From Ferrovibrio sp. (GTDB taxonomy: Bacteria > Pseudomonadota > Alphaproteobacteria > Ferrovibrionales > Ferrovibrionaceae): DNA of 64,000 bases. The notes under the pieces are model-generated. The model ran no database searches. It had not been told where the DNA came from and was given only the letters and a program-made list of their open reading frames with translations. The first letter of the stretch is position 1; every line of letters starts with the position of its first letter. Below are positions 1-64,000 of the stretch, piece by piece. The stretch spans positions 62,001-126,000 of the forward strand of contig NZ_JAGOLP010000001.1 in NCBI RefSeq assembly GCF_017994015.1. The letters run 5' to 3'. Position numbers and translations under genes: made by a program.

Positions 1-63
1 CGCTCGTTTGCCTCAGGCGGGGCCCATCCCCACCCTCGGCCGCCCCGAAAGCCTAAACGGAAA

Positions 64-108
64 ACGCCCGCTGCCGCCCAGATGCTTTACCTGGGTGGAA
101 ACGGGCGT
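64..108 (-). terminator. Hairpin downstream of rpsO, probable terminator or processing site
   Basis: On the minus strand, about 70 nt past the rpsO stop, 7-bp arms (64-70 with 102-108) enclose a second 5-bp stem (77-81 with 91-95). The outer stem is followed by TTTTCCGTTT. This fits an intrinsic terminator, or the rpsO-pnp intercistronic hairpin known from many proteobacteria. pnp is expected further left but lies outside the window, so the role cannot be decided. The rest of 1-63 shows nothing I can assign. Confidence 0.5.
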
Positions 109-175
109 CGTCGAAAGGTTCCGAGGCTGGGCCGCCGGAGCGCGCAGTAGCGATAGCGGCGGCGGCCATTCCTGA

Positions 176-445
176 TTACTTGCGCAGACCCAGACGCTGG
201 ATCAGGCTGTCGTAGCGCGGGGCTTCGACACGCTTGAGATAGTCCAGCAGGCTGCGGCGCTTGGAAACCATCATCAGCAGGCCGCGACGGGAATGCACAT
301 CCTTGCCGTGGCTCTTGAAGTGGCTGGAAAGATTGTTGATACGCTCGGTGAGCAAGGCCACCTGGATTTCCGGCGAACCGGTATCGCCCGGCTTGGTGGC
401 ATATTCGGCAACCAGCGCCTTCTTGCGTTCTGCGGTAATGGTCAT
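176..445 (-). CDS. rpsO: 30S ribosomal protein S15
   Basis: Ribosomal protein uS15, which binds the central domain of 16S rRNA early in 30S assembly and helps form an intersubunit bridge. The 89 residues are the normal full length. The GDTGSPEIQ motif lies near residues 21-29 and the basic HSRRGLL...SKRR block near 51-64, both family hallmarks. It is the last gene of the leftward rimP-nusA-ylxR-infB-rbfA-truB-rpsO series, 18 bp after truB, and is followed by a hairpin that may end the operon or separate it from pnp. Autoregulation by S15 binding its own leader is known in E. coli; I see no clear evidence for it here. Confidence 0.98.
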
Positions 446-463
446 GACTTCAACTCCTCGACA

Positions 464-1375
464 TCATTGGTTGAACAGACGCACGGGCCGCACCTCATCG
501 GCAACGCGCTGGCCGATACCGACGGCTTTGCCATCGGCCTTGACCAGCAGCTCACCTTCTGGGGGAAGCGGTAAGCCCGTGCAGATCACCCGTATGCTCT
601 GGCCGTGCCTGAGGCGTTCGGCTTGAGGGCCGGTCACGACCAGGGCCGGGATGTCGTCCAGCGCGGTCTCGATCGGCAACAGGTATTCTGACGCGGCGTC
701 CTTTTGGCATAGTTCGCCGAGTGAATCCAGTGAAAAAGCCGTTTCGGCGCTGAATCGGCCAACCCGCGTGCGGCGAAGCATCACCACATGGCCGAAACAA
801 CCCAGGGCTTCGCCCAGATCACGCGCCAAGGCCCGGATATAGGTTCCCTTGCCGCAGGCCACCTCAAACAGCGCCTGATCCGGCGCCGGCATGTCGAGCA
901 GCTCAAACCGATCAATGCGCACCGGGCGCGGCGCCAGATCAACTACTTCACCCTGGCGCGCCAGGGCATAGGCGCGGCGGCCATCCACCTTCAAGGCTGA
1001 AAAGGCCGGCGGGCGCTGCAAAATCTCGCCGCTGAATTGCGGCAGCAGGGCACGGATCGCGGCTTCGGTCGGGCGGTTTTCGGATTGCGCCACCACCTCG
1101 CCCTCGGCATCGTCGGTGCTGGTGGCAGCGCCCCATTGCGCCATGAAACGATAAACCTTGGCGGCGCCCATGGCATAGGCCACCGTCTTGGTGGCTTCGC
1201 CCAGCGCAATCGGCAACACGCCACTGGCCAGCGGATCAAGCGTGCCGCCATGGCCGGCCTTGGCCGCGCCGGTCAGCCGGCGCACCGCGCCAACCGCCTG
1301 GGTTGAGGTCATGCCGAGCGGCTTGTCGAGAATAACCCAACCGCTGATCGGCAGGCCTTTGCGCTGCCGGCTCAC
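464..1375 (-). CDS. truB: tRNA pseudouridine(55) synthase TruB
   Basis: Isomerises U55 to pseudouridine in the T-loop of elongator tRNAs. With a GTG start at 1375 the protein is 303 residues. That start lies 10 nt after the rbfA stop and places the conserved ISGWVILDKPLGMTS segment at the N-terminus; an upstream in-frame extension would run deep into rbfA. The catalytic aspartate is Asp47 in GGTLDPLASG. The later GTYIRALARDLGEALG and RRTRVG motifs are also typical, and the C-terminal ~60 residues fit a small PUA-like domain. It sits between rbfA and rpsO, the standard proteobacterial order. Confidence 0.96.
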   Translation of the reverse strand: MSRQRKGLPISGWVILDKPLGMTSTQAVGAVRRLTGAAKAGHGGTLDPLASGVLPIALGEATKTVAYAMGAAKVYRFMAQWGAATSTDDAEGEVVAQSENRPTEAAIRALLPQFSGEILQRPPAFSALKVDGRRAYALARQGEVVDLAPRPVRIDRFELLDMPAPDQALFEVACGKGTYIRALARDLGEALGCFGHVVMLRRTRVGRFSAETAFSLDSLGELCQKDAASEYLLPIETALDDIPALVVTGPQAERLRHGQSIRVICTGLPLPPEGELLVKADGKAVGIGQRVADEVRPVRLFNQ

Positions 1376-1385
1376 AGAAAATATC

Positions 1386-1850
1386 TCACTGGGCTTCGTC
1401 TTCGCCGGCCGGCTTTTCGATATCGGCACGCACCTCGGGGCGATGCAGCACCTGCTCGATCCGCTGTGCGGTATCGAAGCTGTGGTCGAGCTTGAACGAC
1501 AGGCTGGGAGCATGGCGCAGGTTTAGCGGCTGCGCCACCAGGGTGCGGATATAGGCCTGGGCGCGATTTAGCCCGGCCACCACCTTGGCCGATTCCGGGC
1601 CGGCACCGGCCAGCGGGATCACAAAGGCGGTGGCATTCTTGAGGTCGGGACTGACCCGCACCTCGGTGACGGTGACAATCATGCCATCCAGATCGGGATC
1701 GCGGAAATGCGCCTGGCGCAGCACATCCGAGAGGACATGGCGGATTTCCTCGCCCACCCGCAGCTGGCGCTGGCTGCGGCCACCGGGCAGCGTATCCTGC
1801 TGGCCCCGGCCCTGTTGGCCGGCGCCATGGCCTTTTGCGCGTCGCGTCAT
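1386..1850 (-). CDS. rbfA: 30S ribosome-binding factor A
   Basis: Ribosome maturation factor that binds the 5' region of 16S rRNA and helps late 30S assembly, also needed for cold adaptation in E. coli. The 154-residue protein has the single KH-like domain of the family: R(V)GEEIRHVLSDVL near residues 30-42, then TVTEVRVSPDLKNATAFV near 60-77 and the SFKLDHSFD stretch near 118-127. The first ~28 residues are basic and glutamine-rich and are not conserved in general. The acidic C-terminus (GEDEAQ) is common in alphaproteobacteria. It lies 34 bp after infB and just before truB. Confidence 0.95.
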   Translation of the reverse strand: MTRRAKGHGAGQQGRGQQDTLPGGRSQRQLRVGEEIRHVLSDVLRQAHFRDPDLDGMIVTVTEVRVSPDLKNATAFVIPLAGAGPESAKVVAGLNRAQAYIRTLVAQPLNLRHAPSLSFKLDHSFDTAQRIEQVLHRPEVRADIEKPAGEDEAQ

Positions 1851-1884
1851 GCTTCGCTCCTGCTACCGAACGATAGCACCAGCC

Positions 1885-4866
1885 CTAGAGCTGGCGCGCC
1901 ACCGTTTCAAGCTCGAAACACTCGATCATGTCGCCCTGCTTGATGTCGTCGTAATTCTCGAACGACATGCCGCAATCCATACCCTGCTTGACCTCACGGA
2001 CATCGTCCTTGAAGCGCTTGAGCGTGGAAAGCTGGCCCTCATGCACCACCACATTGTCGCGCAGCAGGCGCACCTTGGCGCCACGCTTGACCATGCCTTC
2101 GGTGATCATGCAGCCCGCCACCTTGCCAACCTTGGTGATGTTGAACACTTCGCGGATCTGCGCGTAACCGAGGAAGTTCTCGCGCACTGTCGGCGCCAGC
2201 ATGCCCGAAAGCAGTGCCTTCAGATCGTCCAGCACGTTGTAGATGATCGAGTAGTAGCGGATATCGACGCCATCGCGCTCGGCCATGTCGCGCGCCTGCT
2301 TGGAAGCGCGCACATTGAAGCCGATGATGATGCCGCCCGAGGCACCGGCCAGGGCGATGTCGCTTTCGCTGATGGCGCCCACGGCACCATGCAGCACACG
2401 CACCGCCACCTCTTCGGTAGCCAGTTTCTGCGCTGAACCCAGGATCGCTTCCAGCGAGCCCTGCACGTCGGCCTTGATCACCACCGGCAGTTCCTTGGCT
2501 TCGCCGGCCTTGATCTTGGAGAACATCTGTTCAAGCGTGCCGCGCGCACCCTGCACGGCGCGGGCATCACGCTGCTTGCGCTGGCGGAATTCGGCCACTT
2601 CGCGGGCGCGGGCTTCGTTCTCCACCACCATGAACTCGTCGCCGGCTTCCGGCGTGCCTTGCAGGCCGAGCACTTCCACCGGCACGGACGGGCCGGCTTC
2701 AACCACATTCTTGCCCTTGTCGTCGATCAGGGCGCGAACACGGCCATAGGCATTGCCGGCCACGAATACATCGCCGACATGCAGCGTGCCACGCTGCACC
2801 AGCACAGTGGCAACCGAACCACGGCCCCGCTCCAGCTTGGCTTCGATCACCACGCCATCGGCGCGACGATCCGGATTGGCCTTGAGATCAAGGATTTCGG
2901 CTTGCAGCAGGATCAGCTCTTCAAGCTGATCCAGGTTGGTCTTGGCCTTGGCCGAGACTTCCACCGACTGCACTTCGCCGCCAAGCTGTTCAACCACGAT
3001 GCCATGTTGCAGCAATTCGCGGCGCACCTTGTCCGGATTGGCCTGCGGCTTGTCGCATTTGTTGATCGCCACCACCACCGGCACTTCGGCGGCCTTGGCA
3101 TGATGGATCGCTTCCACGGTCTGCGGCATCACGCTGTCATCGGCCGCCACCACCAGCACCACGATATCGGTGGCCTTGGCGCCGCGCGCACGCATCTGCG
3201 TGAAGGCTTCATGGCCTGGCGTATCCAGGAAGGTGATCGCCTTGCCGGATTTGAGATGCACCTGATAGGCGCCGATATGCTGGGTGATGCCACCGGCTTC
3301 ACCGCCGGCCACATCGGTCTGGCGCAGCGCATCCAGCAGCGAGGTCTTGCCGTGATCGACATGGCCCATGATGGTGACCACCGGCGGACGCGGCAGCAGC
3401 ACCGCATCCTCATCCTTCTCGGCCACCAGGCCGATTTCGATATCGGATTCGGCGACACGCTGGATGCGATGGCCAAATTCGGTGACCAGCAATTCGGCGG
3501 TATCGGCGTCGATCACCTGATTCATCGTTGCCATCACGCCCATCTTCATCAGGGCCTTGATCACATCGACGGCACGTTCGGCCATACGGTTGGCCAGTTC
3601 CTGCACGGTGATGGTTTCCGGCACCACCACATCGCGCAACACCTTCTGCGGCGCATCCTGCATCTGCTGCATCATGCGCTTTTCGCGCTCGACGCGGCGG
3701 CGGAAGGACGCAACCGAGCGCACGCGCTCGTTGTCGTCCAGCGCAGCGGTGATGGTCAGCTTGCCACGGCGGCGGTCATCGCCCGTACGCGCCTTGCTTG
3801 GCGCCGGACGCGCCGGTGCAGCCTTGGCGCCAGCACCCACCTTGCGGCGCGCACTGCCCTCTTCTTCTTCTTCGGCATGCGGCGCACGGCCACCCGGCAG
3901 CGGCGCTGCGGCGGCAGGGGCGGCGGCGGCATTATCCTTGCTGGCGGCTTCCTTGGCCGGGCTGGTCTTGGCCTGATCGGCAACCAGACGGCGGGCGGCT
4001 TCGGCTTCAGCCTTCTTGCGGGCTTCTTCCTCGGCCTTCTTGCGCGCATCTTCCTCGGCAGCGCGGCGCGAGGCAGCCTCGCGTTCGGCAACGGCGCGGG
4101 AGAGATGGTCCTGGCGCTTGCGCGCCTCTTCCTCAACCGCGCGGCGCATTTCGGCCACACGGCGCAGATCGTCAATATTGCGGGCGCGCTGCTGCTTCTC
4201 TTCTTCGCTCAGCGATTTCAGCACCATGCCGGTGGGGCGCGGCGCCACGGGCGCGCCACGCTGCGGGCCAGCGCGGCCGGAACGCGGATTCTCGCCGGTT
4301 GCCGGCGCCGACATGCGCGGGCCGCTGGTTGGCACGGTGCCGGTGGCCGGGGCAGACATGCGCGGCCCGGCAGACATGCGCGGGCCGGTGCTGGGCGCCG
4401 GCGCAGCGGCGGCGGCTGGCGCGGGCGTGGCTGCCAGCGCGACTGGCGCAGCAGCCACCGGCGCAGCAGCCGGCATCGCGGCTTCAACCGGTGCCGATTC
4501 GGCAGCAACTTCGACCTGCTCAACCTCACCGTCATGCTCGGCGGCCTTGGCAGCTTCATGGGCGGCGATGGTGGCCGCCAGCGACGGCCGGGTCTGCACC
4601 AGCGGGCCGGAGCCGACCGGGCGGTTGCCCTGCTGAGGGGCAGCGGCAGCAGGCGCGGAGGCGGCTGCGGCGGGCGCAGCTTCGGCAGGCTTGGCAGCCC
4701 CTGGCGGGGTGATGGTGCGCTTCTTGCGCACCTCCACCGTCACCGCCTTGGTCCGGCCATGGCTGAAGCTTTGGCGCACCTGTCCGGTCTCGACCGTCTT
4801 CTTCAACTCAAGACGCCTCGACCGACCCGCCAGCTTGTCCTTATCCTGCTCGTTAATATCGCTCAT
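1885..4866 (-). CDS. infB: Translation initiation factor IF-2
   Basis: GTPase that brings formyl-Met-tRNA to the 30S P site and promotes subunit joining. I chose the ATG at 4866 (993 residues) because [11 protein letters not shown] begins the alphaproteobacterial IF2-associated domain; an in-frame extension of 19 codons upstream has no recognisable content. Order: IF2-associated domain (1-50), Ala/Pro-rich linker with GPRMSA repeats (to ~210), a charged helical stretch rich in Arg, Glu and Ala (~215-315), the IF2-N domain (~415-480), the G domain with GHVDHGKT near 499-506, DTPGHEAF and NKCD near 599, and the beta-barrel and C-terminal fMet-tRNA-binding domains. It lies in the nusA operon between ylxR and rbfA. 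Confidence 0.98.
4306..4386 (-). repeat. Three 18-bp repeats encoding GPRMSA inside infB
   Basis: Three in-frame copies of an 18-bp unit encoding Gly-Pro-Arg-Met-Ser-Ala lie at 4306-4323, 4351-4368 and 4369-4386 (the last two are tandem), in the disordered Ala/Pro-rich linker of IF-2. The copies differ at a few third positions. Such linkers expand and contract easily. I see no functional signal beyond low-complexity sequence. Confidence 0.75.
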
Positions 4867-4951
4867 ACCTGTTCCGCTTCCGCCGCCGACGACACCTGCC
4901 GCCAGCCTTCCGAGTTGGCGCAACGACCGCCATGGCCGCTACGCTTACGCA

Positions 4952-5395
4952 TCACAATTCACTACCCGCCCCGCTCAACTGGGGCTCCCCGCGCAACCTG
5001 GCGAGGCACTCCAAATCCCGCGCCAGGCGCCGGCGCAGCGGCGTATCCGCCGCCAGGCCCGGCCCGGCCCGCTCAACCCGCTGCGCCAACAGGGCGCAAT
5101 GGGCCTGAAACACCGCCAGTGTGCGCGCCGGCAGATCAGCCGGCACCCGCACTGCACGCCGCGCGGCGCGCGCAAACAATTTGCGCTCCGCCGCCGAACC
5201 AGCCACCAGCCGGGTCAGCAAACCCGCATCCGGCGCCAGCCATAAACCCCGGCCACCCAACTTGCGGCCCGGATCCGGCATCACCTCGCCCGTCGCATCG
5301 ATCACAAAGCGGATCAGATGCGTGGGCGCCCTACGCTCGCCGCTGCCAAGGCAGCGGCGCGCCCTGTCCTTACGCCCCTTCGGCGCCGGCTTCAT
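4952..5395 (-). CDS. YlxR-family (DUF448) RNA-binding protein
   Basis: Small nucleic-acid-binding protein of the YlxR/DUF448 family, almost always encoded between nusA and infB; homologues have been linked to RNase P and to transcription regulation. With the ATG at 5395 (147 residues) it overlaps the nusA 3' end by 26 bp. The first ~75 residues carry the family signature: RRCLGSGERRAPTHLIRF, a pair of acidic residues after a Pro, and GGRGLWL. The rest is Ala/Leu/Arg-rich and helical; in many alphaproteobacteria this second part resembles an L7Ae-like fold, which I cannot confirm here. A start two codons upstream (5401) is equally possible. Confidence 0.85.
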   Translation of the reverse strand: MKPAPKGRKDRARRCLGSGERRAPTHLIRFVIDATGEVMPDPGRKLGGRGLWLAPDAGLLTRLVAGSAAERKLFARAARRAVRVPADLPARTLAVFQAHCALLAQRVERAGPGLAADTPLRRRLARDLECLARLRGEPQLSGAGSEL

Positions 5396-6896
5396 CGGCA
5401 TACCAATGCTGCCGCGCCGCCATGATGATGGCATTGGCATCGTCATTCGACAGCACGCCGTCACCAACAATCTCCTGCAACTCGTCGCCGGCCAGATCGG
5501 CCAGGTCGTCGAGCGTCTTGACGCCCTTCTCGCCGAGCGCAGCCAGCATCGGCGGCGTCAGCCCCTCGATGGCAGCGATCTCGTCGGTAACGCCAAGCGC
5601 CTTGCGCTTGTCTTCAAATTCCTCGTTGCGCCTCTCGATATATTCAAGCGCGCGATCGTGCAGTTCCTGCGCCAGATCGCCATCAAAGCCTTCGATTTCC
5701 ATCAATTCTTCAACCGGCAGATAGGCCAGTTCCTCAACCTTGGCGAAGCCTTCAGTGACCAGCAGCTGGGCAATCACCTCGTCCACATCCAGCGCATCGA
5801 TGAAGAGCTGGCTGCGCTCGCGGAATTCCTTCTGGCGGCGCTCGCTCTCTTCTTCCTCGGTCAGGATGTCGATGTCGTAGCCGGTGAGCTGCGACGCCAG
5901 CCGCACATTCTGGCCGCGACGGCCGATGGCCAGCGAAAGCTGATCGGTCGGCACCACCACTTCAACCCGGTTGGTTTCTTCATCCAGCACCACCTTGGCC
6001 ACTTCGGCCGGGGCCAGCGCATTGACGATGAAGGTGGCCGGATCGGGCGACCATTTGATGATGTCGATCTTTTCGCCCTGCAATTCGTTCACCACCGCCT
6101 GCACGCGGCTGCCGCGCATGCCGACGCAGGCGCCGACCGGATCGATGGAATTGTCATTCGACAACACGGCGATCTTGGCGCGGCTGCCCGGATCGCGCGC
6201 CACGGCGCGGATTTCGATGATGCCGTCATAAACTTCCGGCACTTCCTGGGCAAACAGCTTGGCCATGAATTGCGGATGCGAGCGCGACAGGAAAATCTGC
6301 GGGCCGCGCGGTTCGCGGCGCACATCGTAGATATAGGCGCGCGCCCGATCGCCCTGGCGGAAGGTCTCGCGCGGCAGCAATTCGTCGCGGCGCACAATCG
6401 CCTCGGCGCGGCCGAGATCGATGGTGACATTGCCATATTCAACACGCTTGACCAGGCCGTTGACGATCTCGCCGATGCGATCCTTGTATTCGTCATACTG
6501 CCGCTCGCGCTCGGCTTCGCGCACCTTCTGCACGATGACCTGCTTGGCGGTCTGTGCCTGGATGCGGCCAAAATCAATCGGCGGCAGCGGTTCGGCGATC
6601 ACATCGCCAACCTGGGCATCGGGATTGCGGCGCTGCGCTTCCACCAGGCCGATCTCGATGGCGTCATTCTCCACCTTCTCGACCACCTGCAAATGGCGCT
6701 CCAGGCGGATTTCGCCGCTCTTGCGGTCGATATCGGCATGGATGTCATTCTCCAGGCCGTAGCGTGCCCGCGCGGCTTTCTGGATGGCATCTTCCATCGC
6801 CATCAGCACCACATCGCGGTCGATGGTTTTTTCACGAGCGACCGCATCGGCCACTTGCAGCAATTCGATGCGGTTATAACTGGTCACGGGTTCCAT
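5370..6896 (-). CDS. nusA: Transcription termination/antitermination factor NusA
   Basis: RNA polymerase-binding elongation factor acting in pausing, intrinsic and Rho-dependent termination and rRNA antitermination. The 508 residues show the complete alphaproteobacterial layout: N-terminal RNAP-binding domain (1-~130), S1 domain (~135-200), tandem KH domains (~230-345, with GACVGMRGSRVQAVVNEL and the IGRRGQNVRLASQLTG loop), and two acidic helix-hairpin repeats (~370-430 and ~440-500). rimP lies 30 bp upstream and ylxR overlaps the 3' end. In E. coli NusA autoregulates this operon, which is relevant to the hairpins in the leader at 7555-7599. Confidence 0.98.
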   Translation of the reverse strand: MEPVTSYNRIELLQVADAVAREKTIDRDVVLMAMEDAIQKAARARYGLENDIHADIDRKSGEIRLERHLQVVEKVENDAIEIGLVEAQRRNPDAQVGDVIAEPLPPIDFGRIQAQTAKQVIVQKVREAERERQYDEYKDRIGEIVNGLVKRVEYGNVTIDLGRAEAIVRRDELLPRETFRQGDRARAYIYDVRREPRGPQIFLSRSHPQFMAKLFAQEVPEVYDGIIEIRAVARDPGSRAKIAVLSNDNSIDPVGACVGMRGSRVQAVVNELQGEKIDIIKWSPDPATFIVNALAPAEVAKVVLDEETNRVEVVVPTDQLSLAIGRRGQNVRLASQLTGYDIDILTEEEESERRQKEFRERSQLFIDALDVDEVIAQLLVTEGFAKVEELAYLPVEELMEIEGFDGDLAQELHDRALEYIERRNEEFEDKRKALGVTDEIAAIEGLTPPMLAALGEKGVKTLDDLADLAGDELQEIVGDGVLSNDDANAIIMAARQHWYADEAGAEGA

Positions 6897-6926
6897 GGTC
6901 GGGTCCTCGAACGCGTCCTAGATCGT

Positions 6927-7502
6927 TTACGCAATGGCGGTTTCAGTGCCGGCACCGGCACCGGTTTCCGCCAGGGCAGCCTTCAGGCTGGCCCCATGGC
7001 GGAGCAATTCATCAGTCAGCACCAGCTTGGCACTGGCGATATCGGCATGTGGCAGCACCCAGCGCTGAACCTGCCCGTCCTTGCCGGCTTCCTCATCTTC
7101 CAGCATCACGCCGGCAGCGCCTTCCAGGCCGAGCAAGCGGCCACGGAAACGCTTGCGGCCCTGATGCGGCGCGCCCAGCTCGATACGGGCAACGAAGCCC
7201 TTGAAACGCTCAAAATCCACCGGCTTGACCAGCGGGCGATCCAGCCCGGGCGAGGAGACTTCCAGGTTGTAGGCTTCCTTGATCGGGTCTTCGACATCCA
7301 GAATAGCCGACACGGCGCGGCTGATCTCGGTGCAATCCTCGATGGTGAAGCCGCCATCATGCGCTGCCCCGCCGCTGTCGCGTTCAGCCATGATCTGCAA
7401 CACCGGACGCTGACCGCCTTGCAGTCGCACACGCACCAGCAAATAGCCCATTGCGCTGAGCGTGGGCTCGATAAGCTGCTCGATCTTGGCAACCGCGGTC
7501 AT
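6927..7502 (-). CDS. rimP: Ribosome maturation factor RimP
   Basis: Assembly factor for the 30S subunit that helps S12 and its partners join. The 191 residues contain the N-terminal alpha/beta domain with the conserved VSSPGLDRPL motif near residues 83-92, and the C-terminal Sm-like barrel with the GxxRFRGRLLG pattern. An acidic 'EDEEAGKDGQ' loop and an alanine-rich tail end the protein. It is the first gene of the leftward rimP-nusA-infB operon; a promoter (7647-7674) and two hairpins lie in the 180 bp upstream. The ATG at 7502 is the first start with full-length homology. Confidence 0.95.
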   Translation of the reverse strand: MTAVAKIEQLIEPTLSAMGYLLVRVRLQGGQRPVLQIMAERDSGGAAHDGGFTIEDCTEISRAVSAILDVEDPIKEAYNLEVSSPGLDRPLVKPVDFERFKGFVARIELGAPHQGRKRFRGRLLGLEGAAGVMLEDEEAGKDGQVQRWVLPHADIASAKLVLTDELLRHGASLKAALAETGAGAGTETAIA

Positions 7503-7554
7503 GCCTCGGGGCTACACTCCATGTAAAGGTCGGATACGGCCTGTCCCCCGGAAA

Positions 7555-7599
7555 CGGAACCGAAGTTCCGAAACGAAAAATGGGCCGTCTGGCCCATTT
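7555..7599 (-). terminator. Two leader hairpins upstream of rimP; the first terminator-like
   Basis: Reading leftwards, a perfect 9-bp stem (7591-7599 with 7578-7586) closes a 4-nt loop and is followed directly by TTTTTCGTTT, the form of an intrinsic terminator. Eleven or so nt later a second 6-bp stem (7565-7570 with 7555-7560) closes a UUCG tetraloop. They could terminate readthrough from metK-trmB-cbtA. Because a good promoter lies upstream of them, they also sit in the 5' leader of the rimP-nusA-infB mRNA and could act as an attenuator. Confidence 0.6.
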
Positions 7600-7646
7600 C
7601 CTCATCCTTCTGATCCAACCCAGGACCAGGCCAGCAATGTGGCGCC

Positions 7647-7674
7647 TTTATACCCGCAAATTCCCAGGATGCAA
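7647..7674 (-). promoter_or_regulatory. Promoter of the rimP-nusA-infB operon
   Basis: On the minus strand TTGCAT (7669-7674) and TATAAA (7647-7652) are separated by 16 bp, a good match to the housekeeping consensus. The expected start near 7640 gives a leader of about 135 nt before the rimP ATG at 7502, containing both hairpins at 7555-7599. The promoter begins just after the 3' end of the CbtA-like gene. Assignment rests on sequence resemblance only. Confidence 0.55.
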
Positions 7675-7681
7675 GGCTTTT

Positions 7682-8299
7682 CTAGCTGGAAACGGCCTGG
7701 CTCATGCGCCGCAGCACCCAGGCAGTGCCCAAGCCCAGCGCCAGCCAGAATAGCAGGTCAAGGCCAAGATCAACCAGCATAAAGCCGGGCGGCAGCATCG
7801 AGTCTTCAGCTTCGATGGCGGATTCCGGCGCTAAAACCGGCGGTAGCAGCGCCGGCACCAGGCCAAACCAACGCCAGCGCCGGCCAAAGGCAAGCAGCGC
7901 AAGGCCAAACACGGCACCGCCTGCCGCCACCAGCCACCAGAATGAGCGGCCTTCGGGGCTGATTTCACTCAGGCTGGGCGGCGTGCTGAGCGCCGGCAGC
8001 AGTGCCAGGGCGACAAAGCCGGCCAGGCCCCACAAGGCCGCCTCACGCCAGCGCACATGGCCCGGCGGCGGCACGCGCTGCACATAAATTGCTGCCAGCA
8101 GCATCGAGACCACCACGCCAAAGGCAATGTTGCGCAGGATCAGGGCATCCATCTGCTTGTTGGGCGGCGGCAAATCCAGCCCGGCCAGTTCCAGCGCCGC
8201 ACGTCGCAGCGGCAATTCAAGGATATGCTGGCCCAGCGTAAGCAGCAGGGCTGCAATCAGGCCACCGGCAATGCCGGCCAGGATGAGCCGCAGTGTCAT
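7682..8299 (-). CDS. CbtA-like membrane protein (putative cobalt transporter subunit)
   Basis: A 205-residue integral membrane protein with about five hydrophobic segments (roughly 4-24, 52-70, 86-106, 122-140 and 175-195). The pattern of an N-terminal LAGIAGGLIAALLLTL helix, then GLAGFVALALLPALSTPP and a following short charged segment, resembles CbtA, the predicted cobalt permease subunit usually found with the small His-rich CbtB behind a B12 riboswitch. No cbtB or riboswitch is seen here; instead the gene sits 21 bp after trmB in a translation-gene block. CbtA-like is my best call; an unrelated five-helix protein is possible. The terminator-like hairpin at 7578-7599 lies downstream. Confidence 0.5.
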   Translation of the reverse strand: MTLRLILAGIAGGLIAALLLTLGQHILELPLRRAALELAGLDLPPPNKQMDALILRNIAFGVVVSMLLAAIYVQRVPPPGHVRWREAALWGLAGFVALALLPALSTPPSLSEISPEGRSFWWLVAAGGAVFGLALLAFGRRWRWFGLVPALLPPVLAPESAIEAEDSMLPPGFMLVDLGLDLLFWLALGLGTAWVLRRMSQAVSS

Positions 8300-8320
8300 G
8301 GGCGAACCCCGAATATCGGA

Positions 8321-9064
8321 TCAGAGGCGCTGAAACCGAAAATACAGGCAGGCTCGGCCGGCGGCCACTGCTTTTCGCTCATACTTGCTGCTGGGCCAAT
8401 CCGCCGGTCGCCGGCGCCAATCGGCGGCACACTCGGCCAGCCAGCGGAAGCGCGGCTCGGCCAGGGCATGCAGCAGCATGGCGCGGCCGTAATCCGGCAC
8501 ATCGGTGCCCAGGCGCAACTCACCGCCCGGGCGGATCACACGCGCCAGATCAGCCAGCGTATCCGGGTTGACGATGCGGCGCCATTGATGGCGCTTCTTC
8601 GGCCAGGGATCGGGAAACAGCACAAAGGCGCACTCTATGCTGGCTGTGGGCAAAGCCTTGAGCAGCAGGCGCGCATCATCGGTGAACAGCCGGATACGGT
8701 GCGCCAGATCCTCGTCACCGGCCTCGGCCTTGTCGGCCACCACACCAACCAGTTTGGCCACGCCGTTGAGAAACGGCTCCACGCCGACGATGCCAACAGC
8801 CGGATGCGCCTCAGCCTGGGCCAGCAGATGATCGCCAACGCCAAAGCCGATTTCCAGCCAAGTGGCTACCACCGGCTTGCCGAACTGCACCGGGCTATCG
8901 GCGCGCGGCAATTCCAGACGCGGCAGCAGCGCGTCCATGCGCTCGGCGCTCAGCGGCGTCAGCTTGCGGCCACGGCGACGGCCAAAAATGAGACGGCGCG
9001 GCATCTCTGCCACGCCGTCCATTTCAGTATCGGCCACCGTTTCCTTGTCGGAAGCGGTCGTCAC
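8321..9064 (-). CDS. trmB: tRNA (guanine(46)-N7)-methyltransferase TrmB
   Basis: SAM-dependent enzyme that makes m7G46 in the tRNA variable loop. The GTG at 9064 overlaps the metK stop as GTGA (4 bp), giving 247 residues and indicating translational coupling to metK, whose product supplies its [13 protein letters not shown] (71-80) is the SAM-binding motif I, GVEPF (94-98) is motif II, and [10 protein letters not shown] (150-159) is the family's tRNA-binding/catalytic signature. [12 protein letters not shown] follows. The N-terminal [14 protein letters not shown] stretch is typical of alphaproteobacterial members. Confidence 0.95.
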
Positions 9065-10278
9065 TTCACGTTGAAAGCCGACTTCAGGTCCTTGACCAGA
9101 TCGGTCTTTTCCCATGAGAAGCCGCCATCCTTCTCCGGCTTGCGGCCAAAATGGCCGTAGGCCGCAGTGCGGGCATAGATCGGGCGGTTGAGCTTGAGAT
9201 GCTCGCGGATGCCACGCGGGCTGAGCGACACCAGTTCCTGGAGCACCTTGGAAATCTTGGCCTCGTCAGCCTTGCCGGTGCCGAAGGTGGAAACATAGAC
9301 CGACAGCGGATGCGCCACGCCGATGGCGTAGGAAAGCTGGATCAGGCAGCGCGAAGCCAGGCCGGCAGCCACCACATTCTTGGCCAAATACCGCGCGGCA
9401 TAAGCCGCCGAGCGATCCACCTTGGTCGGGTCCTTGCCGGAGAAAGCACCGCCGCCATGCGGCGCGGCGCCACCGTAAGTATCCACGATGATCTTGCGGC
9501 CGGTCAGGCCGGCATCGCCATCCGGGCCGCCGATGACAAAACGGCCAGTCGGGTTGACGTAGAACTGATCGTCATCGCACATCCAGCCCTTGGGCAGCGC
9601 CTTGAGCACATAGGGACGCACGATCTTCTTGATATCGCCCGATTCCAGTTCACGGCCCTTGGCATCCTTGGCGGCATGCTGGGTCGAAACCACGATGGCG
9701 GTGGCGCCGGTCGGCTTGCCATCCTTATACAGCAGCGTGACCTGGCTCTTGGCATCGGGGCCAAGCAGCGGCTCCTTGCCGGAATGGCGCGCATCGGCCA
9801 TCAGCTTGAGGATGTTATGCGACAGCTGGATCGGCGCCGGCATCAATTCCGGCGTCTCGTCGCAGGCAAAGCCGAACATGATGCCCTGGTCGCCGGCACC
9901 TTCATCCTTGTTGCCGGCGGCATCAACGCCCACCGCGATATCGGCCGACTGGCCATGCAGCAGCACGTCAACCTTGGCGGTCTTCCAATGGAAGCCGTCC
10001 TGCTCGTAGCCGATCTTCTTCACGGCGGCGCGGGCAACATCCTCGATCCGCTTCTTGTTCACCTTGCCCGATTTCGACACCAGGCTGGCGGGACCACGCA
10101 CTTCACCCGCCAGCACAATGCGGTTGGTGGTGGTGAGGGTTTCGCAGGCGACGCGGGCATAGGGGTCTTCGCTCAGGAAGAGGTCCAGCACCGCATCAGA
10201 AATCTGATCGCAAACCTTGTCCGGATGGCCTTCGGAAACCGATTCGCTGGTGAAGAGATAGGAGGATTTACGCGCCAC
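9061..10278 (-). CDS. metK: S-adenosylmethionine synthetase
   Basis: Makes S-adenosylmethionine from methionine and ATP. The 405-residue protein starts with GTG at 10278, preceded by CTGGAG. It carries [14 protein letters not shown] near residues 16-29, the [13 protein letters not shown]-binding hexapeptide region and [16 protein letters not shown], all diagnostic. It is about 20 residues longer than E. coli MetK, as in many alphaproteobacteria. It is coupled to trmB by a 4-bp overlap and follows the XRE gene, a conserved alphaproteobacterial order (lnt-XRE-metK-trmB). The 181-bp upstream gap holds a candidate promoter and a leader hairpin. Confidence 0.97.
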
Positions 10279-10397
10279 GTCGGTAGTCTCCAGTCGACCG
10301 CGCCAACCCGGTCGGGATTTTTTGTCTCAAGCTGACAGCGCATGGCGCGCGCCGCAGATTCGGCGATTCGGTGTCGCCGGGCGAAAAAAGGCACCGT

Positions 10398-10426
10398 TAT
10401 GTCGCAGAGCCAGCGCGATGGGTCAA
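10398..10426 (-). promoter_or_regulatory. Candidate metK promoter
   Basis: TTGACC (10421-10426) lies 17 bp from GACATA (10398-10403) on the minus strand; the -35 is good, the -10 weak. The resulting leader of about 110 nt contains a CCTTTTTTCG run and a 6-bp stem (cgaccg/cggtcg) just before the ribosome-binding site. I do not recognise a SAM-II or SAM/SAH riboswitch core in it. Confidence 0.35.
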
Positions 10427-10459
10427 GTTAGATCGTTTGAAATCGGGCAATAACGCGCC

Positions 10460-10891
10460 TCAGGCGGCCGGTTCCGGCCCCTGTTCCAGCGCCATCGAGC
10501 GCACCAGATCGAGCACCCGGCGGCGCAGGGCGGTGTTGCGGATAGTCTCGAAAGCCCGCAGCAACTCTATGTTTTCGCGTGTCATCTGGGGTTCCGGGGG
10601 CATCGGCTGGCCCTCGATCTCGGCCGCTGGCGGCTCGGCCAGGCCCGGCACCTGATCAATGCCGGGATGGCCCTCGATGCCTTCAAAAAAATATGCCGGC
10701 GGCACTTTGAGCAGCCGGGCAAACTGGTAAAGCCGGCTGGCGCCGATGCGGTTGGCGCCTTTTTCGTATTTCTGAATCTGCTGGAAAGTGAGGCCGACAA
10801 ACTGCCCCAGCCGCTCCTGACTCATGCCGACATAGGTGCGCCTGACCTTGAGTCGTCCGCCGACGAACACGTCCACTGGATTCTTCGCCAC
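10460..10891 (-). CDS. XRE-family transcriptional regulator (PraR/PhrR type)
   Basis: A 143-residue DNA-binding protein. The helix-turn-helix domain spans about residues 10-68: RLKVRRTYVGMSQERLGQF...LTFQQIQKYEKGANRIGASRLYQFARLLKV, with FFEGI just after. The C-terminal half is Pro/Glu-rich and then helical (ENIELLRAFETIRNTALRRRVLDLVRSM). This matches the alphaproteobacterial regulators next to metK, known as PhrR/PraR in rhizobia, where they affect stress and quorum-sensing or attachment genes. The target here is unknown. An imperfect palindrome 79-107 bp upstream (10970-10998) is a possible own operator. Confidence 0.88.
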   Translation of the reverse strand: MAKNPVDVFVGGRLKVRRTYVGMSQERLGQFVGLTFQQIQKYEKGANRIGASRLYQFARLLKVPPAYFFEGIEGHPGIDQVPGLAEPPAAEIEGQPMPPEPQMTRENIELLRAFETIRNTALRRRVLDLVRSMALEQGPEPAA

Positions 10892-10969
10892 GCCGCCAGC
10901 CCCTCACATGTCGCTCCATCCAGTTGAAGCGACCCCCGCCGCCCTGACCAACTAGATGGTTTCAAATGA

Positions 10970-10998
10970 CATACATTCGTATGGGTTACGTTTGTATG
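10970..10998. promoter_or_regulatory. Inverted repeat upstream of the XRE gene, candidate operator
   Basis: Arms CATACATTCG (10970-10979) and CGTTTGTATG (10989-10998) are inverted copies matching at 8 of 10 positions around a 9-nt spacer. The site lies between lnt and the XRE gene, where an XRE dimer could bind for autoregulation. The intergenic stretch is noticeably more AT-rich than its surroundings. Confidence 0.4.
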
Positions 10999-11046
10999 CT
11001 CGTTGGACGCGCAGGGTCAACCATCCGCATAACGGCTATAGCGAGT

Positions 11047-12606
11047 TCAGCGGTTCAATTTGCGAAACAACCAGGCCAGCAGCAGAAATAGACCGGCCAA
11101 TAAGTGCACCGGCAAATCACCGATACGACTATAGGGCGTGCGTTCCGATAATGGGGCCGGCAATGGCCCTTCAACAAAGCCAACCGCATCAAGGCCAAGC
11201 GCGGCAACAACACGGCCCCAGGGATCAACAATGGCCGAGATGCCATTATTGGCGGCGCGCACCAACGGCACGCCCTGCTCGACACTGCGCATGCGCGCCG
11301 AGGCAAAATGCTGATACGGCCCGCTGGAGCGACCGAACCAGGCATCGTTGGTGACATTGAGCAGCATGGCGGCAGGGGGCGGCTCATGCGCCATCACTTC
11401 GGCCGGAAAAATCGCTTCGTAGCAGATCAAGACGCGGATCAGCGGCAGCTCGCCGGGCAGGATCAGCGGCTCGGCATCGCGGCCCGGCGAGAAATCGACA
11501 CTGCCGACCGCCAGCTTGTCGAGGCCGATATTGCCCAGCAGACCCCGCAGCGGCAGGTATTCGCCAAACGGCACCAGATGCAGCTTGTCATAGCGCGCAT
11601 CAAGGCCGCCTTTTTCATTGATCACAAACAGGCTGTTATAAAGTGTCAGCCGGCCAGCGGGGAATTCACGGCGCGGCGCGCCGGCAAATAGCTGGCCACC
11701 GGGCGGCAGCAGGCTGGCCAGCGCCTTGAGCAATTCCGGATTCTCATCCACCAGATAGGGGATCGCGGTTTCCGGCCAGATCACATGGGTGAACGGCTTC
11801 TGCCCGGGCTGCCGCGTCAGCTCAGCATGCTGGCGCAGATGTTGTTGGCGCAGGTCATCCTGCCATTTCAGGGTCTGCGGGATGCTGGGCTGCACCAGCC
11901 GCAGCCACACATCGGGCATCATCTCGCCCTGCGCGTTATGCAGGCGCCAGGCGCCGCCGCCAATCGACAAGGCCAGCAGCAGCGGCGGGGCAATGGCGAC
12001 CAGCCTGGCCCGATGCGAGGCCGGCAGCAGCATGGGCAATGCCAGTGCCGCCGCAGCCAGCAGTGTCAGCAGGCCCAGTCCATGGCTGCCGATATAGGCC
12101 ACAATCTGCATGGCAGCGGGCGTATCGGCCCAGACATAGCCGATCAGGTTCCACGGAAAACCGGTCAGCACATAACCGCGCAGGGCTTCGCCCAGGGTCC
12201 AGCCGGCCGGCAGCAGCAGCACGCGCCAATAGACCGCATCGCCGCAGATGCGCTGCGCCAGCCAGATGCCGGCGGCGGGAAACACGGCCAGCAAGGCCGG
12301 CAGGCCCAGCACCGGCACCGGCAGCAGCCAGGCAAAGCGCGCCGCATCAACAAAAAACGCGATGCCGATCCAATAGAGCCCGGCAACAAAATAGCCATAG
12401 GCAAAGGCAAAGCCGGGCCAGAAAGCCGCCCAGCCGGTTGCCGCATTACGGCTCAACAGCAGCCATAGCGGCACAACCACAAAAACCAGCGGCCAGGCGT
12501 AAAGCGGCGCCTGTGCCGCTGCCAGCACGGCGCCGAGCAGCCAGACCAGGGCGAGCCGGCGCCAGCCGGCCAGCCCGTCAAACAATACGACCAATTTTGC
12601 GAGCAT
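11047..12606 (-). CDS. lnt: Apolipoprotein N-acyltransferase
   Basis: Inner-membrane enzyme that adds the third acyl chain to the N-terminal cysteine of lipoproteins, using phospholipid as donor. The 519 residues have about six N-terminal membrane helices (to ~215), a periplasmic nitrilase-like domain (~235-490), and a final helix before KLNR. The catalytic Glu-Lys-Cys triad is seen in WPETAIPY (Glu ~279), YDKLHLVPFGEYLP (Lys ~340) and VLICYEAIFP (Cys ~393). It is 5 bp downstream of the CorC-like gene, a conserved pairing (ybeY-ybeX-lnt in E. coli). Confidence 0.95.
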   Translation of the reverse strand: MLAKLVVLFDGLAGWRRLALVWLLGAVLAAAQAPLYAWPLVFVVVPLWLLLSRNAATGWAAFWPGFAFAYGYFVAGLYWIGIAFFVDAARFAWLLPVPVLGLPALLAVFPAAGIWLAQRICGDAVYWRVLLLPAGWTLGEALRGYVLTGFPWNLIGYVWADTPAAMQIVAYIGSHGLGLLTLLAAAALALPMLLPASHRARLVAIAPPLLLALSIGGGAWRLHNAQGEMMPDVWLRLVQPSIPQTLKWQDDLRQQHLRQHAELTRQPGQKPFTHVIWPETAIPYLVDENPELLKALASLLPPGGQLFAGAPRREFPAGRLTLYNSLFVINEKGGLDARYDKLHLVPFGEYLPLRGLLGNIGLDKLAVGSVDFSPGRDAEPLILPGELPLIRVLICYEAIFPAEVMAHEPPPAAMLLNVTNDAWFGRSSGPYQHFASARMRSVEQGVPLVRAANNGISAIVDPWGRVVAALGLDAVGFVEGPLPAPLSERTPYSRIGDLPVHLLAGLFLLLAWLFRKLNR

Positions 12607-12611
12607 GACGC

Positions 12612-13499
12612 TCAGCTGTTATGGCTGGCAGCCGGCAGTTCGGCCACCGGCACACGGATACGGACGCGCTTGACCCGGCGCGGATCAGCATCCACCACTT
12701 CAAAAGCCAGCCCCGACGCATGCTCAACCAGCTCGCCACGCTGCGGCACACGGCCCAATTCAGCCACGATCAGGCCACCCAATGTATCCACCGCTTCATC
12801 CTCTTCCGGATCAATCAGGCGGCGGCCAAAACGCTCTTCCAAATCCTCAATCGGGCAACGGCCCTGGGCGTCGAACAGGCCCGGACCACGCTCCACCAGC
12901 AATGGCCCTTCCACTTCGTCATGCTCGTCGTCGATCTCGCCGACAATCTGCTCGACCAGATCTTCAATCGTCACCAGGCCATCAATGCCGCCATATTCAT
13001 CCACCACCACGGCCATATGGGTGCGTGTGCTGCGCATCTCACGCAGCAGGTCGAGCACAATCTTGGACGGCGGCACCACCAGCACGCGGCGCAGAATCTT
13101 GGCCAGCGAGAAATCCTCGCGCCCGGCCAGATACGGCATCACATCCTTGATATGCACCATGCCGATGACATCATCGAGGGTTTCGCGATAGACCGGCAGG
13201 CGCGAATGCTCGGCTTCGATCAGCACGCGCACCAACTGGTCAAAAGCAATATCCTCGGCCACGGCAATGATATCGGCACGCGGCACACGGATTTCGCCCA
13301 CCCGCAGATCGCCGATATCCAACACATTGCGCAACAAGGCGCGCTCGGCCGAGCCGGTCGGCCCCTCGGATTCGGGATGCTCCTGTAGCAACTCCTCGAT
13401 ACTCTCGCGCAGCGTCTCCTCGCTGTCGCGGCCGCGCAACACCTGCAACAGCCTGGTCCAGAAGCCAGTACTGCCGGCCTCGGGGCGATTCTCACTCAT
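12612..13499 (-). CDS. CorC/YbeX-like CBS-domain protein
   Basis: Soluble 295-residue member of the CorC/TlyC (HlyC) family. A CBS pair spans about residues 65-190 (VLIEAEHSRLPVYRETLDDVIGMVHIKDV... then HMAVVVDEYGGIDGLVTIEDLVEQIVGEI), followed by the CorC_HlyC domain (~205-285) with GLFDAQGRCPIEDLEERFG and DTLGGLI. There is no DUF21 membrane domain, so it is the YbeX/CorC type. E. coli YbeX is linked to ribosome metabolism and magnesium/cobalt efflux. It overlaps ybeY by 4 bp and precedes lnt, supporting the YbeX assignment. Confidence 0.9.
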   Translation of the reverse strand: MSENRPEAGSTGFWTRLLQVLRGRDSEETLRESIEELLQEHPESEGPTGSAERALLRNVLDIGDLRVGEIRVPRADIIAVAEDIAFDQLVRVLIEAEHSRLPVYRETLDDVIGMVHIKDVMPYLAGREDFSLAKILRRVLVVPPSKIVLDLLREMRSTRTHMAVVVDEYGGIDGLVTIEDLVEQIVGEIDDEHDEVEGPLLVERGPGLFDAQGRCPIEDLEERFGRRLIDPEEDEAVDTLGGLIVAELGRVPQRGELVEHASGLAFEVVDADPRRVKRVRIRVPVAELPAASHNS

Positions 13500-14059
13500 C
13501 GTAGTTTCCTTGCCGGCGATTTTGTCCGGGCTTTGGTTTTGGTTTTAATGGTTCCGGCATAGGGATCGGCAATCTTCAGCCCGGCCAGGATTTCCACTTC
13601 CAGCGGCTCCATCGCCATCGCCTGTTCCTTGCTCTCGTGATCATAGCCGAGCAGATGCAGCGTGCCATGCACCACCAGATGCGTCACATGATCGGCTAAT
13701 GACTTACCCTGGTCCCTGGCTTCAATGGCGCAGATTTCCAAGCCCAAGGCCACATCGCCGAGATAGTCCGGCGGCGCGGCGGGATCAATCGCCGCCTCGG
13801 CCGGGAAGGACAGCACATTGGTCGGCTTCGGCTTGCCGCGCCAGGCACCGTTCAACTGCCGCATCTCGGCATCATTGGTCAGCAGCAATGCCAGGCCGGT
13901 GCTGCCTTGCGGTACTTCGCGCCGCAGGGCTGCCCGGCAGGCACGCCGCACCAGGGCGGCAACACCCGGCAAAGCCTGGCGCCAGGCCGGATCGGCAATG
14001 CGCAGGTCAATGGCGAAGCGGCTGCTGCCGGCGCCGGTTTTACGGGATGTAACGGGCAT
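13496..14059 (-). CDS. ybeY: Endoribonuclease YbeY
   Basis: Metal-dependent RNase for 16S rRNA 3'-end maturation and ribosome quality control. The zinc motif HGTLHLLGYDHE (H-G-x-L-H-L-x-G-Y-D-H) is complete, preceded by the conserved TNVLSFP and YLGDVAL segments. I start at the ATG at 14059 (187 residues); a TTG nine codons upstream at 14086 is the alternative and neither has an ideally spaced ribosome-binding site. The C-terminal tail is unusually Lys/Thr-rich (TIKTKTKARTKSPARKLR), a basic extension that may help RNA binding. It lies between phoH and the CorC-like gene, the standard order. Confidence 0.93.
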   Translation of the reverse strand: MPVTSRKTGAGSSRFAIDLRIADPAWRQALPGVAALVRRACRAALRREVPQGSTGLALLLTNDAEMRQLNGAWRGKPKPTNVLSFPAEAAIDPAAPPDYLGDVALGLEICAIEARDQGKSLADHVTHLVVHGTLHLLGYDHESKEQAMAMEPLEVEILAGLKIADPYAGTIKTKTKARTKSPARKLR

Positions 14060-14098
14060 TCCTCTGCTCTGTTGACTGCACTTCAATCGATTTGTGGT

Positions 14099-15295
14099 TC
14101 AGCGGCTGCGCCGGCCAGCGGCATCCGGTCGCGCCAGGCCCAGATCCTGCTCACGCTGGGCATAGGCGCGCACCACCTTGGTGACCAGCGGATGACGCAC
14201 CACATCCTGATCGGAAAAGCGCACGAAGGAAATTCCCTCGATCCCTTCCAGGATATCCAGTGCATCACGCAGGCCGGAAGGCACGCCGAGCGGCAGGTCG
14301 ATCTGCGACAGATCGCCGGTGACGGCAAGGCGCGAATTCTCGCCCAGGCGGGTGAGCAGCATCTTCATCTGCACCGGCGAGGTATTCTGCGCCTCGTCCA
14401 GAATCACATAGGCATTGGCCAGCGTGCGGCCGCGCATGAAGGCGAGTGGCGCCACTTCGATCTCGCCGCTGGCGAGGCCCTTTTCCACCCGGTCGGGCGG
14501 CAGCATGTCGTAAAGCGCATCGTAAAGCGGGCGCAGATAGGGATCGATCTTCTCGCGCATGTCGCCGGGCAGGAAGCCGAGCCGTTCACCGGCTTCTACG
14601 GCGGGGCGCGACAGGATGATGCGGTCAACCCGGCCATCCAGCAGCATCTGCACCGCCACCGCCACCGCCATATAGGTCTTGCCGGTGCCGGCCGGGCCAA
14701 GGCCAAAAACCAGTTCATGGCGCAGCAATTCGGCGATGTAGCGCGCCTGGGTGGGTGAACGCGGCAGGATGATGCGTTTTTTGGTGCGGATCGCACCTTC
14801 CGGCAGCCGGCTTTCCGTATTGGCCGCAGCGCGCTCGGCAGCGCGTTCGGCAGCTTCGCGGGCCGCGCGTGTGGATGGCACGGCCTGGGTGACAACGGAC
14901 TTTCCAACTGCCTGCATTTCGCCTCCGGTTTTGTTGAACTCCTGCTGCGACACATCACTGGAATTATTTGGACTGGAAGTGTTTGGGCTGGCATTGGCGG
15001 CGTCCGCGATGCGGCCCCGCGCCATGCGGATGGCGCCTTCCACATCGCCCATCTCGATCAGCGCGCCATGTTCAAGCCGGCTATACAGCCCGGTCAGCAC
15101 GGCTCGGGCGGCATCGCGGGCATCCTGCGGGCCATTGATGGCAACGCGGTTGCCGCGTGTGGAAACCTGCACACCGAGCTGCTGCTCAATCCGCGCCAGA
15201 TGGCGGTCATGCTCGCCGAACAGCGATGCCAGCAGCCGGTTATCGGCGAAATCGAGCACCGTATGCGTATTGGCTGGGTTTGGCGGCGCATTCAT
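14099..15295 (-). CDS. PhoH-like ATPase (YbeZ)
   Basis: P-loop ATPase, partner of YbeY in RNA metabolism. I chose the ATG at 15295 (398 residues), since MNAPPNPANTHTVLDFADN begins the family's N-terminal domain and leaves 55 bp to miaB. The N-terminal ~120 residues contain a KH-like region (QLGVQVSTRGNRVAINGP). A Ser/Asn-rich linker follows, then the PhoH ATPase domain with Walker A GLGPAGTGKTYMA near 196-208, RPAVEAGERLGFLPGD and Walker B AYVILDEAQN. The arrangement miaB-phoH-ybeY-corC-lnt is conserved widely in proteobacteria. Confidence 0.93.
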   Translation of the reverse strand: MNAPPNPANTHTVLDFADNRLLASLFGEHDRHLARIEQQLGVQVSTRGNRVAINGPQDARDAARAVLTGLYSRLEHGALIEMGDVEGAIRMARGRIADAANASPNTSSPNNSSDVSQQEFNKTGGEMQAVGKSVVTQAVPSTRAAREAAERAAERAAANTESRLPEGAIRTKKRIILPRSPTQARYIAELLRHELVFGLGPAGTGKTYMAVAVAVQMLLDGRVDRIILSRPAVEAGERLGFLPGDMREKIDPYLRPLYDALYDMLPPDRVEKGLASGEIEVAPLAFMRGRTLANAYVILDEAQNTSPVQMKMLLTRLGENSRLAVTGDLSQIDLPLGVPSGLRDALDILEGIEGISFVRFSDQDVVRHPLVTKVVRAYAQREQDLGLARPDAAGRRSR

Positions 15296-15350
15296 CGGCT
15301 GCCCCCGAATGGCAAACTGGGCTGGATTGGGCTGCGCCTGCGCCGCGCCG

Positions 15351-16739
15351 TCATGCCGCCTCAAGCCCTGGCGTCGCCAGGGTGCTGAGCGAATTGAGAT
15401 AGCCGGCGACAATTGCCACATCCAGCATGTCGCCGATGCGGGCTTCAGGCGCCTCAACCACCACCGACTGCATATAGGGGCTGCGGCCCAGCAACTGGCC
15501 CGGCCTTTTGCCGACACGATCCAGCAGCACCTGCATGCGGCGGCCGGCCATCGCGGCATTGTAGGCCAGCTGCTGCTCGCGCAGCAGCGTCTGCAAAACC
15601 GCCAGCCGCTCGTCCTTCACGGCTTCCGGCACCTGATTGGGCAAGGCCGCTGCCGGCGTGCCGGGCCGGGCGGAATATTTGAAACTGTAGGCCTGGGCAA
15701 AGCCGGTCTCGCGCACCAATTGCAGCGTGGCCTCAAAATCCTTGTCGCTTTCGCCCGGAAAGCCGACGATGAAATCACTCGACAGCGCAATATCCGAGCG
15801 CGCCGCGCGCAGCCGCGCCAGGATATCCCGGTACAGCGCAACATCATGGCCGCGATTCATTGCCTTCAGGATGGCATCCGAACCCGATTGCACCGGCAGA
15901 TGCAGGAACGGCATCAGGTTGGGCAGATCCCGATGCGCCGCGATCAGGGCGTCATCCATCTCGCGTGGATGCGAGGTTGTGTAACGCCAGCGCGGGCTAT
16001 CGGCCCGGCCGCCAAGGCGCCGCTCCAGTTCAGTCAGCAGGCCGGCCAGCGACCAGACGCGGCCGGCGGCATCCTCGCCGTGATAGGCATTCACATTCTG
16101 GCCCAGCAGCACAATTTCGCGCGCGCCGGCCAGCACCAGCCGTTCGGCTTCGGCCAGGATGGCTTCCGGCCCGCGCGAATATTCGGCGCCGCGGGTATAG
16201 GGCACCACGCAGAAGGTGCAGAATTTATCGCAGCCTTCCTGGATTGCCAGGAAAGCCACCGGGCCGGGCGGCGTGGCCAGGGCTTCGGGCAGATGATCGA
16301 ATTTTGATTCAGGCGGGAATTCGGTATCCAGCACGCCCAGTTTGGGCGCCTTCGCCCCGGCGCTCTGCTTGCGGGCGCGCTGGCGCTCGGCCTGGGCAAG
16401 CAATTCCGGCAGCCGATGATAGGCCTGCGGCCCCACCACCATATCGACAAACGGCGCCCGGTTGAGGATTTCGGCGCCTTCGGCCTGGGCGACGCAGCCG
16501 GCCACCGCGATGGTCAGGTCAGCGCCGGCTTCCTTGCGCTTGCGCCAATGGCCCAGTTCGGAAAAGACCTTTTCGGCGGCTTTCTCACGGATATGGCAGG
16601 TATTGAGGATCACCATATCGGCATCCTCGGGCGAATCGGTCTTGGCGTATCCGAGCGGTGCCAGCACGTCCGCCATGCGGGCGGAATCGTACACATTCAT
16701 CTGGCAACCATATGTTTTAATGTAGAGTTTTCTGGCCAA
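15351..16739 (-). CDS. miaB: tRNA-2-methylthio-N6-dimethylallyladenosine synthase MiaB
   Basis: Radical-SAM methylthiotransferase that converts i6A37 to ms2i6A37 in tRNA. The N-terminal domain holds the three auxiliary-cluster cysteines Cys12 (KTYGCQMN), Cys48 ([10 protein letters not shown]) and Cys82 (AGCVAQAEG); the radical-SAM triad is in [15 protein letters not shown] near residues 170-177, and a C-terminal TRAM domain ends the 462-residue protein. Translation seems to begin at TTG (16739), because the first in-frame ATG would delete Cys12. A 145-bp gap separates it from plsC. Confidence 0.96.
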
Positions 16740-16750
16740 GTGCTTCGATG

Positions 16751-16773
16751 AGCCGGGCTTAGATCACCCGGCT
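16751..16773. repeat. Inverted repeat in the miaB upstream gap
   Basis: Perfect 7-bp arms AGCCGGG (16751-16757) and CCCGGCT (16767-16773) flank a 9-nt loop, 12 bp upstream of miaB. No T-run follows on the minus strand, so a terminator for plsC is doubtful; it may be leader structure. The rest of the 145-bp gap has no feature I can assign. Confidence 0.35.
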
Positions 16774-16884
16774 GGGACTCCCCAAAGGGTTGAAACTGAT
16801 CAACAGACTAGCACCGGCCCCGGCAAGGTCAAGCGATCAAGCGGGCTAGGCCGGAATGTCATAGATAATTCAAAAGCTTATTTT

Positions 16885-17763
16885 TTAGCGCAGCGCAACG
16901 GCGGTGCCGGCGTCATCACCGGCGGCATCTTCCACCGCCGGCTCCTCGATCGGCTGGAGCTGGGATTTTGGCAGGCTGCGCGGCCCCGGCTCGCGCCCGG
17001 CATTGATATCCGACAGGCCCTCGATCACCACCTGATGGCAGAAGGCGGCCATTTCCTTACGCGATTTGAAATCGCTGATGCTGACCGGCTTGTGGAATTC
17101 GATCACCGCCTCACACGGCCCGGCCTTGAGGAAGCGCCACAGATGCGGCAGCAGATCCTCGTCGCCTACCCAGGCAAAAAGCTGCATCCAGCGCCGCCCC
17201 ACCGGCATGTGGTTGAGGCGCGCATAACCCAGGCTGACCGGCTGCACCATCAGCGGCTGGCCACGCACCGGCTGTTCGGCCAGGGCGAAGAAGGCCGATT
17301 TGAACGGCAGGATGCGCAGGCCATCCGACGAGGTGCCTTCCGGGAACAGGATCAGGCTGTCGCCGGCCTGTAGCCGATCAAACATCTCGTCGCGATGCTG
17401 GGCGGTTTTCTGGCGCGCATTCCGTTCCACAAACACGGTGCGTTGCAGCCGCGCCAGCAGGCCGAAAAACGGCCAGCCATCCACCTCCTTCTTGGCCACA
17501 AAACTGACCGGCACCACGGTGGACAACACCACGATATCGAGCCAGGAGATGTGGTTGCAGACAAACAGCACCGGGCCGCCAACATGTGGCCGGCCTTCCA
17601 CCCGCACCTGGGCGCGGATCAGCCAGGCCAGGCTACGGTGATAGATCAGCGGCAGCAGGCGCTGGAACGGATGGTTGAAACGCACCAGCAGGTATTGCAG
17701 CGGGATCAGCGGCAATGTCCAGCACAGGAACAGCAGCAATGTGATATAGGCGCGCAGGGCCAT
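16885..17763 (-). CDS. plsC: 1-acyl-sn-glycerol-3-phosphate acyltransferase (PlsC-like)
   Basis: Membrane-associated acyltransferase that makes phosphatidic acid from lysophosphatidic acid. An N-terminal hydrophobic anchor covers residues ~5-28. Motif I is NHISWLD (70-76), with the catalytic His71 and Asp76; motif III is FPEGTSS (140-146); the VQPVSLGY segment is motif IV. The C-terminal ~35 residues are acidic and not conserved. It is the usual gene between fur and miaB in alphaproteobacteria. Some homologues act on other lysolipids (ornithine lipid OlsA), so exact substrate is inferred. Confidence 0.88.
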   Translation of the reverse strand: MALRAYITLLLFLCWTLPLIPLQYLLVRFNHPFQRLLPLIYHRSLAWLIRAQVRVEGRPHVGGPVLFVCNHISWLDIVVLSTVVPVSFVAKKEVDGWPFFGLLARLQRTVFVERNARQKTAQHRDEMFDRLQAGDSLILFPEGTSSDGLRILPFKSAFFALAEQPVRGQPLMVQPVSLGYARLNHMPVGRRWMQLFAWVGDEDLLPHLWRFLKAGPCEAVIEFHKPVSISDFKSRKEMAAFCHQVVIEGLSDINAGREPGPRSLPKSQLQPIEEPAVEDAAGDDAGTAVALR

Positions 17764-17844
17764 GCAGCAGCTTCAAACGAAAGGGCTTCGGAATAGATTG
17801 GGCGGCGCACGGCAATTGCCGCGCCCGCCTGAAGTGCAACCAGC

Positions 17845-18282
17845 CTACTTGCGACCGGCCTTGTCGGCATCGCCGCCTTCCAGCGGCACACCGTAAAGTT
17901 CCAGGCGATGATCCACCAGGCGATAACCAAGCTTGGCGGCGATTTTTTCCTGCAAGGCTTCAAGTTCAGGATCGTTGAACTCGATGATATTGCCGGTGCG
18001 GGTATCGATCAGATGATCGTGATGCGCTTCCGGCATCTCCTCGTAGCGCGCCCGGCCATCGCCGAAATCGAGCCGGCTGAGGATGTCCGCCTCCTCGAAC
18101 AGGCGCACCGTGCGATACACGGTGGCAATCGAGATGCGCGGGTCGATGGCATGGCTGCGGCGATGCAACTCCTCCACATCCGGATGATCGGAGGATTGGC
18201 TGAGCACGCGGGCAATCACCCGGCGCTGCTCGGTCATGCGCATGCCCTTCGACATGCACAATTGCTCCAGTCGGCTGGTCAT
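17845..18282 (-). CDS. fur: Fur-family metalloregulator
   Basis: Ferric uptake regulator family protein. I start at the ATG at 18282 (145 residues), which has GGAG about 9 nt upstream; a GTG at 18294 would add four residues. The winged-helix domain (1-~82) is followed by a dimerisation domain with His87-His90 (AHHDHLIDTRTG), Glu81 and Glu101 as likely metal ligands. There is no C-terminal CxxC structural zinc site, as in alphaproteobacterial Fur/Mur. In several alphaproteobacteria this protein senses manganese (Mur) while Irr governs iron, so the sensed metal is open. Confidence 0.9.
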   Translation of the reverse strand: MTSRLEQLCMSKGMRMTEQRRVIARVLSQSSDHPDVEELHRRSHAIDPRISIATVYRTVRLFEEADILSRLDFGDGRARYEEMPEAHHDHLIDTRTGNIIEFNDPELEALQEKIAAKLGYRLVDHRLELYGVPLEGGDADKAGRK

Positions 18283-18372
18283 GCCGTGATCCACTCCCTG
18301 CTAGTGGGGCGCCGGCCAAGCCAAGCGCCCATTAGCCTCACTGGCTGCCGCGACGGAGCAGCCCGCTAGAAC

Positions 18373-18804
18373 TTAGCGGCCTGCCTTGCGGCGCGACGTG
18401 CCAAGCCCGATTTTCTTCGCCAGCGCCTGCCGTTGCAAGGCATAGTTGGGTGCCACCATCGGATAATCGCTCGCCAGGCCCCAACGCTCGCGATACTGAT
18501 CCGGCGTCATGTTGTAATGACTCATCAGGTGCCGCTTCAGCATCTTCAGCTTCTTACCATCTTCCAGGCAGATAATGAAATCCGGGGAGATGGATTTCTT
18601 GATCGACACCGCAGGTTGCGGCTTTTCCGCCGGGACCGCCACCGGCGCCACCGGCGCCACCGTATCCAGCGCGGAAAGTGTGCCAAAAACCTGACGGATC
18701 AGGGCCGGCAGATCATTGGCTTCAACGCGGTTATTGGAAACATGCGCCGCCACGATATCGGCGGTAAGCGACAACAATTCAGATTTATCTGGCGTATCAG
18801 CCAT
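18373..18804 (-). CDS. mucR: Ros/MucR-family transcriptional regulator
   Basis: A 143-residue regulator of the alphaproteobacterial Ros/MucR family, which controls exopolysaccharide, motility, virulence or cell-cycle genes by binding AT-rich DNA and oligomerising through the N-terminal part. The C-terminal domain reads ICLEDGKKLKMLKRHLMSHY, then MTPDQYRERWGL and DYPMVAPNYA, the family signature. Of the usual Cys-Cys-His-His ligands, Cys79, His92 and His96 are present but position 82 is Asp. Homologues with such substitutions, some without zinc, are known and remain active. A perfect palindrome (18825-18848) lies just upstream. Confidence 0.93.
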   Translation of the reverse strand: MADTPDKSELLSLTADIVAAHVSNNRVEANDLPALIRQVFGTLSALDTVAPVAPVAVPAEKPQPAVSIKKSISPDFIICLEDGKKLKMLKRHLMSHYNMTPDQYRERWGLASDYPMVAPNYALQRQALAKKIGLGTSRRKAGR

Positions 18805-18824
18805 TTTTTTCTATCCCGGTTATG

Positions 18825-18848
18825 TATAGTAATTCTGCGCTTACTATA
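18825..18848. promoter_or_regulatory. Perfect palindrome upstream of mucR, candidate operator
   Basis: TATAGTAA (18825-18832) and TTACTATA (18841-18848) are perfect 8-bp inverted arms around 8 nt, beginning 20 bp before the mucR start codon, within an AT-rich stretch that also contains tatatata-like sequence. Ros and MucR bind AT-rich sites and repress their own genes, so autoregulation is the natural reading. Confidence 0.5.
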
Positions 18849-18881
18849 TGGGCAGACCGCGATTAATTCCAGATATATAAG

Positions 18882-20066
18882 TTATTCAGTGGTATTTTTC
18901 GCTACAATATCTGCTCGCATCACCAATGCCGCCTCGCGCATGGGTGGCTGTTCAGGACTATTTCTTGGCTTATCGTAGTAATCCTTACGCCGCCCGACCT
19001 GCTTGAAACCGCAGGCATGATAAAGCGCTTGGGCGGCCAGGTTGCCTTCTGCAACTTCCAGGAACAGGCTGCCGGCCCCCAGCCGCGCCGCCTCTGCCGC
19101 CAGGCCGCGCAGCAGCACGCCGCCGATGCCAAGCTGGCGCAGCCGTGGCCGTACCGCGATGGAGATCACCTCGGCCTCGTCGGCAGCAATACGGCCGAGC
19201 GCAAAGCCGGCCGGCTGTTCGGCACCATCCAGCGCCAGCAGGGCAAAAGCGCCCGGCATCGCCAGCAAGGCCACAAAAGCCGCCTCGTCCCACGCCTCGT
19301 GGAAACCCTCGGCATGCAGGCGGCTGAGCAAGGCGGCCTGCATGGCGTCAACCGGCACCAGCCGCACCATCAGGCTGGCCGCCGGCTGCGCCACTTTGGG
19401 CAGGGCGGCATCCGGCGCACGGATATAAAGCGGCTTGGGGGGTGCCGGCATTTTATCACCAATCTGCCAATCACTTGCGGCCAGCCGGGCGAGATGCAGC
19501 AGGCTGCCGGCCAGCGGCGCCGGGGCGGCCGGCGAGACCTGCCAGGCTTCATGCGCCGGCAACAAGGCAGCCCCAGAACCAACCAGACAAAGCCGACCCG
19601 GCGGCAAAGCGGCAATGGCCTGCTCCAGCGGCAGCAAGGCAGGCGGCCCGAATGCAGGGCCCAGGCCCTGATCTGCGGCGGCAAAAGCCTGCATATAGAC
19701 CTCGCCGCGCCGCGCATCGATCAGCGCCACGGTGGCGCGGCCGGCTTCGGCGCCCTGCAAAGCCAAAGCCTGGGTGGTGGACAATCCCCAGAGCGGCCGG
19801 CGCAAAGCCAGGCTGAGGCCACGCGCCACGCTCAGCGCGGTGCGGATGCCGGTGAACGAGCCGGGGCCGGTGGTGACCGCCAGCGCATCAAGATCGGCCA
19901 GCGTAATGCCGGCCGCCAGCCGCGCCGCCTCGATCGCCGGCAGCAATTTTTCGGCATGGCCGCGGCCGGGAAAATCCTGGCCGTCCTGCACAGCCAGGAT
20001 GCGCGCATCCTCGGCGATGGCCGCCAGGCAGCCATCCAGCGCGGTATCCAGCAGCAGCCACTTCAT
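18882..20066 (-). CDS. TsaB-RimI fusion: t6A biosynthesis subunit plus N-acetyltransferase
   Basis: One 394-residue frame joins two proteins. Residues 1-~225 are TsaB (MKWLLLDTALDG, then TTGPGSFTGIRTALSVARGL), the dimerisation partner of TsaD in threonylcarbamoyl-A37 tRNA synthesis. Residues ~245-394 are a GNAT domain of the RimI type, with ISIAVRPRLRQLGIGGVLLRGL (acetyl-CoA loop) and ALYHACGFKQVGRRKDYY, which acetylates the N-terminal Ala of S18 in E. coli. The ATG at 20066 begins the TsaB core directly. These genes are neighbours in many bacteria, so the fusion is plausible; no stop or frameshift interrupts it. mucR follows 77 bp downstream. Confidence 0.9.
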   Translation of the reverse strand: MKWLLLDTALDGCLAAIAEDARILAVQDGQDFPGRGHAEKLLPAIEAARLAAGITLADLDALAVTTGPGSFTGIRTALSVARGLSLALRRPLWGLSTTQALALQGAEAGRATVALIDARRGEVYMQAFAAADQGLGPAFGPPALLPLEQAIAALPPGRLCLVGSGAALLPAHEAWQVSPAAPAPLAGSLLHLARLAASDWQIGDKMPAPPKPLYIRAPDAALPKVAQPAASLMVRLVPVDAMQAALLSRLHAEGFHEAWDEAAFVALLAMPGAFALLALDGAEQPAGFALGRIAADEAEVISIAVRPRLRQLGIGGVLLRGLAAEAARLGAGSLFLEVAEGNLAAQALYHACGFKQVGRRKDYYDKPRNSPEQPPMREAALVMRADIVAKNTTE

Positions 20067-20113
20067 CGCCACGCCCGCTTCGTATAGGAAGGAAGCGGCC
20101 CCAGCCTGGAGAC

Positions 20114-20707
20114 ATGCCAATGCCGCTTGTGGCGATAACCCCGCCTGATTTCCCCGTGCTGATCGACCTGCGTTATGCGACCAGCGACAACATCACCGGC
20201 CAGCCGGTTTATGCGCGCCAAGCCGCTTTCCTCAATGCCGAGGCCGCGGAGCTGCTGGCCCGCGCCATTGCCCTGGCCGGCGCGCTGGGCTACCGGCTGC
20301 GTATCTTCGATGCCTATCGCCCCACCGAGGCGCAATGGGTGTTGTGGAATCACACGCCCGATCCCAATTTCCTGGCCGATCCGCGCCGCGGTTCGCCGCA
20401 TTCGCGCGGCGCAGCGGTGGACCTGACCCTGGTTGACGCCGATGGCCATGACCTTGATATGGGCACTGCCTTCGACGCCTTCACGCCGCTGTCGCATCAT
20501 GGCCGGCTGGATATCAGTGTGACGGCACAGCGCAACCGCGCCCTGCTGCTGGGGCTGATGACCGCCGCCGGCTGGGATTTCTATCGCAATGAATGGTGGC
20601 ATTATCAACTGTTTGATCCGCGCCGTCATGCGCTGCTATCGGATGCCGAAGCCGGCAGCGCGTTGATGCCGCCGAATACACCACCAAACACGCCGAATGC
20701 CGGCTGA
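20114..20707 (+). CDS. D-alanyl-D-alanine dipeptidase (VanX/DdpX family)
   Basis: Zinc dipeptidase of the M15D family, 197 residues. The zinc ligands and catalytic residues are all visible: His96 and Asp103 in SPHSRGAAVD, Glu160 and His163 in EWWHYQL, and Arg69 in FDAYRP. No signal peptide is apparent, suggesting a cytoplasmic enzyme that recycles D-Ala-D-Ala from peptidoglycan (as DdpX) rather than a vancomycin resistance determinant; no vanH or vanA homologue is nearby. It starts 47 bp from the divergent tsaB-rimI gene. Its last 82 bp (PNTPPNTPNAG tail) overlap the convergent oxidase gene. Confidence 0.9.
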   Translation: MPMPLVAITPPDFPVLIDLRYATSDNITGQPVYARQAAFLNAEAAELLARAIALAGALGYRLRIFDAYRPTEAQWVLWNHTPDPNFLADPRRGSPHSRGAAVDLTLVDADGHDLDMGTAFDAFTPLSHHGRLDISVTAQRNRALLLGLMTAAGWDFYRNEWWHYQLFDPRRHALLSDAEAGSALMPPNTPPNTPNAG

Positions 20708-21849
20708 TCGGCAGGCGCCAGCAAGGCGCCGCCGATCCAATCCGCCACGGCGGCAAAATCGGCCTGACCGGTCAGCGCCAATGCCATGGCTTCGCCCAGG
20801 CAGGAAGCGAATTTGAAGCCATGGCCGGATGAGCCGCAGAAAGCCGCGCAGCGCGGCCCGAGGCGGTGGAACTGAAAACGTTCCTCCGGCGCCACGTCGT
20901 AGAAGCAGGTGCGCGCCTCCACCACGCGATATTCATCAAACCGCACCAGACGCTGCCGCGCCGGCGCCAGGATTGCCTCGATCTCGTCTGGCCGCGCCTG
21001 GCGCTCGCCGGCAAACGGCGCGCCGGGATCGCCGGTGGGGCCAAAACGATGATCGCTGATCTTCAGGCCCAGCCGCATGCCATCGCCGGAAATGCGCGGC
21101 GGCACGGCATAGAATCCGGTCTGCTGGCCGATATCGAGCAGCATCGGCGCATGATACCAGGCCACGGCCAGATCGGGCGGCGGCGCCAGATACACCGCCA
21201 CCTGGCGGCTTGGCCGCGCCATCTCGGCCAGATCGGGCAGCAGCGCGGCGGTCCATGGCCCGGCGGCCACCAGCACCTGATCGGCTTGCAGGCGGCGGCC
21301 ATCGGCCAGCCGCACCGCACCGGCCTCGGCATCTACCGACTCCACCCGCATACGGCTGAGCAGACGCAGGCCACGATCCAGCAGATGATGTTTCAGGCTG
21401 CCGACAATTGCTTCGGCGCGCAGGATGCCGCCATGCTCACACTGAAACGCCTCGGCGATGCCGGCGCCATCAAGCAGCGGAAACCGCGCCGCCAGCGCCG
21501 CCGCATCCAGGCTTTCATGCTGAATACCCTCGGCAGCCAGCATGGTGCGGCTCTGCGCCGCCCAGTCATCACCCGGACCCGAGAGCACCAGCGTGCCGGT
21601 TTCGACATAGAGCGTGACGCCAAGATCACGCCACAGCCTTTCCCAGGAATCATAGGCGGCATGCACCATGCGGGCATAGCCGCGCGCGGCGCCATAGGGA
21701 TACCGGATCAGCCGGTGCTGATCCACCGAACTGCCCAGCGGATTGGGCAGGCTGGCCTGTTCGATCAGCGTCACCTCGGCGCCAAGCCGGCGCAAAGCCC
21801 AGGCGGCGCAGAGCCCCATGATGCCGCCGCCGACAATAATGGTTTTCAT
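20626..21849 (-). CDS. FAD-dependent amine/amino-acid oxidase (DAO, sarcosine-oxidase-like)
   Basis: A 407-residue flavoprotein of the DAO fold. The N-terminal IIVGGGIMGLCAAWAL is the dinucleotide-binding motif, followed by GSSVDQHRLIRYPYG, which resembles the flavin-contacting region of monomeric sarcosine oxidase and N-methyltryptophan oxidase. Near the C-terminus CFYDVAPEERF and GSSGHGFKFA match the CxYxxxPD...GxSGHGFK region of that family, where the Cys carries covalent FAD. The substrate is probably a secondary amine or N-methyl amino acid. It is coupled to the Ocd-like gene by a 4-bp overlap. Confidence 0.85.
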   Translation of the reverse strand: MKTIIVGGGIMGLCAAWALRRLGAEVTLIEQASLPNPLGSSVDQHRLIRYPYGAARGYARMVHAAYDSWERLWRDLGVTLYVETGTLVLSGPGDDWAAQSRTMLAAEGIQHESLDAAALAARFPLLDGAGIAEAFQCEHGGILRAEAIVGSLKHHLLDRGLRLLSRMRVESVDAEAGAVRLADGRRLQADQVLVAAGPWTAALLPDLAEMARPSRQVAVYLAPPPDLAVAWYHAPMLLDIGQQTGFYAVPPRISGDGMRLGLKISDHRFGPTGDPGAPFAGERQARPDEIEAILAPARQRLVRFDEYRVVEARTCFYDVAPEERFQFHRLGPRCAAFCGSSGHGFKFASCLGEAMALALTGQADFAAVADWIGGALLAPADQPAFGVFGGVFGGINALPASASDSSA

Positions 21850-22787
21850 GGCGTGCTTTCCGCCACCAATTCGGCGGCGACCAGATCCTCCAGCGCATAG
21901 CCGACGGATTTGAACAAGGTCACTGCCTGCGGCCCGGAACGGCCCGGGCAGGCATCGCGCACCAGATCAAACAGATCGCCACGCACCGCCTCTGGCGTGA
22001 TGGTGCCGTTGGCCAAGGGCTGGGTCAGGTCGCCGGCCTCATGCAAGGCGCCGCTGCGGGTATCAACGTAGATTTCCGCCCGCGCCACCGCCGCATCATC
22101 GGCCTCACGCATTTTCGGCGTGAAACCGCCCACCAGATCAAGATGCGCGCCGGGCTTGAGCCAGGCGCCCTGCACCAGCGGCTCATGGCTCAGCGTGGCG
22201 CAGGATATTGTGTCGGCAGCGGCCACGGCGGCTTCCAGATCGCCCACCGCGCGCACCGCCGCATTGACCTGGCCGCGCAGGCTGGCGGCCAGCGCTTCAG
22301 CCCGTGCCGGATCGCGATTCCATATGCTGACCTTGAGATACCGCCGTACCGCGCAATGGGCGCGTGCCAGATGCGGCGCCAGTGCACCGGCGCCCACCAG
22401 CAATAAATGCCCGGCATCGCGCCGCGCCAGATAGCCGGCGGCCAAGGCCGAGGCGCAGGCGGTGCGCCGCAAGGTCAGCGCCACACCGTCGATCACCGCC
22501 TTGGGCGCGCCGGTCTGGGCGTCAAACAGCAGATAGGCGCCGATCACCGAAGGCAGCCCCTGGCGCGGATTATCGGGATAAACACTGACCGCCTTGATAC
22601 CCATATGGCGCCCGGCCTGCCAGGCCGGCATCACCAGCAGCATACCATCCTGGCCGGCCGGATTGGGGATGCTGTAATGCTGGCGCAGCGGCACTTCGCC
22701 GCCAACCCGGAAAGCCTCGCGCAGGGCTTCGATCAATTCAGGGTAAGGCAGCGCGGCATGCACCGCATCGGCTTCGATCACACGCAT
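21846..22787 (-). CDS. Ornithine cyclodeaminase/mu-crystallin family protein
   Basis: NAD(P)-dependent enzyme of the Ocd/mu-crystallin family, 313 residues. It shows the family's N-terminal substrate-binding half with MPAWQAGRHMGIKAVSVYP and the ALTLRRTACASALAAGYLAR stretch, then a Rossmann fold (HLLLVGAGALAPHLARAH) and DLVGGFTPKMREADD. Family members include ornithine cyclodeaminase, alanine dehydrogenase, and ketimine or pyrroline-2-carboxylate reductases. Being co-translated with an amine oxidase (4-bp overlap), a reductase of cyclic imines produced by that oxidase, or a catabolic amino-acid route, is a reasonable inference. Confidence 0.85.
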   Translation of the reverse strand: MRVIEADAVHAALPYPELIEALREAFRVGGEVPLRQHYSIPNPAGQDGMLLVMPAWQAGRHMGIKAVSVYPDNPRQGLPSVIGAYLLFDAQTGAPKAVIDGVALTLRRTACASALAAGYLARRDAGHLLLVGAGALAPHLARAHCAVRRYLKVSIWNRDPARAEALAASLRGQVNAAVRAVGDLEAAVAAADTISCATLSHEPLVQGAWLKPGAHLDLVGGFTPKMREADDAAVARAEIYVDTRSGALHEAGDLTQPLANGTITPEAVRGDLFDLVRDACPGRSGPQAVTLFKSVGYALEDLVAAELVAESTP

Positions 22788-22805
22788 CGGCTTGGCCTCA
22801 AAATA

Positions 22806-23078
22806 TCAAACCACCGCCGGCGGCAGTTTGTCATCCGGCCCGGCAGTTTTGCTGGTTTCCGCCGGCTTGTGCCGGCGGCCAAAACCACCAAGCCATTGCA
22901 GCAGCGCCCCCAGGCACAGCCCGGCCAGGAAAATGATAAAAACCAGCAGGTAAAGCGGCAGCGTGATGGCAAATGGCAGCGGGTCGAGCGACACCGTGAT
23001 GCCCTGGCGGTTGGCGATGGCAAACACCACCAGCAGCAGTAGCAGAATGGCGCCGATCACGACGCGGATGAAACGCAT
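22806..23078 (-). CDS. LapA-domain (DUF1049) membrane protein
   Basis: A 90-residue protein with two membrane helices (about 5-22 and 40-63) separated by NRQGITVSLDPLPF, the hallmark of LapA/DUF1049, and a basic cytosolic tail (GFGRRHKP...). In E. coli the LapA/LapB pair takes part in regulating lipopolysaccharide synthesis through LpxC. Here it follows ihfB, the widespread alphaproteobacterial order (sppA-ihfB-lapA), 75 bp downstream. No lapB is visible. Confidence 0.85.
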   Translation of the reverse strand: MRFIRVVIGAILLLLLVVFAIANRQGITVSLDPLPFAITLPLYLLVFIIFLAGLCLGALLQWLGGFGRRHKPAETSKTAGPDDKLPPAVV

Positions 23079-23153
23079 GGCCCTTATCCTCCGCTTGCCC
23101 CGTTTCGGCTTGCCGGGGCGCTTGGCTCAGGAAACGGCCAGACCGGGGCGACT

Positions 23154-23498
23154 TCAGGCCTCGCCCGCAGCCGCCTTGGCCGCAGCGGCGGCGGCCTGGG
23201 CTTGCGCCTGGGCCTTGGCCGCCAGATTGAGTTTCTGGCGCAATTCCTTGCCGGTTTTAAAAAACGGCACATATTTCTCTGCCACATCGACAGCACTGCC
23301 GGTGCGTGGATTGCGACCAGTGCGGGCGGGGCGGCATTTCACTGAAAAGGCGCCAAAACCGCGCAATTCCACTCTGTCGCCACGGGCCAGCGCATTCGCG
23401 ATCTCGTCAAAGATCGTGCCGACGATGCGCTCGATATCACGCTGCGTCAGATGCTGATTGCCATCGGCCAAACGATTGATCAATTCGGATTTTATCAT
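23154..23498 (-). CDS. ihfB: Integration host factor subunit beta
   Basis: DNA-bending protein of the HU/IHF family. [11 protein letters not shown] at the start, [12 protein letters not shown] and [28 protein letters not shown] mark it as IHF-beta rather than HU. The core is about 94 residues; it is followed by a 20-residue tail made almost only of Ala, Gln and Lys, giving 114 in total, longer than the usual ~95. Such low-complexity tails occur in some alphaproteobacteria. It lies between sppA and lapA. Confidence 0.93.
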
Positions 23499-23540
23499 CG
23501 GCTTTTCCCTGCGCGCTTAGGCGGGGTGCCCCCCTCTTGC

Positions 23541-24470
23541 CTAGTCAGGGTGCCAAACCGAAACCAGTCCGTCAAGCCTAAGCCGTTCGGCTAAAAGGGT
23601 TTTTCCAAAAAGGCCGGAAGCCATGCCGCCCAGCAGGTCGGCCATCAGCGAGGTTGGCGGTGTGGCGGATATCTCGCGCACCGGCAGGTTGCGTGAAATC
23701 CCGTGCGCACCCGCCAGCCAGTCGCGCGCCTCGGCTTCAGCGCCCAGGCCGTCAATCAGCCCCAATGTCAGCGCGGCGCGGCCGGAATAAACCCGGCCAT
23801 CGGCCAGCTTGGCCACGACGGCGCGATCAAGCTTGCGCCGCTCGGCCACCAGGCCAACAAACCAGTCATGGGTTTCCTGCACCATGCGGCGGATCTGCTC
23901 GCGCCCGGCCGGCGATAACGGCTTGATCGGCGAGGGCTCGTCCTTGAGTGCGCCGGACGCAATGCTTTCGGCACCAACGCCAATCTTTTCCAATAATTTG
24001 GAGAATTCGGCGGTCTGGAACAACACGCCGATCGAGCCGGTGAGCGAGGTTTCACGCGCCACCACATGATCCGCCGCCACCGCTGCCATATAGCCAGCGG
24101 ATGCGCCCAGCGTGCCAATCACCGCCACCACCGGCTTTTCCGCCGCCACGCCACGGATCGCAGCAAACAGCGCTTCGCCGCCATAGGTGGAACCGCCCGG
24201 CGAATTGATCTGCACAATCAGCGCCCGGGCCTGATCGTTGCGCGCCACTTTCTCAAGCTGCTCGGCCCAATAGGCATTCTGCGCAATCACGCCGTTGATT
24301 TCGATACGCGCAACATGGGCGCGGTTGCGCTCCAGCAGATTGCCGGGATCAAGGCGGTAGAACAGCCCCAGGCAAAGCGCCAGCACGGCCAGCACGGCAA
24401 CCAGGCGCCACCAGAAAACCTTGCGGCTCAGGCGGCGGCGTTCAACCAGGGCATCCATATCCAGTGACAT
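23541..24470 (-). CDS. sppA: Signal peptide peptidase SppA (short form)
   Basis: Membrane-anchored serine protease that degrades cleaved signal peptides. A single N-terminal anchor spans residues ~19-38. The catalytic dyad is Ser124 (GTLGASAGYMAA) and Lys176 (SGALKDEPSP), spaced as in the family. At 309 residues it is the single-domain form typical of alphaproteobacteria and Bacillus, not the fused 67-kDa E. coli form. In many relatives rpsA lies directly upstream; here the upstream 218 bp instead hold a REP-like palindrome pair and then ctrA. Confidence 0.93.
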   Translation of the reverse strand: MSLDMDALVERRRLSRKVFWWRLVAVLAVLALCLGLFYRLDPGNLLERNRAHVARIEINGVIAQNAYWAEQLEKVARNDQARALIVQINSPGGSTYGGEALFAAIRGVAAEKPVVAVIGTLGASAGYMAAVAADHVVARETSLTGSIGVLFQTAEFSKLLEKIGVGAESIASGALKDEPSPIKPLSPAGREQIRRMVQETHDWFVGLVAERRKLDRAVVAKLADGRVYSGRAALTLGLIDGLGAEAEARDWLAGAHGISRNLPVREISATPPTSLMADLLGGMASGLFGKTLLAERLRLDGLVSVWHPD

Positions 24471-24551
24471 GGGATGATTTTACGCGAGCTTGCCGCCGAG
24501 GGCTAGACGCGGGCCGGTTTAGGTTTTGATCGTTGGCTAATCACAATAAAG

Positions 24552-24644
24552 CCGTCATGGTCGGCGCAGGCCGACCATCCACGAATGCCTTGTTTCTCAG
24601 CCAGTTAAAAAACGTGGATGGTACGCCTTCGCGTACCATGACGG
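24552..24644. repeat. Inverted pair of 32-bp REP-like palindromes
   Basis: Unit 1 (24552-24583) begins CCGTCATGG and ends CCATCCACG; unit 2 (24613-24644) is an inverted copy. Each unit folds on itself through 8-bp arms around a 4-nt loop, while the flanks CGTCA and TCCACG are shared. A 29-nt spacer separates them. The layout resembles a bacterial interspersed mosaic element. A second inverted pair of the same architecture lies at 33115-33179. It sits between the sppA promoter region and the 3' end of ctrA, and could act as a terminator for ctrA. Confidence 0.75.
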
Positions 24645-24688
24645 TCTGTGTTGTGGGATGGTTGAGGCGGCGCGCTTGGGCGCGGCGC

Positions 24689-25429
24689 CTATCGACCCAT
24701 CGCGGCGCGTTTCGGCGCACCGGGGGCATTGGCGGCCTGCGGCGGCGATGCTGCATCGGGATCGCGCAGCACATAGCCGCGGCCCCATACCGTTTCGATA
24801 TAATTGTCGCCGCTGGTGGCCGAAGCGATCTTCTTGCGCAGTTTGCAGATGAATACGTCGATAATCTTCAATTCCGGCTCATCCATGCCGCCATAGAGAT
24901 GATTGAGGAACATCTCCTTGGTCAGCGTGGTGCCTTTGCGCAAGGAAAGCAGTTCCAGCATGGAATATTCCTTGCCGGTGAGATGCAGCCGCTGGCCGCC
25001 CACTTCCACCGACTTGGCATCCAGGTTGACCAGCAGCTTGCCGGTCTGGATCGCGCTTTGCGCATGGCCCTTGGCGCGGCGCACGATGGCGTTGATACGC
25101 GCCACCAGCTCATCCTTGTTGAATGGCTTGGTGAGATAATCGTCAGCACCGAAGCCTAAGCCCTTCACCTTCTTATCCGGCTCGCCCATGCCCGAAAGGA
25201 TCAGGATCGGCGTCGAGACCTTGGCGGCGCGCAGTTTGCGCAGCACGTCATAGCCATGCATGTCGGGCAGGTTCAGGTCGAGAATGATGATGTCGTAATC
25301 ATAGAGTTTGCCGAGATCGAGGCCTTCTTCGCCATACTCGGTCTTGTAGACATTGAAGCCCTCATGCCCGAGCATCAATTCGATGCTCTTGGCGGTAGCG
25401 GCATCGTCTTCGATCAGCAATACGCGCAT
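24689..25429 (-). CDS. ctrA: Cell-cycle response regulator CtrA
   Basis: OmpR-type response regulator that is the master regulator of cell cycle, motility or related traits in alphaproteobacteria. [20 protein letters not shown] and Asp51 ([21 protein letters not shown]) form the phosphoacceptor site at the same position as in Caulobacter. The DNA-binding half contains [51 protein letters not shown] in pieces identical to CtrA consensus, and GRGYVLRDP. The 246-residue protein ends in a Pro/Ala tail without the AA degradation signal of Caulobacter. It diverges from fliI across a 204-bp regulatory region. Confidence 0.96.
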
Positions 25430-25506
25430 GGCAGCCCCCTCTGGCTTTATCCGCTAGACCGACTTCCCCGGCCGCCGCGAAGCCCGGTTTTTAGCTATAA
25501 CCCGGC

Positions 25507-25511
25507 GATTC
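25507..25511. promoter_or_regulatory. GANTC (CcrM-type) site in the ctrA promoter region
   Basis: GATTC/GAATC lies 78 bp upstream of ctrA, just before TATAGCT (minus strand), a possible -10 element. In Caulobacter a CcrM methylation site in ctrA P1 makes transcription depend on replication-fork passage. A five-base site arises easily by chance, so this is suggestive only. Confidence 0.35.
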
Positions 25512-25579
25512 GCGGTAGTTTACCATTCTTAATAAATAAAGTTAACGAATTCTTGCCGCCACGTCATCCACGTTAACCT

Positions 25580-25594
25580 TTTACCGCCGCTTAA
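25580..25594 (+). promoter_or_regulatory. CtrA-like box upstream of fliI
   Basis: TTTA-N7-TTAA matches the TTAA-N7-TTAA CtrA consensus at 7 of 8 positions, 39 bp before the fliI start. Two further GTTAAC half sites lie at 25551-25556 and 25572-25577, the first 12 bp downstream of a TTAA in a TTAA-N9-TTAA arrangement. The divergent region 25430-25633 therefore probably responds to CtrA in both directions. Confidence 0.45.
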
Positions 25595-25633
25595 GCCTTT
25601 CGGTGCTAGGCTTGTCGCCTGAAGGAGCCGCCG

Positions 25634-26965
25634 ATGCAAAGCCTGTTGATGGATCTTGAGCGTATCAAGGATATGAGCTTCACCGGCCGGGTGGTCTCGA
25701 TCCAGGGCCTGCTGGTTGAGGTGGCCGGGGTGGAACGCTACCTGTCGATCGGCTCGCGGGTGCGCCTGCTGGCACGCGACAACCGCGTGGTGGAAGGCGA
25801 AGTGGTGGGTTTCCGGCAAAATCGCGCCCTGCTGATGCCCTATGGCTCGCTGGAAGGCGTCGGCCTTGGCACCCGCGCCGTGGTGGCCGAGGAACAGCCG
25901 GTGGTCTATCCGGATGTGAGCTGGCTCGGTCGCGTTATCGACGGCCAGGGCAAGCCGCTGGATGGCGGCCCGCCGCTGACCAATGGTCTGCGCCCCTATC
26001 CTTTGCGCAACAATCCGCCGCCGGCCAATTCGCGCCGCCGCGTCGGCCCCAAGATCGACCTTGGCATTCGCGCCATCAACACCTTCATTTCCTGCTGCCG
26101 GGGCCAGCGTATGGGCATCTTCGCCGGCTCGGGCGTGGGTAAATCCGTGCTGCTGTCGATGATGGCGCGCTACACCGAGGCCGATGTGAACGTGGTGGGC
26201 CTGATCGGCGAACGTGGCCGCGAGGTGCAGGAATTCATCGAGGACGATCTTGGCCCGGCCGGCCTGGCGCGCACCGTGGTGGTGGTGGCGACTTCGGATG
26301 AAAGCGCCCTGGTGCGGCGCCAGGCGGCCTACATGACCCTGACGCTGGCGGAGTTTTTCCGTGATCTGGGGCTACAGGTGCTGTGCCTGATGGATTCGGT
26401 CACCCGCTTTGCCATGGCACAGCGCGAGATCGGGCTTTCCGGCGGCGAACCGCCCACCACCAAGGGCTATCCGCCGACCGCCTTTGCCGAATTGCCGCGC
26501 CTGCTGGAACGCGCCGGCCCCGGCATCGGCGAAGGCAGCATCACCGGCCTGTTCACCGTGCTGGTGGATGGCGACGACCATAATGAGCCGATTGCCGACG
26601 CAGTGCGCGGCATTCTTGACGGCCATATCGTGATGGAACGCCGCATCGCCGAACGCGGCCGCTATCCGGCGATCAATATCCTGCGGTCGATCTCTCGCAC
26701 CATGCCGGGCTGCAACAGCGTGACCGAGAATGAACTGGTGAACCGCGCCCGGCAATTGATGGCGGCTTATGAGGACATGGCCGAACTGATCCGGCTTGGC
26801 GCCTATCGCATGGGCTCTGATCCGCGCGTGGATGAAGCGATTCGCTACCAGCCGGCGCTGGATGCCTTCCTCAAGCAGCAGAAGAGCGAACGCGCCGATC
26901 TGGGTTCCTGCTATGTCGGCCTGGCCGATATCTTTGCCACCGGCGATGCGCAGATGGCGCGCTGA
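25634..26965 (+). CDS. fliI: Flagellum-specific ATPase FliI
   Basis: Cytoplasmic ATPase that drives export of flagellar components through the type III apparatus. The 443 residues include the beta-barrel N-domain, Walker [17 protein letters not shown] near 162-177, the ATPase segment [21 protein letters not shown] and a helical C-domain. Distinction from F-type ATPase beta: the EPP(T)[20 protein letters not shown] segment is flagellar/T3SS specific. fliJ follows by 14 bp, and ctrA is divergent, a neighbourhood known in Rhodospirillales. Confidence 0.96.
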
Positions 26966-26979
26966 GAAAGGCTTGAACC

Positions 26980-27411
26980 ATGCGTGGCCTGGATGGATTG
27001 ATCCGCCTGTCGAAATGGCGCCTGGATGACAAGCGCCGGGTGATCGTGGACCTGGAAGTGCTGCGCGCCGAACTGGAGCGCCAGATTGCGGCCCTGGATG
27101 ACGAACTGGAGCGCGAGCGCCGCTTTGCCGCCACCTCGCTGGAAGCCGGCTATGCCTTCACCGGCTATCGCCGGGTGAATCGCGAGAAGGTGGACCGCCT
27201 GATGGCGTCACGCGAGGAGGTGCTGGACAAGATCGCCGCCGCCCAGGAGGAAGTGAACGAGGCTTTCCGCGAATTGAAGAAATACGAATTGGTGAAGGAA
27301 AACCGCCTGGCGCAATTGGCCCGTGAACAGGCAGCGCGTGAACAGGCCGAACTGGACGAGGCCGGCCTGCAAGGCTTCCTGCGCCAGAACCAGCCCGAGC
27401 CGGGGCGCTGA
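26980..27411 (+). CDS. fliJ: Flagellar export protein FliJ-like
   Basis: A 143-residue, highly charged coiled-coil protein (heptad-rich from about residue 15 to 125), of the length and composition of FliJ, the chaperone-escort that links FliI to FlhA. Conserved primary sequence in FliJ is low, so the call rests on the position immediately after fliI (14 bp), the length, and the basic N-terminus with LIRLSKWRLDDKRR. An unrelated coiled-coil is unlikely in this place. Confidence 0.8.
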   Translation: MRGLDGLIRLSKWRLDDKRRVIVDLEVLRAELERQIAALDDELERERRFAATSLEAGYAFTGYRRVNREKVDRLMASREEVLDKIAAAQEEVNEAFRELKKYELVKENRLAQLAREQAAREQAELDEAGLQGFLRQNQPEPGR

Positions 27412-27416
27412 AAGAC

Positions 27417-27444
27417 TTGCGCGGAGCAGGCCAGGCGCTATTGT
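27417..27444 (+). promoter_or_regulatory. Promoter of the DUF1348-tetR-GST operon
   Basis: TTGCGC (27417-27422), 16 bp, TATTGT (27439-27444). The -10 element lies inside the palindromic operator at 27438-27461, so a bound repressor would block the polymerase. The -35 overlaps nothing else; fliJ ends at 27411. Confidence 0.45.
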
Positions 27445-27461
27445 ACCGATAGGTACAATAG
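27438..27461. promoter_or_regulatory. Perfect palindromic operator, probably for the adjacent TetR
   Basis: Arms CTATTGTACC (27438-27447) and GGTACAATAG (27452-27461) are perfect inverted 10-bp copies around a 4-nt spacer. This size and symmetry are typical of TetR-family operators. It lies 12 bp before the first gene of an operon whose second gene is a TetR regulator. Confidence 0.7.
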
Positions 27462-27473
27462 CGGAGACCAGCC

Positions 27474-27950
27474 ATGAGCCGCCCACCCCTGCCGCCCTTC
27501 AGCGCCGAGAGCGCCGCACAGAAAGCCCGCCTGGCCGAAGATGCCTGGAACAGCCGCGACCCGGCCCGCGTGGCTTTGGCCTATACCGAGGATAGCTGGT
27601 GGCGCAATCGCGCCGAATTTGTGCAGGGCCGCGCCGCCATTGAGGCCTTCCTGCAGCGTAAATGGCAGCGCGAACTGGATTACCGGCTGATCAAGGAGGT
27701 ATGGGCCTTCACCGGCAACCGCATCGCCGCGCGCTTCGCCTATGAATGGCATGACGATAGCGGCCAATGGTATCGCAGCCATGGCAACGAGCAGTGGGAA
27801 TTCGACGAATATGGCCTGATGCGGCGCCGCGAGGCCAGCATCAACGATCTGCGTATCAGCGCTGCCGAGCGCAAATTCCTGTGGCCGCGCGGCACGGATA
27901 ACGACCGGCGGCCGGATGATTATCCAGGTCTTTCCGCCCTGGGCCTGTGA
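27474..27950 (+). CDS. DUF1348 / NTF2-like (SnoaL-type) protein
   Basis: A 158-residue protein of the DUF1348 family with the cone-shaped NTF2-like fold. Characteristic segments: [74 protein letters not shown] and INDLRI. The function of the family is not established; members often lie next to regulators of oxidative or xenobiotic stress. It is the first gene behind a palindromic operator, and its TGA overlaps the tetR ATG by one base. Confidence 0.85.
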
Positions 27951-28510
27951 TGCCGGCAGCATTGATCAGCCGCGACGACGCCCTGGCGCGCATCGCCGAG
28001 GTGTTTCGCAGTCGTGGCTATGAAGGCGCCTCGCTGAGCGCCTTGAGCGCGGCCAGCGGCCTGGGCAAAGGCAGCCTCTATCACTACTTCCCCGGCGGCA
28101 AGGAGCAGATGGCGGCCGAAGTACTGGCGCATATCGATGCCTGGTTCGAGGCCGCAATCTATGCCCCGCTGCACAGCGCCCAGGATGCGCCGGCCGCCAT
28201 CGCCGCCATGTTCGGCGCCACCGAGCGTTATTTCCATGGCGGCGGCCGTGTCTGCCTGATGGGCGCCTTTGCCCTGGATGCCACGCGCGACCGTTTCGCC
28301 GCCGCCCTGCAAAGCTATTTCGCCCGCTGGGTGGCAGCCCTGGCCGCCGCCCTGCGCCGCGCCGGCATGCAACAGGCGCAAAGCCAGGCCGAAGCCGTGG
28401 TGGCCGGCATCCAGGGCGCACTTACCTTGGCCCGGGCGCTGGATGATGCGGCGCTGTTCCGCCGCCGGCTGCACGAGATGCAGCAGGATTTGCTGGCGGG
28501 CCTTGCCTAA
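27950..28510 (+). CDS. TetR/AcrR-family transcriptional repressor
   Basis: A 186-residue regulator. The helix-turn-helix domain (about 10-55) reads ALARIAEVFRSRGYEGASLSALS...GLGKGSLYHYFPGGKEQMA, diagnostic of TetR; the C-terminal half, with RVCLMGAFALDATRDRF, resembles the LmrA/YxaF subgroup. Start ATG at 27950 overlaps the preceding stop codon by one base. Likely represses its own operon via the palindrome at 27438-27461; the inducer is unknown. GST and isomerase genes follow, suggesting an electrophile or aromatic inducer (inference). Confidence 0.9.
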   Translation: MPAALISRDDALARIAEVFRSRGYEGASLSALSAASGLGKGSLYHYFPGGKEQMAAEVLAHIDAWFEAAIYAPLHSAQDAPAAIAAMFGATERYFHGGGRVCLMGAFALDATRDRFAAALQSYFARWVAALAAALRRAGMQQAQSQAEAVVAGIQGALTLARALDDAALFRRRLHEMQQDLLAGLA

Positions 28511-28557
28511 CGCTGCGTAAGCGCGCTTAGATTCTCTCCAATCATGGGGAGGAAATC

Positions 28558-29466
28558 ATGCCAGAGCTGATTCTGCATCATTACGGCACGTCGCCATTTT
28601 CCGAAAAGGTGCGTATCGCCTTTGGCATCAAGCAGCTGGCCTGGCATTCCGTCACCATCCCGGTGATCATGCCGAAACCGGACCTGATGCCGCTGACCGG
28701 CGGCTATCGCAAAACACCGGTCTTGCAGATCGGCGCCGATATCTATTGTGACAGCCAGGTGATCCTGCGCGAACTGGATCGCCGCTATCCAAATCCGCCG
28801 CTCGGCACTGGCACATTGGCCGAAGGTTTTGCCTTCTGGTCCGATCATCCGCTGTTCAGCGCCGCCGTGGCCACCGCCTTTGGCATCATGGGCGAACATC
28901 TGCCCGATGCCTTCTTTGCTGACCGCGCCGCGTTTTCCGGCCGCAGCCTGGATCGCAGCAAACTGAAAATGCAGGCCGCCGTGATGCAGGGGCCGTTACG
29001 CGCCCATCTCGGCTGGGCCGAAAACTCCTTGCGCGACGGCCGCGCCTTCCTGTTGGGCGACGCTCCGGGCCTGGCCGATCTGGCGCTGTATCATCCGGTG
29101 TGGTTCGTGCGCGACCGTGCCAAGAGCGATGCCCTGGCTGACCTGCCGCTGCTGAATGCCTGGGCCGACCGCATCGCCGCCTTCGGCCATGGCACGCGCC
29201 ATGACATGACAGGCAGCGCCGCCCTGGCGGTGGCGCTGGCGGCACAGCCCGCTGCCGATACACGCGGCGTGGCGCCGAATGCGCTTGGCCTCAAGCCCGG
29301 CCAGCGGGTGAGCGTGACACCCGACGATACCGGCCGCGATGCAACCATCGGCGAGCTGGTGGCGCTGGACCAGCAAAGCGTGACCATCCGCCGCGAAGCG
29401 CCGGAATGCGGCCTGGTGCATGTGCATTTCCCGCGCGCCGGCTTCATCCTTGCGCCTGCCGCCTGA
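28558..29466 (+). CDS. Glutathione S-transferase-like protein with C-terminal extension
   Basis: A 302-residue protein. Residues 1-~80 form a GST N-terminal thioredoxin fold (HHYGTSPFSEKVRIAFG, TPVLQIGADIYCDSQVI), and ~85-215 the helical GST C-domain (LADLALYHPVW). It then continues for about 80 residues with a beta-rich segment (ALGLKPGQRVSVTPDD...ATIGELVALDQQSVTIRREAP), unusual for a GST and possibly a small barrel domain. The Ser of SPFSEK is the likely catalytic position. It lies 47 bp after tetR with a good ribosome-binding site (GGGAGGAAATC). Confidence 0.82.
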   Translation: MPELILHHYGTSPFSEKVRIAFGIKQLAWHSVTIPVIMPKPDLMPLTGGYRKTPVLQIGADIYCDSQVILRELDRRYPNPPLGTGTLAEGFAFWSDHPLFSAAVATAFGIMGEHLPDAFFADRAAFSGRSLDRSKLKMQAAVMQGPLRAHLGWAENSLRDGRAFLLGDAPGLADLALYHPVWFVRDRAKSDALADLPLLNAWADRIAAFGHGTRHDMTGSAALAVALAAQPAADTRGVAPNALGLKPGQRVSVTPDDTGRDATIGELVALDQQSVTIRREAPECGLVHVHFPRAGFILAPAA

Positions 29467-29480
29467 ACCGGAGCAAAACC

Positions 29481-30086
29481 ATGGCCCGCCTGGAAGTTTT
29501 CTACGACGTTTCAAGCCCCTGGACCTATCTGGCCTTTCACAATCTGCAACCGATGGCGCAGCGCTTGGGCGAGCCAATCGAATGGAAGCCGATCCTGGTT
29601 GGCGGCGTGTTCAACGCGGTCAATCCCAGCGTTTATGCCATGCGCGAGAATCCGGTGCCGGCCAAAGCCAGTTACATGCAGAAGGATTTGCAGGATTGGG
29701 CGCGACAGGCCGGGCTGAAGATCAAGTTTCCGCCCAGCGTGTTTCCGGTCAACAGCGTGAAGGCGATGCGCGCCTGCATCTGGGCCGAATCGATGGGCAA
29801 GCAGGCCGCACTGGCGCGCGCCTGTTTTGAACTCTATTGGGGCGAGGACAAGGATATCAGCCAGGAAATTGTGCTGGCCGAGGCCTGTGCCCGCGCCGGG
29901 CTGGACAAGGCCGGCTTGCAGCAGGCGGTGAATGATGCCGAGATCAAGGCCGAATTGAAGGCCAATACCGATGAAGTGATCTCACGCGGCGGCTTCGGCT
30001 CACCCACCATTTTCGTCGATGGCCACGACATGTATTTCGGCAATGATAGGCTGGCGCTGATCGAGGCGGCGCTGAAAGCCGGCTAG
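29481..30086 (+). CDS. 2-hydroxychromene-2-carboxylate isomerase family (DsbA-fold)
   Basis: A 201-residue glutathione-dependent isomerase of the DsbA/kappa-GST fold. FYDVSSPWTYLAFHNLQPM near residues 7-25 has the catalytic Ser in place of the thioredoxin CxxC; GGFGSPTIFVDGHDMYFGNDRL near the C-terminus is the family signature. In naphthalene degradation HCCA isomerase (NahD) isomerises a ring-cleavage product, but many family members belong to other pathways. No other aromatic catabolic genes are nearby. Its 3' end overlaps the convergent lysE-like gene by 4 bp. Confidence 0.88.
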   Translation: MARLEVFYDVSSPWTYLAFHNLQPMAQRLGEPIEWKPILVGGVFNAVNPSVYAMRENPVPAKASYMQKDLQDWARQAGLKIKFPPSVFPVNSVKAMRACIWAESMGKQAALARACFELYWGEDKDISQEIVLAEACARAGLDKAGLQQAVNDAEIKAELKANTDEVISRGGFGSPTIFVDGHDMYFGNDRLALIEAALKAG

Positions 30087-30721
30087 TTTCGCCGCAGCAG
30101 CAACCCGCCGCCGGATTGCCACAAAGCCTGCAATGAAAAGCCGATGAACATCAGCCCGGTGGCGCGGGTGATCAGCAGGGCATGGCGGCGATAGAGCCGG
30201 CGCACCGGCGGCAGGCCGATAATGGCAATCAGCAGCAGGTCGGCGGCGATGAAGCCGATAAAGGCGGCGCCGAGCAGGGGCGGCAGGTTGGCCCAGGTGA
30301 GCTGCGCCGATTGGCTGGCGAGCAAGGCCGTGAACATCGCCACACTGACCGGATAACCTTTTGGATTGGTGAGGCCGAAGGCAACGCCGCGCAGCACCGG
30401 GCGATCAACGCGCTGGTCGGTGCCGCCATCTTCGGTGGCCTTGGCACGCAAGGCTTTCCAGCCGAGCCAGAACAGATAGATGCCGCAGACCAGACCGAGC
30501 AGGTCAAAAGCCAGCCGGCCAAGCGAGGCCGAGCCGACAATGGCGGTGAGCGCCAGGCTGGCCCAGACAATATCGCCAGCCAGATGGCCGCCGACAAAAT
30601 TCAGGCCGGCGCGGCGGCCCTGGCCGGCGACGATGCCAAGCAGGGCGAGGAAAGCCGGGCCGGGCATCAGCACATAGGCGGCGCCGGCAAGAAAAGTGGC
30701 AAGCAGCAGGGTGTATTCCAT
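30083..30721 (-). CDS. LysE/RhtB-family amino-acid exporter
   Basis: Inner-membrane transporter with six predicted helices over 212 residues. The N-terminal half has the family pattern (YVLMPGPAFLALLGIVAGQGRRAGLNFVGGHLAGD) and the middle contains GVAFGLTNPKGYPVSVAMFTALL, the conserved N-P-K motif. Substrates of the family are amino acids such as lysine, threonine and homoserine, or cadmium in CadD relatives. It is convergent with the isomerase and 70 bp from the divergent 2H phosphoesterase. Confidence 0.87.
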   Translation of the reverse strand: MEYTLLLATFLAGAAYVLMPGPAFLALLGIVAGQGRRAGLNFVGGHLAGDIVWASLALTAIVGSASLGRLAFDLLGLVCGIYLFWLGWKALRAKATEDGGTDQRVDRPVLRGVAFGLTNPKGYPVSVAMFTALLASQSAQLTWANLPPLLGAAFIGFIAADLLLIAIIGLPPVRRLYRRHALLITRATGLMFIGFSLQALWQSGGGLLLRRN

Positions 30722-30791
30722 CAGGTAAAGCTAACGGATGACAGCCCGGCGGTGGAAGGCTTAGATTTGGCATCATGCATGATGGCCGGCC

Positions 30792-31304
30792 ATGAGCATT
30801 GCCCTGATCGCCATCCCGAATTGGGAGGAAGGCGCCGCCAGCTGGATTGACGCGATCCGCCGCACGCATGACCCGCAACATGGCATGGTGCCGGCGCATG
30901 TGACGCTGGTTTTTCCCACCGAAAGCCTGAGCGAAGCCACGGTGAGTGCCGCCGCCGCCATCCTGGCCGCCAGCTTTGCGCCGTTTGACATCGCCTGCGA
31001 CCGACTGAGCTGGTATAGCGACCCGCGCGGCGGCAAATATCCCAATCTGGTCTACCTGCATCCCGATGCCAGCAGCGCCTGGGTGCTGAACGAGATGCGC
31101 GAACAATTGCCGCAGGAAGGCGAGTTTGATCCGCATGTGACGCTATCGCGTTTCGGCGCGGTCTATTCCGCCAAGGCCTTTTTGCGCCAGTTTGGCGAGG
31201 ATGTGATGCCGCCGGCGCGCGGCCGCATAGACGCCTTGCATCTGCTGGCAATCCGGAATGGCCAGGTCAGCATGCTGCGGCACTTCGCCCTGACGGGCGA
31301 ATAA
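30792..31304 (+). CDS. 2H phosphoesterase / 2'-5' RNA ligase-like protein
   Basis: A 170-residue member of the 2H family. Both HxT signatures are present: His36-Val-Thr-Leu in MVPAHVTLVFP and His115-Val-Thr-Leu in FDPHVTLSRF. Family members such as ThpR hydrolyse cyclic or 2'-5' linked phosphodiesters (tRNA splicing products, ADP-ribose 1'',2'' cyclic phosphate); the natural substrate is unknown. No operon partner: it is divergent from lysE and convergent with a GST 5 bp away. Confidence 0.8.
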   Translation: MSIALIAIPNWEEGAASWIDAIRRTHDPQHGMVPAHVTLVFPTESLSEATVSAAAAILAASFAPFDIACDRLSWYSDPRGGKYPNLVYLHPDASSAWVLNEMREQLPQEGEFDPHVTLSRFGAVYSAKAFLRQFGEDVMPPARGRIDALHLLAIRNGQVSMLRHFALTGE

Positions 31305-31309
31305 AATTC

Positions 31310-31930
31310 TCAGGGCGTTTCGAGTGGATGCGCCTTGAAGGCCGGCAGCGCCTCGCAGGCGGTGGTGAGCGCTTCCAGATTGGGATAGACGCCCGGCGGC
31401 AGCAATTCCGGCAGCATCACGCGCAGGAAACTGACCGTGACGGCGGCGGTGATATCGGCCATGGAAAAATGCTCGCCCTGCAGCCAGGGCTGCGGCGACA
31501 CGGCTTCCAGCGCCACCAAGCCGCCGGTGGCCTGGCTTAGCAGCATCTGGCGCCAGGGTTCATGCACCTTCTCGGCCGGCCGGCGCCGCACTTCGTAGAT
31601 CGCCGCCACCGCCTTGTCGAGCACGCCGCAGGCTACCGCCATCAGGCGCAAACAATCGCGCCGCGCCTTGCCGCGGGGCGGCACCAGGCTTTTTGGCCCG
31701 GCCAGTTCCATCAGGTAATCCAGGATGGCGCCGGATTCGACCAGGGTTTCGCTATCTGAAAGCTGCAAGGCCGGCACGCGGCCGACCGGGTTGATTTCCA
31801 GGCCACGCTGCGGATTGGCGGTGACCGAGAGATATTCCCGCTCATGCGGGATATCCAGCAGGGTAAGCGCAATGGCAATGCGGCGGGTATAGGGTGAGAG
31901 ATTGCGGCCAATCAGTTTCATCGTGGTCAT
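31310..31930 (-). CDS. Glutathione S-transferase family protein
   Basis: GST with thioredoxin-fold N-domain (LIGRNLSPYTRRIAIALTLLDIPHERE, NPVGRVPALQLSDSETLVESGAI) and an all-helical C-domain ending KAHPLETP. I start at the ATG at 31930 (206 residues), which has GGAGGG 6 nt upstream; a GTG at 31942 would add four residues. SPYTRR places a Ser in the catalytic loop. It is unrelated in sequence to the other two GSTs of this window and sits 47 bp downstream of leuB in the same direction. Confidence 0.88.
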   Translation of the reverse strand: MTTMKLIGRNLSPYTRRIAIALTLLDIPHEREYLSVTANPQRGLEINPVGRVPALQLSDSETLVESGAILDYLMELAGPKSLVPPRGKARRDCLRLMAVACGVLDKAVAAIYEVRRRPAEKVHEPWRQMLLSQATGGLVALEAVSPQPWLQGEHFSMADITAAVTVSFLRVMLPELLPPGVYPNLEALTTACEALPAFKAHPLETP

Positions 31931-31977
31931 CAATCCCTCCACCTATCAATGCTGGAGCGAGTATAGCCGTTTCGGCG

Positions 31978-33087
31978 TTACGCCGCCAGCTTGTCCAGCT
32001 CCCTCAACAGCGCATCGCCCATGCCGGTGGTGCCAACCTTGGCCGAGCCACCACCCAGATCAGCGGTGCGCACACCGCTGCCCAGCACCTTCTCTGCCGC
32101 CTGATCGATCAGGTCGGCATCCTGGCCGAGATCGAAGGCATAGCGCAGGGCCATCGAGAAACTCTGGATCGTGGCGAGCGGATTGGCAATGCCCTTGCCG
32201 GCAATATCCGGCGCCGAACCATGCACCGGCTCGAACAAAGCCATGCGGCGGCCGGTTACCGGGTCAGCCGCACCGAGGGAAGCAGACGGCAGCATGCCGA
32301 GCGAGCCCGTGAGCATCGCGGCAGCATCCGACAGGATATCGCCGAACAGGTTGTCGGTCACCATCACGTCGAACTGCTTCGGCGCCCGCACCAACTGCAT
32401 GGCGCCATTATCGGCATACATATGCTCCAGCTTCACATCCTGGTATTTTTCCTGATGCAGCTTGGTGACTTCCTCGCGCCACAGCACGCCGGATTCCATC
32501 ACATTGGCCTTTTCCAGCGAGGTCAGCTTGCCATTGCGCTTCTGTGCCAATTCGAACGCCACGGCGGCGACACGGCGGATTTCGCTGGTGGTGTAAACCT
32601 GGGTATTGATGCCGCGGCGCTCGCCATTGGGCAGGGTCTCGATACCGCGCGGCTGGCCGAAATACACACCGCCGGTCAATTCGCGCACGATCATGATATC
32701 CAGGCCCTGGACGATCTCGGGCTTCAGCGTGCTGGCTTCCACCAGTGCATCGAAGCACTTGGCCGGGCGCAGATTGGCGAACAGGTCCATTTCCTTGCGC
32801 AGCCGCAGCAGGCCGCGTTCCGGCTTCTTGTCGAAGGACAGGTTATCCCATTGCGGGCCGCCCACGGCGCCGAGCAGCACCACGCCGCAATCCAGCGCGG
32901 TTTCCATGGTCTTGTCGGCCAGCGGCGTACCATGCTTCTCATAGGCCGAACCGCCGACCAGATCTTCCTTCACGTTGAACGAGACATGGCGGCGCTTGTC
33001 CATCCATTCGATGACGCGGCGCACTTCACCCATCACCTCGGGGCCGATCCCGTCACCGGGCAGCATCAGCATGGTACGATTGGACAT
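31978..33087 (-). CDS. leuB: 3-isopropylmalate dehydrogenase
   Basis: Oxidative decarboxylation of 3-isopropylmalate to 2-oxoisocaproate in leucine biosynthesis. The 369 residues contain [12 protein letters not shown] near 8-19, [31 protein letters not shown] (substrate loop) and [20 protein letters not shown], all typical. It follows leuD in the same direction after 101 bp that hold an inverted pair of REP-like palindromes, which may separate its expression from leuCD. leuA is not in the window. Confidence 0.97.
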
Positions 33088-33114
33088 GGTGTTTCCTTTT
33101 CTTGAAGTTCAGCA

Positions 33115-33179
33115 CTCGTCACCCCCGGGCTTGACCCGGGGGTCTCAGAGATGCGCGGATCAAGTCCGCGCATGACGAG
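33115..33179. repeat. Head-to-head pair of 32-bp REP-like palindromes
   Basis: Unit A (33115-33146) begins CTCGTCA, continues with an 8-bp stem around the loop CTTGA, and ends TCTC. Unit B (33148-33179) is the inverted copy, with a 9-bp stem around TCAAG and ending TGACGAG; only one base separates them. The whole also pairs through its outer CTCGTCA/TGACGAG arms. It has the same architecture as the pair at 24552-24644. It lies between leuD and leuB and could halt transcription or protect mRNA ends. Confidence 0.8.
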
Positions 33180-33188
33180 GGTGGCAGA

Positions 33189-33818
33189 TCAGGCGGTGCG
33201 GCCGGCCTGGGCATAGCGCCAGGGCTGGCTGGCACGCTGGCGGGTCTCGTAATCGTCGATACTGGTTTTCTTCTCCAGCGTCAGGCCGATATTGTCGAGG
33301 CCGTTGAGCAGGCAATGCTTCTTGAAGGCATCGATCTCAAACTTGATCACGCCGCCATCCGGGCCGGTGATTTCCTGGCGATCCAGGTCAACCGTGACGC
33401 GGGCATTCTGGCCGCGCTTGGCATCATCCATCAGCTTGTCCACATCTTCCTGCGGCAGCTTGATCGGCAGAATGCCGTTCTGGAAGCAGTTATTGTAGAA
33501 GATATCGGCAAAGCTGGTGGAGATGACGCAGCGGATGCCGTAATCGAGCAAGGCCCAGGGGGCATGTTCGCGGCTGGAACCGCAGCCGAAATTGTCGCCG
33601 GCCACCAGAATCTGCGCGCCCTGGTATTGCGGCTGATTCATGAAGAAATCGGGATTCTTCTTGCCTTCGGCATCTTCGCGTAATTCAAAAAACAGGCCGC
33701 GCGCCAGGCCGGTGCGCTCCACTGTCTTGAGGAACTGCTTCGGGATGATCATGTCGGTATCGACATTGAGCATCGGCAGCGGTGCTGCCACGGCGGTCAG
33801 AGTGGTGAACTTGTCCAT
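33189..33818 (-). CDS. leuD: 3-isopropylmalate dehydratase small subunit
   Basis: Small subunit of the leucine-pathway isomerase that converts 2- to 3-isopropylmalate with LeuC. With the ATG at 33818 it has 209 residues, the normal length. Conserved segments: [47 protein letters not shown] (substrate-specificity loop) and [17 protein letters not shown]. An in-frame upstream extension of 12 codons lies in the 13-bp leuC spacer region and is unlikely. It is co-directional with leuC and 13 bp after it. Confidence 0.97.
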
Positions 33819-33831
33819 GATGTTCTCTCCC

Positions 33832-35226
33832 TCAGAGGCTGCGCACGTCGGCAAGCTTGCCGGTGACGGCCGCCGCCACGGCCATTGCCGGGCTCATCAG
33901 ATGGGTGCGGCCACGCGGACCCTGGCGGCCTTCGAAATTGCGGTTCGAGGTTGAGGCGCAGCGTTCGCCCGGATTGAGCCGGTCGGCATTCATCGCCAGG
34001 CACATCGAGCAACCCGGCTCGCGCCATTCAAAGCCGGCTTCCAGAAACACCTTGTCCAGACCCTCTTCCTCAGCCTGGTGCTTCACCAGGCCGGAACCCG
34101 GCACCACCATGGCCTGCACACCCTGGGCCACCTTGCGGCCCTTGGCGACGGCGGCGGCGGCACGCAGATCCTCGATGCGGCCATTAGTGCAGGAGCCGAT
34201 GAAAACCCGCTGCACCGGCAGGCTATCCAGCTTTTCACCCGGCTTCAGGCCCATGTAATCCAGCGCCCGCACCAGGGCGGCGCGCTTGGCTTCATCGGCC
34301 ACCTCGGCCGGGTTTGGCACCACGCCGGTGATTGGCGCCACATCCTGCGGGCTGGTGCCCCAGGTGACATGCGGCACAATATCCTCGGCCTTGAGGAACA
34401 CCTCGGTGTCATACTTGGCGCCGTCGTCGGAAGGCAGCGTCTTCCACCAGGCCAGGGCCTGTTCCCAGGCAGCGCCCTTCGGCGCATGCGGGCGGCCCTT
34501 GAGGTATTCGAAAGTGGTTTCATCCGGCGCGATCAGGCCGGCGCGGGCGCCTGCCTCGATCGACATGTTGCACACCGTCATGCGGCCTTCCATGGACAGG
34601 CCACGGATCGCGCTGCCGGTATATTCCATCACATAGCCGGTGCCGCCGGCAGTGCCGATGCGGCCGATCACGGCGAGGATGATATCCTTCGCGGTCACGC
34701 CCGGGCCAAGCTGGCCATCCACATCGATGCGCATGTTCTTGGCGCGCTTCTGCTGCAAGGTCTGTGTCGCCAGCACATGCTCCACTTCCGAGGTGCCGAT
34801 GCCGAAAGCCAGGCTGCCGAAGGCGCCATGGGTGGCGGTGTGGCTGTCGCCGCATACGATGGTCATGCCCGGCTGGGTGAAACCCTGCTCGGGGCCGACA
34901 ATATGCACGATGCCCTGGTTGATATCGTTCATCGGGTAATAGACGACACCGAATTCCTTGGCATTCTTGTCCAGTGTCTCGACCTGGATGCGTGATTCCT
35001 CGTCGGCAATGATGCCTTTGAGGCGATCCGGCGTGGTCGGCACATTATGATCCGGCACCGCCACGGTGGCATCCGGGCGCCGCACCTTGCGGCCGGCGGC
35101 GCGCAGTCCGGCGAAAGCCTGCGGGCTGGTCACTTCATGCACCAGATGCAGATCGATATAGATCAGCTCTTCGGCAACCAGGTGGCTATCCCAGATTTTA
35201 TCGTAAAGCGTGCGGGGCGCGGTCAT
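33832..35226 (-). CDS. leuC: 3-isopropylmalate dehydratase large subunit
   Basis: Large, [4Fe-4S]-containing subunit of isopropylmalate isomerase. The ATG at 35226 gives 464 residues beginning [17 protein letters not shown], the family start; a much longer in-frame extension upstream is not coding. Cluster ligands are in FIGSCTNGR and [39 protein letters not shown] is another conserved block. It leads the leuC-leuD(-leuB) group and is divergent from the LysR regulator, 160 bp away. Confidence 0.97.
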
Positions 35227-35312
35227 GACTTTCCGTCCGTTTTGTGGGGCGTACGTTTCCTCAAGGGCCGGGCCTGTGCCCGCTCCCTGTGATGGCCGGG
35301 GATTGAACTGGA

Positions 35313-35339
35313 GGAAAGCCCGCGCCGCAAGGGCTTTCC
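35313..35339. promoter_or_regulatory. Inverted repeat in the leuC/LysR divergent region
   Basis: Perfect 9-bp arms GGAAAGCCC (35313-35321) and GGGCTTTCC (35331-35339) around 9 nt, 48 bp before the LysR start and 87 bp before leuC. A LysR regulator could bind here to control itself and the downstream nitrile hydratase genes, or leuC. The T-N11-A core is not obvious, and it could equally be a leader hairpin. Confidence 0.35.
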
Positions 35340-35386
35340 GCGCCGATTGGGTCGAATTAAGATCAAGCTGGAAACGAGGAAAACTC

Positions 35387-36328
35387 ATGCCCGCCGCAAA
35401 CCCAGCCAGCAGCCCCAAGGATACGCCTGCGCCGCCCTCGGCCGGCGTGGCCAGCCGGCGCCTGCTGCCGCTCAATGCGCTGAAGGCCTTTGAGGCTGCC
35501 GGCCGCCACCTGAATTTCACTGCCGCCGCCGAGGAATTGTCGGTCACGCTGTCGGCCATCAGCCACCAGATCCGCCAATTGGAGGAATTGCTGGGTGTGC
35601 CGCTGTTCAACCGCACCCGCAAAGGCCTGGTGCTATCACCCGAAGGCCAGCTGATCCTGCCCGATGTGCAGCAGGGCTTTGACCATCTGGCGCATGCCCT
35701 GGCCCGGCTGGAAGCGCGGCGCGGCGAAGGCCCGCTCACCATCAGCATGTTCTCCACCGTGGCGATGCGCTGGTTCATCCCACGCCTGCCGCGTTTCCAG
35801 GCCCGCCATCCGGATATCGATGTGCGCATCACCACCTCGATGAAACCGGTGGACCTGGAGCGCGAGGGCCTGGATTGCGCCATCCGCTATGGCAATGGCG
35901 ACTGGCCCGGCCTGCATGCCACAAGGCTGTTTGCCGAGGAGCTGACCGTGGTGTGCCACCCGGACCTGGCCCGCAGCATCCACAAGCCGGCCGATCTGGT
36001 GGGCCACAAGCTGCTGCATTCGCAGAACCGCTTTGAACATTGGCGCATCTGGCTGATCGCCATGGGCGTGACCGAGGTGGACCCGACGGTGGGCACGGTT
36101 TTTGAGACCCGCAGCTTCACCATCCAGGCCGCCGTGCAGGGCATGGGCGTGGCGGTGATGGACCCGGCCTTTGTGGCCGAGGAGATAAAGGCCGGGCGGC
36201 TGGTGCAATTGTTTGACAAGACCCTGCCGGTGCGCGGCGCCTATTGGCTGGTCTGCCTGGAGCATATGGCCGAGGCGGCCCGGATCAAGCTGCTGCGCGA
36301 ATGGCTGATCGAGGAAGTGAGCCAGTGA
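35387..36328 (+). CDS. LysR-family regulator (GcvA type)
   Basis: A 313-residue LysR regulator. The winged helix (about 28-87) has [26 protein letters not shown] and [33 protein letters not shown] in parts; the rest is a substrate-binding domain with [20 protein letters not shown] and [20 protein letters not shown], typical of GcvA-like members. The ATG at 35387 has GAGGAAAAC upstream. It overlaps the following HAD gene as GTGA and so leads the HAD-nitrile hydratase cluster; that it controls this cluster is inferred from the layout. Confidence 0.9.
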
Positions 36329-37071
36329 GTCTGCATCGTTTACCGGAAGCCATCCTGCTGGATATGGACGACACCATCCTCTCGGCCTATGGCGAGCCGG
36401 AGAAAGCCTGGAAAGTGGTGGCAGCGGAATTCGATGCCGCCTTGAGCGGCCTGCCAGCCGCCGCCCTGGCTGATGCGGTAAGCAGTTTTGGCCGCCGTTT
36501 CTGGAGCGACCGCGACATGCACAAGCATTGGCGGCTCAATCTGGAGGAAGCGCGCCGCCGCATCGTGGCCGGCGCGCTGGCCGAACTGGCCGAGGCCGGC
36601 CATGCCGTGCCTGATGCCAGCCTGGCCACCGCCATCGCCGACCGTTACACCAGCTATCGCCGCGAGCAGATGCACCTGTTTCCCGGCACGGTGGAGACGC
36701 TGGAACACTTGCGCCAGGCCGGCGTGAAGCTGGCCCTGATCACCAATGGCGCCGCCCATACCCAGCGCGCCAAGGTGGAGCGGTTTGAATTGCTGCGCTG
36801 GTTCCACCATATCCAGATCGAGGGCGAAGCCGGCTTCGGCAAGCCCGAGGAACGCGCCTATCGCCATGCGCTGGAAAGCCTGGACGTAGCGGCGGCGCAA
36901 ACGTGGATGATCGGCGACAATCTGGAATGGGAAGTGGAAGTGCCGCAGCGGCTGGGCATGCGCGGCATCTGGTGCGATGCCTATGGACAGGGCCTGCCGC
37001 CAGATAGCACGATACGACCTGACAAGATCATTCACCGCCTGCCCGATTTGCTGAGCGAGATTGCCGCATGA
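36325..37071 (+). CDS. HAD-superfamily hydrolase
   Basis: A 248-residue haloacid-dehalogenase-type phosphatase. Motif I is LLDMDDTI (Asp13 and Asp15), motif [10 protein letters not shown], motif III the Lys in GFGKPEE, motif [15 protein letters not shown] helical C1 cap lies between motifs I and II (about residues 20-105). It resembles the YjjG/N-acetylneuraminate-9-phosphatase subgroup. Start is a GTG overlapping the LysR stop (GTGA), and its own stop overlaps nthA as ATGA. Substrate unknown; the location inside a nitrile hydratase operon is unusual. Confidence 0.88.
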
Positions 37072-37700
37072 GCCACGACCACGATCATCACCATGACCAT
37101 AGCGATGTGCCATCCGATCCCGCGCTGCGGGTGAAGGCGCTGGAAACCTTGCTGACCCGCAAGGGCCTGGTCGATCCGGCGGCGCTGGATGTGTATATCG
37201 ACACCTACGAGACCAAGGTGGGGCCGCGCAACGGCGCCCATGTGGTGGCCAAGGCCTGGAGCGACCCGGCCTATCTGGCCCGGCTGCGCCAGGATGCCAC
37301 CAAGGCGATCGCCGAACTGGGTTATACCGGCCGCCAGGGCGAGCATATGGTGATCGTGGAGAATACGCCGGACAAACATAACCTGGTGGTCTGCACACTC
37401 TGCTCCTGTTATCCGTGGAGTGTGCTGGGGCTGCCGCCGGTCTGGTACAAATCAGATTCCTACCGCGCCCGCGCCGTGCTTGATCCGCGCGCCGTGCTGG
37501 CCGAGTTTGACCTGACATTGCCAGCGGACAAGCAGATTGCCGTGTGGGATTCCACCGCTGAAATCCGCTATCTGGTGATCCCGGAACGGCCGGCCGGCAC
37601 CGAGGGCTGGAGCGAAGCACAACTGGCCGAATTGGTGACGCGCGACAGCATGATCGGCACCGGTCTGGCCCGGCCGGCTGGCAAGGAGAATCCGGCATGA
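37068..37700 (+). CDS. nthA: Nitrile hydratase alpha subunit, cobalt type
   Basis: Catalytic subunit of nitrile hydratase, which hydrates nitriles to amides. The metal site is Val108-Cys109-Thr-Leu-Cys112-Ser-Cys114-Tyr115; Thr and Tyr in this motif mark the non-corrin cobalt class (Fe enzymes have Ser and Thr). Cys112 and Cys114 would be oxidised to sulfinic and sulfenic acids. [22 protein letters not shown] follows. The N-terminus is strikingly His/Asp-rich ([13 protein letters not shown]), a possible cobalt-binding tail. 210 residues; 4-bp overlaps with HAD and nthB. Confidence 0.95.
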
Positions 37701-38353
37701 ATAGTGTGCATGACATGGGTGGCATGGAAGGCTTTGGCCCGCTGCCGCTGGAGCCGAATGAGCCGATCTTTCATGGCGCCTGGGAAAAGCGCGCCCTGGC
37801 CATCACGCTCGCCACTGGCAGCCTGGGGCAATGGAATATCGACGCCTCGCGCCATGCCCGCGAAGCCAGCCCGGCGCGCACCTATATCCGCGAGACTTAT
37901 TACGAACGCTGGCTGACCGGGCTGGAAAAGCTGCTGGTGCAGCGCGGCCTGCTGAGCGCCGAGGAACTGGCCAGCGGCATCCCGAATGGCGCGCCGGCCA
38001 AGGTGGCGGCGGTACGGGCCGAACAGGTGCCGGGCATCCTGGCGCGCGGCGGCCCGACCGAACGGCCGAACGGCAAGCCCGGGCGGTTCCAGATCGGCCA
38101 GCGTGTGCGGGCGCTGAACCATCATCCGGCCGGTCATACCCGGCTGCCGCGCTATCTGCGCGGCAAGATCGGCATTATCAGCCTGGACCATGGCCTGCAT
38201 GTCTTTGCCGACAGCAACGCGCATTTCAACGGCGAAGACCCGCAGCACCTCTACAATGTGGTGTTCGATGTGGCCGAGGTGTGGGGGCCGGCGGCGCGTT
38301 ATGCCGGCGAAATCCGCGCCGATCTGTGGGATGCGCATCTTGAAGCCGCATGA
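37697..38353 (+). CDS. nthB: Nitrile hydratase beta subunit
   Basis: Partner subunit of the alpha chain; residues from both line the active site, including arginines that contact the modified cysteines. [16 protein letters not shown] is the family N-terminus, [25 protein letters not shown] the helical domain, and [29 protein letters not shown] the start of the C-terminal barrel, which ends with [12 protein letters not shown]. 218 residues, normal for the cobalt class. It overlaps nthA by 4 bp and the activator gene by 23 bp. Confidence 0.95.
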
Positions 38354-38708
38354 CTTGAAGCTGGGCCAGCTCGGGCCGCTGCCGCGCGATGCCGAAGGCG
38401 GCCCGGTCTTTGCCGAACCCTGGCAGGCCGAGGCTTTTGCCATGGTGCTGCGGCTGCATGAGGCCGGCGCCTTTGCCTGGAGCGAATGGGCCGAGGCTTT
38501 GGGTGGCGAATTAAGCGCACAGCGCGCCGATTGCGGCCCGAATGACGGCGGCGCCTATTACGAACGCTGGCTGGCAGCGCTGCAAAACCTGCTGGCACGG
38601 AAAGGCCTGGTGACGCCTGAGGAATTAAGCGCCATGCGCGATGCCTGGGCCGAGGCTTACGCCCATACGCCGCATGGTCAGCCGGTGCGTCTTGACGGCA
38701 TCGGCTGA
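38331..38708 (+). CDS. Nitrile hydratase activator (P14K/NhlE-like)
   Basis: Small protein resembling the N-terminal part of the beta subunit; in cobalt-type systems it forms a complex with the alpha subunit and inserts cobalt by subunit exchange. LPRDAEGGPVFAEPWQAEAFAMVLRLHEAGAFAWSEWAE, YYERWLAALQNLLARKGL and HTPHGQPVRL (each conserved in this family) are seen. The ATG at 38331 gives 125 residues and a 23-bp overlap with nthB; a TTG three codons later is an alternative. The gene ends the LysR-HAD-nthA-nthB cluster. Confidence 0.88.
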   Translation: MRILKPHDLKLGQLGPLPRDAEGGPVFAEPWQAEAFAMVLRLHEAGAFAWSEWAEALGGELSAQRADCGPNDGGAYYERWLAALQNLLARKGLVTPEELSAMRDAWAEAYAHTPHGQPVRLDGIG

Positions 38709-38727
38709 CCCCTAGTTTTTTGCGGCT

Positions 38728-39135
38728 TCAATCCTTGGTGCGGTTATCCAGCGCAAACGGCCCGGCGCCATAGGCGGCGATGAACAGCAGGCCGCCGGCA
38801 ATGGACAGGTTCTTGAAGAACTGGATGCGGTTGATCATCACCTTGGCTTCTTCCATGGCCCAGAAATTATGGAAGCCGATGGCGGCAGCCACGGTGAATA
38901 GCGCCAGCACCAGCGCGGCATAGCGCGCCTTGTAACCGACCAGCAGGGCCAAGCCGACGCCAAGCTCGACAATCACGGCAATAGCGGCACCGACTTCCGG
39001 CAGCGGCAGGCCGACCGACTTGATATAGCCGACCGTGCCGGCAAAGCCGGTCAGCTTGCTGACCCCGGCGGGGACAAACAGCAGTGCCATCAGCACGCGA
39101 CCCAGCAGCGGGCCGAATTTTTCAACAATAGCCAT
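38728..39135 (-). CDS. DoxX-family membrane protein
   Basis: A 135-residue protein with four predicted helices and the DoxX pattern: GPLLGRVLMALLFVPAGVSKL near residues 8-28, EVGAAIAVIVELGVGLALLVGY in the second, and NLSIAGGLLFIAAYG at the end. DoxX proteins are linked to thiosulfate-quinone oxidoreductase or to redox stress; many are uncharacterised. It is convergent with the nitrile hydratase operon, 20 bp from it. The 141 bp to the next gene contain a 7-bp inverted repeat (GTTGGGG 39166-39172 / CCCCAAC 39189-39195). Confidence 0.88.
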   Translation of the reverse strand: MAIVEKFGPLLGRVLMALLFVPAGVSKLTGFAGTVGYIKSVGLPLPEVGAAIAVIVELGVGLALLVGYKARYAALVLALFTVAAAIGFHNFWAMEEAKVMINRIQFFKNLSIAGGLLFIAAYGAGPFALDNRTKD

Positions 39136-39276
39136 AAGACATCCTTTTCATTGGTTTAGCGACAAGTTGGGGCGGCCTGTTTACGCTACCCCAACCCGGC
39201 TTACTGCTGAAAAGAATTTGCGGTGGATAAGAACTCGCCGCCCATCACGCTCGCGTGAGCGAAAGCTGCCGGTCGT

Positions 39277-39918
39277 TCAGGCTATGGCAGCCTGGGCCTC
39301 CTGCTCGCGCGCCAGCACGCGCTGCACGGCCGGGCGCTGCAACACGCGCTCAACCAGGGCGGCATAATTCGGAAAAGCCGTCAGATCGAGCTTGTGGAAC
39401 TGCGCCCAGCGCCAGAAGACCAGCAGATAACCATCCACGGCGGAATACGCGCCGAGGATGAAGTCCTTACCCGCAAGCATCTTGTCGACGATGGCAAAAT
39501 TCTTGGCATTGGCCTCGCTGGCCAGCTTCACCACATTGGGTGTGGCATCGGGCAGGTCGCAGAAACGCTGCGGGCCAAAAAAGCGGCTCATCACCGGATG
39601 CAGGCCAGCAGTGCAATAGGATAGCAGCGACAAGGCTTCGGCCTCGGCCAGCGCATCATTGGCGGGCAGCAGGCCGGCAGCCGGATACAGCTTGGCAAGG
39701 TAGCTGATGATAGCGAGATTCTCTGTCAGCGGTTTGCCATCCACCAGCAAAAGCGGCACCTTGCCCTTTGGATTGAGCGCCAGATATTCCGGCTTCATCT
39801 GCTCGCCCTTACGCAGCGCGACCGGCTTCGGCTCAAAAACTACGCCGGCTTCCTCCAGCGCGATATGACTGGCCAGCGAACAGGCGCCGGGAGCGAAATA
39901 GAAGGTGAATTGCGGCAT
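39277..39918 (-). CDS. Glutathione S-transferase (beta-class-like)
   Basis: GST of 213 residues from the ATG at 39918, which has GAGAGGAAG upstream; a start ten codons earlier is less likely. FYFAPGACSLASHIALEEAG has the Cys-containing loop of bacterial beta-class enzymes, and LNPKGKVPLLLVDGKPLTENLAIISYLA is the conserved glutathione-binding segment. The C-domain ends QRPAVQRVLAREQ. Neighbours (DoxX, PAS protein) are separately transcribed or co-directional without obvious functional link. Confidence 0.9.
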   Translation of the reverse strand: MPQFTFYFAPGACSLASHIALEEAGVVFEPKPVALRKGEQMKPEYLALNPKGKVPLLLVDGKPLTENLAIISYLAKLYPAAGLLPANDALAEAEALSLLSYCTAGLHPVMSRFFGPQRFCDLPDATPNVVKLASEANAKNFAIVDKMLAGKDFILGAYSAVDGYLLVFWRWAQFHKLDLTAFPNYAALVERVLQRPAVQRVLAREQEAQAAIA

Positions 39919-39978
39919 GGCTTCCTCTCCAGTAGAGCAGGCCGCCATAGATACCGGAGCAGGGGTGGTTTACAAGCG

Positions 39979-40581
39979 CTACAGCCGCTCACTATCAAAT
40001 GCCGCCCCATCCTGGCGGTCGGGGTAACTGAGCGCGATGATAATGCGACTGGGGGTGCTATCGCCAAACGGCAGCAGCAGGGCGGCATAATCCACGATCT
40101 CGCCTTCCAGCAGGCGATGCCGCTGCATCAGCAAAGGTTGCATGCCGAACAAAACCCGCGCCGCTGCCTGTTCGGTGGCACGGCGGGTTTCAACATCGGG
40201 GATATCGCGCAACATCTTGCCGGTCAGATCATAGCCGTTGCGATAGGCCAGTTTGCTGCCATAGAGACGCACCGCAAATTCGATGCTGTCGCCACTTGGC
40301 TCCACAACCACCATATTACCCAACGCAAAACGCAGCGCGAAGGGATCGATGGCCGAAACCGGCGGCAATGCCTTGCCCTGCCGTGCCTGGCGCCAATAAC
40401 ACGCCAGCCGGTCCAGCATCGGGTCACCCAGCGCAGTCCGCTCGTCCACCCAATGCAGGCGGGCGGCGCTGGCCAGATCGGCCTCGCCGCGACGACGCAA
40501 CTGCAACGGATTCAGCCTGGAACCGATCTCAGACCAGAAAGCCAGATTCATCGCTGCGATATGCTTGAACATGAAGCTCAT
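39979..40581 (-). CDS. PAS-domain protein (PAS_5 family)
   Basis: A 200-residue stand-alone PAS_5 protein, a family almost confined to alphaproteobacteria. DPMLDRLACYWRQARQGKALPPVSAIDPFALRFALGNMVVVE is the family pattern; the middle has VRLYGSKLAYRNGYDLTGKMLRDI. There is no kinase or DNA-binding domain, so it is probably a sensory or adaptor protein, or binds a small ligand. The AT-rich palindrome 40637-40650, 56 bp upstream, may overlap its promoter. Confidence 0.8.
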   Translation of the reverse strand: MSFMFKHIAAMNLAFWSEIGSRLNPLQLRRRGEADLASAARLHWVDERTALGDPMLDRLACYWRQARQGKALPPVSAIDPFALRFALGNMVVVEPSGDSIEFAVRLYGSKLAYRNGYDLTGKMLRDIPDVETRRATEQAAARVLFGMQPLLMQRHRLLEGEIVDYAALLLPFGDSTPSRIIIALSYPDRQDGAAFDSERL

Positions 40582-40920
40582 AACCGCTCCTCAACCTCAC
40601 CTTGCTCAATCATCGCGGCCAACTCACCTACAGGACAGTTATTTATAACTAACGGCTGTGAATTTTCGCTAACGGGAACAACCTGAGATTATGCACCCTT
40701 GCAAGTGCAAACTACGCCATGGCACGAAGCCGGGCTTGCCGATAGTGTAACCGGGTTATGCACCCATGCTGTTGAGAAGACGTAGCGGTAAACCGCTCGG
40801 ATCCGCCCTGCCGGAATCACGGCAAAGCTGCCGCGTGCAGGCACAGCGGCAGATCAAGACAAAACGTCAGCAGGCACGGTCAGGCCCATCCGGGCCTGAC
40901 CGACCAGCAAGACAGAAAAA
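40582..40920. other. 339-bp gap between rplS and the PAS gene
   Basis: No gene is visible. On the PAS side an AT-rich palindrome, AGTTAT-TT-ATAACT (40637-40650), overlaps a TTATAAAT -10-like element, with two CCGTTAG copies upstream of it on the minus strand. The middle holds two copies of TTATGCACCC (40689-40698 and 40756-40765). On the rplS side a 10-bp hairpin (40878-40901) is a probable terminator. Confidence 0.6.
40878..40901 (-). terminator. Hairpin after rplS, probable terminator
   Basis: Perfect 10-bp arms GGTCAGGCCC and GGGCCTGACC around a 4-nt loop, about 20 bp past the rplS stop. The downstream minus-strand sequence (gtgcctgctgacgttttg) lacks an immediate U-run, so termination might be weak or Rho-assisted. 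It ends the ffh-rpsP-rimM-trmD-rplS series. Confidence 0.5.
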
Positions 40921-41304
40921 TTAGGCCTTGGCGGCTTCCGGCGCTTCGTAGCGCTTTTCGGTGATACGCGCCGACTTGCCGGTGCGGCCACGCAGGTAAT
41001 ACAGCTTGGCGCGGCGCACATCGCCACGGCGCACCACCACGATCGATTCGATGCGCGGCGAATAGAGCGGGAAGATACGCTCAACGCCTTCGCCATACGA
41101 AATCTTGCGCACGGTGAAGCTGGAATTCACGCCGCGATTGGAGCGGGCGATGCAAACGCCTTCATAGGCCTGCACACGCTCGCGACCACCTTCGGAAACC
41201 TTCACATTGATGCGAAGCGTGTCGCCCGGGCCGAATTCCGGCACCGCGCGCGCCGCTGCCAAGGCGTCGGCCTGCTCTTTTTCAAGCTGCTGCAAAATGT
41301 TCAT
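40921..41304 (-). CDS. rplS: 50S ribosomal protein L19
   Basis: Ribosomal protein bL19, located at the 30S-50S interface. The 127 residues contain [50 protein letters not shown] and [23 protein letters not shown], all family hallmarks. The C-terminal tail ([11 protein letters not shown]) is slightly longer than in E. coli. It is the last gene of the rpsP operon, 29 bp after trmD. Confidence 0.97.
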
Positions 41305-41333
41305 GGCAAAAGCCTTTCTTCTCTACCTGTCGT

Positions 41334-42074
41334 TCAACTGTCACCGCCACGGCCTTTGGAGCGGCCCTGGCGATAGCTCTCCCACAGATCCGGGCGGCGC
41401 TGGGCGGTGATCTGTTCCGCCATCGCACGCCGCCAGGCTGCGATCTTCTCGTGGTGGCCCGACAGCAGCACATCCGGCACGCTGCGGCCCTCCCACTCCA
41501 CCGGCCGTGTATACTGGGGATATTCCAGCAGACCGGCCGAAAAACTCTCCTCGGTGGCCGAAGCCAGCTCGCCCATCACACCGGGCAGCAGCCGCACCAC
41601 CGCATCCATCACCGCCAAGGCGGCCACTTCGCCGCCTGACAGCACAAAATCGCCGAGGCTGACCTCGGTCACCGGCCGGGCTTCGAGCAGACGCTCGTCG
41701 ATACCCTCAAACCGGCCGCAAAGCAGAATGGCACCGCCGGCCTGCCGCAAATCCTGCACCAAAGCCTGATCCAGCCTTCGCCCACGCGGCGAAAAATAGA
41801 TCACCGGCTTGCCGGGCAGCATCTGCATCGCATCATCCACCGCCGCCGCCAGCACGTCGGCCCGCATCACCATGCCAGGCCCGCCACCACAGGGGGTGTC
41901 ATCCACGGAGCGGTGTTTATCGCGTGCGAAATCGCGAATGTCCACCGCCTGCAAACGCCACAAACCACGCTCCAAAGCCCGCCCGGCCAGACTTTGGCCC
42001 AGCGGCCCCGGAAACATCGCCGGGAACAGGGTCAGCACCCGCGCCGTCCAGGCCAGGTCTGCCGCCATGCTCAC
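41334..42074 (-). CDS. trmD: tRNA (guanine(37)-N1)-methyltransferase TrmD
   Basis: SPOUT-class enzyme that makes m1G37, needed to prevent frameshifting. 246 residues with GTG start overlapping the rimM stop (GTGA); an ATG follows two codons later. The knotted SAM-binding region has [32 protein letters not shown] and [21 protein letters not shown]; the C-terminal domain begins near [17 protein letters not shown]. It sits in the standard rpsP-rimM-trmD-rplS order. Confidence 0.97.
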
Positions 42075-42643
42075 GACGCGCTCCCGCTCTCCTCTTCCTC
42101 CAGCCCGTCATCCGGCTTTGCGCCATCGGCATCGCCGAGCCAGAAGCCCGGCGCCACAACCAGACGGCCGCCCGGGATATCCACCTCCGGCACCGAATCG
42201 GAACTGAAAGACACAAACACGATGTCTCGGTTGGCCGACTTGCCCACCGGCATCACTTCCAGCAGGTCGCCGGCACCAAAATTCTGCAAACCCACCACGA
42301 CGCCAAGCACCACCGCTTCGGGTGTCTCGGCGCGCAGGCCGATCAGATCGGCATGGTAGAATTCACTCTCATTCGGCATCGGCAAAGCAGCGCGGTCAAC
42401 AAAGAGCCGGGTGTTGCGCATCGCCTCGGCGGCATTGCGGTCGGCAATGCCCTCGATGGCGGCAACCATCATCTCGCCCTTCGGCTGCCCGCGCAGCTTC
42501 AGCTTCAGCACGCGGCCACGCTCGTCGGTCAGCGGACCATAATCACACAACGCGCGTGGATCAGCTGTGAAGGCTCGCACCCTCACTTCGCCCTTGATGC
42601 CATGCGCGGTGGTGATCATGCCGAGACAGACCTTGTCAGCCAT
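42071..42643 (-). CDS. rimM: Ribosome maturation factor RimM
   Basis: Assembly factor for the 30S head, binding S19. The N-terminal RimM domain begins [21 protein letters not shown] (family start), and the PRC-barrel domain spans roughly residues 100-170 ([22 protein letters not shown]). The last ~20 residues form an acidic tail ([11 protein letters not shown]). 190 residues; 32 bp after rpsP and overlapping trmD by 4 bp. Confidence 0.96.
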
Positions 42644-42675
42644 GCTTGCTGGTCAACCTGCTGCCGATTCAAACC

Positions 42676-43047
42676 TTAGCCGGCATTCTCGGCGGCGGCA
42701 GCGGCAGCAGCCTCAGCGGCCTTCTGCGCTTCAGCCTTGATACGCTCCTGCGCCTTGGCCTTCGGCTTCGCCTTGGCCGGGTTGTTGCCATGCTCCCACT
42801 GCATCAGGCCGGCCTGGGCGAAGAAACGCGCCACGCGGTCAGACGGCTGGGCGCCCTGGCTGAGCCAATGCTTGCAACGCTCAACATCGAGCTGCACGCG
42901 CTCGCGGTCCTTCGGCAGCATCGGATCGTAGGAGCCGATCTTCTCAATGAAACGGCCATCGCGCGGGCTGCGCGAATCGGCCACCACAATGCGGAAATAG
43001 GGGCGCTTCTTGGCACCACCGCGGGTCATGCGGATCTTGACGGACAT
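42676..43047 (-). CDS. rpsP: 30S ribosomal protein S16
   Basis: Ribosomal protein bS16. The N-terminal 80 residues ([42 protein letters not shown] in pieces) match the family closely, with [28 protein letters not shown] 40-residue tail rich in Ala, Lys and Glu brings the total to 123, longer than E. coli S16 (82), as is common in alphaproteobacteria. First of the ribosomal group after ffh, 44 bp downstream. Confidence 0.97.
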
Positions 43048-43091
43048 GGTCTTCCTTTCTTCGAACCAGTGATAACGCGAAACTGAAAAAT

Positions 43092-44477
43092 CTACTTCGG
43101 CATGCCGGGCAGGCCGCCCATGGCACCCATCATCGACCGCATGAAGCCCTTCTGCCCCAGCTTCGACATGCGTTTCATCATGTCGGCCATTTGCAGATGC
43201 TGCTTCAGCAGCTTGTTCACATCCTGCACCGAGGTGCCGGAACCGGCAGCAATCCGCTTCTTGCGCGAAGCATGGATCACCTTGGGATTCTTGCGCTCTT
43301 CGCGGGTCATGGAGGAGATGATCGCCTCCTGCCGCTTGAGCACGCGCTCGTCAATATTGGCGCCAGCCATCTGCTGCTTGATCTTGCCAACGCCCGGCAG
43401 CATGTCCATCACGCTCGACATGCCGCCCATCTTGCGCAGCTGCTTGAGCTGCGAGGCCATGTCGTTGAGATCAAACTGGCCCTTCTGCACCCGGGCCGCC
43501 AGGCGCTCGGCCTCTTCCTTCTCAATCGTCTCAGCGGCCTTCTCGACCAGCGATACGATGTCGCCCATGCCGAGGATACGCTGCGCGATACGCTGCGGAT
43601 GGAACGGCTCGATGGCATCCAGCTTTTCGCCGACACCGATCAACTTGATCGGCTTGCCGGTGACCGCGCGCATCGAAAGCGCGGCACCACCACGGCCATC
43701 GCCGTCCACCCGGGTCAGCACGATGCCGGTGACACCCAGGCGGTCATTGAAGCTCTTGGCGACATTGACCGCATCCTGGCCGGTCAGGCTGTCGGCCACC
43801 AGCAGCACTTCATGCGGCTGCGTCGCATCGCGCACCGCCGCCACTTCCAGCATCAGTGCTTCATCAACATGCAGGCGGCCGGCAGTATCCAGCATCAGCA
43901 CGTCATAGCCGCCGAGCTTGGCGGCTTGCAGCGCCCGCTTGGCGATCTCCACCGGCATCTGGCCGGGCACGATCGGCAGGCAGGCCACGCCGGTCTGCTC
44001 GCCAAGAATCTTGAGCTGCTCCTGCGCCGCCGGGCGATGCACGTCCAACGACGCCATCAGCACCTTCTTGCGGTCTTTCTGCGTCAGGCGCAGCGCGATC
44101 TTGGCCGTGCTGGTGGTTTTGCCCGAGCCCTGCAAACCGACCATCAGGATCGGCACCGGGGCCACGGCGGCAAGGTCGATCTCGCTGGTTTCGGCGCCCG
44201 GGGCATCGCTGCGCCCGCCCAGCATTTCGATCAGGTTGTCATGGACAATCTTGATGACCATCTGGCCCGGGGTCACCGAGCGCAGCACTTCCTGGCCAAC
44301 CGCCTTCGACTTCACATTGTCGATAAAATTCTTCACCACCGGCAGCGCCACGTCGGCTTCGAGCAAGGCCACGCGCACTTCGCGCATCGCCTCATTCACG
44401 TCAGCCTCGCTCAACGCACCGCGCTTGCGCAGACGGTCGAAGACCTGGCCGAGTTTGCCGCTCAAATTCTCGAACAT
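43092..44477 (-). CDS. ffh: Signal recognition particle protein Ffh
   Basis: SRP54 homologue that binds signal sequences of nascent membrane proteins and, with 4.5S RNA and FtsY, targets ribosomes to the membrane. The ATG at 44477 (461 residues) gives the family start [24 protein letters not shown]; a 23-codon extension upstream has no support. N domain (1-~90), G domain with [15 protein letters not shown] and [13 protein letters not shown], and a Met-rich M domain (~315-461) ending GGLPGMPK. It heads ffh-rpsP-rimM-trmD-rplS. Confidence 0.97.
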
Positions 44478-44639
44478 GTGTCCGATAGCTCCTGTGATGT
44501 TCCGATCAGGCTGCAGCCAAACGAAAAACGCGCCCGTGCGCGACACTCGCGGACGGACGGCGATCCTCGGACCGGGGCAGTTTCCCTAACCGGAAAGCGG
44601 GCGGAATAAACCGCCTTGGGCCGGCATTGTCAAGCCGCC

Positions 44640-44681
44640 TTGCAATACAAACCATATGGACCTATTTTATGGACCATATGG
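44640..44681 (+). promoter_or_regulatory. Promoter with two CCATATGG palindromes before the RES-Xre module
   Basis: TTGCAA (44640-44645), 17 bp, TATTTT (44663-44668) form a promoter candidate. Two copies of the self-complementary octamer CCATATGG (44652-44659 and 44674-44681), 22 bp apart (about two helical turns), flank the -10 element. This is the layout expected for autorepression by an Xre antitoxin or its complex with the toxin. Confidence 0.55.
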
Positions 44682-44689
44682 AGGCGAGC

Positions 44690-45106
44690 ATGGAATTCCT
44701 GCGCGAGACCGTGGAAGTGCTGGGCGGTGCGGCGGTATTTCGCCACAGTATCAACACCGCGCAGCAGCTTGATGCGGCCGCCCGCCTGGGCCTGCCGACC
44801 GGCAGCATCACTGCGCTCGGCACCGGCTTTGGCATCCAGCCACAGCGGATTCTGCCGGCCACAACCTGGAAACGCCGCCTCAAGGCCGGGCGCCTGAGCC
44901 CGGATGAAAGTGACAAGGCGGTGCGCATCGCCCATGTGCTGGCCGTGGCACGCCATGTGCTCGGCCCGGCCATGGTGCCGGATTTCCTGAGCGCCGCGCT
45001 GCCGGAACTGGGCGGCAGCAAACCGGCCGATGCCATCCTGAGCGAAATCGGCGCCCGTGAAGTGGAAGCCATCCTCTGGCGCATCTTCTATGGCCTGCCG
45101 GCGTGA
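44690..45106 (+). CDS. Xre/MbcA/ParS-type antitoxin
   Basis: Antitoxin of the RES-Xre family, 138 residues from the ATG at 44690, which has GGAGG 7 nt upstream; in-frame ATGs at 44669 and 44678 lie in the promoter region. The N-terminal part (LRETVEVLGGAAVFRHSINTAQQLDAAARLGLPTGSI) and the helical DNA-binding region are followed by the toxin-binding MbcA/ParS domain, with LPATTWKRRLKAGRLSPDESDKAVRIAHVL and AILWRIFYGLPA, the final GLPA being typical. It overlaps the toxin by 4 bp. Confidence 0.88.
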   Translation: MEFLRETVEVLGGAAVFRHSINTAQQLDAAARLGLPTGSITALGTGFGIQPQRILPATTWKRRLKAGRLSPDESDKAVRIAHVLAVARHVLGPAMVPDFLSAALPELGGSKPADAILSEIGAREVEAILWRIFYGLPA

Positions 45107-45555
45107 AAGCCTACCGAATCGCTGACCGCCGGCATCCTTTGCTGGATGGTTTCGGCGCCTATCTGCATGGCGGGCGCTGGAATAGCCGTGGCCGGCGCGT
45201 TGTTTATGCCGCCGCCTCGCTGGCAGTGGCGCGGCTGGAATTGCTGGTGCATCTGCCTTTTGGCGCCGTGCCGTCTAGCCATGCCTGGATCGAGATCACC
45301 CTGCCCGGCCATGCCGGCATCGAGCGGCTGGACGAAGCCGCCCTACCGGGCTGGCATGATATGGATTGCCGTGTGGCGCGCAGCTTCGGCGATGCCTGGC
45401 ATGAAAGCCGGCGCAGCCTGGCGCTTTGTGTGCCGTCGCTGGCGGCGCAGGGTGACTATAATATCCTGCTCAATCAAGACCATGCGGATTTTGCCCAGGT
45501 CGAAGCCGGCCCGCCTCAGAGTCTGAACTGGGATGAACGGCTGTTCAAACGCTGA
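45103..45555 (+). CDS. RES-domain toxin (NAD-degrading type)
   Basis: A 150-residue RES-domain protein, the toxin of a type II pair. RES toxins such as MbcT degrade NAD+ (phosphorylase or glycohydrolase). AYRIADRRHP, GGRWNSRGRRVVYAAASLAVARLELLVHL and the late NILLNQDH...NWDERLF segment match the family, including the conserved Arg in the start, the GGRWN Arg, the Tyr of VVYAA and the Glu of RLELL. Starts with GTG overlapping the antitoxin TGA. Convergent with the DUF3108 gene 9 bp away. Confidence 0.9.
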   Translation: MKAYRIADRRHPLLDGFGAYLHGGRWNSRGRRVVYAAASLAVARLELLVHLPFGAVPSSHAWIEITLPGHAGIERLDEAALPGWHDMDCRVARSFGDAWHESRRSLALCVPSLAAQGDYNILLNQDHADFAQVEAGPPQSLNWDERLFKR

Positions 45556-45564
45556 TAGCCCGGC

Positions 45565-46422
45565 TCAGGGCGCGATTTCCGGTGGCGCTGGCGGCGGCGC
45601 CTCTTGCAGTGGATTCAGCACCATGCGGTCATTGATCCGCGCTGCCGTGACATGGCCAGCAACATCGCCCAGCATCCAGGTGGTGCGCAGCCGTACCGGC
45701 AGCCAGACCGGATGGCCCGGCAGCCGGGTGAGCCACATTTCCGTGACTTCATTTTCCAGCTTGCGGGTATTTTCCATGTGTTTGCGGGTATAACCGGCAA
45801 TCGGCTCGAAGCGGAGCTGGCATTTCAATGCCGGCCCGGCATAGGCTGAGCGTTCGCTGGCCGGCAGGGTTTCCATGCCAACCGCTTCGTAATGCAGGTT
45901 GAAGCGCCGCCGGCCATCAAAAATCTGGTCAGTGCCGGCGCAGGGTGCAGCGCTATCCCGCGCCAGCACCCGTGCCAACAAGGCGGTGGTGGGATCAAAA
46001 GTATTGCGAATCTGCTCGGGCAGCACGGGATCGCGGTCGTCATTCTCCGCCGGCGGATCAATAACCGTACTGGGCAAGCCATCCTCACCCCACACCATCA
46101 CAACGCTGCGCCGGGAAAAGCTGCCGTCGCTCTGGCTGGCATAACGCAGCGGACTAAGCCGGCCAGCCGGATCAAGCCGCAGCCGCAAATCACTTTCCAT
46201 ACGGAAACGCAGCAGCAGATTGGCGGTGCCGGTGCTGCGCACAGCCGACATCACTTTCATGCCCTCGGCATTGCCGCGAGCATCCAGTTCAATATCGAAG
46301 GCACGGCCACCCAGCGCATAGACCCCATAGCTAAGCTGAGCCGAGCGCAGCCCGGAATCGCTCGCCAAGGCCGAAAGCGGCAGCAACAGGGCAGCCAGGA
46401 AAACCGGCAGGCGTATTGGCAT
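45565..46422 (-). CDS. DUF3108 exported protein
   Basis: Predicted periplasmic protein of 285 residues with a signal peptide (MPIRLPVFLAALLLPLSALAS, cleavage near residue 21). The DUF3108 core is visible as LSYGVYALGGRAFDIELD (N-terminal beta strands), MESDLRLR and later YEAVGMETL, KCQLRFEPIAGY and MWLTRLPGHPVWLPVRLRT. The family is of unknown function, often next to cell-envelope or chaperone genes. I start at the ATG at 46422; one six codons upstream (46440) is possible. The C-terminus is Pro-rich (EAPPPAPPEIAP). Confidence 0.75.
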   Translation of the reverse strand: MPIRLPVFLAALLLPLSALASDSGLRSAQLSYGVYALGGRAFDIELDARGNAEGMKVMSAVRSTGTANLLLRFRMESDLRLRLDPAGRLSPLRYASQSDGSFSRRSVVMVWGEDGLPSTVIDPPAENDDRDPVLPEQIRNTFDPTTALLARVLARDSAAPCAGTDQIFDGRRRFNLHYEAVGMETLPASERSAYAGPALKCQLRFEPIAGYTRKHMENTRKLENEVTEMWLTRLPGHPVWLPVRLRTTWMLGDVAGHVTAARINDRMVLNPLQEAPPPAPPEIAP

Positions 46423-46483
46423 ACCACTAACATCGGGCATCCCGGCCAGATTTCAAGCCGATTCTATGCCTGGTCAGATGGCC

Positions 46484-46936
46484 TCAATCACTTTCGAATT
46501 GCTGCCGCGCCGCAAGCCTTAGCGTGCGCAGCAATTCCTCGGCATGGGCAGCCAATGGGCGCGGATCCAGCCGGAACAGCGCCCGCACCGCCTCTAGCTC
46601 CAGTTGCAGCAGGTCCATATGCACCGGATTGAGCAATTCCGCCCGGCGCAGGCTGGCGCCAAGCAGGCCCAGCGCTTCGGCGGCATGGCTCAGGCCGAGC
46701 CGCAAACAGCCATCCTTGAGCTCCCGCGCCACCCGTTCGGCATCGCCCAGGATCAGTACTGCTTCCAATGGCACCGAGCGGGCGAGATCAAAGCGGCGAC
46801 GCAGATCGTCAAGCCGCGCCGACATTTCGGCCGGGTCTGGCGGTGTGGCGACAACAGTTTCGGCAACCGGATCAGCGGCGTCTTGTACAACATCCTGAGC
46901 CGCCTGCCCGCGCCGGTCGCGCTGCAAAGGGAACAT
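46484..46936 (-). CDS. Hypothetical helical protein, possible degenerate Hpt domain
   Basis: I do not firmly recognise this 150-residue protein. After an N-terminal basic/acidic stretch, it seems wholly helical (about residues 40-150). The segment ARELKDGCLRLG resembles the AHxLKGxxxxLG core of histidine phosphotransfer (Hpt) domains, but with Arg in place of the phosphorylated His. If so it would be a non-phosphorylatable binding domain. The start at 46936 (MFPLQRDRRG) is not certain. It diverges from meaB and the histidine kinase, 173 bp away. Confidence 0.5.
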   Translation of the reverse strand: MFPLQRDRRGQAAQDVVQDAADPVAETVVATPPDPAEMSARLDDLRRRFDLARSVPLEAVLILGDAERVARELKDGCLRLGLSHAAEALGLLGASLRRAELLNPVHMDLLQLELEAVRALFRLDPRPLAAHAEELLRTLRLAARQQFESD

Positions 46937-47109
46937 GGTCAACAAAGGTCGATCTTTTTTTATGCTGGGGGAGTTCGGTCTGATTCTTAACTTCAACCTT
47001 AGGATTAGGCAACCCGGCAAAAGACAAGTCGATGAATTAACCCGCTGTACAGCCTATTTACGCGCCGCGCCCTGGCAGGCGGGCGGGGATTTCAGCTACA
47101 ATTCCGGCA

Positions 47110-48129
47110 ATGTCGGCTCCCTTCCCCCTTCCCCGCCGCTCGAAAGACCCGGACAGCCTGGCCGGCAGCCTGGCACAGGCTTTGCTGGCCGGCGAACGCC
47201 GCGCCCTGGCCCGCGCCATCACGCTGATCGAATCGAGCCATCCAGACGACCAGCGCACCGCCGAAGCCTTGCTGGGGCTGATCCTGCCGGCCACCGGCAA
47301 AGCCATCCGGCTGGGCATCAGCGGTACGCCGGGCGTGGGCAAATCCAGCTTCATCGAACGTTTTGGCGGCTTCATCACCAGTCAGGGCCTGCAAGTGGCG
47401 GTGCTGGCGATTGATCCGTCGTCACAACTTTCCGGCGGTTCGATCCTGGGTGACAAGACCCGCATGGAGACGCTGGCGCGCGATCCGCGCGCCTTTATCC
47501 GGCCCTCGCCCTCTTCCGGCTCGCTGGGCGGCGTGGCGCGGCGCACCCGCGAAGCCATGCTGCTGGCCGAGGCCGCCGGCTTTGACGTGGTGCTGATCGA
47601 AACCGTGGGGGTTGGCCAATCGGAAACCACAGTGGCCAGCATGGTGGACATGTTCCTGCTGCTGCTGGCGCCTGGCGGCGGCGATGACCTGCAAGGGATC
47701 AAACGCGGCATCATGGAACTGGCCGATCTGGTGATTGTGAACAAGGCCGATGGCGACCTGCTGAAACCGGCGCATCTGGCCCAGGCGGATTACCGCGCTG
47801 CCTTGCACCTGATGCGACCACGCCATGCCGCCTGGCGGCCGCAGGTGCTGCTGGCTTCCGCCTTGCTCAATCAGGGCGTCGACGGCGTTTGGCAGGCAAT
47901 CCAGGATTATCGCGCCGCGCTACAGGCCGATGGCAGCTTGTTGCGGCAGCGTGCCAATCAGGCACGCGGCTGGCTGCGGCGCGAATTGCAGGATGGCCTG
48001 TGGGACTGGCTGCGCAGCGATGCTGCCGTGGCCGCCGCCCTGCCGGCGCTGGAAACCGATGTCGGCGAGGGCCGCCTGACCCCGGCAGCGGCGGCACGCC
48101 GCCTGCTCGCCTTGTTGCGCCGGCCATGA
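47110..48129 (+). CDS. meaB: MeaB-type G-protein chaperone of methylmalonyl-CoA mutase
   Basis: GTPase of the MeaB/ArgK (SIMIBI) family that protects B12-dependent methylmalonyl-CoA mutase and gates cofactor loading. 339 residues; Walker A GISGTPGVGKSS (69-80), then VLAIDPSSQLSGGSILGDKTRM, RPSPSSGSLGGVAR, ETVGVGQSET and VIVNKADGDL (base recognition). The C-terminal helices after ~270 form the dimerisation arm. No mutase gene is in the window. The stop codon overlaps the histidine kinase start (ATGA). Confidence 0.93.
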   Translation: MSAPFPLPRRSKDPDSLAGSLAQALLAGERRALARAITLIESSHPDDQRTAEALLGLILPATGKAIRLGISGTPGVGKSSFIERFGGFITSQGLQVAVLAIDPSSQLSGGSILGDKTRMETLARDPRAFIRPSPSSGSLGGVARRTREAMLLAEAAGFDVVLIETVGVGQSETTVASMVDMFLLLLAPGGGDDLQGIKRGIMELADLVIVNKADGDLLKPAHLAQADYRAALHLMRPRHAAWRPQVLLASALLNQGVDGVWQAIQDYRAALQADGSLLRQRANQARGWLRRELQDGLWDWLRSDAAVAAALPALETDVGEGRLTPAAAARRLLALLRRP

Positions 48130-50045
48130 TCGAACCATACCTGCAATTATTCCTCCGCGCCGGCACGCTGGGCTTCCTGCTCTGCCTGATGCTCTGGAAA
48201 CGGCACCGCTTCGGCAAGGATATCGGCTATGCCGTGTTGGCGGCCGGGCTTGGCGTGATCGTGCTGGCCAACGCACTGGAAGGGCTGGTGGCGCTTTACG
48301 GCCCTGCCGGTAGCCGGCCCTTACCGATCATACTGCTCTATCCGCTTGGGGTTATCCTGGTTGGCTTCGGCATCCTACGCTGGTCAGGATGGCTGGAGCG
48401 GGTGCAGCGCGAAGCCGAAGAGGCCAAGACTCTCCAGGCGCAGCTTGAGGGCCAACGCCTGCAGTTGCTTGAAAGCCATCGGGTTGGGCGCCTGGGCTAT
48501 TGGGTGGCTGATCCCGGGATCGGCAGCATCACTTGGTCCGGCGTGATGGCAGACACGCTCGGCCTCGACCCGGCGCGCCGACTGCTGTTCCGAGAAGCCG
48601 AGGCTCTGCTGCATCCGGAAGACACAGCCCTGGTGCAGGAAGCCCTGCGCCAGACCTATCGCAGCGGCCAGCGCTTCGATTTACAGGTGCGGCTGCGGGA
48701 CCAGGCCGGCAATTTTCACTGGTTTGCCCTGGCCGGGGTGCCGCAGCGCGATGCGGAAGGTAAACGCTGGCTGTTCGGCGTGGTGCAGGATATCGATGCT
48801 GCAAAACGCGCCGAACTGGAACGCGCCGGCCTATCGACTTTGCTACAGGGTGTGATCGATGCGATCCCGTGCATGATCGTGGTGAAGGATGCCGATCTGC
48901 GCTACCTGTTCGCCAATGCCTATGCCCGCCGCCTGTTCCTGCCTGAAGGCCATGCCGCCACCAGCCTGGTGGGCATGCGTTATGCCGATATTGCGCCATC
49001 CGATCTGGCGCTGCTGACCGAGCAGGAAGACCGCGCCGTGCTGGCCGGGCAGGTGATGCCGTTCACCGAGGTGCAGCGGCGCTATCGCAGCGATGGCGCC
49101 GATCGCTGGTGGATGGCCAAAGTGGCCCTGCGCAGCAACCCGGATGGCGCGCCGGATCATCTGCTGACCGTGGCGCTGGATATCAGCGCCTTGAAACAGG
49201 CTGAGGAAACGGCCCGCCAGGCGCAGCGCGAAGTGGAATACCAGGCCACGCAATTGCAGGAACTGGCCGAACAATACCGCCTGGAATGTGAGCGCGCGGT
49301 GGAAGCCAGCCGGGCCAAATCCGATTTCCTGGCTTCGATGAGCCACGAATTGCGCACACCGCTGAATGCCGTGATCGGCTTTGCCGAGATCATGACCAGC
49401 CAGCTTTTTGGCCCCTTGGTGCCGAAATACCAGGAATGCAGCGAGGATATCCTGGCCAGTGGCCGGCACCTGCTGAGCCTGATCAACGACATCCTGGACA
49501 TGGCACGTATTGAAGCCGGCCGCTATGAGCTGGATATCCGCGCCGCCGATGCGATTTCGGTGCTGGAAGCCAGCCTGCGGCTGGTGAAATTGCGGGCGCA
49601 GCATCGCGGCGTGAATCTGGAATACGACATCGCCGAGGATCTGGGTGATGTGGTGGTGGATGCCCAGGCGCTGAAACAGATTGCCATCAACCTGCTGACC
49701 AATGCGGTGAAATTCACCCATAGCGGTGGTGATGTGCGGCTGGCGGCGCTGCGGGAGGGCGAAGGCCTGAAACTATCGGTGAGCGATACCGGCATCGGCA
49801 TCAAGACCGAGCATCAGAAGAAGATTTTTGAACCCTTCTGGCAAGCCGAAGGCCCGCTGGCACGGCGCCATGAAGGCAGTGGCCTTGGCCTGGCCATCAC
49901 GCGGCAATTGGTGGAGCTGCACCATGGCCGCATCGAAGTGCGCTCGATCCCCGAACGCGGCACCAATGTCACTGTCTGGCTCTACCCGGCCCCCCGGGCC
50001 GCAGACCTGTCGGCAGCGGCCTTGCTCCCGCCGATACAGGACTGA
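48126..50045 (+). CDS. Membrane-bound PAS sensor histidine kinase
   Basis: A 639-residue sensor kinase starting at the ATG at 48126 (ATGA overlap with meaB). Three hydrophobic segments lie within residues 7-90 (LFLRAGTLGFLLCLML, YAVLAAGLGVIVLANAL, IILLYPLGVILVGFGIL). Two PAS domains follow (~115-230 and ~245-365), the second with DAIPCMIVVKDADLRYLFANAYA. Then the HisKA phosphoacceptor SHELRTPLNAVIGFAEIM (His ~407) and HATPase with NLLTNAVKFT, DTGIGI and GSGLGLAITRQL. No response regulator is adjacent, so its partner is unknown. Confidence 0.92.
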   Translation: MIEPYLQLFLRAGTLGFLLCLMLWKRHRFGKDIGYAVLAAGLGVIVLANALEGLVALYGPAGSRPLPIILLYPLGVILVGFGILRWSGWLERVQREAEEAKTLQAQLEGQRLQLLESHRVGRLGYWVADPGIGSITWSGVMADTLGLDPARRLLFREAEALLHPEDTALVQEALRQTYRSGQRFDLQVRLRDQAGNFHWFALAGVPQRDAEGKRWLFGVVQDIDAAKRAELERAGLSTLLQGVIDAIPCMIVVKDADLRYLFANAYARRLFLPEGHAATSLVGMRYADIAPSDLALLTEQEDRAVLAGQVMPFTEVQRRYRSDGADRWWMAKVALRSNPDGAPDHLLTVALDISALKQAEETARQAQREVEYQATQLQELAEQYRLECERAVEASRAKSDFLASMSHELRTPLNAVIGFAEIMTSQLFGPLVPKYQECSEDILASGRHLLSLINDILDMARIEAGRYELDIRAADAISVLEASLRLVKLRAQHRGVNLEYDIAEDLGDVVVDAQALKQIAINLLTNAVKFTHSGGDVRLAALREGEGLKLSVSDTGIGIKTEHQKKIFEPFWQAEGPLARRHEGSGLGLAITRQLVELHHGRIEVRSIPERGTNVTVWLYPAPRAADLSAAALLPPIQD

Positions 50046-50048
50046 CAA

Positions 50049-50077
50049 AAAAGGGGGCGCCACCGGCACCCCCTTTT
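50049..50077. terminator. Bidirectional terminator between the kinase and rho
   Basis: AAAAGGGGG (50049-50057) pairs with CCCCCTTTT (50069-50077), with an inner gcc/ggc. On the minus strand the stem is followed by TTTTTT, ideal for rho; on the plus strand the kinase mRNA would end in TTTT. The convergent genes end 4 and 20 bp from it. Confidence 0.85.
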
Positions 50078-50096
50078 GAGATTTCTGAAGCTGAAA

Positions 50097-51446
50097 TCAG
50101 GTATTCATCGAATCGAAGAAGTCGGCATTGGTCTTGGAATGCTTGAGCTTGTCGAGCAGGAATTCCATCGCGTCCTGACCACCCATCGGCATCAGGATGC
50201 GGCGCAGCACCCACATCTTGGCCAGAATGCCCTTGTCGACCAGCAGTTCTTCCTTGCGGGTGCCGGACTTGGTGATGTCGATGGCCGGGAAGGTGCGCTT
50301 GTCAGACAGCTTGCGATCCAGGATGATTTCCGAATTGCCGGTGCCCTTGAACTCTTCGAAGATCACTTCGTCCATGCGCGAGCCGGTATCGATCAGCGCG
50401 GTGGCGATGATGGTGAGCGAGCCGCCCTCCTCGATATTACGCGCAGCACCGAAGAACCGCTTCGGACGCTGCAAGGCATTGGCATCCACACCGCCGGTCA
50501 GCACCTTGCCGGACGACGGCACCACGGTGTTATAGGCGCGCGCCAGGCGGGTGATGCTATCCAGCAGGATCACCACATCGCGCTTGTGCTCCACCAGGCG
50601 CTTGGCCTTTTCCAGCACCATTTCGGTAACCTGCACATGGCGCGAGGCCGGCTCGTCGAAGGTGGAGGAAATCACCTCGCCCTTCACCGTGCGCTGCATG
50701 TCGGTGACTTCCTCGGGCCGCTCGTCGATCAGGAGCACGATGAGGTAGACTTCCGGGTGATTGGCGCTGATGGCATGCGCGATATTCTGCAACAGCATGG
50801 TCTTGCCGGTGCGCGGCGGCGCCACGATCAGGGCGCGCTGGCCTTTGCCCTGCGGCGAGATCAGGTCGATAACGCGCGAGGAAATATCCTTCTTCGGTGC
50901 CGACGTGATCAGCTTCTCGCGCTTGCTCGATTCACCACGGGTCTTGATCGTCGGCGTCTTGGCCACCGCCGGCGCCGGCTCGGCTTCCTCGCTCGGCGGC
51001 AATTCCATCTTCAGCCGCTCATTCGGGTAGAGCGGCGTCAGATTGTCGAAATGCACCTTGTGGCGGGTGTTTTCCGGATCTTCGTAATTGATCGTGTTGA
51101 CCTTGAGCAGCGCAAAATAGCGCTCGCCATCCTTCGGCGCCCGGATGGTGCCTTCGATGGTGTCGCCGGTGCGCAGGCCGAAGCGGCGAATCTGATTCGG
51201 GCTGACATAAATGTCATCCGGGCCGGCGAGGTAATTAGCCTGAGCCGAACGCAGGAAGCCAAAGCCATCCTGCAACACTTCCAGCACACCTTCGCCGGTG
51301 ATTTCCAGGTCGCGATCGGCGAGCTGCTTGAGGATGGCGAACATCATGTCCTGCTTGCGCAGGGTGGAAGCGTTCTCGATCTCCAGCTCCTCGGCGAAAG
51401 CGAGCAGATCGGTGGGCGATTTGGTCTTGAGTTCTTGCAGATTCAT
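50097..51446 (-). CDS. rho: Transcription termination factor Rho
   Basis: Hexameric RNA helicase that ends transcription. ATG at 51446 gives 449 residues beginning [24 protein letters not shown], the family's N-terminal helical domain; a 50-codon extension upstream is in the leader. The CSD primary RNA-binding site contains GFGFLRS, Walker A is [12 protein letters not shown] and Walker B region [32 protein letters not shown] and the Q/R loop follow. There is an extra charged insert near ~150-180 ([16 protein letters not shown]). A promoter with a palindrome lies about 210-240 bp upstream. Confidence 0.97.
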
Positions 51447-51656
51447 GGCGGATTCGCGGAGCCTTGGATTTTTTGACCAGGAAAAGACATTTTGGTCGGG
51501 AGATTTGGGCGCCGCGGGAATGCAGGGAAACACGGCTGCCGGGTGGAAGAATGACCTGTAGGCTGCGGCAGGGACCGGCGCTAGGGCAGAAAGCACAAAG
51601 GCAGGAAACGCGGCGCATGGCCTGGACCGACCCGCAGAAACGGGGCCGATGCGGGG

Positions 51657-51692
51657 GAAATAGCAATGGTGGCCGCGCTTGTCAAGCGCGGC
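51657..51692 (-). promoter_or_regulatory. rho promoter with a palindrome over the -35
   Basis: TTGACA (51680-51685), 17 bp, TATTTC (51657-51662) on the minus strand. A perfect inverted repeat, GCCGCGCTT (51672-51680) and AAGCGCGGC (51684-51692) around 3 nt, is centred on the -35 hexamer. The predicted leader is about 205 nt, long enough for attenuation as in E. coli rho. The palindrome could also be a weak terminator for hupE just upstream. Confidence 0.6.
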
Positions 51693-51713
51693 GCACTAAA
51701 GTGATACGCGAAT

Positions 51714-52313
51714 TCAACCAGCGAGGTTGAGCGCCAGGAAGGCAATACCGGTCAGGCCGGCAACGGCACCGGCCAGGCGGCGCGCCAGCAGCGGCTGGGC
51801 CGGATCAAACTTGCGCCAGACCAAAGCGGCGCCGGCACAGAGCGCAAACTGGATCAGCGCCAGGCCAACCAGATAGCTCAGCAGCGGCGTGGTTTCGGCG
51901 CCGACAATGCTTTCGCCAAAGGCATAACCATGGAACAGGCCGGCCACCGCCAGCAAGGCGGCAAAGCCGGCATCGCCCAGTGGCACCGCCCGCAGCAGCA
52001 GCAGGCCGAGCGCCAGCACCGACAGCGCCACTGCGATCTCGCCGCCCGGCAGGTCAATGCCCTGGATATGCAGCAGCGTGCCAGCCAGCGAAGCCAGGAT
52101 GAAAGCCAGCGGCAGCAGCAGGAAACGCTGACGGGGCGCGGCGAGCAGGCCGGCAGCAAGCAGGAAGACGAGGTGATCGAGGCCGATGATCGGATGGCCC
52201 AGGCCGGAGAGGAAGCCGGCAGCCAAGCTGTTGGGCAATTGCCCATCCATGGCGTGATGCGCGAAAGCAGGCATAGCAAAAAACAGCGTGGGCAAGGCCA
52301 GCAAGGCGCGCAT
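51714..52313 (-). CDS. HupE/UreJ-family metal permease
   Basis: A 199-residue membrane protein starting at the ATG at 52313 with a signal-like first helix (MRALLALPTLFFAMPAFAH). The family signature HPIIGLDHLVFLLAAGLLA near 45-63 is intact, as is the FHGYAFGESIVG motif near ~125; six or seven helices in all. HupE and UreJ carry nickel or cobalt for hydrogenase or urease; neither enzyme is in the window. Being divergent from a copper-type locus, it might import cobalt (inference from cobalt/B12 genes elsewhere in the window). Confidence 0.88.
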   Translation of the reverse strand: MRALLALPTLFFAMPAFAHHAMDGQLPNSLAAGFLSGLGHPIIGLDHLVFLLAAGLLAAPRQRFLLLPLAFILASLAGTLLHIQGIDLPGGEIAVALSVLALGLLLLRAVPLGDAGFAALLAVAGLFHGYAFGESIVGAETTPLLSYLVGLALIQFALCAGAALVWRKFDPAQPLLARRLAGAVAGLTGIAFLALNLAG

Positions 52314-52441
52314 GGATTTTCTCCGTCTATATGGTGCGGCAAGGCTAGCCGCTCCCGGCAGCCGCGTCAAACGCTAGCGCTGTATACACTGCGACTTCCT
52401 GTCGCTTGTGCCGCTGCGCTGAAAGTTGTTACTTCTGCGCC

Positions 52442-52879
52442 ATGCTGCCGCTATCCAGCCGTGCCATCCAGACCCCGCACCATCGCCTGATGGCGTGGCT
52501 GGGCCTGCTGGCCTTGCTGTTCCATAGCCTGCTGCCGCTAACCTATCACAGCCTGCAACAGCGCAATGCGGCCAATGCCGGTTTTGACAGTATTGTAATC
52601 TGTACCGCCTATGGCATGCGCACGATCCAGATCGGCGCCGACGGCCAGCCGCTGGCGGCGGATGAAACCCCGGATCAGGACGGCAAGGGCCAGCCGGCGG
52701 CGCGTTATTGCCCGATCTGTCTCGGCGCGCAGCAGGGCTTTGCCATCCTGCCGGCAATGCCGCTGCTGGCGATGCCGGTGATGCTGGAAATCCTGCGTCA
52801 TTCGGTCTGGTCGGCCGCACCGCCGCCGGAATTAACCCAACAACGGCCGCATGCGCGCGGCCCACCCGCCAGCCTCTGA
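52442..52879 (+). CDS. DUF2946 protein
   Basis: A 145-residue protein with an N-terminal membrane helix (LMAWLGLLALLFHSLLPL) and a later hydrophobic stretch (LPAMPLLAMPVMLEIL). The central CTAYG...CPICLGAQQG is the family signature: DUF2946 proteins carry conserved Cys and are typically found with copper-related genes and TonB receptors. Probably exported or membrane-anchored and metal-binding. First gene of a rightward group; ycnI-pcuAC follows 62 bp later. The upstream gap contains the palindrome TGTATACA (52381-52388). Confidence 0.78.
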   Translation: MLPLSSRAIQTPHHRLMAWLGLLALLFHSLLPLTYHSLQQRNAANAGFDSIVICTAYGMRTIQIGADGQPLAADETPDQDGKGQPAARYCPICLGAQQGFAILPAMPLLAMPVMLEILRHSVWSAAPPPELTQQRPHARGPPASL

Positions 52880-52941
52880 ACCTGCTTTCGCTGCGCCGCC
52901 TGTCTACCGGCGCATCTGCTTCGTTTCAGAGGATTCTCACC

Positions 52942-53901
52942 ATGACATTCAAGTTCCATGGCGGCGCCAGCGCCGCTTTCCTGTCTGCCCTGCTGCTGAG
53001 CCACACGGCCGCCGCCCATGTGGTGGCCGATCCGGCCGAGGGCGCTGCCGGCAGCTATTTCCGCACGGCTCTGCGGGTTGGCCATGGCTGTGGCACTTCG
53101 CCCACCACGGCGCTGAAGGTTTTGCTGCCCGATGGCCTCACCACGGTACGGCCACAGGCCAAGCCGGGCTGGCAGATCGAGATCGAAAATACCAAACTGG
53201 CGCAGCCGGTGGATGCCGGCCATGGCCGCAAGACCGATACCGTGACCAGCGCCATCACCTGGCGTGGCGGTAACCTGCCAAACGAGCAGTTTGATGAATT
53301 CGGCCTCAGCCTGAAACTGCCGGAACAGGCCGGCAAGCCGCTCTGGCTGAAAGTGATCCAGACTTGCGCCAGCGGCGAGTTGCGCTGGGAGCAGATCCCG
53401 GCCGCCGACCAGGATGCCCATGCGCTGGAGCGCCCGGCGGCATTGATCCGGGTTGCCGGCGGCAAGGCCGACAGCAAGGCCGCGGCCAGCATCGGCATGA
53501 TGCGGATTGAACAGCCCTTCGCCCGCGCCACCCCGGCCAAGATTGGCGGCGCCTTCATGACCCTGGTGAATACCGGTGCCGGCAGCGACAAACTGCTGAA
53601 AGCCGCCTCGCCGGTGGCCGAAAGCGTGGAGCTGCATACGCATATCAAGGAAGGCGATGTGATGCGCATGCGCGCCGTGCCCGGCATCGAGATTGCCGGC
53701 AATGGCCGCACCGCGCTGGAGCCGGGCAGCTATCATGTGATGCTGATCGGGCTGAAACAGCCGCTGAAAGAAGGCAGCAGCTTCCCGCTGACGCTGACTT
53801 TTGAACAGGCCGGCAGCGTGACGCTGGAGGTGCCGGTGGTGAAAGCCGGCGGCAGTCCGGAAGCTGGCAGCCATGCCGGCCACGGCGGCCATAAACACTA
53901 A
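52942..53901 (+). CDS. YcnI (DUF1775)-PCuAC fusion, periplasmic copper protein
   Basis: A 319-residue exported protein. After the signal peptide (to ~25), residues ~26-165 form a YcnI/DUF1775 domain, beginning with His26 in AHVVADPAEGAAGSY, where the mature N-terminal His may bind copper, and containing VGHGCGTSPT. Residues ~185-305 are a PCuAC domain with MRIEQPFARATPAKIGGAFMTL, HTHIKEGDVMRMR and YHVMLIGLKQPL, which together supply the His/Met copper ligands. The C-terminus is His-rich (SHAGHGGHKH). It probably delivers copper in the periplasm. 39 bp before a TonB receptor. Confidence 0.88.
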   Translation: MTFKFHGGASAAFLSALLLSHTAAAHVVADPAEGAAGSYFRTALRVGHGCGTSPTTALKVLLPDGLTTVRPQAKPGWQIEIENTKLAQPVDAGHGRKTDTVTSAITWRGGNLPNEQFDEFGLSLKLPEQAGKPLWLKVIQTCASGELRWEQIPAADQDAHALERPAALIRVAGGKADSKAAASIGMMRIEQPFARATPAKIGGAFMTLVNTGAGSDKLLKAASPVAESVELHTHIKEGDVMRMRAVPGIEIAGNGRTALEPGSYHVMLIGLKQPLKEGSSFPLTLTFEQAGSVTLEVPVVKAGGSPEAGSHAGHGGHKH

Positions 53902-53940
53902 ATAAAACCAAAAAAATCTTTTTCCAGGGGAATTCACGCC

Positions 53941-56058
53941 TTGAATCCGTCCTCTATCCGCGCGCGCGTCGAAAAGACGTTGCCGCGCCTCGCCCTTGCC
54001 TTGTTTGCTTCCGCCAGCCTGCTGGCCCTGTTCAGCGGCGCGGCACGCAGCCAGACCACGCTGCCCGCCGTGACCGTGCAGGGCCAGGCCGAATCTGACA
54101 GCCTGACCACACCGAATGAAACCGAGGCCCGCCGCAGCCTGGAGAAAATTCCCGGCGCGGTGGGTTTTGTCAGCGAAGCGGAAATCCGCGACGGCCGCAG
54201 CGCCACGGTGAAAGACCTGCTAGATTATGTGCCCGGCGTGTTTGCACAGCCGAAATACGGCCAGGAAGATGCCCGCCTCTCGGTGCGTGGCTCCGGCCTG
54301 TCGCGCAACTTCCATCTGCGCGGCATGCGCCTGCTGCTGGATGGCGTGCCGATCAATCAGGCCGATGGCGCCGGCGATTTTCAGGAAATCGACCCGCTGG
54401 CTTTGCGTTATATCGAAGTCTACAAGGGCGCCAATGCGCTGCAATTTGGCGCTGCCGGCCTGGGCGGTGCGGTCAATTATGTTTCCCCCACCGGGCGTAG
54501 CAATCCGGGTTTCCTGACCCGCCTGGAAGTCGGCTCGTTTGAAACCCTGCGCACGCAGCTTGCCGCCGGCCAGGCCGAGGGCGCTTTTGACTATTATGTC
54601 TCCGGCAGCTACGGCCATGCTGAAGGCTACCGCGATCATACCGATCAGGATTATGCGCGCCTGAACGGCAATGTCGGCTATCGCTTTGGCGATGGCGCCG
54701 AGACGCGCTTTTACCTGAGCGCCAACAGCATCAACCAGAAAATCACCGGCAGCCTGACCCGCAACGCTGTTTTCGCCACACCGGAATCGACGGTGGAAGG
54801 CAATTTCGGCCACAACCGCAACAACACCAAGCGCGACATCAATTCCCTGCGTGTTGCCAACAAGACCACCTGGCTGACCGATAACGGCGATTTCACCCTG
54901 GGGGTTTATTACGCCAACAAGGAATTGTTCCATCCGGTGATCTTCAGCCCGTTCTTCGGCATCGTGATCGAGAATGAGGAAAACAATTACGGCGCTTATG
55001 CGCGTTACACCCAGAGCGGGCTGCTCTTTGGCAACCGCAACGACCTGGTGCTGGGGGCGCATTATTTTGGTGGCGTGAACCGCGCCCGCACCTTCAACAA
55101 TGTGGGTGGCTCACGCGGCGCGCTGGCAAGCGATGCCGACCAGATTTCCGCCAATGCGGAAATCTATGCCGAGAATGCGCATTATGTGGCGCCCACACTG
55201 GCTCTGGTGACCGGCGCGCAGGGTAGTTTTTCGGAACGAAATCTGGAGGATAAATTCCTCTCCGATGGCGACAATTCCGGCAGCCGCAATTTCTATGCGG
55301 TGAACCCCAAGCTGGGCCTGCGCTGGGATGTGACGCCGGGCATTCAGGTTTTCAGCAATCTCAGCCTGGCCAAGGAAGCCCCGCCCTTCTCGGAGCTTGA
55401 TCCGGCCAGTTCCGGCGCGGGCCTGTTTCCGCTCAAGGCGCAGAAATCCACCACGCTGGAAATCGGCACGCGCGGCAAAAACGGCGATTGGGGCTGGGAT
55501 GCGGCGCTCTATCGTTCCTGGCTGCGCGATGAAATCCAGCAGGTGCTGATCGGCACCAGCGACGAGGCGCGCAACCTGGACAAGACAATCCATCAAGGCC
55601 TGGAACTGGGCGGCGACTGGGTGGCTTTGCGTAATGCCGTGGCGCAGGGCGACAATGTGACCACGCGGCTGGCCTACACCTTCAGCGACTTCCATTTCGA
55701 CAATGACGCCACTTTCCGCGACAATAAAATCCCCGGTGCGCTACGGCATTATCTACGGGCGGAACTGCGTTATGCCAGTGGCGCCGGCTGGTATGTGGCG
55801 CCGAATCTGGAATGGGTGCCGGAGGCCTATCATGTTGACAATGCCAACACCACCAAAACGGCGGCTTACGCATTGCTGGGCATGAAGGCCGGTTATGATT
55901 ACGGCAACGGCCTGAAATTTTTCCTCGATGGCCGCAACCTGCTCGACAAGACCTACATCTCCAATGTCAGCGTCATCTCAACCGCCGCCAACGGATCGCT
56001 GCTCTACAATCCGGGCGACGGCCGCGCCGTCTATGCCGGCGTGGAATGGCGTTTCTGA
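53941..56058 (+). CDS. TonB-dependent outer-membrane receptor (FecA-like; probable metal uptake)
   Basis: A 705-residue receptor; signal peptide about 1-37, a TonB box near TLPAVTVQ, plug domain with VKDLLDYVPGVFAQPKYGQEDARLSVRGSGLSRNFHLRGMRLLLDGVPINQADG and a 22-strand barrel ending GVEWRF with terminal Phe. It starts at TTG with AGGGGAA upstream. Position after DUF2946 and YcnI-PCuAC points to copper or a metal complex as substrate, though the plug resembles siderophore receptors; iron chelates cannot be excluded. Convergent with btuB, 7 bp away. Confidence 0.88.
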   Translation: MNPSSIRARVEKTLPRLALALFASASLLALFSGAARSQTTLPAVTVQGQAESDSLTTPNETEARRSLEKIPGAVGFVSEAEIRDGRSATVKDLLDYVPGVFAQPKYGQEDARLSVRGSGLSRNFHLRGMRLLLDGVPINQADGAGDFQEIDPLALRYIEVYKGANALQFGAAGLGGAVNYVSPTGRSNPGFLTRLEVGSFETLRTQLAAGQAEGAFDYYVSGSYGHAEGYRDHTDQDYARLNGNVGYRFGDGAETRFYLSANSINQKITGSLTRNAVFATPESTVEGNFGHNRNNTKRDINSLRVANKTTWLTDNGDFTLGVYYANKELFHPVIFSPFFGIVIENEENNYGAYARYTQSGLLFGNRNDLVLGAHYFGGVNRARTFNNVGGSRGALASDADQISANAEIYAENAHYVAPTLALVTGAQGSFSERNLEDKFLSDGDNSGSRNFYAVNPKLGLRWDVTPGIQVFSNLSLAKEAPPFSELDPASSGAGLFPLKAQKSTTLEIGTRGKNGDWGWDAALYRSWLRDEIQQVLIGTSDEARNLDKTIHQGLELGGDWVALRNAVAQGDNVTTRLAYTFSDFHFDNDATFRDNKIPGALRHYLRAELRYASGAGWYVAPNLEWVPEAYHVDNANTTKTAAYALLGMKAGYDYGNGLKFFLDGRNLLDKTYISNVSVISTAANGSLLYNPGDGRAVYAGVEWRF

Positions 56059-56065
56059 TTAGAGA

Positions 56066-58069
56066 CTAAAAATCCAGCCCGAGCCGTGCCATCGCGGTGC
56101 GGCCGGGCTGGGGATAGTAATTATAGCTGCCATAGGTGGTGGCGCTGGCGACACTGTAATCATAATAGGTCCGATCCAGCAGATTCTGCACCGCCAGCGA
56201 CCAGCGCAGGCGATTATCAAACGCGCCGCTCAAGCGCAGATCCAGCAGCACATGGCCAGGAATTTGCGGCTGGAAATTGCGCTCGTCATTCTCCATGCGG
56301 CGCGCACTGAAAAAACGCGCATCCATATCCAGCAGCACCAGCTTGGGCAGGATATCCCACGAGAAACCGATATTGCTGGTCCATGTCGATACCAGCGGCA
56401 CCCGCTTGCCGGCATTGGCGCCCTTGCGGAATTCGGCATCAATATAGCCCGCACCAGCGCGCAGCTTCAGTTCCGGCAGTAGCTGATAATCGCCACTGGC
56501 CTCAATGCCACGCCGCTCGGTCGGGTCGAGATTGCGATTGGTGAAATTCACCGCATTGAACGCCAGTTCGTTTTCCAGCCGCATGACATAGGCGCTGAGG
56601 CGATAGCCGGCGGCACCAGCCTTGCCCTGGAAGCCCAGTTCCACGTCCTGCGAGGTCTGGGTTTGCAGCCGGAAATTGGTTGGGCTGCCCATGCCGATAC
56701 GTTCATCCAGGGTTGGGAAGCGGAAGCTGCGCCCGGTGCGGCCAAACACTTCAAAGGCCGGCGCGAACCGATGTTCGAAGCCAAGATGATAGGCATAGTC
56801 GGTGGCTTCGTCATCAAACGGTGCGCCTTGCGAGCCGAAACCGCCGCCCGGCGCGGTGGCATCATAACGATCCCGCGCCGAAACCTCGGTGCGCTGCAAA
56901 CGCAGGCCAGCGGAAAGGTCGGTGGCGGCGGTCACCGCCAGCGTGGATTGGCCATACAGCGCCAGGCTCTGCTGCTCGGCATCGTAGCGATGGATCGGCC
57001 GGTTGCCGGCGCGTTCCTGACGATCGGATTCGTAATCCGCATTATAGAGATCAAGGCCGAGGATCGAATTGAGGCCAAGCTCAAACGGGCGGTTTTGCAG
57101 CGTCAGGCGTGGCGTGAAGGAATAGGTGGTGAGTTCGGTATCAACATAGGATGGGAAACCGGACTGATCAAAATAGGCATCCTGCGATTTGCGCCGTACG
57201 CCGGCATCCAGCACCAGATCGGCATGGTTGCCGATCAGCCAAGTGCCGCCGATGGTCAGATTCTGGCCCTGCTTGTTGGCATAATCATAGGGATTGGTGG
57301 CACCCCGGGGATGCTGGCCGGCCAGCCGCGAGCGGCGCTCGCCGGGCAGGCCAAGCTGCTGGTCGTCGAGCGAAAAATTCATATAGAGATCGCCGAAATC
57401 CAGCCGGCGGCGAATTTCGCCATTGGCATTGCGCTGCAACAGCTTGTTATTCTGGCGGTAGCCGTCGCTATTGGCAAAGCTGCCATAGGCGCTGAGTTCA
57501 AAGCCATCGATGCTCTGCCGCGCCGAAGCGGCGGCTTCGCGCTGGCCCAATGAACCGATGCCGGCATCCAGGCTGTAGCCCGGCCGCGCCGCGCCCGAGG
57601 TGACGATATTGATCACGCCGCCCATGGCGCCATCGCCATACAGCACGGCGCCGCTATTGCCGCGCATCAGTTCGATCCGCTCGATGCCGGCCTTGGGCAA
57701 GGCGGCAAAATCGATGCCGGCCAGATCAAGATCATTGAGCCGGCGGCCATTCACCAGCACCAGCGTGTTGGCCGAAGCCGTGGCGCCGAAGCCGCGCATA
57801 TCGACTGTGGTGCCGGCGCCGCCAACCCCGCCATAGAGGCTGCGCAACTGGATGCCGGATTGGCGGCCAAGCACGTCCTGGATCGTCTCGCCCGGGCTGC
57901 GCTGGATTTCTTCATAGCCGATCACACTGGTGGCAACGCCGGTGATGCCGTCGCCAAGCCGGCTGGCGGTGACCAGCACCGGCGGCAATTCAGCATATTG
58001 CTGCGCCAGCGCCATATTTGGCGCCAGGAGGGACAGAGTGAAACAAAGTGAATAACGGTAGGTCGGCAT
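56066..58069 (-). CDS. btuB: TonB-dependent vitamin B12 receptor BtuB
   Basis: A 667-residue outer-membrane receptor. The ATG at 58069 with AAGGAG upstream gives a signal peptide ending ALAQ; ELPPVLVTASRL is the TonB box, followed by the plug (PGETIQDVLGRQSGIQLRSLYGG, VLVNGRRLNDLDLAGIDFAALP, IERIELMRGNSGAVLYGDGAMGGVINIVT) and a barrel ending ARLGLDF. Its leader contains a cobalamin riboswitch, the main reason for assigning B12 (or cobinamide) rather than another substrate. A stem near 58091-58108 just before the start may hide the ribosome-binding site. Confidence 0.92.
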   Translation of the reverse strand: MPTYRYSLCFTLSLLAPNMALAQQYAELPPVLVTASRLGDGITGVATSVIGYEEIQRSPGETIQDVLGRQSGIQLRSLYGGVGGAGTTVDMRGFGATASANTLVLVNGRRLNDLDLAGIDFAALPKAGIERIELMRGNSGAVLYGDGAMGGVINIVTSGAARPGYSLDAGIGSLGQREAAASARQSIDGFELSAYGSFANSDGYRQNNKLLQRNANGEIRRRLDFGDLYMNFSLDDQQLGLPGERRSRLAGQHPRGATNPYDYANKQGQNLTIGGTWLIGNHADLVLDAGVRRKSQDAYFDQSGFPSYVDTELTTYSFTPRLTLQNRPFELGLNSILGLDLYNADYESDRQERAGNRPIHRYDAEQQSLALYGQSTLAVTAATDLSAGLRLQRTEVSARDRYDATAPGGGFGSQGAPFDDEATDYAYHLGFEHRFAPAFEVFGRTGRSFRFPTLDERIGMGSPTNFRLQTQTSQDVELGFQGKAGAAGYRLSAYVMRLENELAFNAVNFTNRNLDPTERRGIEASGDYQLLPELKLRAGAGYIDAEFRKGANAGKRVPLVSTWTSNIGFSWDILPKLVLLDMDARFFSARRMENDERNFQPQIPGHVLLDLRLSGAFDNRLRWSLAVQNLLDRTYYDYSVASATTYGSYNYYPQPGRTAMARLGLDF

Positions 58070-58154
58070 CGCGGGCTCCTTGAGCCTGAGGGTGACAGAT
58101 CTGCCACCGCTGCGTATGCCGCTCCGTATGGTGCTCCCGCCCATCGGTTGGGTG

Positions 58155-58315
58155 ACTGTGCCGGCAGGTCTCCTGGCTCGCGAATCACCGTCCCTTGCGC
58201 CAGCCTTCCCGGTTGCCCAGTGACTTTAATTGCGCGGACTCATCGCTCACAGTTGCGGGATCAGCCCCGGATTGACCATCCAACAGATGGCCTACCGTGT
58301 TCCCTCTTGCCTCCA
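58155..58315 (-). ncRNA. Cobalamin riboswitch
   Basis: On the minus strand the conserved elements occur in the right order: GGGAACACGGT near the 5' end, GATCCCGCAACTGTGAGCG (core J6/3), GTCACTGGG, CCGGGAAGGC, and the B12 box AGCCAGGAGACCTGCC at 58163-58178. These are the consensus elements of the adenosylcobalamin riboswitch class. It lies about 90 nt upstream of btuB and would repress it when B12 is abundant. The outer limits are approximate. Confidence 0.95.
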
Positions 58316-58353
58316 CGCTGACCAAAGATCAGCGCAGAACCGACAGCGCCGCG

Positions 58354-58381
58354 ATCATACGCGGGAATGTGATCGGGTCAA
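58354..58381 (-). promoter_or_regulatory. btuB promoter
   Basis: TTGACC (58376-58381), 16 bp, TATGAT (58354-58359) on the minus strand, placing transcription start near 58347, some 30 nt before the riboswitch. The -35 lies 4 bp from the -35 of the divergent ABC-transporter promoter. Confidence 0.6.
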
Positions 58382-58385
58382 TCCA

Positions 58386-58414
58386 CTGACGCCGATACGA
58401 AAACCCGCCATAAT
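58386..58414 (+). promoter_or_regulatory. Promoter of the SbmA/BacA-like ABC transporter
   Basis: CTGACG (58386-58391), 17 bp, CATAAT (58409-58414) on the plus strand, 28 bp before the gene start. It is back-to-back with the btuB promoter, so one regulator could affect both. The riboswitch itself cannot act on this transcript. Confidence 0.45.
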
Positions 58415-58442
58415 CCGGCAGGTTTTCCGTTCAGAGGCAGGC

Positions 58443-60200
58443 ATGGACAAGCTCAAGGCGTTCTTCCGCGATTTCTGGCATATCGCCAAGCCCTACTGGA
58501 CCCAATCGGATGAAAAGCTGGTGGCCTATGGCCTGCTGGCAGCGGTGGTGGCGCTGAATCTGGCCTCGGTCGGCCTCAATGTCTGGTTCAATTTCTGGTA
58601 CAATAATTTCTATAATTCGATCCAGGAAAAGGATTTTGAGGCCTTCAAAAACCTGCTGCTGCAATTCAGCCTGGTGGCGGCAGCCTTCATCTTTGTGGCG
58701 GTGTATCAGCTTTATCTTGGCCAGATGCTGCAATTGCGCTGGCGCCGCTGGCTCACCGAAAAATGGCTCGGGGAATGGCTGCATGGGCAGCGCTTCTACC
58801 ATATGCAGCTCTTTGGCCTTGGCACCGACAATCCGGATCAGCGCCTGGCCGAAGACCTCAAATTGTTCACCGGCTACTCACTGAATATCAGCCTCGGCCT
58901 GTTGAGCGCCGTGGTGACGCTGTTTTCCTTCCTGCATATCCTTTGGGAATTGTCGGGCGATCTGGCCTTTGCACTCGGCGGCCTGGATATCCGCATCCCG
59001 GGCTACATGGTGTGGGTGGCATTGGTCTATGCCATCCTGGGCACCTGGCTCACCAACCGGATCGGCCGGCCGCTGGTGGGGCTGAATTTCCACCAGCAAA
59101 GGTTTGAGGCTGATTTCCGCTTCCATCTGATCCGGCTGCGCGAAAATGCCGAAGGCGTGGCGATGCAGCGTGGCGCCCTGGTGGAACAGCATGATCTGCT
59201 GGGCCGTTTCAGCCATGTGGTGGGCAATTATCTCAAGATCATGGCCAAGCAGAAACAACTGACCTGGTTCACCGCCGGCTATGGTCAGGTGGCGGTGGTG
59301 TTTCCGTTCATTGTTGGCGCGCCGCGCTATTTCCAGGGCAGCTTGGCGCTGGGCGGCCTGATGCAAACAGTATCGGCCTTTGGCCAGGTGCAGAGCGCGC
59401 TGAGCTATCTGATCAGCGCCTATGTCGATATCGCCGAATGGCGTGCCGTGGTCAGCCGCCTGACCGGCTTCCAGGCCGGCATCACCGAAGCCGCCAGGTT
59501 GGCCGCCAGCAGCGGCATCCAGATCAAGGATGACGCAGCAGGCATCAGCGTGCCGGCCCTGACCCTGGCGCGGCCCGATCTTGCCGGCCAGGCAGGTACG
59601 GCACTGGCGCGGATCGAGGATTTCCATCTCAAGCCTGCCGAGCATGTGCTGCTGCAAGGCGGCTCGGGCAATGGCAAGAGCACGCTATTGCGCGCCCTGG
59701 CCGGGCTGTGGCCGTTCGGCACGGGCGTGATACACCGCCCGGCCGCCGAACAATGCCTGTTCCTGCCGCAGCGGCCCTATCTGCCGGTGGGTACGCTGCG
59801 CGCCGCCCTGGCCTATCCCGTGCCGGCAGAAAAATTTGACGATGCCGCCTTGCGTGCTGCGCTGGCAGCACTCGACCTCAATGCGCTGGGCGACCGGCTG
59901 GACCAGGAAGCCAATTGGGCGCAATTACTTTCCGGCGGCGAGCAGCAACGTGTGCAACTGGCCCGCGCTCTGCTGCACAAACCGGCCTGGCTGTTCCTGG
60001 ATGAAGCCACCGCCGCACTGGATCCGGCCAGCGAAGCCCGCGCCCTGGCAGCATTGGCGGCTGCCCTGCCACAGACCGGCATTTTCAGCATCGGGCATCA
60101 TGCCGGGCTGGAGCAGCATCAGCGCGTGCTGCGCCTGGAGCATGACGCCGCCAACCAACCGGCCAGGCTGTTGGCCGCAGAGCTACGGAGCCCAGCATGA
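58443..60200 (+). CDS. SbmA/BacA/ABCD-type ABC transporter (fused permease-ATPase)
   Basis: A 585-residue half-transporter of the ABC_membrane_2 family (YddA, Mycobacterium Rv1819c, eukaryotic ABCD). About six membrane helices occupy residues 20-330 with ASVGLNVWFNFWYNNFYNSIQ, LRWRRWLTEKWLGEWLHGQRFY and the conserved NPDQRLAEDLKLF. The ATPase has Walker A GGSGNGKSTLLRALAGLWP (~407), signature LSGGEQQRVQLARALL (~497) and Walker B WLFLDEATAALD. Rv1819c imports B12 and hydrophilic peptides; being divergent from btuB, this protein may move cobalamin across the inner membrane (inference). It overlaps the VOC gene by 4 bp. Confidence 0.9.
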   Translation: MDKLKAFFRDFWHIAKPYWTQSDEKLVAYGLLAAVVALNLASVGLNVWFNFWYNNFYNSIQEKDFEAFKNLLLQFSLVAAAFIFVAVYQLYLGQMLQLRWRRWLTEKWLGEWLHGQRFYHMQLFGLGTDNPDQRLAEDLKLFTGYSLNISLGLLSAVVTLFSFLHILWELSGDLAFALGGLDIRIPGYMVWVALVYAILGTWLTNRIGRPLVGLNFHQQRFEADFRFHLIRLRENAEGVAMQRGALVEQHDLLGRFSHVVGNYLKIMAKQKQLTWFTAGYGQVAVVFPFIVGAPRYFQGSLALGGLMQTVSAFGQVQSALSYLISAYVDIAEWRAVVSRLTGFQAGITEAARLAASSGIQIKDDAAGISVPALTLARPDLAGQAGTALARIEDFHLKPAEHVLLQGGSGNGKSTLLRALAGLWPFGTGVIHRPAAEQCLFLPQRPYLPVGTLRAALAYPVPAEKFDDAALRAALAALDLNALGDRLDQEANWAQLLSGGEQQRVQLARALLHKPAWLFLDEATAALDPASEARALAALAAALPQTGIFSIGHHAGLEQHQRVLRLEHDAANQPARLLAAELRSPA

Positions 60201-60604
60201 CCACACCGCCATCAATCTTTCCGTTTCTGCGTTACCGCGATGCCACCGCCGCCATGGCCTGGCTGCAATTGGCCTTCGGCTTTCGCGTGGCGCTGCAAGT
60301 GCCGGGCGCCAATGGCGGCATTGCCCATGCAGAATTGCAACTGGGCCATGGCATGGTGATGCTGGGCGACCAGTCGAATGACGCGCTGGGCCTGGCCTTG
60401 CCGCAAGCCGGCCCGGGCAACCAGGGCATCTATATCGTGGTGCCGGATGTGGATGCGCTGTATGCCCGCGCCAAGGCGGCAGGGGCGCAGATTGTGATCG
60501 ACCTGCATGACACGGATTATGGGTCGCGGGATTTTTCCTGCCGCGACCCGGAAGGCCAGCTCTGGAGCATCGGCAGCTACCAGCCGCCGATGCTGCCGGA
60601 TTAA
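60197..60604 (+). CDS. VOC-family (glyoxalase/bleomycin-resistance-like) protein
   Basis: A 135-residue protein with the paired beta-alpha-beta-beta-beta modules of the vicinal oxygen chelate fold: PFLRYRDATAAMAWLQLAFGFRVALQV, AELQLGHGMVMLGD, GIYIVVPDVDALYARAKAAGAQIVIDLHDTDYGSRDFSCRDPEGQLWSIGSY in pieces. The subgroup (PhnB/YaeR-like) has no known general substrate. It overlaps the ABC transporter by 4 bp, suggesting a joint transcript. Its 3' end and that of htpX share a duplicated TTAACGGCCCC (60601-60611, 60615-60625). Confidence 0.85.
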   Translation: MTTPPSIFPFLRYRDATAAMAWLQLAFGFRVALQVPGANGGIAHAELQLGHGMVMLGDQSNDALGLALPQAGPGNQGIYIVVPDVDALYARAKAAGAQIVIDLHDTDYGSRDFSCRDPEGQLWSIGSYQPPMLPD

Positions 60605-60614
60605 CGGCCCCGCC

Positions 60615-61625
60615 TTAACGGCCCCAGGGACTGTTGCGCCGCCGGCCGCTGCTGCTCGGCACGGAACCGCCGCCGCTGGCACCCGATTTGCCGCTGGAGC
60701 GGCTGGCGCCCCAGCCCGATGCAGGCCGGGGCGCGGCAGCCGGTTGTGCACGGGCCGGTGCCGGCTGGGCAAAACCGCCGCGATAGGCCAGTTCACGCAA
60801 GGCCGCCACGCGGTTTTCGGTGCTCGGATGGGTCGAGAACAGATTGTCCATACGCTGGCCGTTCAGCGGATTGACGATGAACAGATGCGCCGTGGCCGGG
60901 TTGCCCTCGGCCTGGTGGTTGGTGATGCGCTCGGCGCCATGGGTGATACGCTCCAGCGCCGTGGCCAGGCCTTCCGGATTGCCGGAGATTTCCGCGCCCA
61001 TGCGGTCGGCGGCATATTCGCGGCTGCGGCTGATCGCCATCTGCACCAGGCTGGCCGCCAGCGGCGCCAGGATCATCAGTGCGATGCTGCCGATGATGCC
61101 GAGGCCGCCGCGATTTTCGCCATCACGGTTGCCGCCGAAGAACATGGCGAAATTGGCCAGCATGCCGATGGCGCCGGCCAAAGTGGCGGTGATGGTCATG
61201 ATCAGCGTGTCGCGGTTTTTCACATGCGCCAGTTCATGCGCCATCACGCCGGCAATTTCCTCGCGGCTCAGCATGTTGAGCAGGCCGGTGGTGGCGGCCA
61301 CGGCGGCGTTTTCCGGGTTGCGGCCGGTGGCAAAGGCATTGGGCTGATCGTTGTCGATGATATAGACGCGCGGCATCGGCAACTGGGCGCGCTGCGCCAG
61401 TTCGGCCACCAGGGCATAGAAATTCGGCGCTTCGTTGGGACCAACCTCGCGCGCGCCATACATCGACAGCACCATCTTGTCGCTGTTCCAATAGGCAAAC
61501 AGGTTCATGGCACAGGCAATGGCAAAGGCAATCAGCATGCCGGCCTGGCCGCCGATCAGAAAACCGACACCAACGAACAGGCCGGTCATCGCCGCCAGCA
61601 GGATCGCCGTTTTGGTGTAGTTCAT
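60615..61625 (-). CDS. htpX: Zinc metalloprotease HtpX
   Basis: Membrane protease for quality control of inner-membrane proteins. The zinc motif HELAH is at 130-134 with the third ligand Glu in SREYAADR near 203. N-terminal helices at ~8-22 and ~27-45 and two further segments (~145-185) anchor it. The 45-residue C-terminal tail is rich in Ser, Gly, Arg and Ala ([19 protein letters not shown]...), not conserved and longer than in E. coli. The 336 residues are otherwise standard. Next to DUF1674 divergently, a common alphaproteobacterial arrangement. Confidence 0.95.
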
Positions 61626-61719
61626 GGTTGCTCAAATCCTCTCAAATGCCGACTGCTTGGCAGCACGGCTTGCAGCGATATATGTAGGGATCAGGATTGC
61701 CGCCGCAAGGGACAGCAGA

Positions 61720-61908
61720 ATGACCACGGAACAGCCCAGCACCAGCCCGAAAAACCTGGCGCCAGACAAGCCAGGCGACAAGCCAAAAATGCCGGAAAAG
61801 CCGGCCATCATCCAGCAACAGCCGCCCGGCGAGGTGGATGGCCCGAAAGGCCTGGAACCGACCCGCTATGGCGACTGGGAGCGCAAGGGCATCACCAGCG
61901 ATTTTTAG
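61720..61908 (+). CDS. DUF1674 protein (SDHAF4-like succinate dehydrogenase assembly factor)
   Basis: A 62-residue protein; the C-terminal signature [22 protein letters not shown] (positions 41-62, with the EPTRYGDWE core) is diagnostic for DUF1674, homologous to mitochondrial SDHAF4, which binds flavinated SdhA and aids its assembly. The N-terminal half is Pro/Lys-rich and disordered. The ATG at 61720 is chosen since the family starts close to it. It lies between htpX and argG; no sdh genes are nearby. Confidence 0.82.
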
Positions 61909-62020
61909 GGTCAAGCCGCCCTCGAATGGCTTGCCAGGCCAGGGCGCCCCCCTTGCACCGGCAGGCGCGATGCCTATACTCGCGCCCGATTTTCAGCCTT
62001 TTCCCTGGGAGTTTGGCGCG

Positions 62021-63235
<1,215 letters not shown>

Positions 63236-63243
63236 GTTTCAGC

Positions 63244-64000
63244 TCAATTCAATTCCGCTAGCACCGCCGCGTCGGGTTCCCCGGCGCGGCGTTTTGCTGC
63301 GAAGGCGGCAAATTCCGCCGCCGGCATAAGCTGCTTCAGCGCCCAGGCGGCATGGGCACGCACCGGCATGGCGGCATCCTCGGCCAGATCGAGCAAAACC
63401 GGGATGGCGGCCGGATCGGCGCTGTTGCCCAAAGCCAGGCAGAGATTGCGGATGAAGCGGTCACGCCCGATGCGCTTGATCGCCGTGGTGGCGAAAAAAT
63501 CCCGGAAGCCGGCATCATCGAGCCGCGCCAGATCAAGCAGGCGCGGCGCCTTGAGCTCGACACGCGCCTGGATTTCCAGATCACGCGCCTGGGCGGCGAA
63601 TTTGTTCCACGGGCAGGCGGCCAGGCAATCATCGCAGCCATAGAGCCGGTTGCCCATGGCGGCGCGGAATTCCAGCGGGATGACGCCATCATATTCGATG
63701 GTGAGATACGAGATGCAGCGCCGCGCATCCAGTTGATAAGGTGCCGGGAAGGCTTGGGTCGGGCAGATATCCAGGCAGGCCTGGCAGGAGCCGCAATGAT
63801 CAATCTCGGGCGCATCCGGCGGCAAATCCGCTGCGGTGAGAATGGCGCCGAGGAACAGCCAGGAGCCGAACTGGCGCGATACCAGATTGGTGTGTTTGCC
63901 CTGCCAGCCGAGACCGGCGACCTGCGCCAGCGGCTTTTCCATCAACGGCGCGGTATCAACAAACACTTTCAGCGCCTGGCCGGTTTCACGTTGCAGCCAG
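63244..64000 (-). CDS. queG: Epoxyqueuosine reductase QueG (5' part outside window)
   Basis: Cobalamin-dependent iron-sulfur enzyme for the last step of queuosine tRNA modification. Only the C-terminal ~250 residues are in the window; the frame stays open to the right edge. Seen are the [21 protein letters not shown] segment in parts, two ferredoxin-type [4Fe-4S] motifs [16 protein letters not shown] and [13 protein letters not shown], and a HEAT-like C-terminal repeat region ([20 protein letters not shown]...[12 protein letters not shown]). It is convergent with argG, 8 bp apart. B12 is a cofactor, which fits the B12 uptake genes of this genome. Confidence 0.95.

Follow-up and report, generated by a model that had tools for sequence, protein, structure and literature searches.

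A Putative Copper-Scavenging Operon of Ferrovibrio With a Predicted Helix Between Its DUF2946 Leader and the Next Shine-Dalgarno Sequence

Judged by its genes and their order, a locus in the window (the whole stretch of 64,000 nt of Ferrovibrio sp. DNA that was analyzed) is the Ferrovibrio form of an alphaproteobacterial copper-scavenging operon that is already known, the Bradyrhizobium pcuABCDE type. New here is a predicted RNA structure, in which the last codons and the stop codon of the DUF2946 leader pair with the Shine-Dalgarno (SD) sequence of the next gene beneath the footprint of an arrested ribosome. We consider it likely that the operon serves copper scavenging under nascent-peptide control, the SD helix being opened by the arrest and closed when copper releases it. 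The family itself is known, and the arrangement of RNA and paused ribosome looks like a new variant.

Gene Content and Conservation of the Locus

The positions and directions that a sequence-only reading had assigned to four genes agree with the Pfam matches. A HupE-type permease (HupE_UreJ; 51714-52370, minus strand, likely start 52313; PF04955, 126 bits against a cut-off of 23) is divergent from three plus-strand genes, namely a DUF2946 protein (52406 or 52442-52879; PF11162, 48 bits, cut-off 23.7), a YcnI(DUF1775)-PCuAC fusion (52942-53901; PF07987, 150 bits; PF04314, 125 bits) and a TonB-dependent receptor with plug and barrel (53941-56058; Pfam). The CPICL motif of DUF2946 and the His-rich tail of the fusion, both pointed out in that reading, can be read straight from the sequence. 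The fusion unites both domains in a single protein, carries the PCuAC copper ligands H-X10-M-X21-H-X-M from residue 232 and is presumably an exported copper chaperone.

The order rho-HupE-DUF2946-fusion-receptor, with rho at 50097-51596 on the minus strand, is common to all eight other congeneric regions fetched, and the fusion is matched in nine of ten genus genomes including that of the window, the sole miss being a genome of 72% completeness. Hence, the locus is more than chance. DUF2946 is the first gene ahead of the copper genes in the window and in the congeneric regions. An ABC protein and a BtuB-like receptor next door (56066-58144, minus strand), the latter converging on the copper operon, were excluded as its members. 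The BtuB-like gene lies outside because it stands behind a cobalamin riboswitch (58146-58359, minus strand) and was found in only two of the eight other congeneric regions, one of which is short.

Copper acquisition across the outer membrane, the function suggested by the sequence-only reading, is well supported by the family-wide gene company of the receptor and by published relatives. In the neighborhood survey of DUF2946, YcnI and TonB receptor which that reading had proposed, 80 named receptor loci contain DUF2946 in 69 cases, YcnI in 61 and PCuAC in 47 (our own profiles for these, HupE and the receptor loci, built from window or L100 seeds, E ≤ 1e-4). Across a class sample the receptor is present in 19 of 190 genomes; 11 of the 17 receptor regions fetched have DUF2946, and in three more a different short ORF ending in R[AG]PP lies immediately before the receptor. 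It also holds for the locus that no inner-membrane copper transporter is present. CopD, which 31 of the 80 named loci contain, is over the cut-off in none of the ten genus genomes; weak matches below the cut-off in seven of them (open frames of 145-209 aa) were left uncounted.

The B. diazoefficiens locus L100 has the order DUF2946, receptor, PCuAC, DUF1775, CopC-CopD, which is the pcuABCDE layout. The Ferrovibrio locus shares DUF2946, TonB receptor (43% identical to that of L100), PCuAC and YcnI with pcuABCDE of Bradyrhizobium japonicum/diazoefficiens. In contrast, its YcnI and PCuAC are fused and placed ahead of the receptor, and no CopC-CopD (PcuE) was found among the neighbors scanned; the locus is therefore called pcu-like rather than a full pcu operon. 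The pcuABCDE operon is described in PMC12617631 and PMC8424229; according to the former, it is induced by copper starvation, and a pcuB deletion in B. japonicum gives no detectable phenotype.

The DUF2946 Leader and the Predicted Helix

The DUF2946 ORF comprises 145 aa from the ATG at 52442, with an N-terminal hydrophobic segment recognized by eye. The CPIC codons (residues 90-93; 52709-52720, plus strand) are the presumed copper sensor and lie 45 residues from RGPP (residues 139-142; 52856-52867, plus strand), the presumed arrest motif, which is three residues ahead of the stop codon. CruR of Bordetella pertussis (bp2923) likewise has 145 aa, CXXC at 90-93, R[AG]PP at 139-142 and copper genes downstream. 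A change of RAPP in CruR is reported to abolish expression and a change of CXXC to impair copper control (PMC9426467), and arrest at such R[AG]PP motifs has been published, in vitro for CruR (PMC12992588). The sequence-only reading was right about DUF2946 and its motif; the protein is better regarded as a CruR/CutF-like regulatory upstream ORF than as a transport component (PMC9426467). The motifs of DUF2946 speak most for a copper-sensing upstream ORF of the CruR type, which probably senses copper during its own synthesis and so decides the translation of the uptake genes behind it.

R[AG]PP is present in all nine Ferrovibrio and CXXC in eight, being lost in L035. The 80 named loci contain 72 DUF2946-like ORFs of up to 320 codons from stop to stop, of which 68 have R[AG]PP and 62 have CXXC 44-47 residues from RxPP. 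In the class sample, four of 11 DUF2946 proteins found by profile are without the R[AG]PP end, and the pattern also matched two ORFs in irrelevant places.

The 5′ arm of the predicted helix (52873-52880, plus strand) consists of the DUF2946 end including the stop codon and would lie inside the footprint that an RGPP-arrested ribosome covers, or at the margin of that footprint. The 3′ arm (52925-52932, plus strand) overlaps the SD of the fusion gene, AGAGGA (52928-52933, plus strand). Opening the SD is costlier than with shuffled 5′ parts (p ≤ 0.05) in five of nine Ferrovibrio, two of which, the window and G004, are near-identical, and at 36 of 59 non-Ferrovibrio junctions (24 of 36 after dereplication); the remaining four Ferrovibrio and 12 dereplicated relatives miss this threshold. 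Control junctions, with their anchor set 15 nt ahead of the stop codon, gaps of ≥30 nt and no dereplication, reach it in 4 of 67 cases. The junction set numbers 65 and draws on 63 of the 80 loci, selected for R[AG]PP close to the stop codon and a recognized next gene on the plus strand, with start codons picked by rule. The mean probability of the SD partners is 0.62 at +0 to +16 from the P site and 0.00 at +17 to +30 (n = 59; finer bins took in all 65). Some of these partners belong to the Pro codons, whose richness in C follows from what they encode, and the shuffles preserve composition but not the position of these codons.

RNAalifold on an automatic alignment of nine species returned no such consensus helix in the leader gap, because the arms vary from species to species in both sequence and position and cannot be aligned column by column; SD accessibility was therefore tested sequence by sequence. 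Intergenic fold z-scores are mostly modest (−0.94 in the window; −0.38 to −3.20 in the eight of nine species folded). Duplex energies are moderately better for own arms (mean −15.4 kcal/mol) than across species (−11.8 kcal/mol), a matrix that is weakly informative because related arms cross-pair.

The same operon and upstream ORF could instead be controlled by Rho-dependent termination in the leader, with the SD helix incidental, which we consider rather unlikely. Such termination is reported as demonstrated for CruR (PMC9426467), and rho adjoins the locus, although as a housekeeping gene it proves nothing. However, the gap between leader and next gene is 62 nt in the window, 40-62 nt in the nine Ferrovibrio and 76 nt (median) at the 59 other junctions as against 162 nt in B. 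pertussis, and SD pairing is enriched far over the control junctions. The two could also act together.

From the gene content, motifs and spacing, synteny, predicted helix with its recurrence and His conservation computed here, we infer the arrest, the copper sensing, the sign of the response, the substrate and the delivery to oxidases that make up the proposed mechanism. When copper is scarce, ribosomes ending the DUF2946 leader would arrest at Arg-Gly-Pro-Pro and mask the 5′ arm, so that the SD of the YcnI-PCuAC gene would be free and the fusion and the downstream receptor would be translated. Copper, when present, would be bound by CPIC of the nascent leader, relieving the arrest; with the ribosome gone, the helix would close and translation would halt, and transcription may end too, through Rho, as in Bordetella. 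The receptor would import a copper chelate across the outer membrane, and the fusion would accept the copper and deliver it within the periplasm, for example to cytochrome oxidase; no inner-membrane importer would therefore be needed. In SecM-secA, an arrested ribosome is likewise reported to keep a downstream SD open (PMC10502375), with protein export as the signal there and presumably copper here.

The HupE Permease and the Sign of the Copper Response

The sequence-only reading had named HupE as a possible, if unusual, candidate for an inner-membrane copper transporter, and this role in the operon now appears improbable. The divergence of HupE from DUF2946 in the window and in all eight congeneric regions would fit such a role, as would the lack of a CopD match over the cut-off in a genus whose relatives often have CopD in the locus. 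Moreover, an N-terminal-His metal-binding domain of some HupE/UreJ-2 proteins is reported to have been studied with copper (PMC12537917), the window HupE would begin with His-His after its signal peptide (by eye), and seven of the nine syntenic hupE copies, the one in the window included, are without a riboswitch according to Rfam; a cobalamin riboswitch sought in the HupE-DUF2946 gap of the window was not found. However, the syntenic counterparts in L036 and L040 stand directly behind full-length cobalamin riboswitches, and cobalt is therefore preferred. The HupE family is also described as nickel/cobalt-related (PMC9973294), and our profile found no HupE in the DNA covered for the 74 non-Ferrovibrio receptor loci. 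HupE and CopD never share a locus, which may reflect phylogeny alone. HupE is thus more probably a permease for cobalt (or nickel) whose gene has its upstream region in common with the operon; it is treated as a neighbor outside the copper machinery. NiFe hydrogenase is found in none of the ten Ferrovibrio genomes. Urease alpha is over the cut-off in nine of ten by tally, with strong matches in eight including the genome of the window, a weak partial match only in G009 and none in G004; a nickel role of a HupE paralog is therefore conceivable.

Slightly more improbable still is a response of the CutF/CopL-like sign, in which copper would induce the arrest and switch the genes on for detoxification, fusion and receptor handling excess copper. 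CutF-CutO of Rhodobacter capsulatus likewise combines a DUF2946 leader with an SD-shielding stem-loop (PMC9973294), and DUF2946 homologs head resistance operons, among them the second copy in the genome of the window. However, that second copy is without the R[AG]PP end, whereas the leader studied here has the CruR motifs and spacing, and the genes behind it encode an import receptor and chaperone domains, not an oxidase or efflux. CutF further differs in its CXXXC motif and target genes, and it acts with the opposite sign, copper turning CutO on (PMC9973294).

The TonB-Dependent Receptor

The receptor of the proposed copper-scavenging operon is PcuB-like and probably TccA-like. The sequence-only reading rightly saw a TonB receptor; its likening of the plug to siderophore receptors is imprecise, and the closest solved relatives are PqqU and FecA. 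Among the sequence and fold matches listed, PqqU/YncD comes first and FecA next; the solved structure nearest to the receptor is that of E. coli PqqU/YncD (Z 40.6, rmsd 2.3, 618 residues), and the family profile scores 253 bits for PqqU, 96 for FecA and 74 for CrtA (9rvq). PqqU and FecA are importers of small carboxylate ligands. OprC/NosA (TIGR01778) is absent from the 14 NCBIfam families matched at E ≤ 0.001. The CrtA subfamily of the B. pertussis CruR locus was rejected on the scores above, and no PepSY_TM match was found in the eight neighboring proteins scanned. The CrtA structure is not among the best 50 structure matches listed, nor among the phmmer matches with the window receptor alone, and appears with the family profile.

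Five His are conserved in the receptor family, and no Met or Cys. Two of them, the invariant H125 and H331, occupy the PqqU positions G100 and Q308 in or beside the ligand pocket. Their spacing is 206 in the window, 203, 204 or 206 in all 34 members and 205 in several looser relatives. PqqU Y99 is replaced by F in 31 of 34 members, and all 34 have R in place of K274 and either K or R at R304; the window receptor has F124, R298 and K327 besides the two His. We propose H125 and H331 as a candidate copper site in this receptor family, which has members across the alphaproteobacteria. The substrate could plausibly be a small anionic copper chelate, possibly a dedicated chalkophore. TccA of Caulobacter vibrioides is reportedly required for aa3 oxidase activity, is said to be rescued by copper and to neighbor PccA and Sco1, and its predicted copper site is said to consist of two His 205 residues apart, compared with 206 in the window receptor, with a PCuAC gene nearby; compared by description rather than by sequence, the two receptors may be orthologs.

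A role of the receptor in PQQ transport, as a PqqU with accessory copper genes, is very improbable. In its favor, PqqU/YncD is the best match among those listed, and the residues at Y99, K274 and R304 given above would fit it. Against it, the published signature (Y/F/W99, R304, R365) requires R365, which is present in 0 of 34 members in the alignment used, although many have a basic residue after that position; the window receptor reads F, K, A at the three sites. The NCBIfam PqqU model yields a score of 172, its cut-off being 1200, the receptors carry two additional invariant His, and the gene company is copper-related. PqqE matches are below the cut-off in 10/10 Ferrovibrio and likewise in 14/14 control genomes and therefore do not discriminate.

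Jointly, and tentatively, alphaproteobacterial copper-scavenging operons might generally be run by an arrest peptide that copper releases. The 3′ codons of this peptide would themselves supply the anti-Shine-Dalgarno arm and the paused ribosome would be the switch, a SecM-type translational design that responds to a metal and works in the opposite sense to CutF. The receptor of these operons would be a PqqU-like pocket adapted to copper chelates through two additional His, with neighboring basic and aromatic residues retained. We give this broader statement slightly less than even credence. A vague metal locus thereby becomes a testable copper switch, with cobalt as the better guess for HupE. 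The predicted helix suggests how the DUF2946 leader of Bradyrhizobium-type operons may work, and the two His are proposed as a copper site for a receptor family found throughout the alphaproteobacteria.

Gene order and distribution of the probable copper operon

The sequence-only reading had proposed a four-gene metal locus, and Pfam matches at its coordinates bear this out: HupE_UreJ (51714-52313, minus strand) and, on the plus strand, DUF2946 (52442-52879), a DUF1775 (YcnI)-PCuAC fusion (52942-53901) and a TonB receptor (53941-56058). We class the locus with the pcu/CruR systems; its chaperone is a fusion, CopD is absent, and a switch by a Shine-Dalgarno (SD) helix is probable. The gene order, with rho beyond HupE, recurs in all eight congeneric regions fetched. 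The window's rho (50097-51596, minus strand) probably adjoins the copper operon by coincidence; Rho is reported to take part in CruR control in Bordetella (PMC9426467).

The receptor profile A1 yielded 173 confirmed matches, the best 80 of which are the named loci. Because the search patterns derive from the Ferrovibrio set and one relative, this sample favours near relatives, and six of its loci are Ferrovibrio contigs already among the congeneric regions compared for gene order. In these best 80 of 173, the receptor is accompanied by DUF2946 (69), YcnI (61), PCuAC (47), CopD (31) and HupE (six, all Ferrovibrio). In a less biased class sample, 19 of 190 genomes carry the receptor at E<=1e-100. 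Here 17 regions from 16 receptor genomes were compared, omitting the window's own, G013, whose locus (L041) carries DUF2946, YcnI and the receptor, and the split match of G160. In 11 of the 17, a profile recognized DUF2946 (ending in R[AG]PP in seven), and in three further regions a short ORF with this ending lies directly upstream; the three with neither leader include two cut by contig ends.

The B. diazoefficiens locus (L100) has the order DUF2946, receptor, PCuAC, DUF1775, CopC-CopD, which we take to be the pcuABCDE layout. The pcuABCDE operon is reported to be induced by copper starvation, and deletion of pcuB is reported to have had no detectable phenotype (PMC12617631).

The DUF2946 leader and the predicted SD helix

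Counted from its ATG at 52442, the DUF2946 protein is 145 residues long; its CPIC occupies 90-93 and its RGPP 139-142, a distance of 45 residues; the length and motif numbers published for CruR of B. pertussis are identical (PMC9426467). CruR is described as a copper-responsive upstream ORF, where expression requires RAPP and copper repression requires CXXC (PMC9426467). Moreover, CruR is reported to arrest in vitro, and ORFs with RAPP or RGPP to precede TonB receptor, YcnI and PCuAC genes (PMC12992588). In Ferrovibrio, DUF2946 has R[AG]PP in 9/9 and CXXC in 8/9 cases. Among 72 DUF2946-like ORFs of the 80 named loci, R[AG]PP lies at most six residues from the stop in 68, the remaining four ending by motif in QGPP, and CXXC stands 44-47 residues ahead of R[AG]PP in 62. 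For the Ferrovibrio operon, we infer that the leader arrests and senses copper, in which direction copper regulates, and what the substrate is.

The last DUF2946 codons and stop (52873-52880) are predicted to pair with 52925-52932, overlapping the SD of the fusion gene. A ribosome with the first RGPP proline in the P site would reach about 52878 and thus cover most of the 5' arm, leaving the SD open; copper would release the arrest and let the helix close. In 9/9 Ferrovibrio, the stalled state leaves the SD more accessible than the free state does, an outcome favoured by removing sequence. Compared with shuffled 5' parts, opening the SD costs more (p<=0.05) in 5/9 Ferrovibrio and 36/59 non-Ferrovibrio junctions (2/5 and 24/36 after dereplication at 75%), and in 4/67 other junctions of the same operons, which served as control. 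The mean probability of SD pairing is 0.62 with partners at +0 to +16 from the P site and 0.00 at +17 to +30 (n=59); in finer bins over all 65 junctions the partners span about -2 to +17 and end abruptly beyond.

Against the switch reading, proline codons are C-rich, so pairing with the SD is possible for coding reasons. Furthermore, z-scores of the intergenic fold are mostly modest, and no consensus helix was found in an automatic alignment of the nine Ferrovibrio. A stem shielding the SD is reported for CutF-CutO, where, unlike in the proposed switch, copper turns the target on (PMC9973294); in the open-licence PMC literature searched, we saw no application of such a stem to acquisition operons.

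The receptor, HupE and neighbouring cobalamin elements

The solved structure nearest to the receptor is PqqU/YncD (253 bits with the family profile; Z 40.6), followed by FecA (96 bits; Z 36) and CrtA (74 bits). The receptor model has a mean pLDDT of 83.9, with low confidence in the plug loop ahead of H125 (117-124 under 50). Among His, Met and Cys, conservation in 31 or more of the 34 members is limited to His 125, 233, 331, 551 and 603; no Met or Cys reaches it. Compared with the PqqU residues and signature (PMC12124388), Y99 is F in 31/34, while K274 is R, R304 is K or R, G100 is H125 and Q308 is H331 in 34/34; R365 is kept in 0/34, its register being uncertain because receptor and PqqU share 28% identity. 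For the C. vibrioides receptor TccA, aa3 oxidase activity reportedly depends on TccA, added copper bypasses this, His116-His321 is the predicted copper site, and copper content per cell is given as unchanged in the tccA mutant (PMC12617631). Its His spacing of 205 agrees with 203-206 in the present family, and both His are kept in 14/18 further receptors of a looser class sample.

The syntenic hupE lies directly 3' of a full cobalamin riboswitch in two Ferrovibrio loci, L036 (9226-9437, minus strand, 116 bits) and L040 (8057-8325, plus strand, 105 bits), both times between hupE and the copper leader. No riboswitch was found at hupE in the other 7/9 Ferrovibrio, window included; hence the probable cobalt role of the window's HupE is read from homology. 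A further, better-scoring HupE occurs in 9/10 genus genomes, near CobN in five of those nine. Converging on the copper receptor is a BtuB-like receptor (56066-58144, minus strand) with a cobalamin riboswitch ahead of it (58146-58359, minus strand, 98 bits); both were also found in 2/8 congeneric regions. For the SbmA/BacA-type ABC transporter with fused ATPase (58434-60200, plus strand), which is divergent from the BtuB-like receptor gene, a role in vitamin B12 is conceivable. The window also holds an Rfam match to the ffh sRNA (44523-44574, minus strand, 46 bits).

DUF2946 variants within the genus

A second DUF2946 elsewhere in the genome (L043 9974-14366; roughly 178.6-183 kb of contig C71) stands first in a copper-resistance-like set of OEP, multicopper oxidase, cupredoxin and CusF. 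It scores 22.9 bits, slightly below the cut-off, and the R[AG]PP end is absent from it. Thus, one genome seems to carry DUF2946 of both an uptake type and a resistance type. In another Ferrovibrio locus (L035 9372-9887), DUF2946 has retained RGPP and lost CXXC; this locus offers a natural test of whether copper control disappears with the motif.

Follow-up and report, generated by a model that had tools for sequence, protein, structure and literature searches.

A cobalamin riboswitch and a BtuB-type receptor gene beside an Rv1819c/BacA-like ABC transporter gene in one clade of Ferrovibrio

Introduction

In many Gram-negative bacteria BtuB is present and BtuCDF is absent, and the inner-membrane step of vitamin B12 (cobalamin) uptake in these bacteria is mostly unknown (PMC6072759). 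One described protein is BtuM, a small membrane protein that is linked to btuB, transports B12 and has an invariant cysteine (PMC6072759). In Mycobacterium tuberculosis, the ABC protein Rv1819c is required for B12 uptake, and its deletion abolishes uptake (PMC3603451). The BacA protein of M. marinum is polyspecific and moved cobalamin in both directions when placed in liposomes (PMC10960864), and peptide uptake is known for the related SbmA/BacA proteins (PMC10960864, PMC13316013). Rv1819c was reported to be nearer to YddA and ExsE, which are not known to import B12, than to BacA/SbmA (PMC3603451); since YddA and ExsE are thus also close relatives of Rv1819c, B12 transport is not predictable from family membership alone. 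On the regulatory side, btuB of Caulobacter crescentus is preceded by a B12 riboswitch that turns off translation reporters (PMC6538847).

Here, we describe a locus in a window of 64,000 nucleotides of Ferrovibrio sp. (contig NZ_JAGOLP010000001.1, positions 62,001 to 126,000). A sequence-only reading had proposed that btuB under a cobalamin riboswitch stands back-to-back with a gene for a fused ABC protein, and that this protein could be the inner-membrane step for B12. The parts of the locus belong to known kinds, and we compared their arrangement with that in related genomes, which are given by handles (G000 to G010) where they need to be told apart.

Results

A cobalamin riboswitch aptamer (RF00174) was detected at 58359-58146 on the minus strand by Rfam cmscan, with 98.2 bits against a gathering score of 31.5, an E-value of 2.6e-23 and a match over model positions 1-189, which is the full length. 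It ends 76 nt ahead of the start codon of a gene at 58069-56066 on the same strand, encoding a TonB-dependent outer-membrane receptor with a PF07715 plug and a PF00593 barrel. The top NCBIfam match of the receptor was TIGR01779 (TonB-B12) with 139.7 bits, under the cut-off of 599.7, and NF007926 (BtuB) matched with 123 bits and did not reach its cut-off of 836. The curated BtuB equivalog cut-offs are therefore not reached, and we use the name BtuB on the basis of the riboswitch and the best-match similarity, the product being a plug-and-barrel receptor under B12-riboswitch control. Orthologues of this btuB with a riboswitch were found in four relatives. The start codon was set at 58069 (MPTYRYSL...) because of a Shine-Dalgarno sequence, AAGGAG, and a signal-peptide-like N-terminus; for the same reasons the ATG at 58144, given as the start in the sequence-only reading, is unlikely and was replaced. 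No terminator-like site was found between the aptamer and the btuB start codon. In the predicted fold of the leader, a hairpin (GGCUC-AAG-GAGCC) covers the Shine-Dalgarno sequence, although this prediction is weak, with a z of only -1.1. The arrangement is like that of C. crescentus btuB (PMC6538847), except that no ABC neighbour was reported there and that Caulobacter cannot make B12, whereas the organism of the window probably can.

The ABC gene starts about 84 bp from the riboswitch on the opposite strand. A consensus scan returned a promoter-like site for btuB at 58381-58354 on the minus strand (TTGACC - 16 - TATGAT) and another for the ABC gene at 58386-58414 on the plus strand (CTGACG - 17 - CATAAT). 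These two sites, against 0.1 expected in shuffled sequences, are consensus matches only. The minus-strand -35 element begins at 58381 and the plus-strand one at 58386, so the spacing of 4 bp claimed earlier was reproduced. A riboswitch on the ABC side of the intergenic region was searched for and not found; as had been proposed, the riboswitch heads btuB alone.

The ABC gene runs on the plus strand from an ATG at 58443 to a stop codon at 60200 and encodes a fused TMD-NBD transporter of 585 aa of the ABC_membrane_2 type (Rv1819c/BacA-like, ABCD superfamily), in which PF06472 (residues 28-297) and PF00005 (393-524) lie in one chain. On the transmembrane domain, PF05992 (SbmA_BacA) was the second match, and NF008306 (SbmA) matched as well, with 109.5 bits, under the SbmA cut-off of 492. 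Since the ATPase domain is present and this cut-off is far from reached, we rejected an assignment to the SbmA/BacA proteins without an ATPase (SLiPT). The best full-length match to a solved structure was PDB 6tqe/6tqf (311 bits, E 1.2e-91, residues 6-564), which settles the fold; we take 6tqe to be Rv1819c of M. tuberculosis, the molecule name in the record being generic. A DNPDQR stretch is common to both proteins. Weaker PDB matches followed in the order of a plant ABCD1 chain (212 bits), ABCD4 (~141 bits) and SbmA (71 bits). Thus, the earlier assignment to the SbmA/BacA/ABCD kind is confirmed, with Rv1819c the closest solved relative, well above ABCD4.

The protein therefore resembles Rv1819c in having its transmembrane and ATPase domains fused and in aligning with it over residues 6-564, but differs from that mycobacterial protein, for which B12 uptake is demonstrated, in being known from sequence alone and in its position beside a divergent riboswitch-btuB unit. 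Human ABCD4 belongs to the same superfamily (141 bits) but is lysosomal and eukaryotic, and matches less well than Rv1819c. SbmA and rhizobial BacA share the transmembrane domain matched by PF05992 and NF008306 but are without an ATPase domain.

We next compared the gene neighbourhood within the genus. The ABC stop codon overlaps (ATGA) the start of a gene for a glyoxalase-fold protein (60197-60604, plus strand, PF00903), which adjoins the ABC gene in most genus members. On the btuB side lies a second TonB-dependent receptor gene (53941-56058, plus strand), called PqqU-like from a match to NF041535 of 172 bits against a cut-off of 1200; across the genus, synteny places this receptor with the ABC gene, whether btuB is present or not. 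The same block contains a gene for a HupE/UreJ permease (51714-52370, minus strand, PF04955), which has a cobalamin riboswitch ahead of it in G005 and G008 and none in the window. The G005 riboswitch, which is 4.7 kb from the ABC gene, was considered as a control element of that gene and rejected, as it drives HupE instead. That HupE is under a cobalamin riboswitch in two species' versions of the block suggests, tentatively, a link of the entire block with cobalt/B12.

The riboswitch, btuB and the ABC gene occur together in four species (G000, G003, G004 and G007). The layout is retained in the three species besides that of the window, where riboswitch and ABC gene are 84-96 bp apart, and the ABC proteins of the paired species have diverged to 66% identity. 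These four btuB-linked ABC proteins form one clade (support 100/98). In G007 the pair is kept, although it has lost its other neighbours of the block on the btuB side, the PqqU-like receptor among them. Four sister species (G001, G002, G005 and G006) have the orthologous ABC gene (60%) in the same block with btuB absent, in the order HupE - DUF2946 - YcnI/PCuAC - PqqU-like receptor - (TonB) - (AraC, glyoxalase) - ABC - HtpX - argG, the block lying partly beyond contig ends in some genomes. In total, eight genus members keep the ABC gene next to the PqqU-like receptor, HtpX-argG or both, half of them (4/8) without btuB. This pattern is most simply explained if the btuB module was inserted once, next to an ABC gene that was already there, or if a single set of losses took place. 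Judging from this distribution, the ABC gene and btuB would have become neighbours once, in a single clade.

Beyond the genus, we compared the positions of 63 ABC relatives, spread over 56 genomes, with those of the cobalamin riboswitches detected in the same genomes. No relative had such a riboswitch at 30 kb or less, a count that is a lower bound owing to contig ends; the second of the riboswitch surveys was filtered more strictly. A scan of a contig collection with the ABC protein returned a single true relative, UBA7691. The sequence-only reading had named a lack of linkage to btuB in relatives as evidence against its proposal: the pair exists in the four species of one clade, and no linkage was found outside that clade. 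Recurrent linkage or co-regulation of the ABC gene with B12 genes was thus not found, its association within the genus being confined to the one clade.

We then searched the paired genomes for other routes of B12 uptake. The window contains no BtuCDF, and none turned up in the draft assembly to which it belongs (4.27 Mb in 124 contigs, 87% complete); no recognizable BtuCDF was present in the draft assemblies of G003, G004 and G007; the complete importer that would have spoken against the earlier proposal was therefore not recognized. The window's genome has two FecCD permeases. One is accompanied by a binding protein, an ATPase and a haem-type TonB receptor, a neighbourhood seen also in G003 and G007, and the other by tungstate/molybdate-type transporter genes, an arrangement that recurs in G006. 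Although BtuC was the top NCBIfam match for both, with 225 and 258 bits against a cut-off of 461, these low scores and the neighbouring genes led us to reject either as BtuC. G003 (99% complete), G007 (98%) and G004 (83%) have one FecCD each, which is haem-linked in the two inspected, G003 and G007. By comparison, G010, another member of the family, has an unbroken riboswitch-btuB-btuF-btuC-btuD operon, and its ABC homologue is distant and unlinked.

As for B12 supply, the window's genome has CbiC and a cobalamin biosynthesis cluster that is led by cobW-cobN and has a riboswitch of its own, from which we infer that the organism probably makes B12. In G007, CbiC is absent and metE is under a riboswitch, so that this species probably relies on B12 uptake. 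Units of a riboswitch, a TonB receptor and a PepSY membrane protein were found in G000, G004, G005 and G006; that of the window's genome is on contig C15 and includes its second riboswitch-controlled TonB receptor.

Behind btuB in G007 and G003 lies a gene for a membrane protein of about 175 aa. Relatives of this protein were found in 16 of 385 alphaproteobacterial genomes, and in 12 of the 16 a cobalamin riboswitch on the same strand precedes the gene by 0.16-2.8 kb, where 0.02 such cases would be expected by chance; in 3 of those 12 the gene follows the riboswitch immediately. Cys30, Pro33, Gln62, Gly65, Tyr71 and Trp80 are invariant in the family. Searches of Pfam, NCBIfam and the PDB (chains at E up to 10) gave no match to the protein, and by these searches it is neither a detectable BtuM relative nor a member of a Pfam or NCBIfam family. 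Its resemblance to BtuM would be one of genomic context: it is also btuB-linked and has an invariant cysteine, but the cysteine is near residue 30 and not 80. Note that the protein was not found in the window's genome (87% complete) or in its near-twin G004 (83%). The family may already be named in older riboswitch regulon surveys, which list 26 B12-transport gene groups (PMC3766115).

Discussion

We consider the locus to be, with fair probability, a B12-scavenging module (riboswitch and BtuB-type receptor) beside a resident, most likely polyspecific Rv1819c/BacA-like ABC transporter that is outside riboswitch control. When cobalamin is scarce, the leader would permit BtuB synthesis, and TonB-driven BtuB would carry corrinoids into the periplasm. 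When it is plentiful, the aptamer would shut off btuB. Translation is the probable point of control, given that the leader showed no terminator and that its Shine-Dalgarno sequence can pair in a hairpin; btuB of C. crescentus behaves in this way (PMC6538847). B12 may pass through the ABC protein, as it does through mycobacterial BacA, but a dedicated role in B12 transport does not follow from adjacency alone. Some observations count against this explanation, namely that the pair survived the divergence of the ABC proteins to 66% identity, that G007 has kept it despite losing its other block neighbours on the btuB side, that no other known inner-membrane B12 route was recognized in the window's genome, and that HupE is under a cobalamin riboswitch in G005 and G008.

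The proposal of the sequence-only reading, in which BtuB fills the periplasm and the Rv1819c-like transporter, free of riboswitch control, pumps B12 into the cytoplasm with ATP, we regard as unlikely, although part of it holds. The closest solved relative is Rv1819c (311 bits vs ~141 for ABCD4), without which M. tuberculosis takes up no B12 (PMC3603451), and cobalamin transport by BacA was seen in liposomes (PMC10960864). The paired species have no recognizable BtuCDF and have kept the pair down to 66% identity, G010 with its btuB-btuF-btuC-btuD operon has only a distant unlinked ABC homologue, and the alternative small membrane protein is missing from the window's genome and G004. In view of its family, and since no other carrier was recognized, the ABC protein is a fair candidate here, one of few. 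However, it shares no regulation with btuB, it occupies the same place without btuB in four sister species, and its relatives show no cobalamin-riboswitch linkage outside the genus (0/63). Furthermore, G003 and G007 have another membrane protein in a riboswitch operon, Rv1819c itself is reportedly nearer YddA/ExsE than BacA/SbmA (PMC3603451), and B12 synthesis seems possible in the window's organism, so that strong import would be unnecessary. The further claim that an Rv1819c-like ABC transporter replaced BtuCDF behind riboswitch-controlled BtuB in this Gram-negative clade seems to us quite doubtful.

That a different protein takes the inner-membrane step is a serious, if tentative, possibility; it would be the small membrane protein in G003 and G007, and here an unrecognized system, for instance the PepSY protein on C15 or a BtuCDF encoded in sequence that the assembly lacks. 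The position of the small protein gene downstream of a cobalamin riboswitch on the same strand (12/16 genomes vs 0.02 expected), its invariant cysteine, as in BtuM (PMC6072759), and the riboswitch-TonB receptor-PepSY units in G000, G004, G005 and G006 all point this way. Transport by the small protein and by the PepSY protein is predicted, however, and the former was not found in the window's genome or G004, both of which are incomplete; G003 and G007, which are 98-99% complete, have only the haem-type FecCD permease. In these two species, the genomic context makes the small membrane protein the better-supported candidate for the inner-membrane B12 step than the ABC protein. It is somewhat unlikely, in our view, that the ABC protein is unrelated to B12 and serves the ligand of the PqqU-like receptor, or peptides. 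The ABC gene does adjoin the PqqU-like receptor gene, mostly on the same strand, in G001, G002, G005 and G006, with no btuB between, and related SbmA/BacA proteins import peptides (PMC10960864, PMC13316013), but G007 retains the ABC gene with btuB and has lost the PqqU-like receptor from the locus. The probabilities of these readings overlap, because B12 transport by the ABC protein would not make it the sole or a dedicated route.

If an Rv1819c-like protein does work behind BtuB, the mycobacterial mechanism would extend to Gram-negative bacteria. The comparison also yields a second, better-linked candidate, the small membrane protein family, so that the question becomes testable in the sister species.

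Gene order and likely cobalt uptake around the ABC gene

In the window, the ABC gene overlaps the glyoxalase gene (60197-60604) by 4 bases, and the AraC-like gene that separates the two in G004, G003 and G007, the other species with the divergent riboswitch-btuB/ABC gene pair, is missing between them. The HupE/UreJ permease of the same block (51714-52370; relatives at L040:8057-9019 and L079) likely takes up cobalt. It is not under a cobalamin riboswitch in the window; such a riboswitch controls the block permease in G005, a sister species, and in G008. In addition, an ffh sRNA was matched by Rfam on the minus strand (44523-44574, 45.7 bits).

A second CbiC-like protein (G000:C71:257897-258472 in the genome of the window; also L131 in G003) adjoins HupE, away from the main cobalamin cluster. 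Since this HupE-adjacent protein is the sole CbiC of G003, that species may or may not be capable of B12 synthesis.

Other candidate transport genes

On contig C15 of the window's genome (L008:6108-9685), a siderophore-type TonB receptor and, behind it, a PepSY membrane protein are encoded downstream of a second cobalamin riboswitch, an arrangement present in G000, G004, G005 and G006 (further loci L076, L078 and L082).

As for BtuCDF, a full btuB-btuF-btuC-btuD run is present in the same-family genome G010. A BtuF-like binding protein is encoded behind btuB in G007 (L042:11297-12067); no signal-peptide-like start was seen on reading its sequence, and no cognate FecCD permease was found in the G007 genome (98% complete).

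G007 (L042:10770-11300) and G003 (L041:4430-4957) also encode an unnamed small membrane protein, whose family has 14 more loci and no match in Pfam, NCBIfam or PDB. One cysteine is invariant across the family, and a cobalamin riboswitch lies upstream of the gene in 12 of 16 genomes, against 0.02 expected. We consider this family a candidate inner-membrane transporter of B12 or cobalt.
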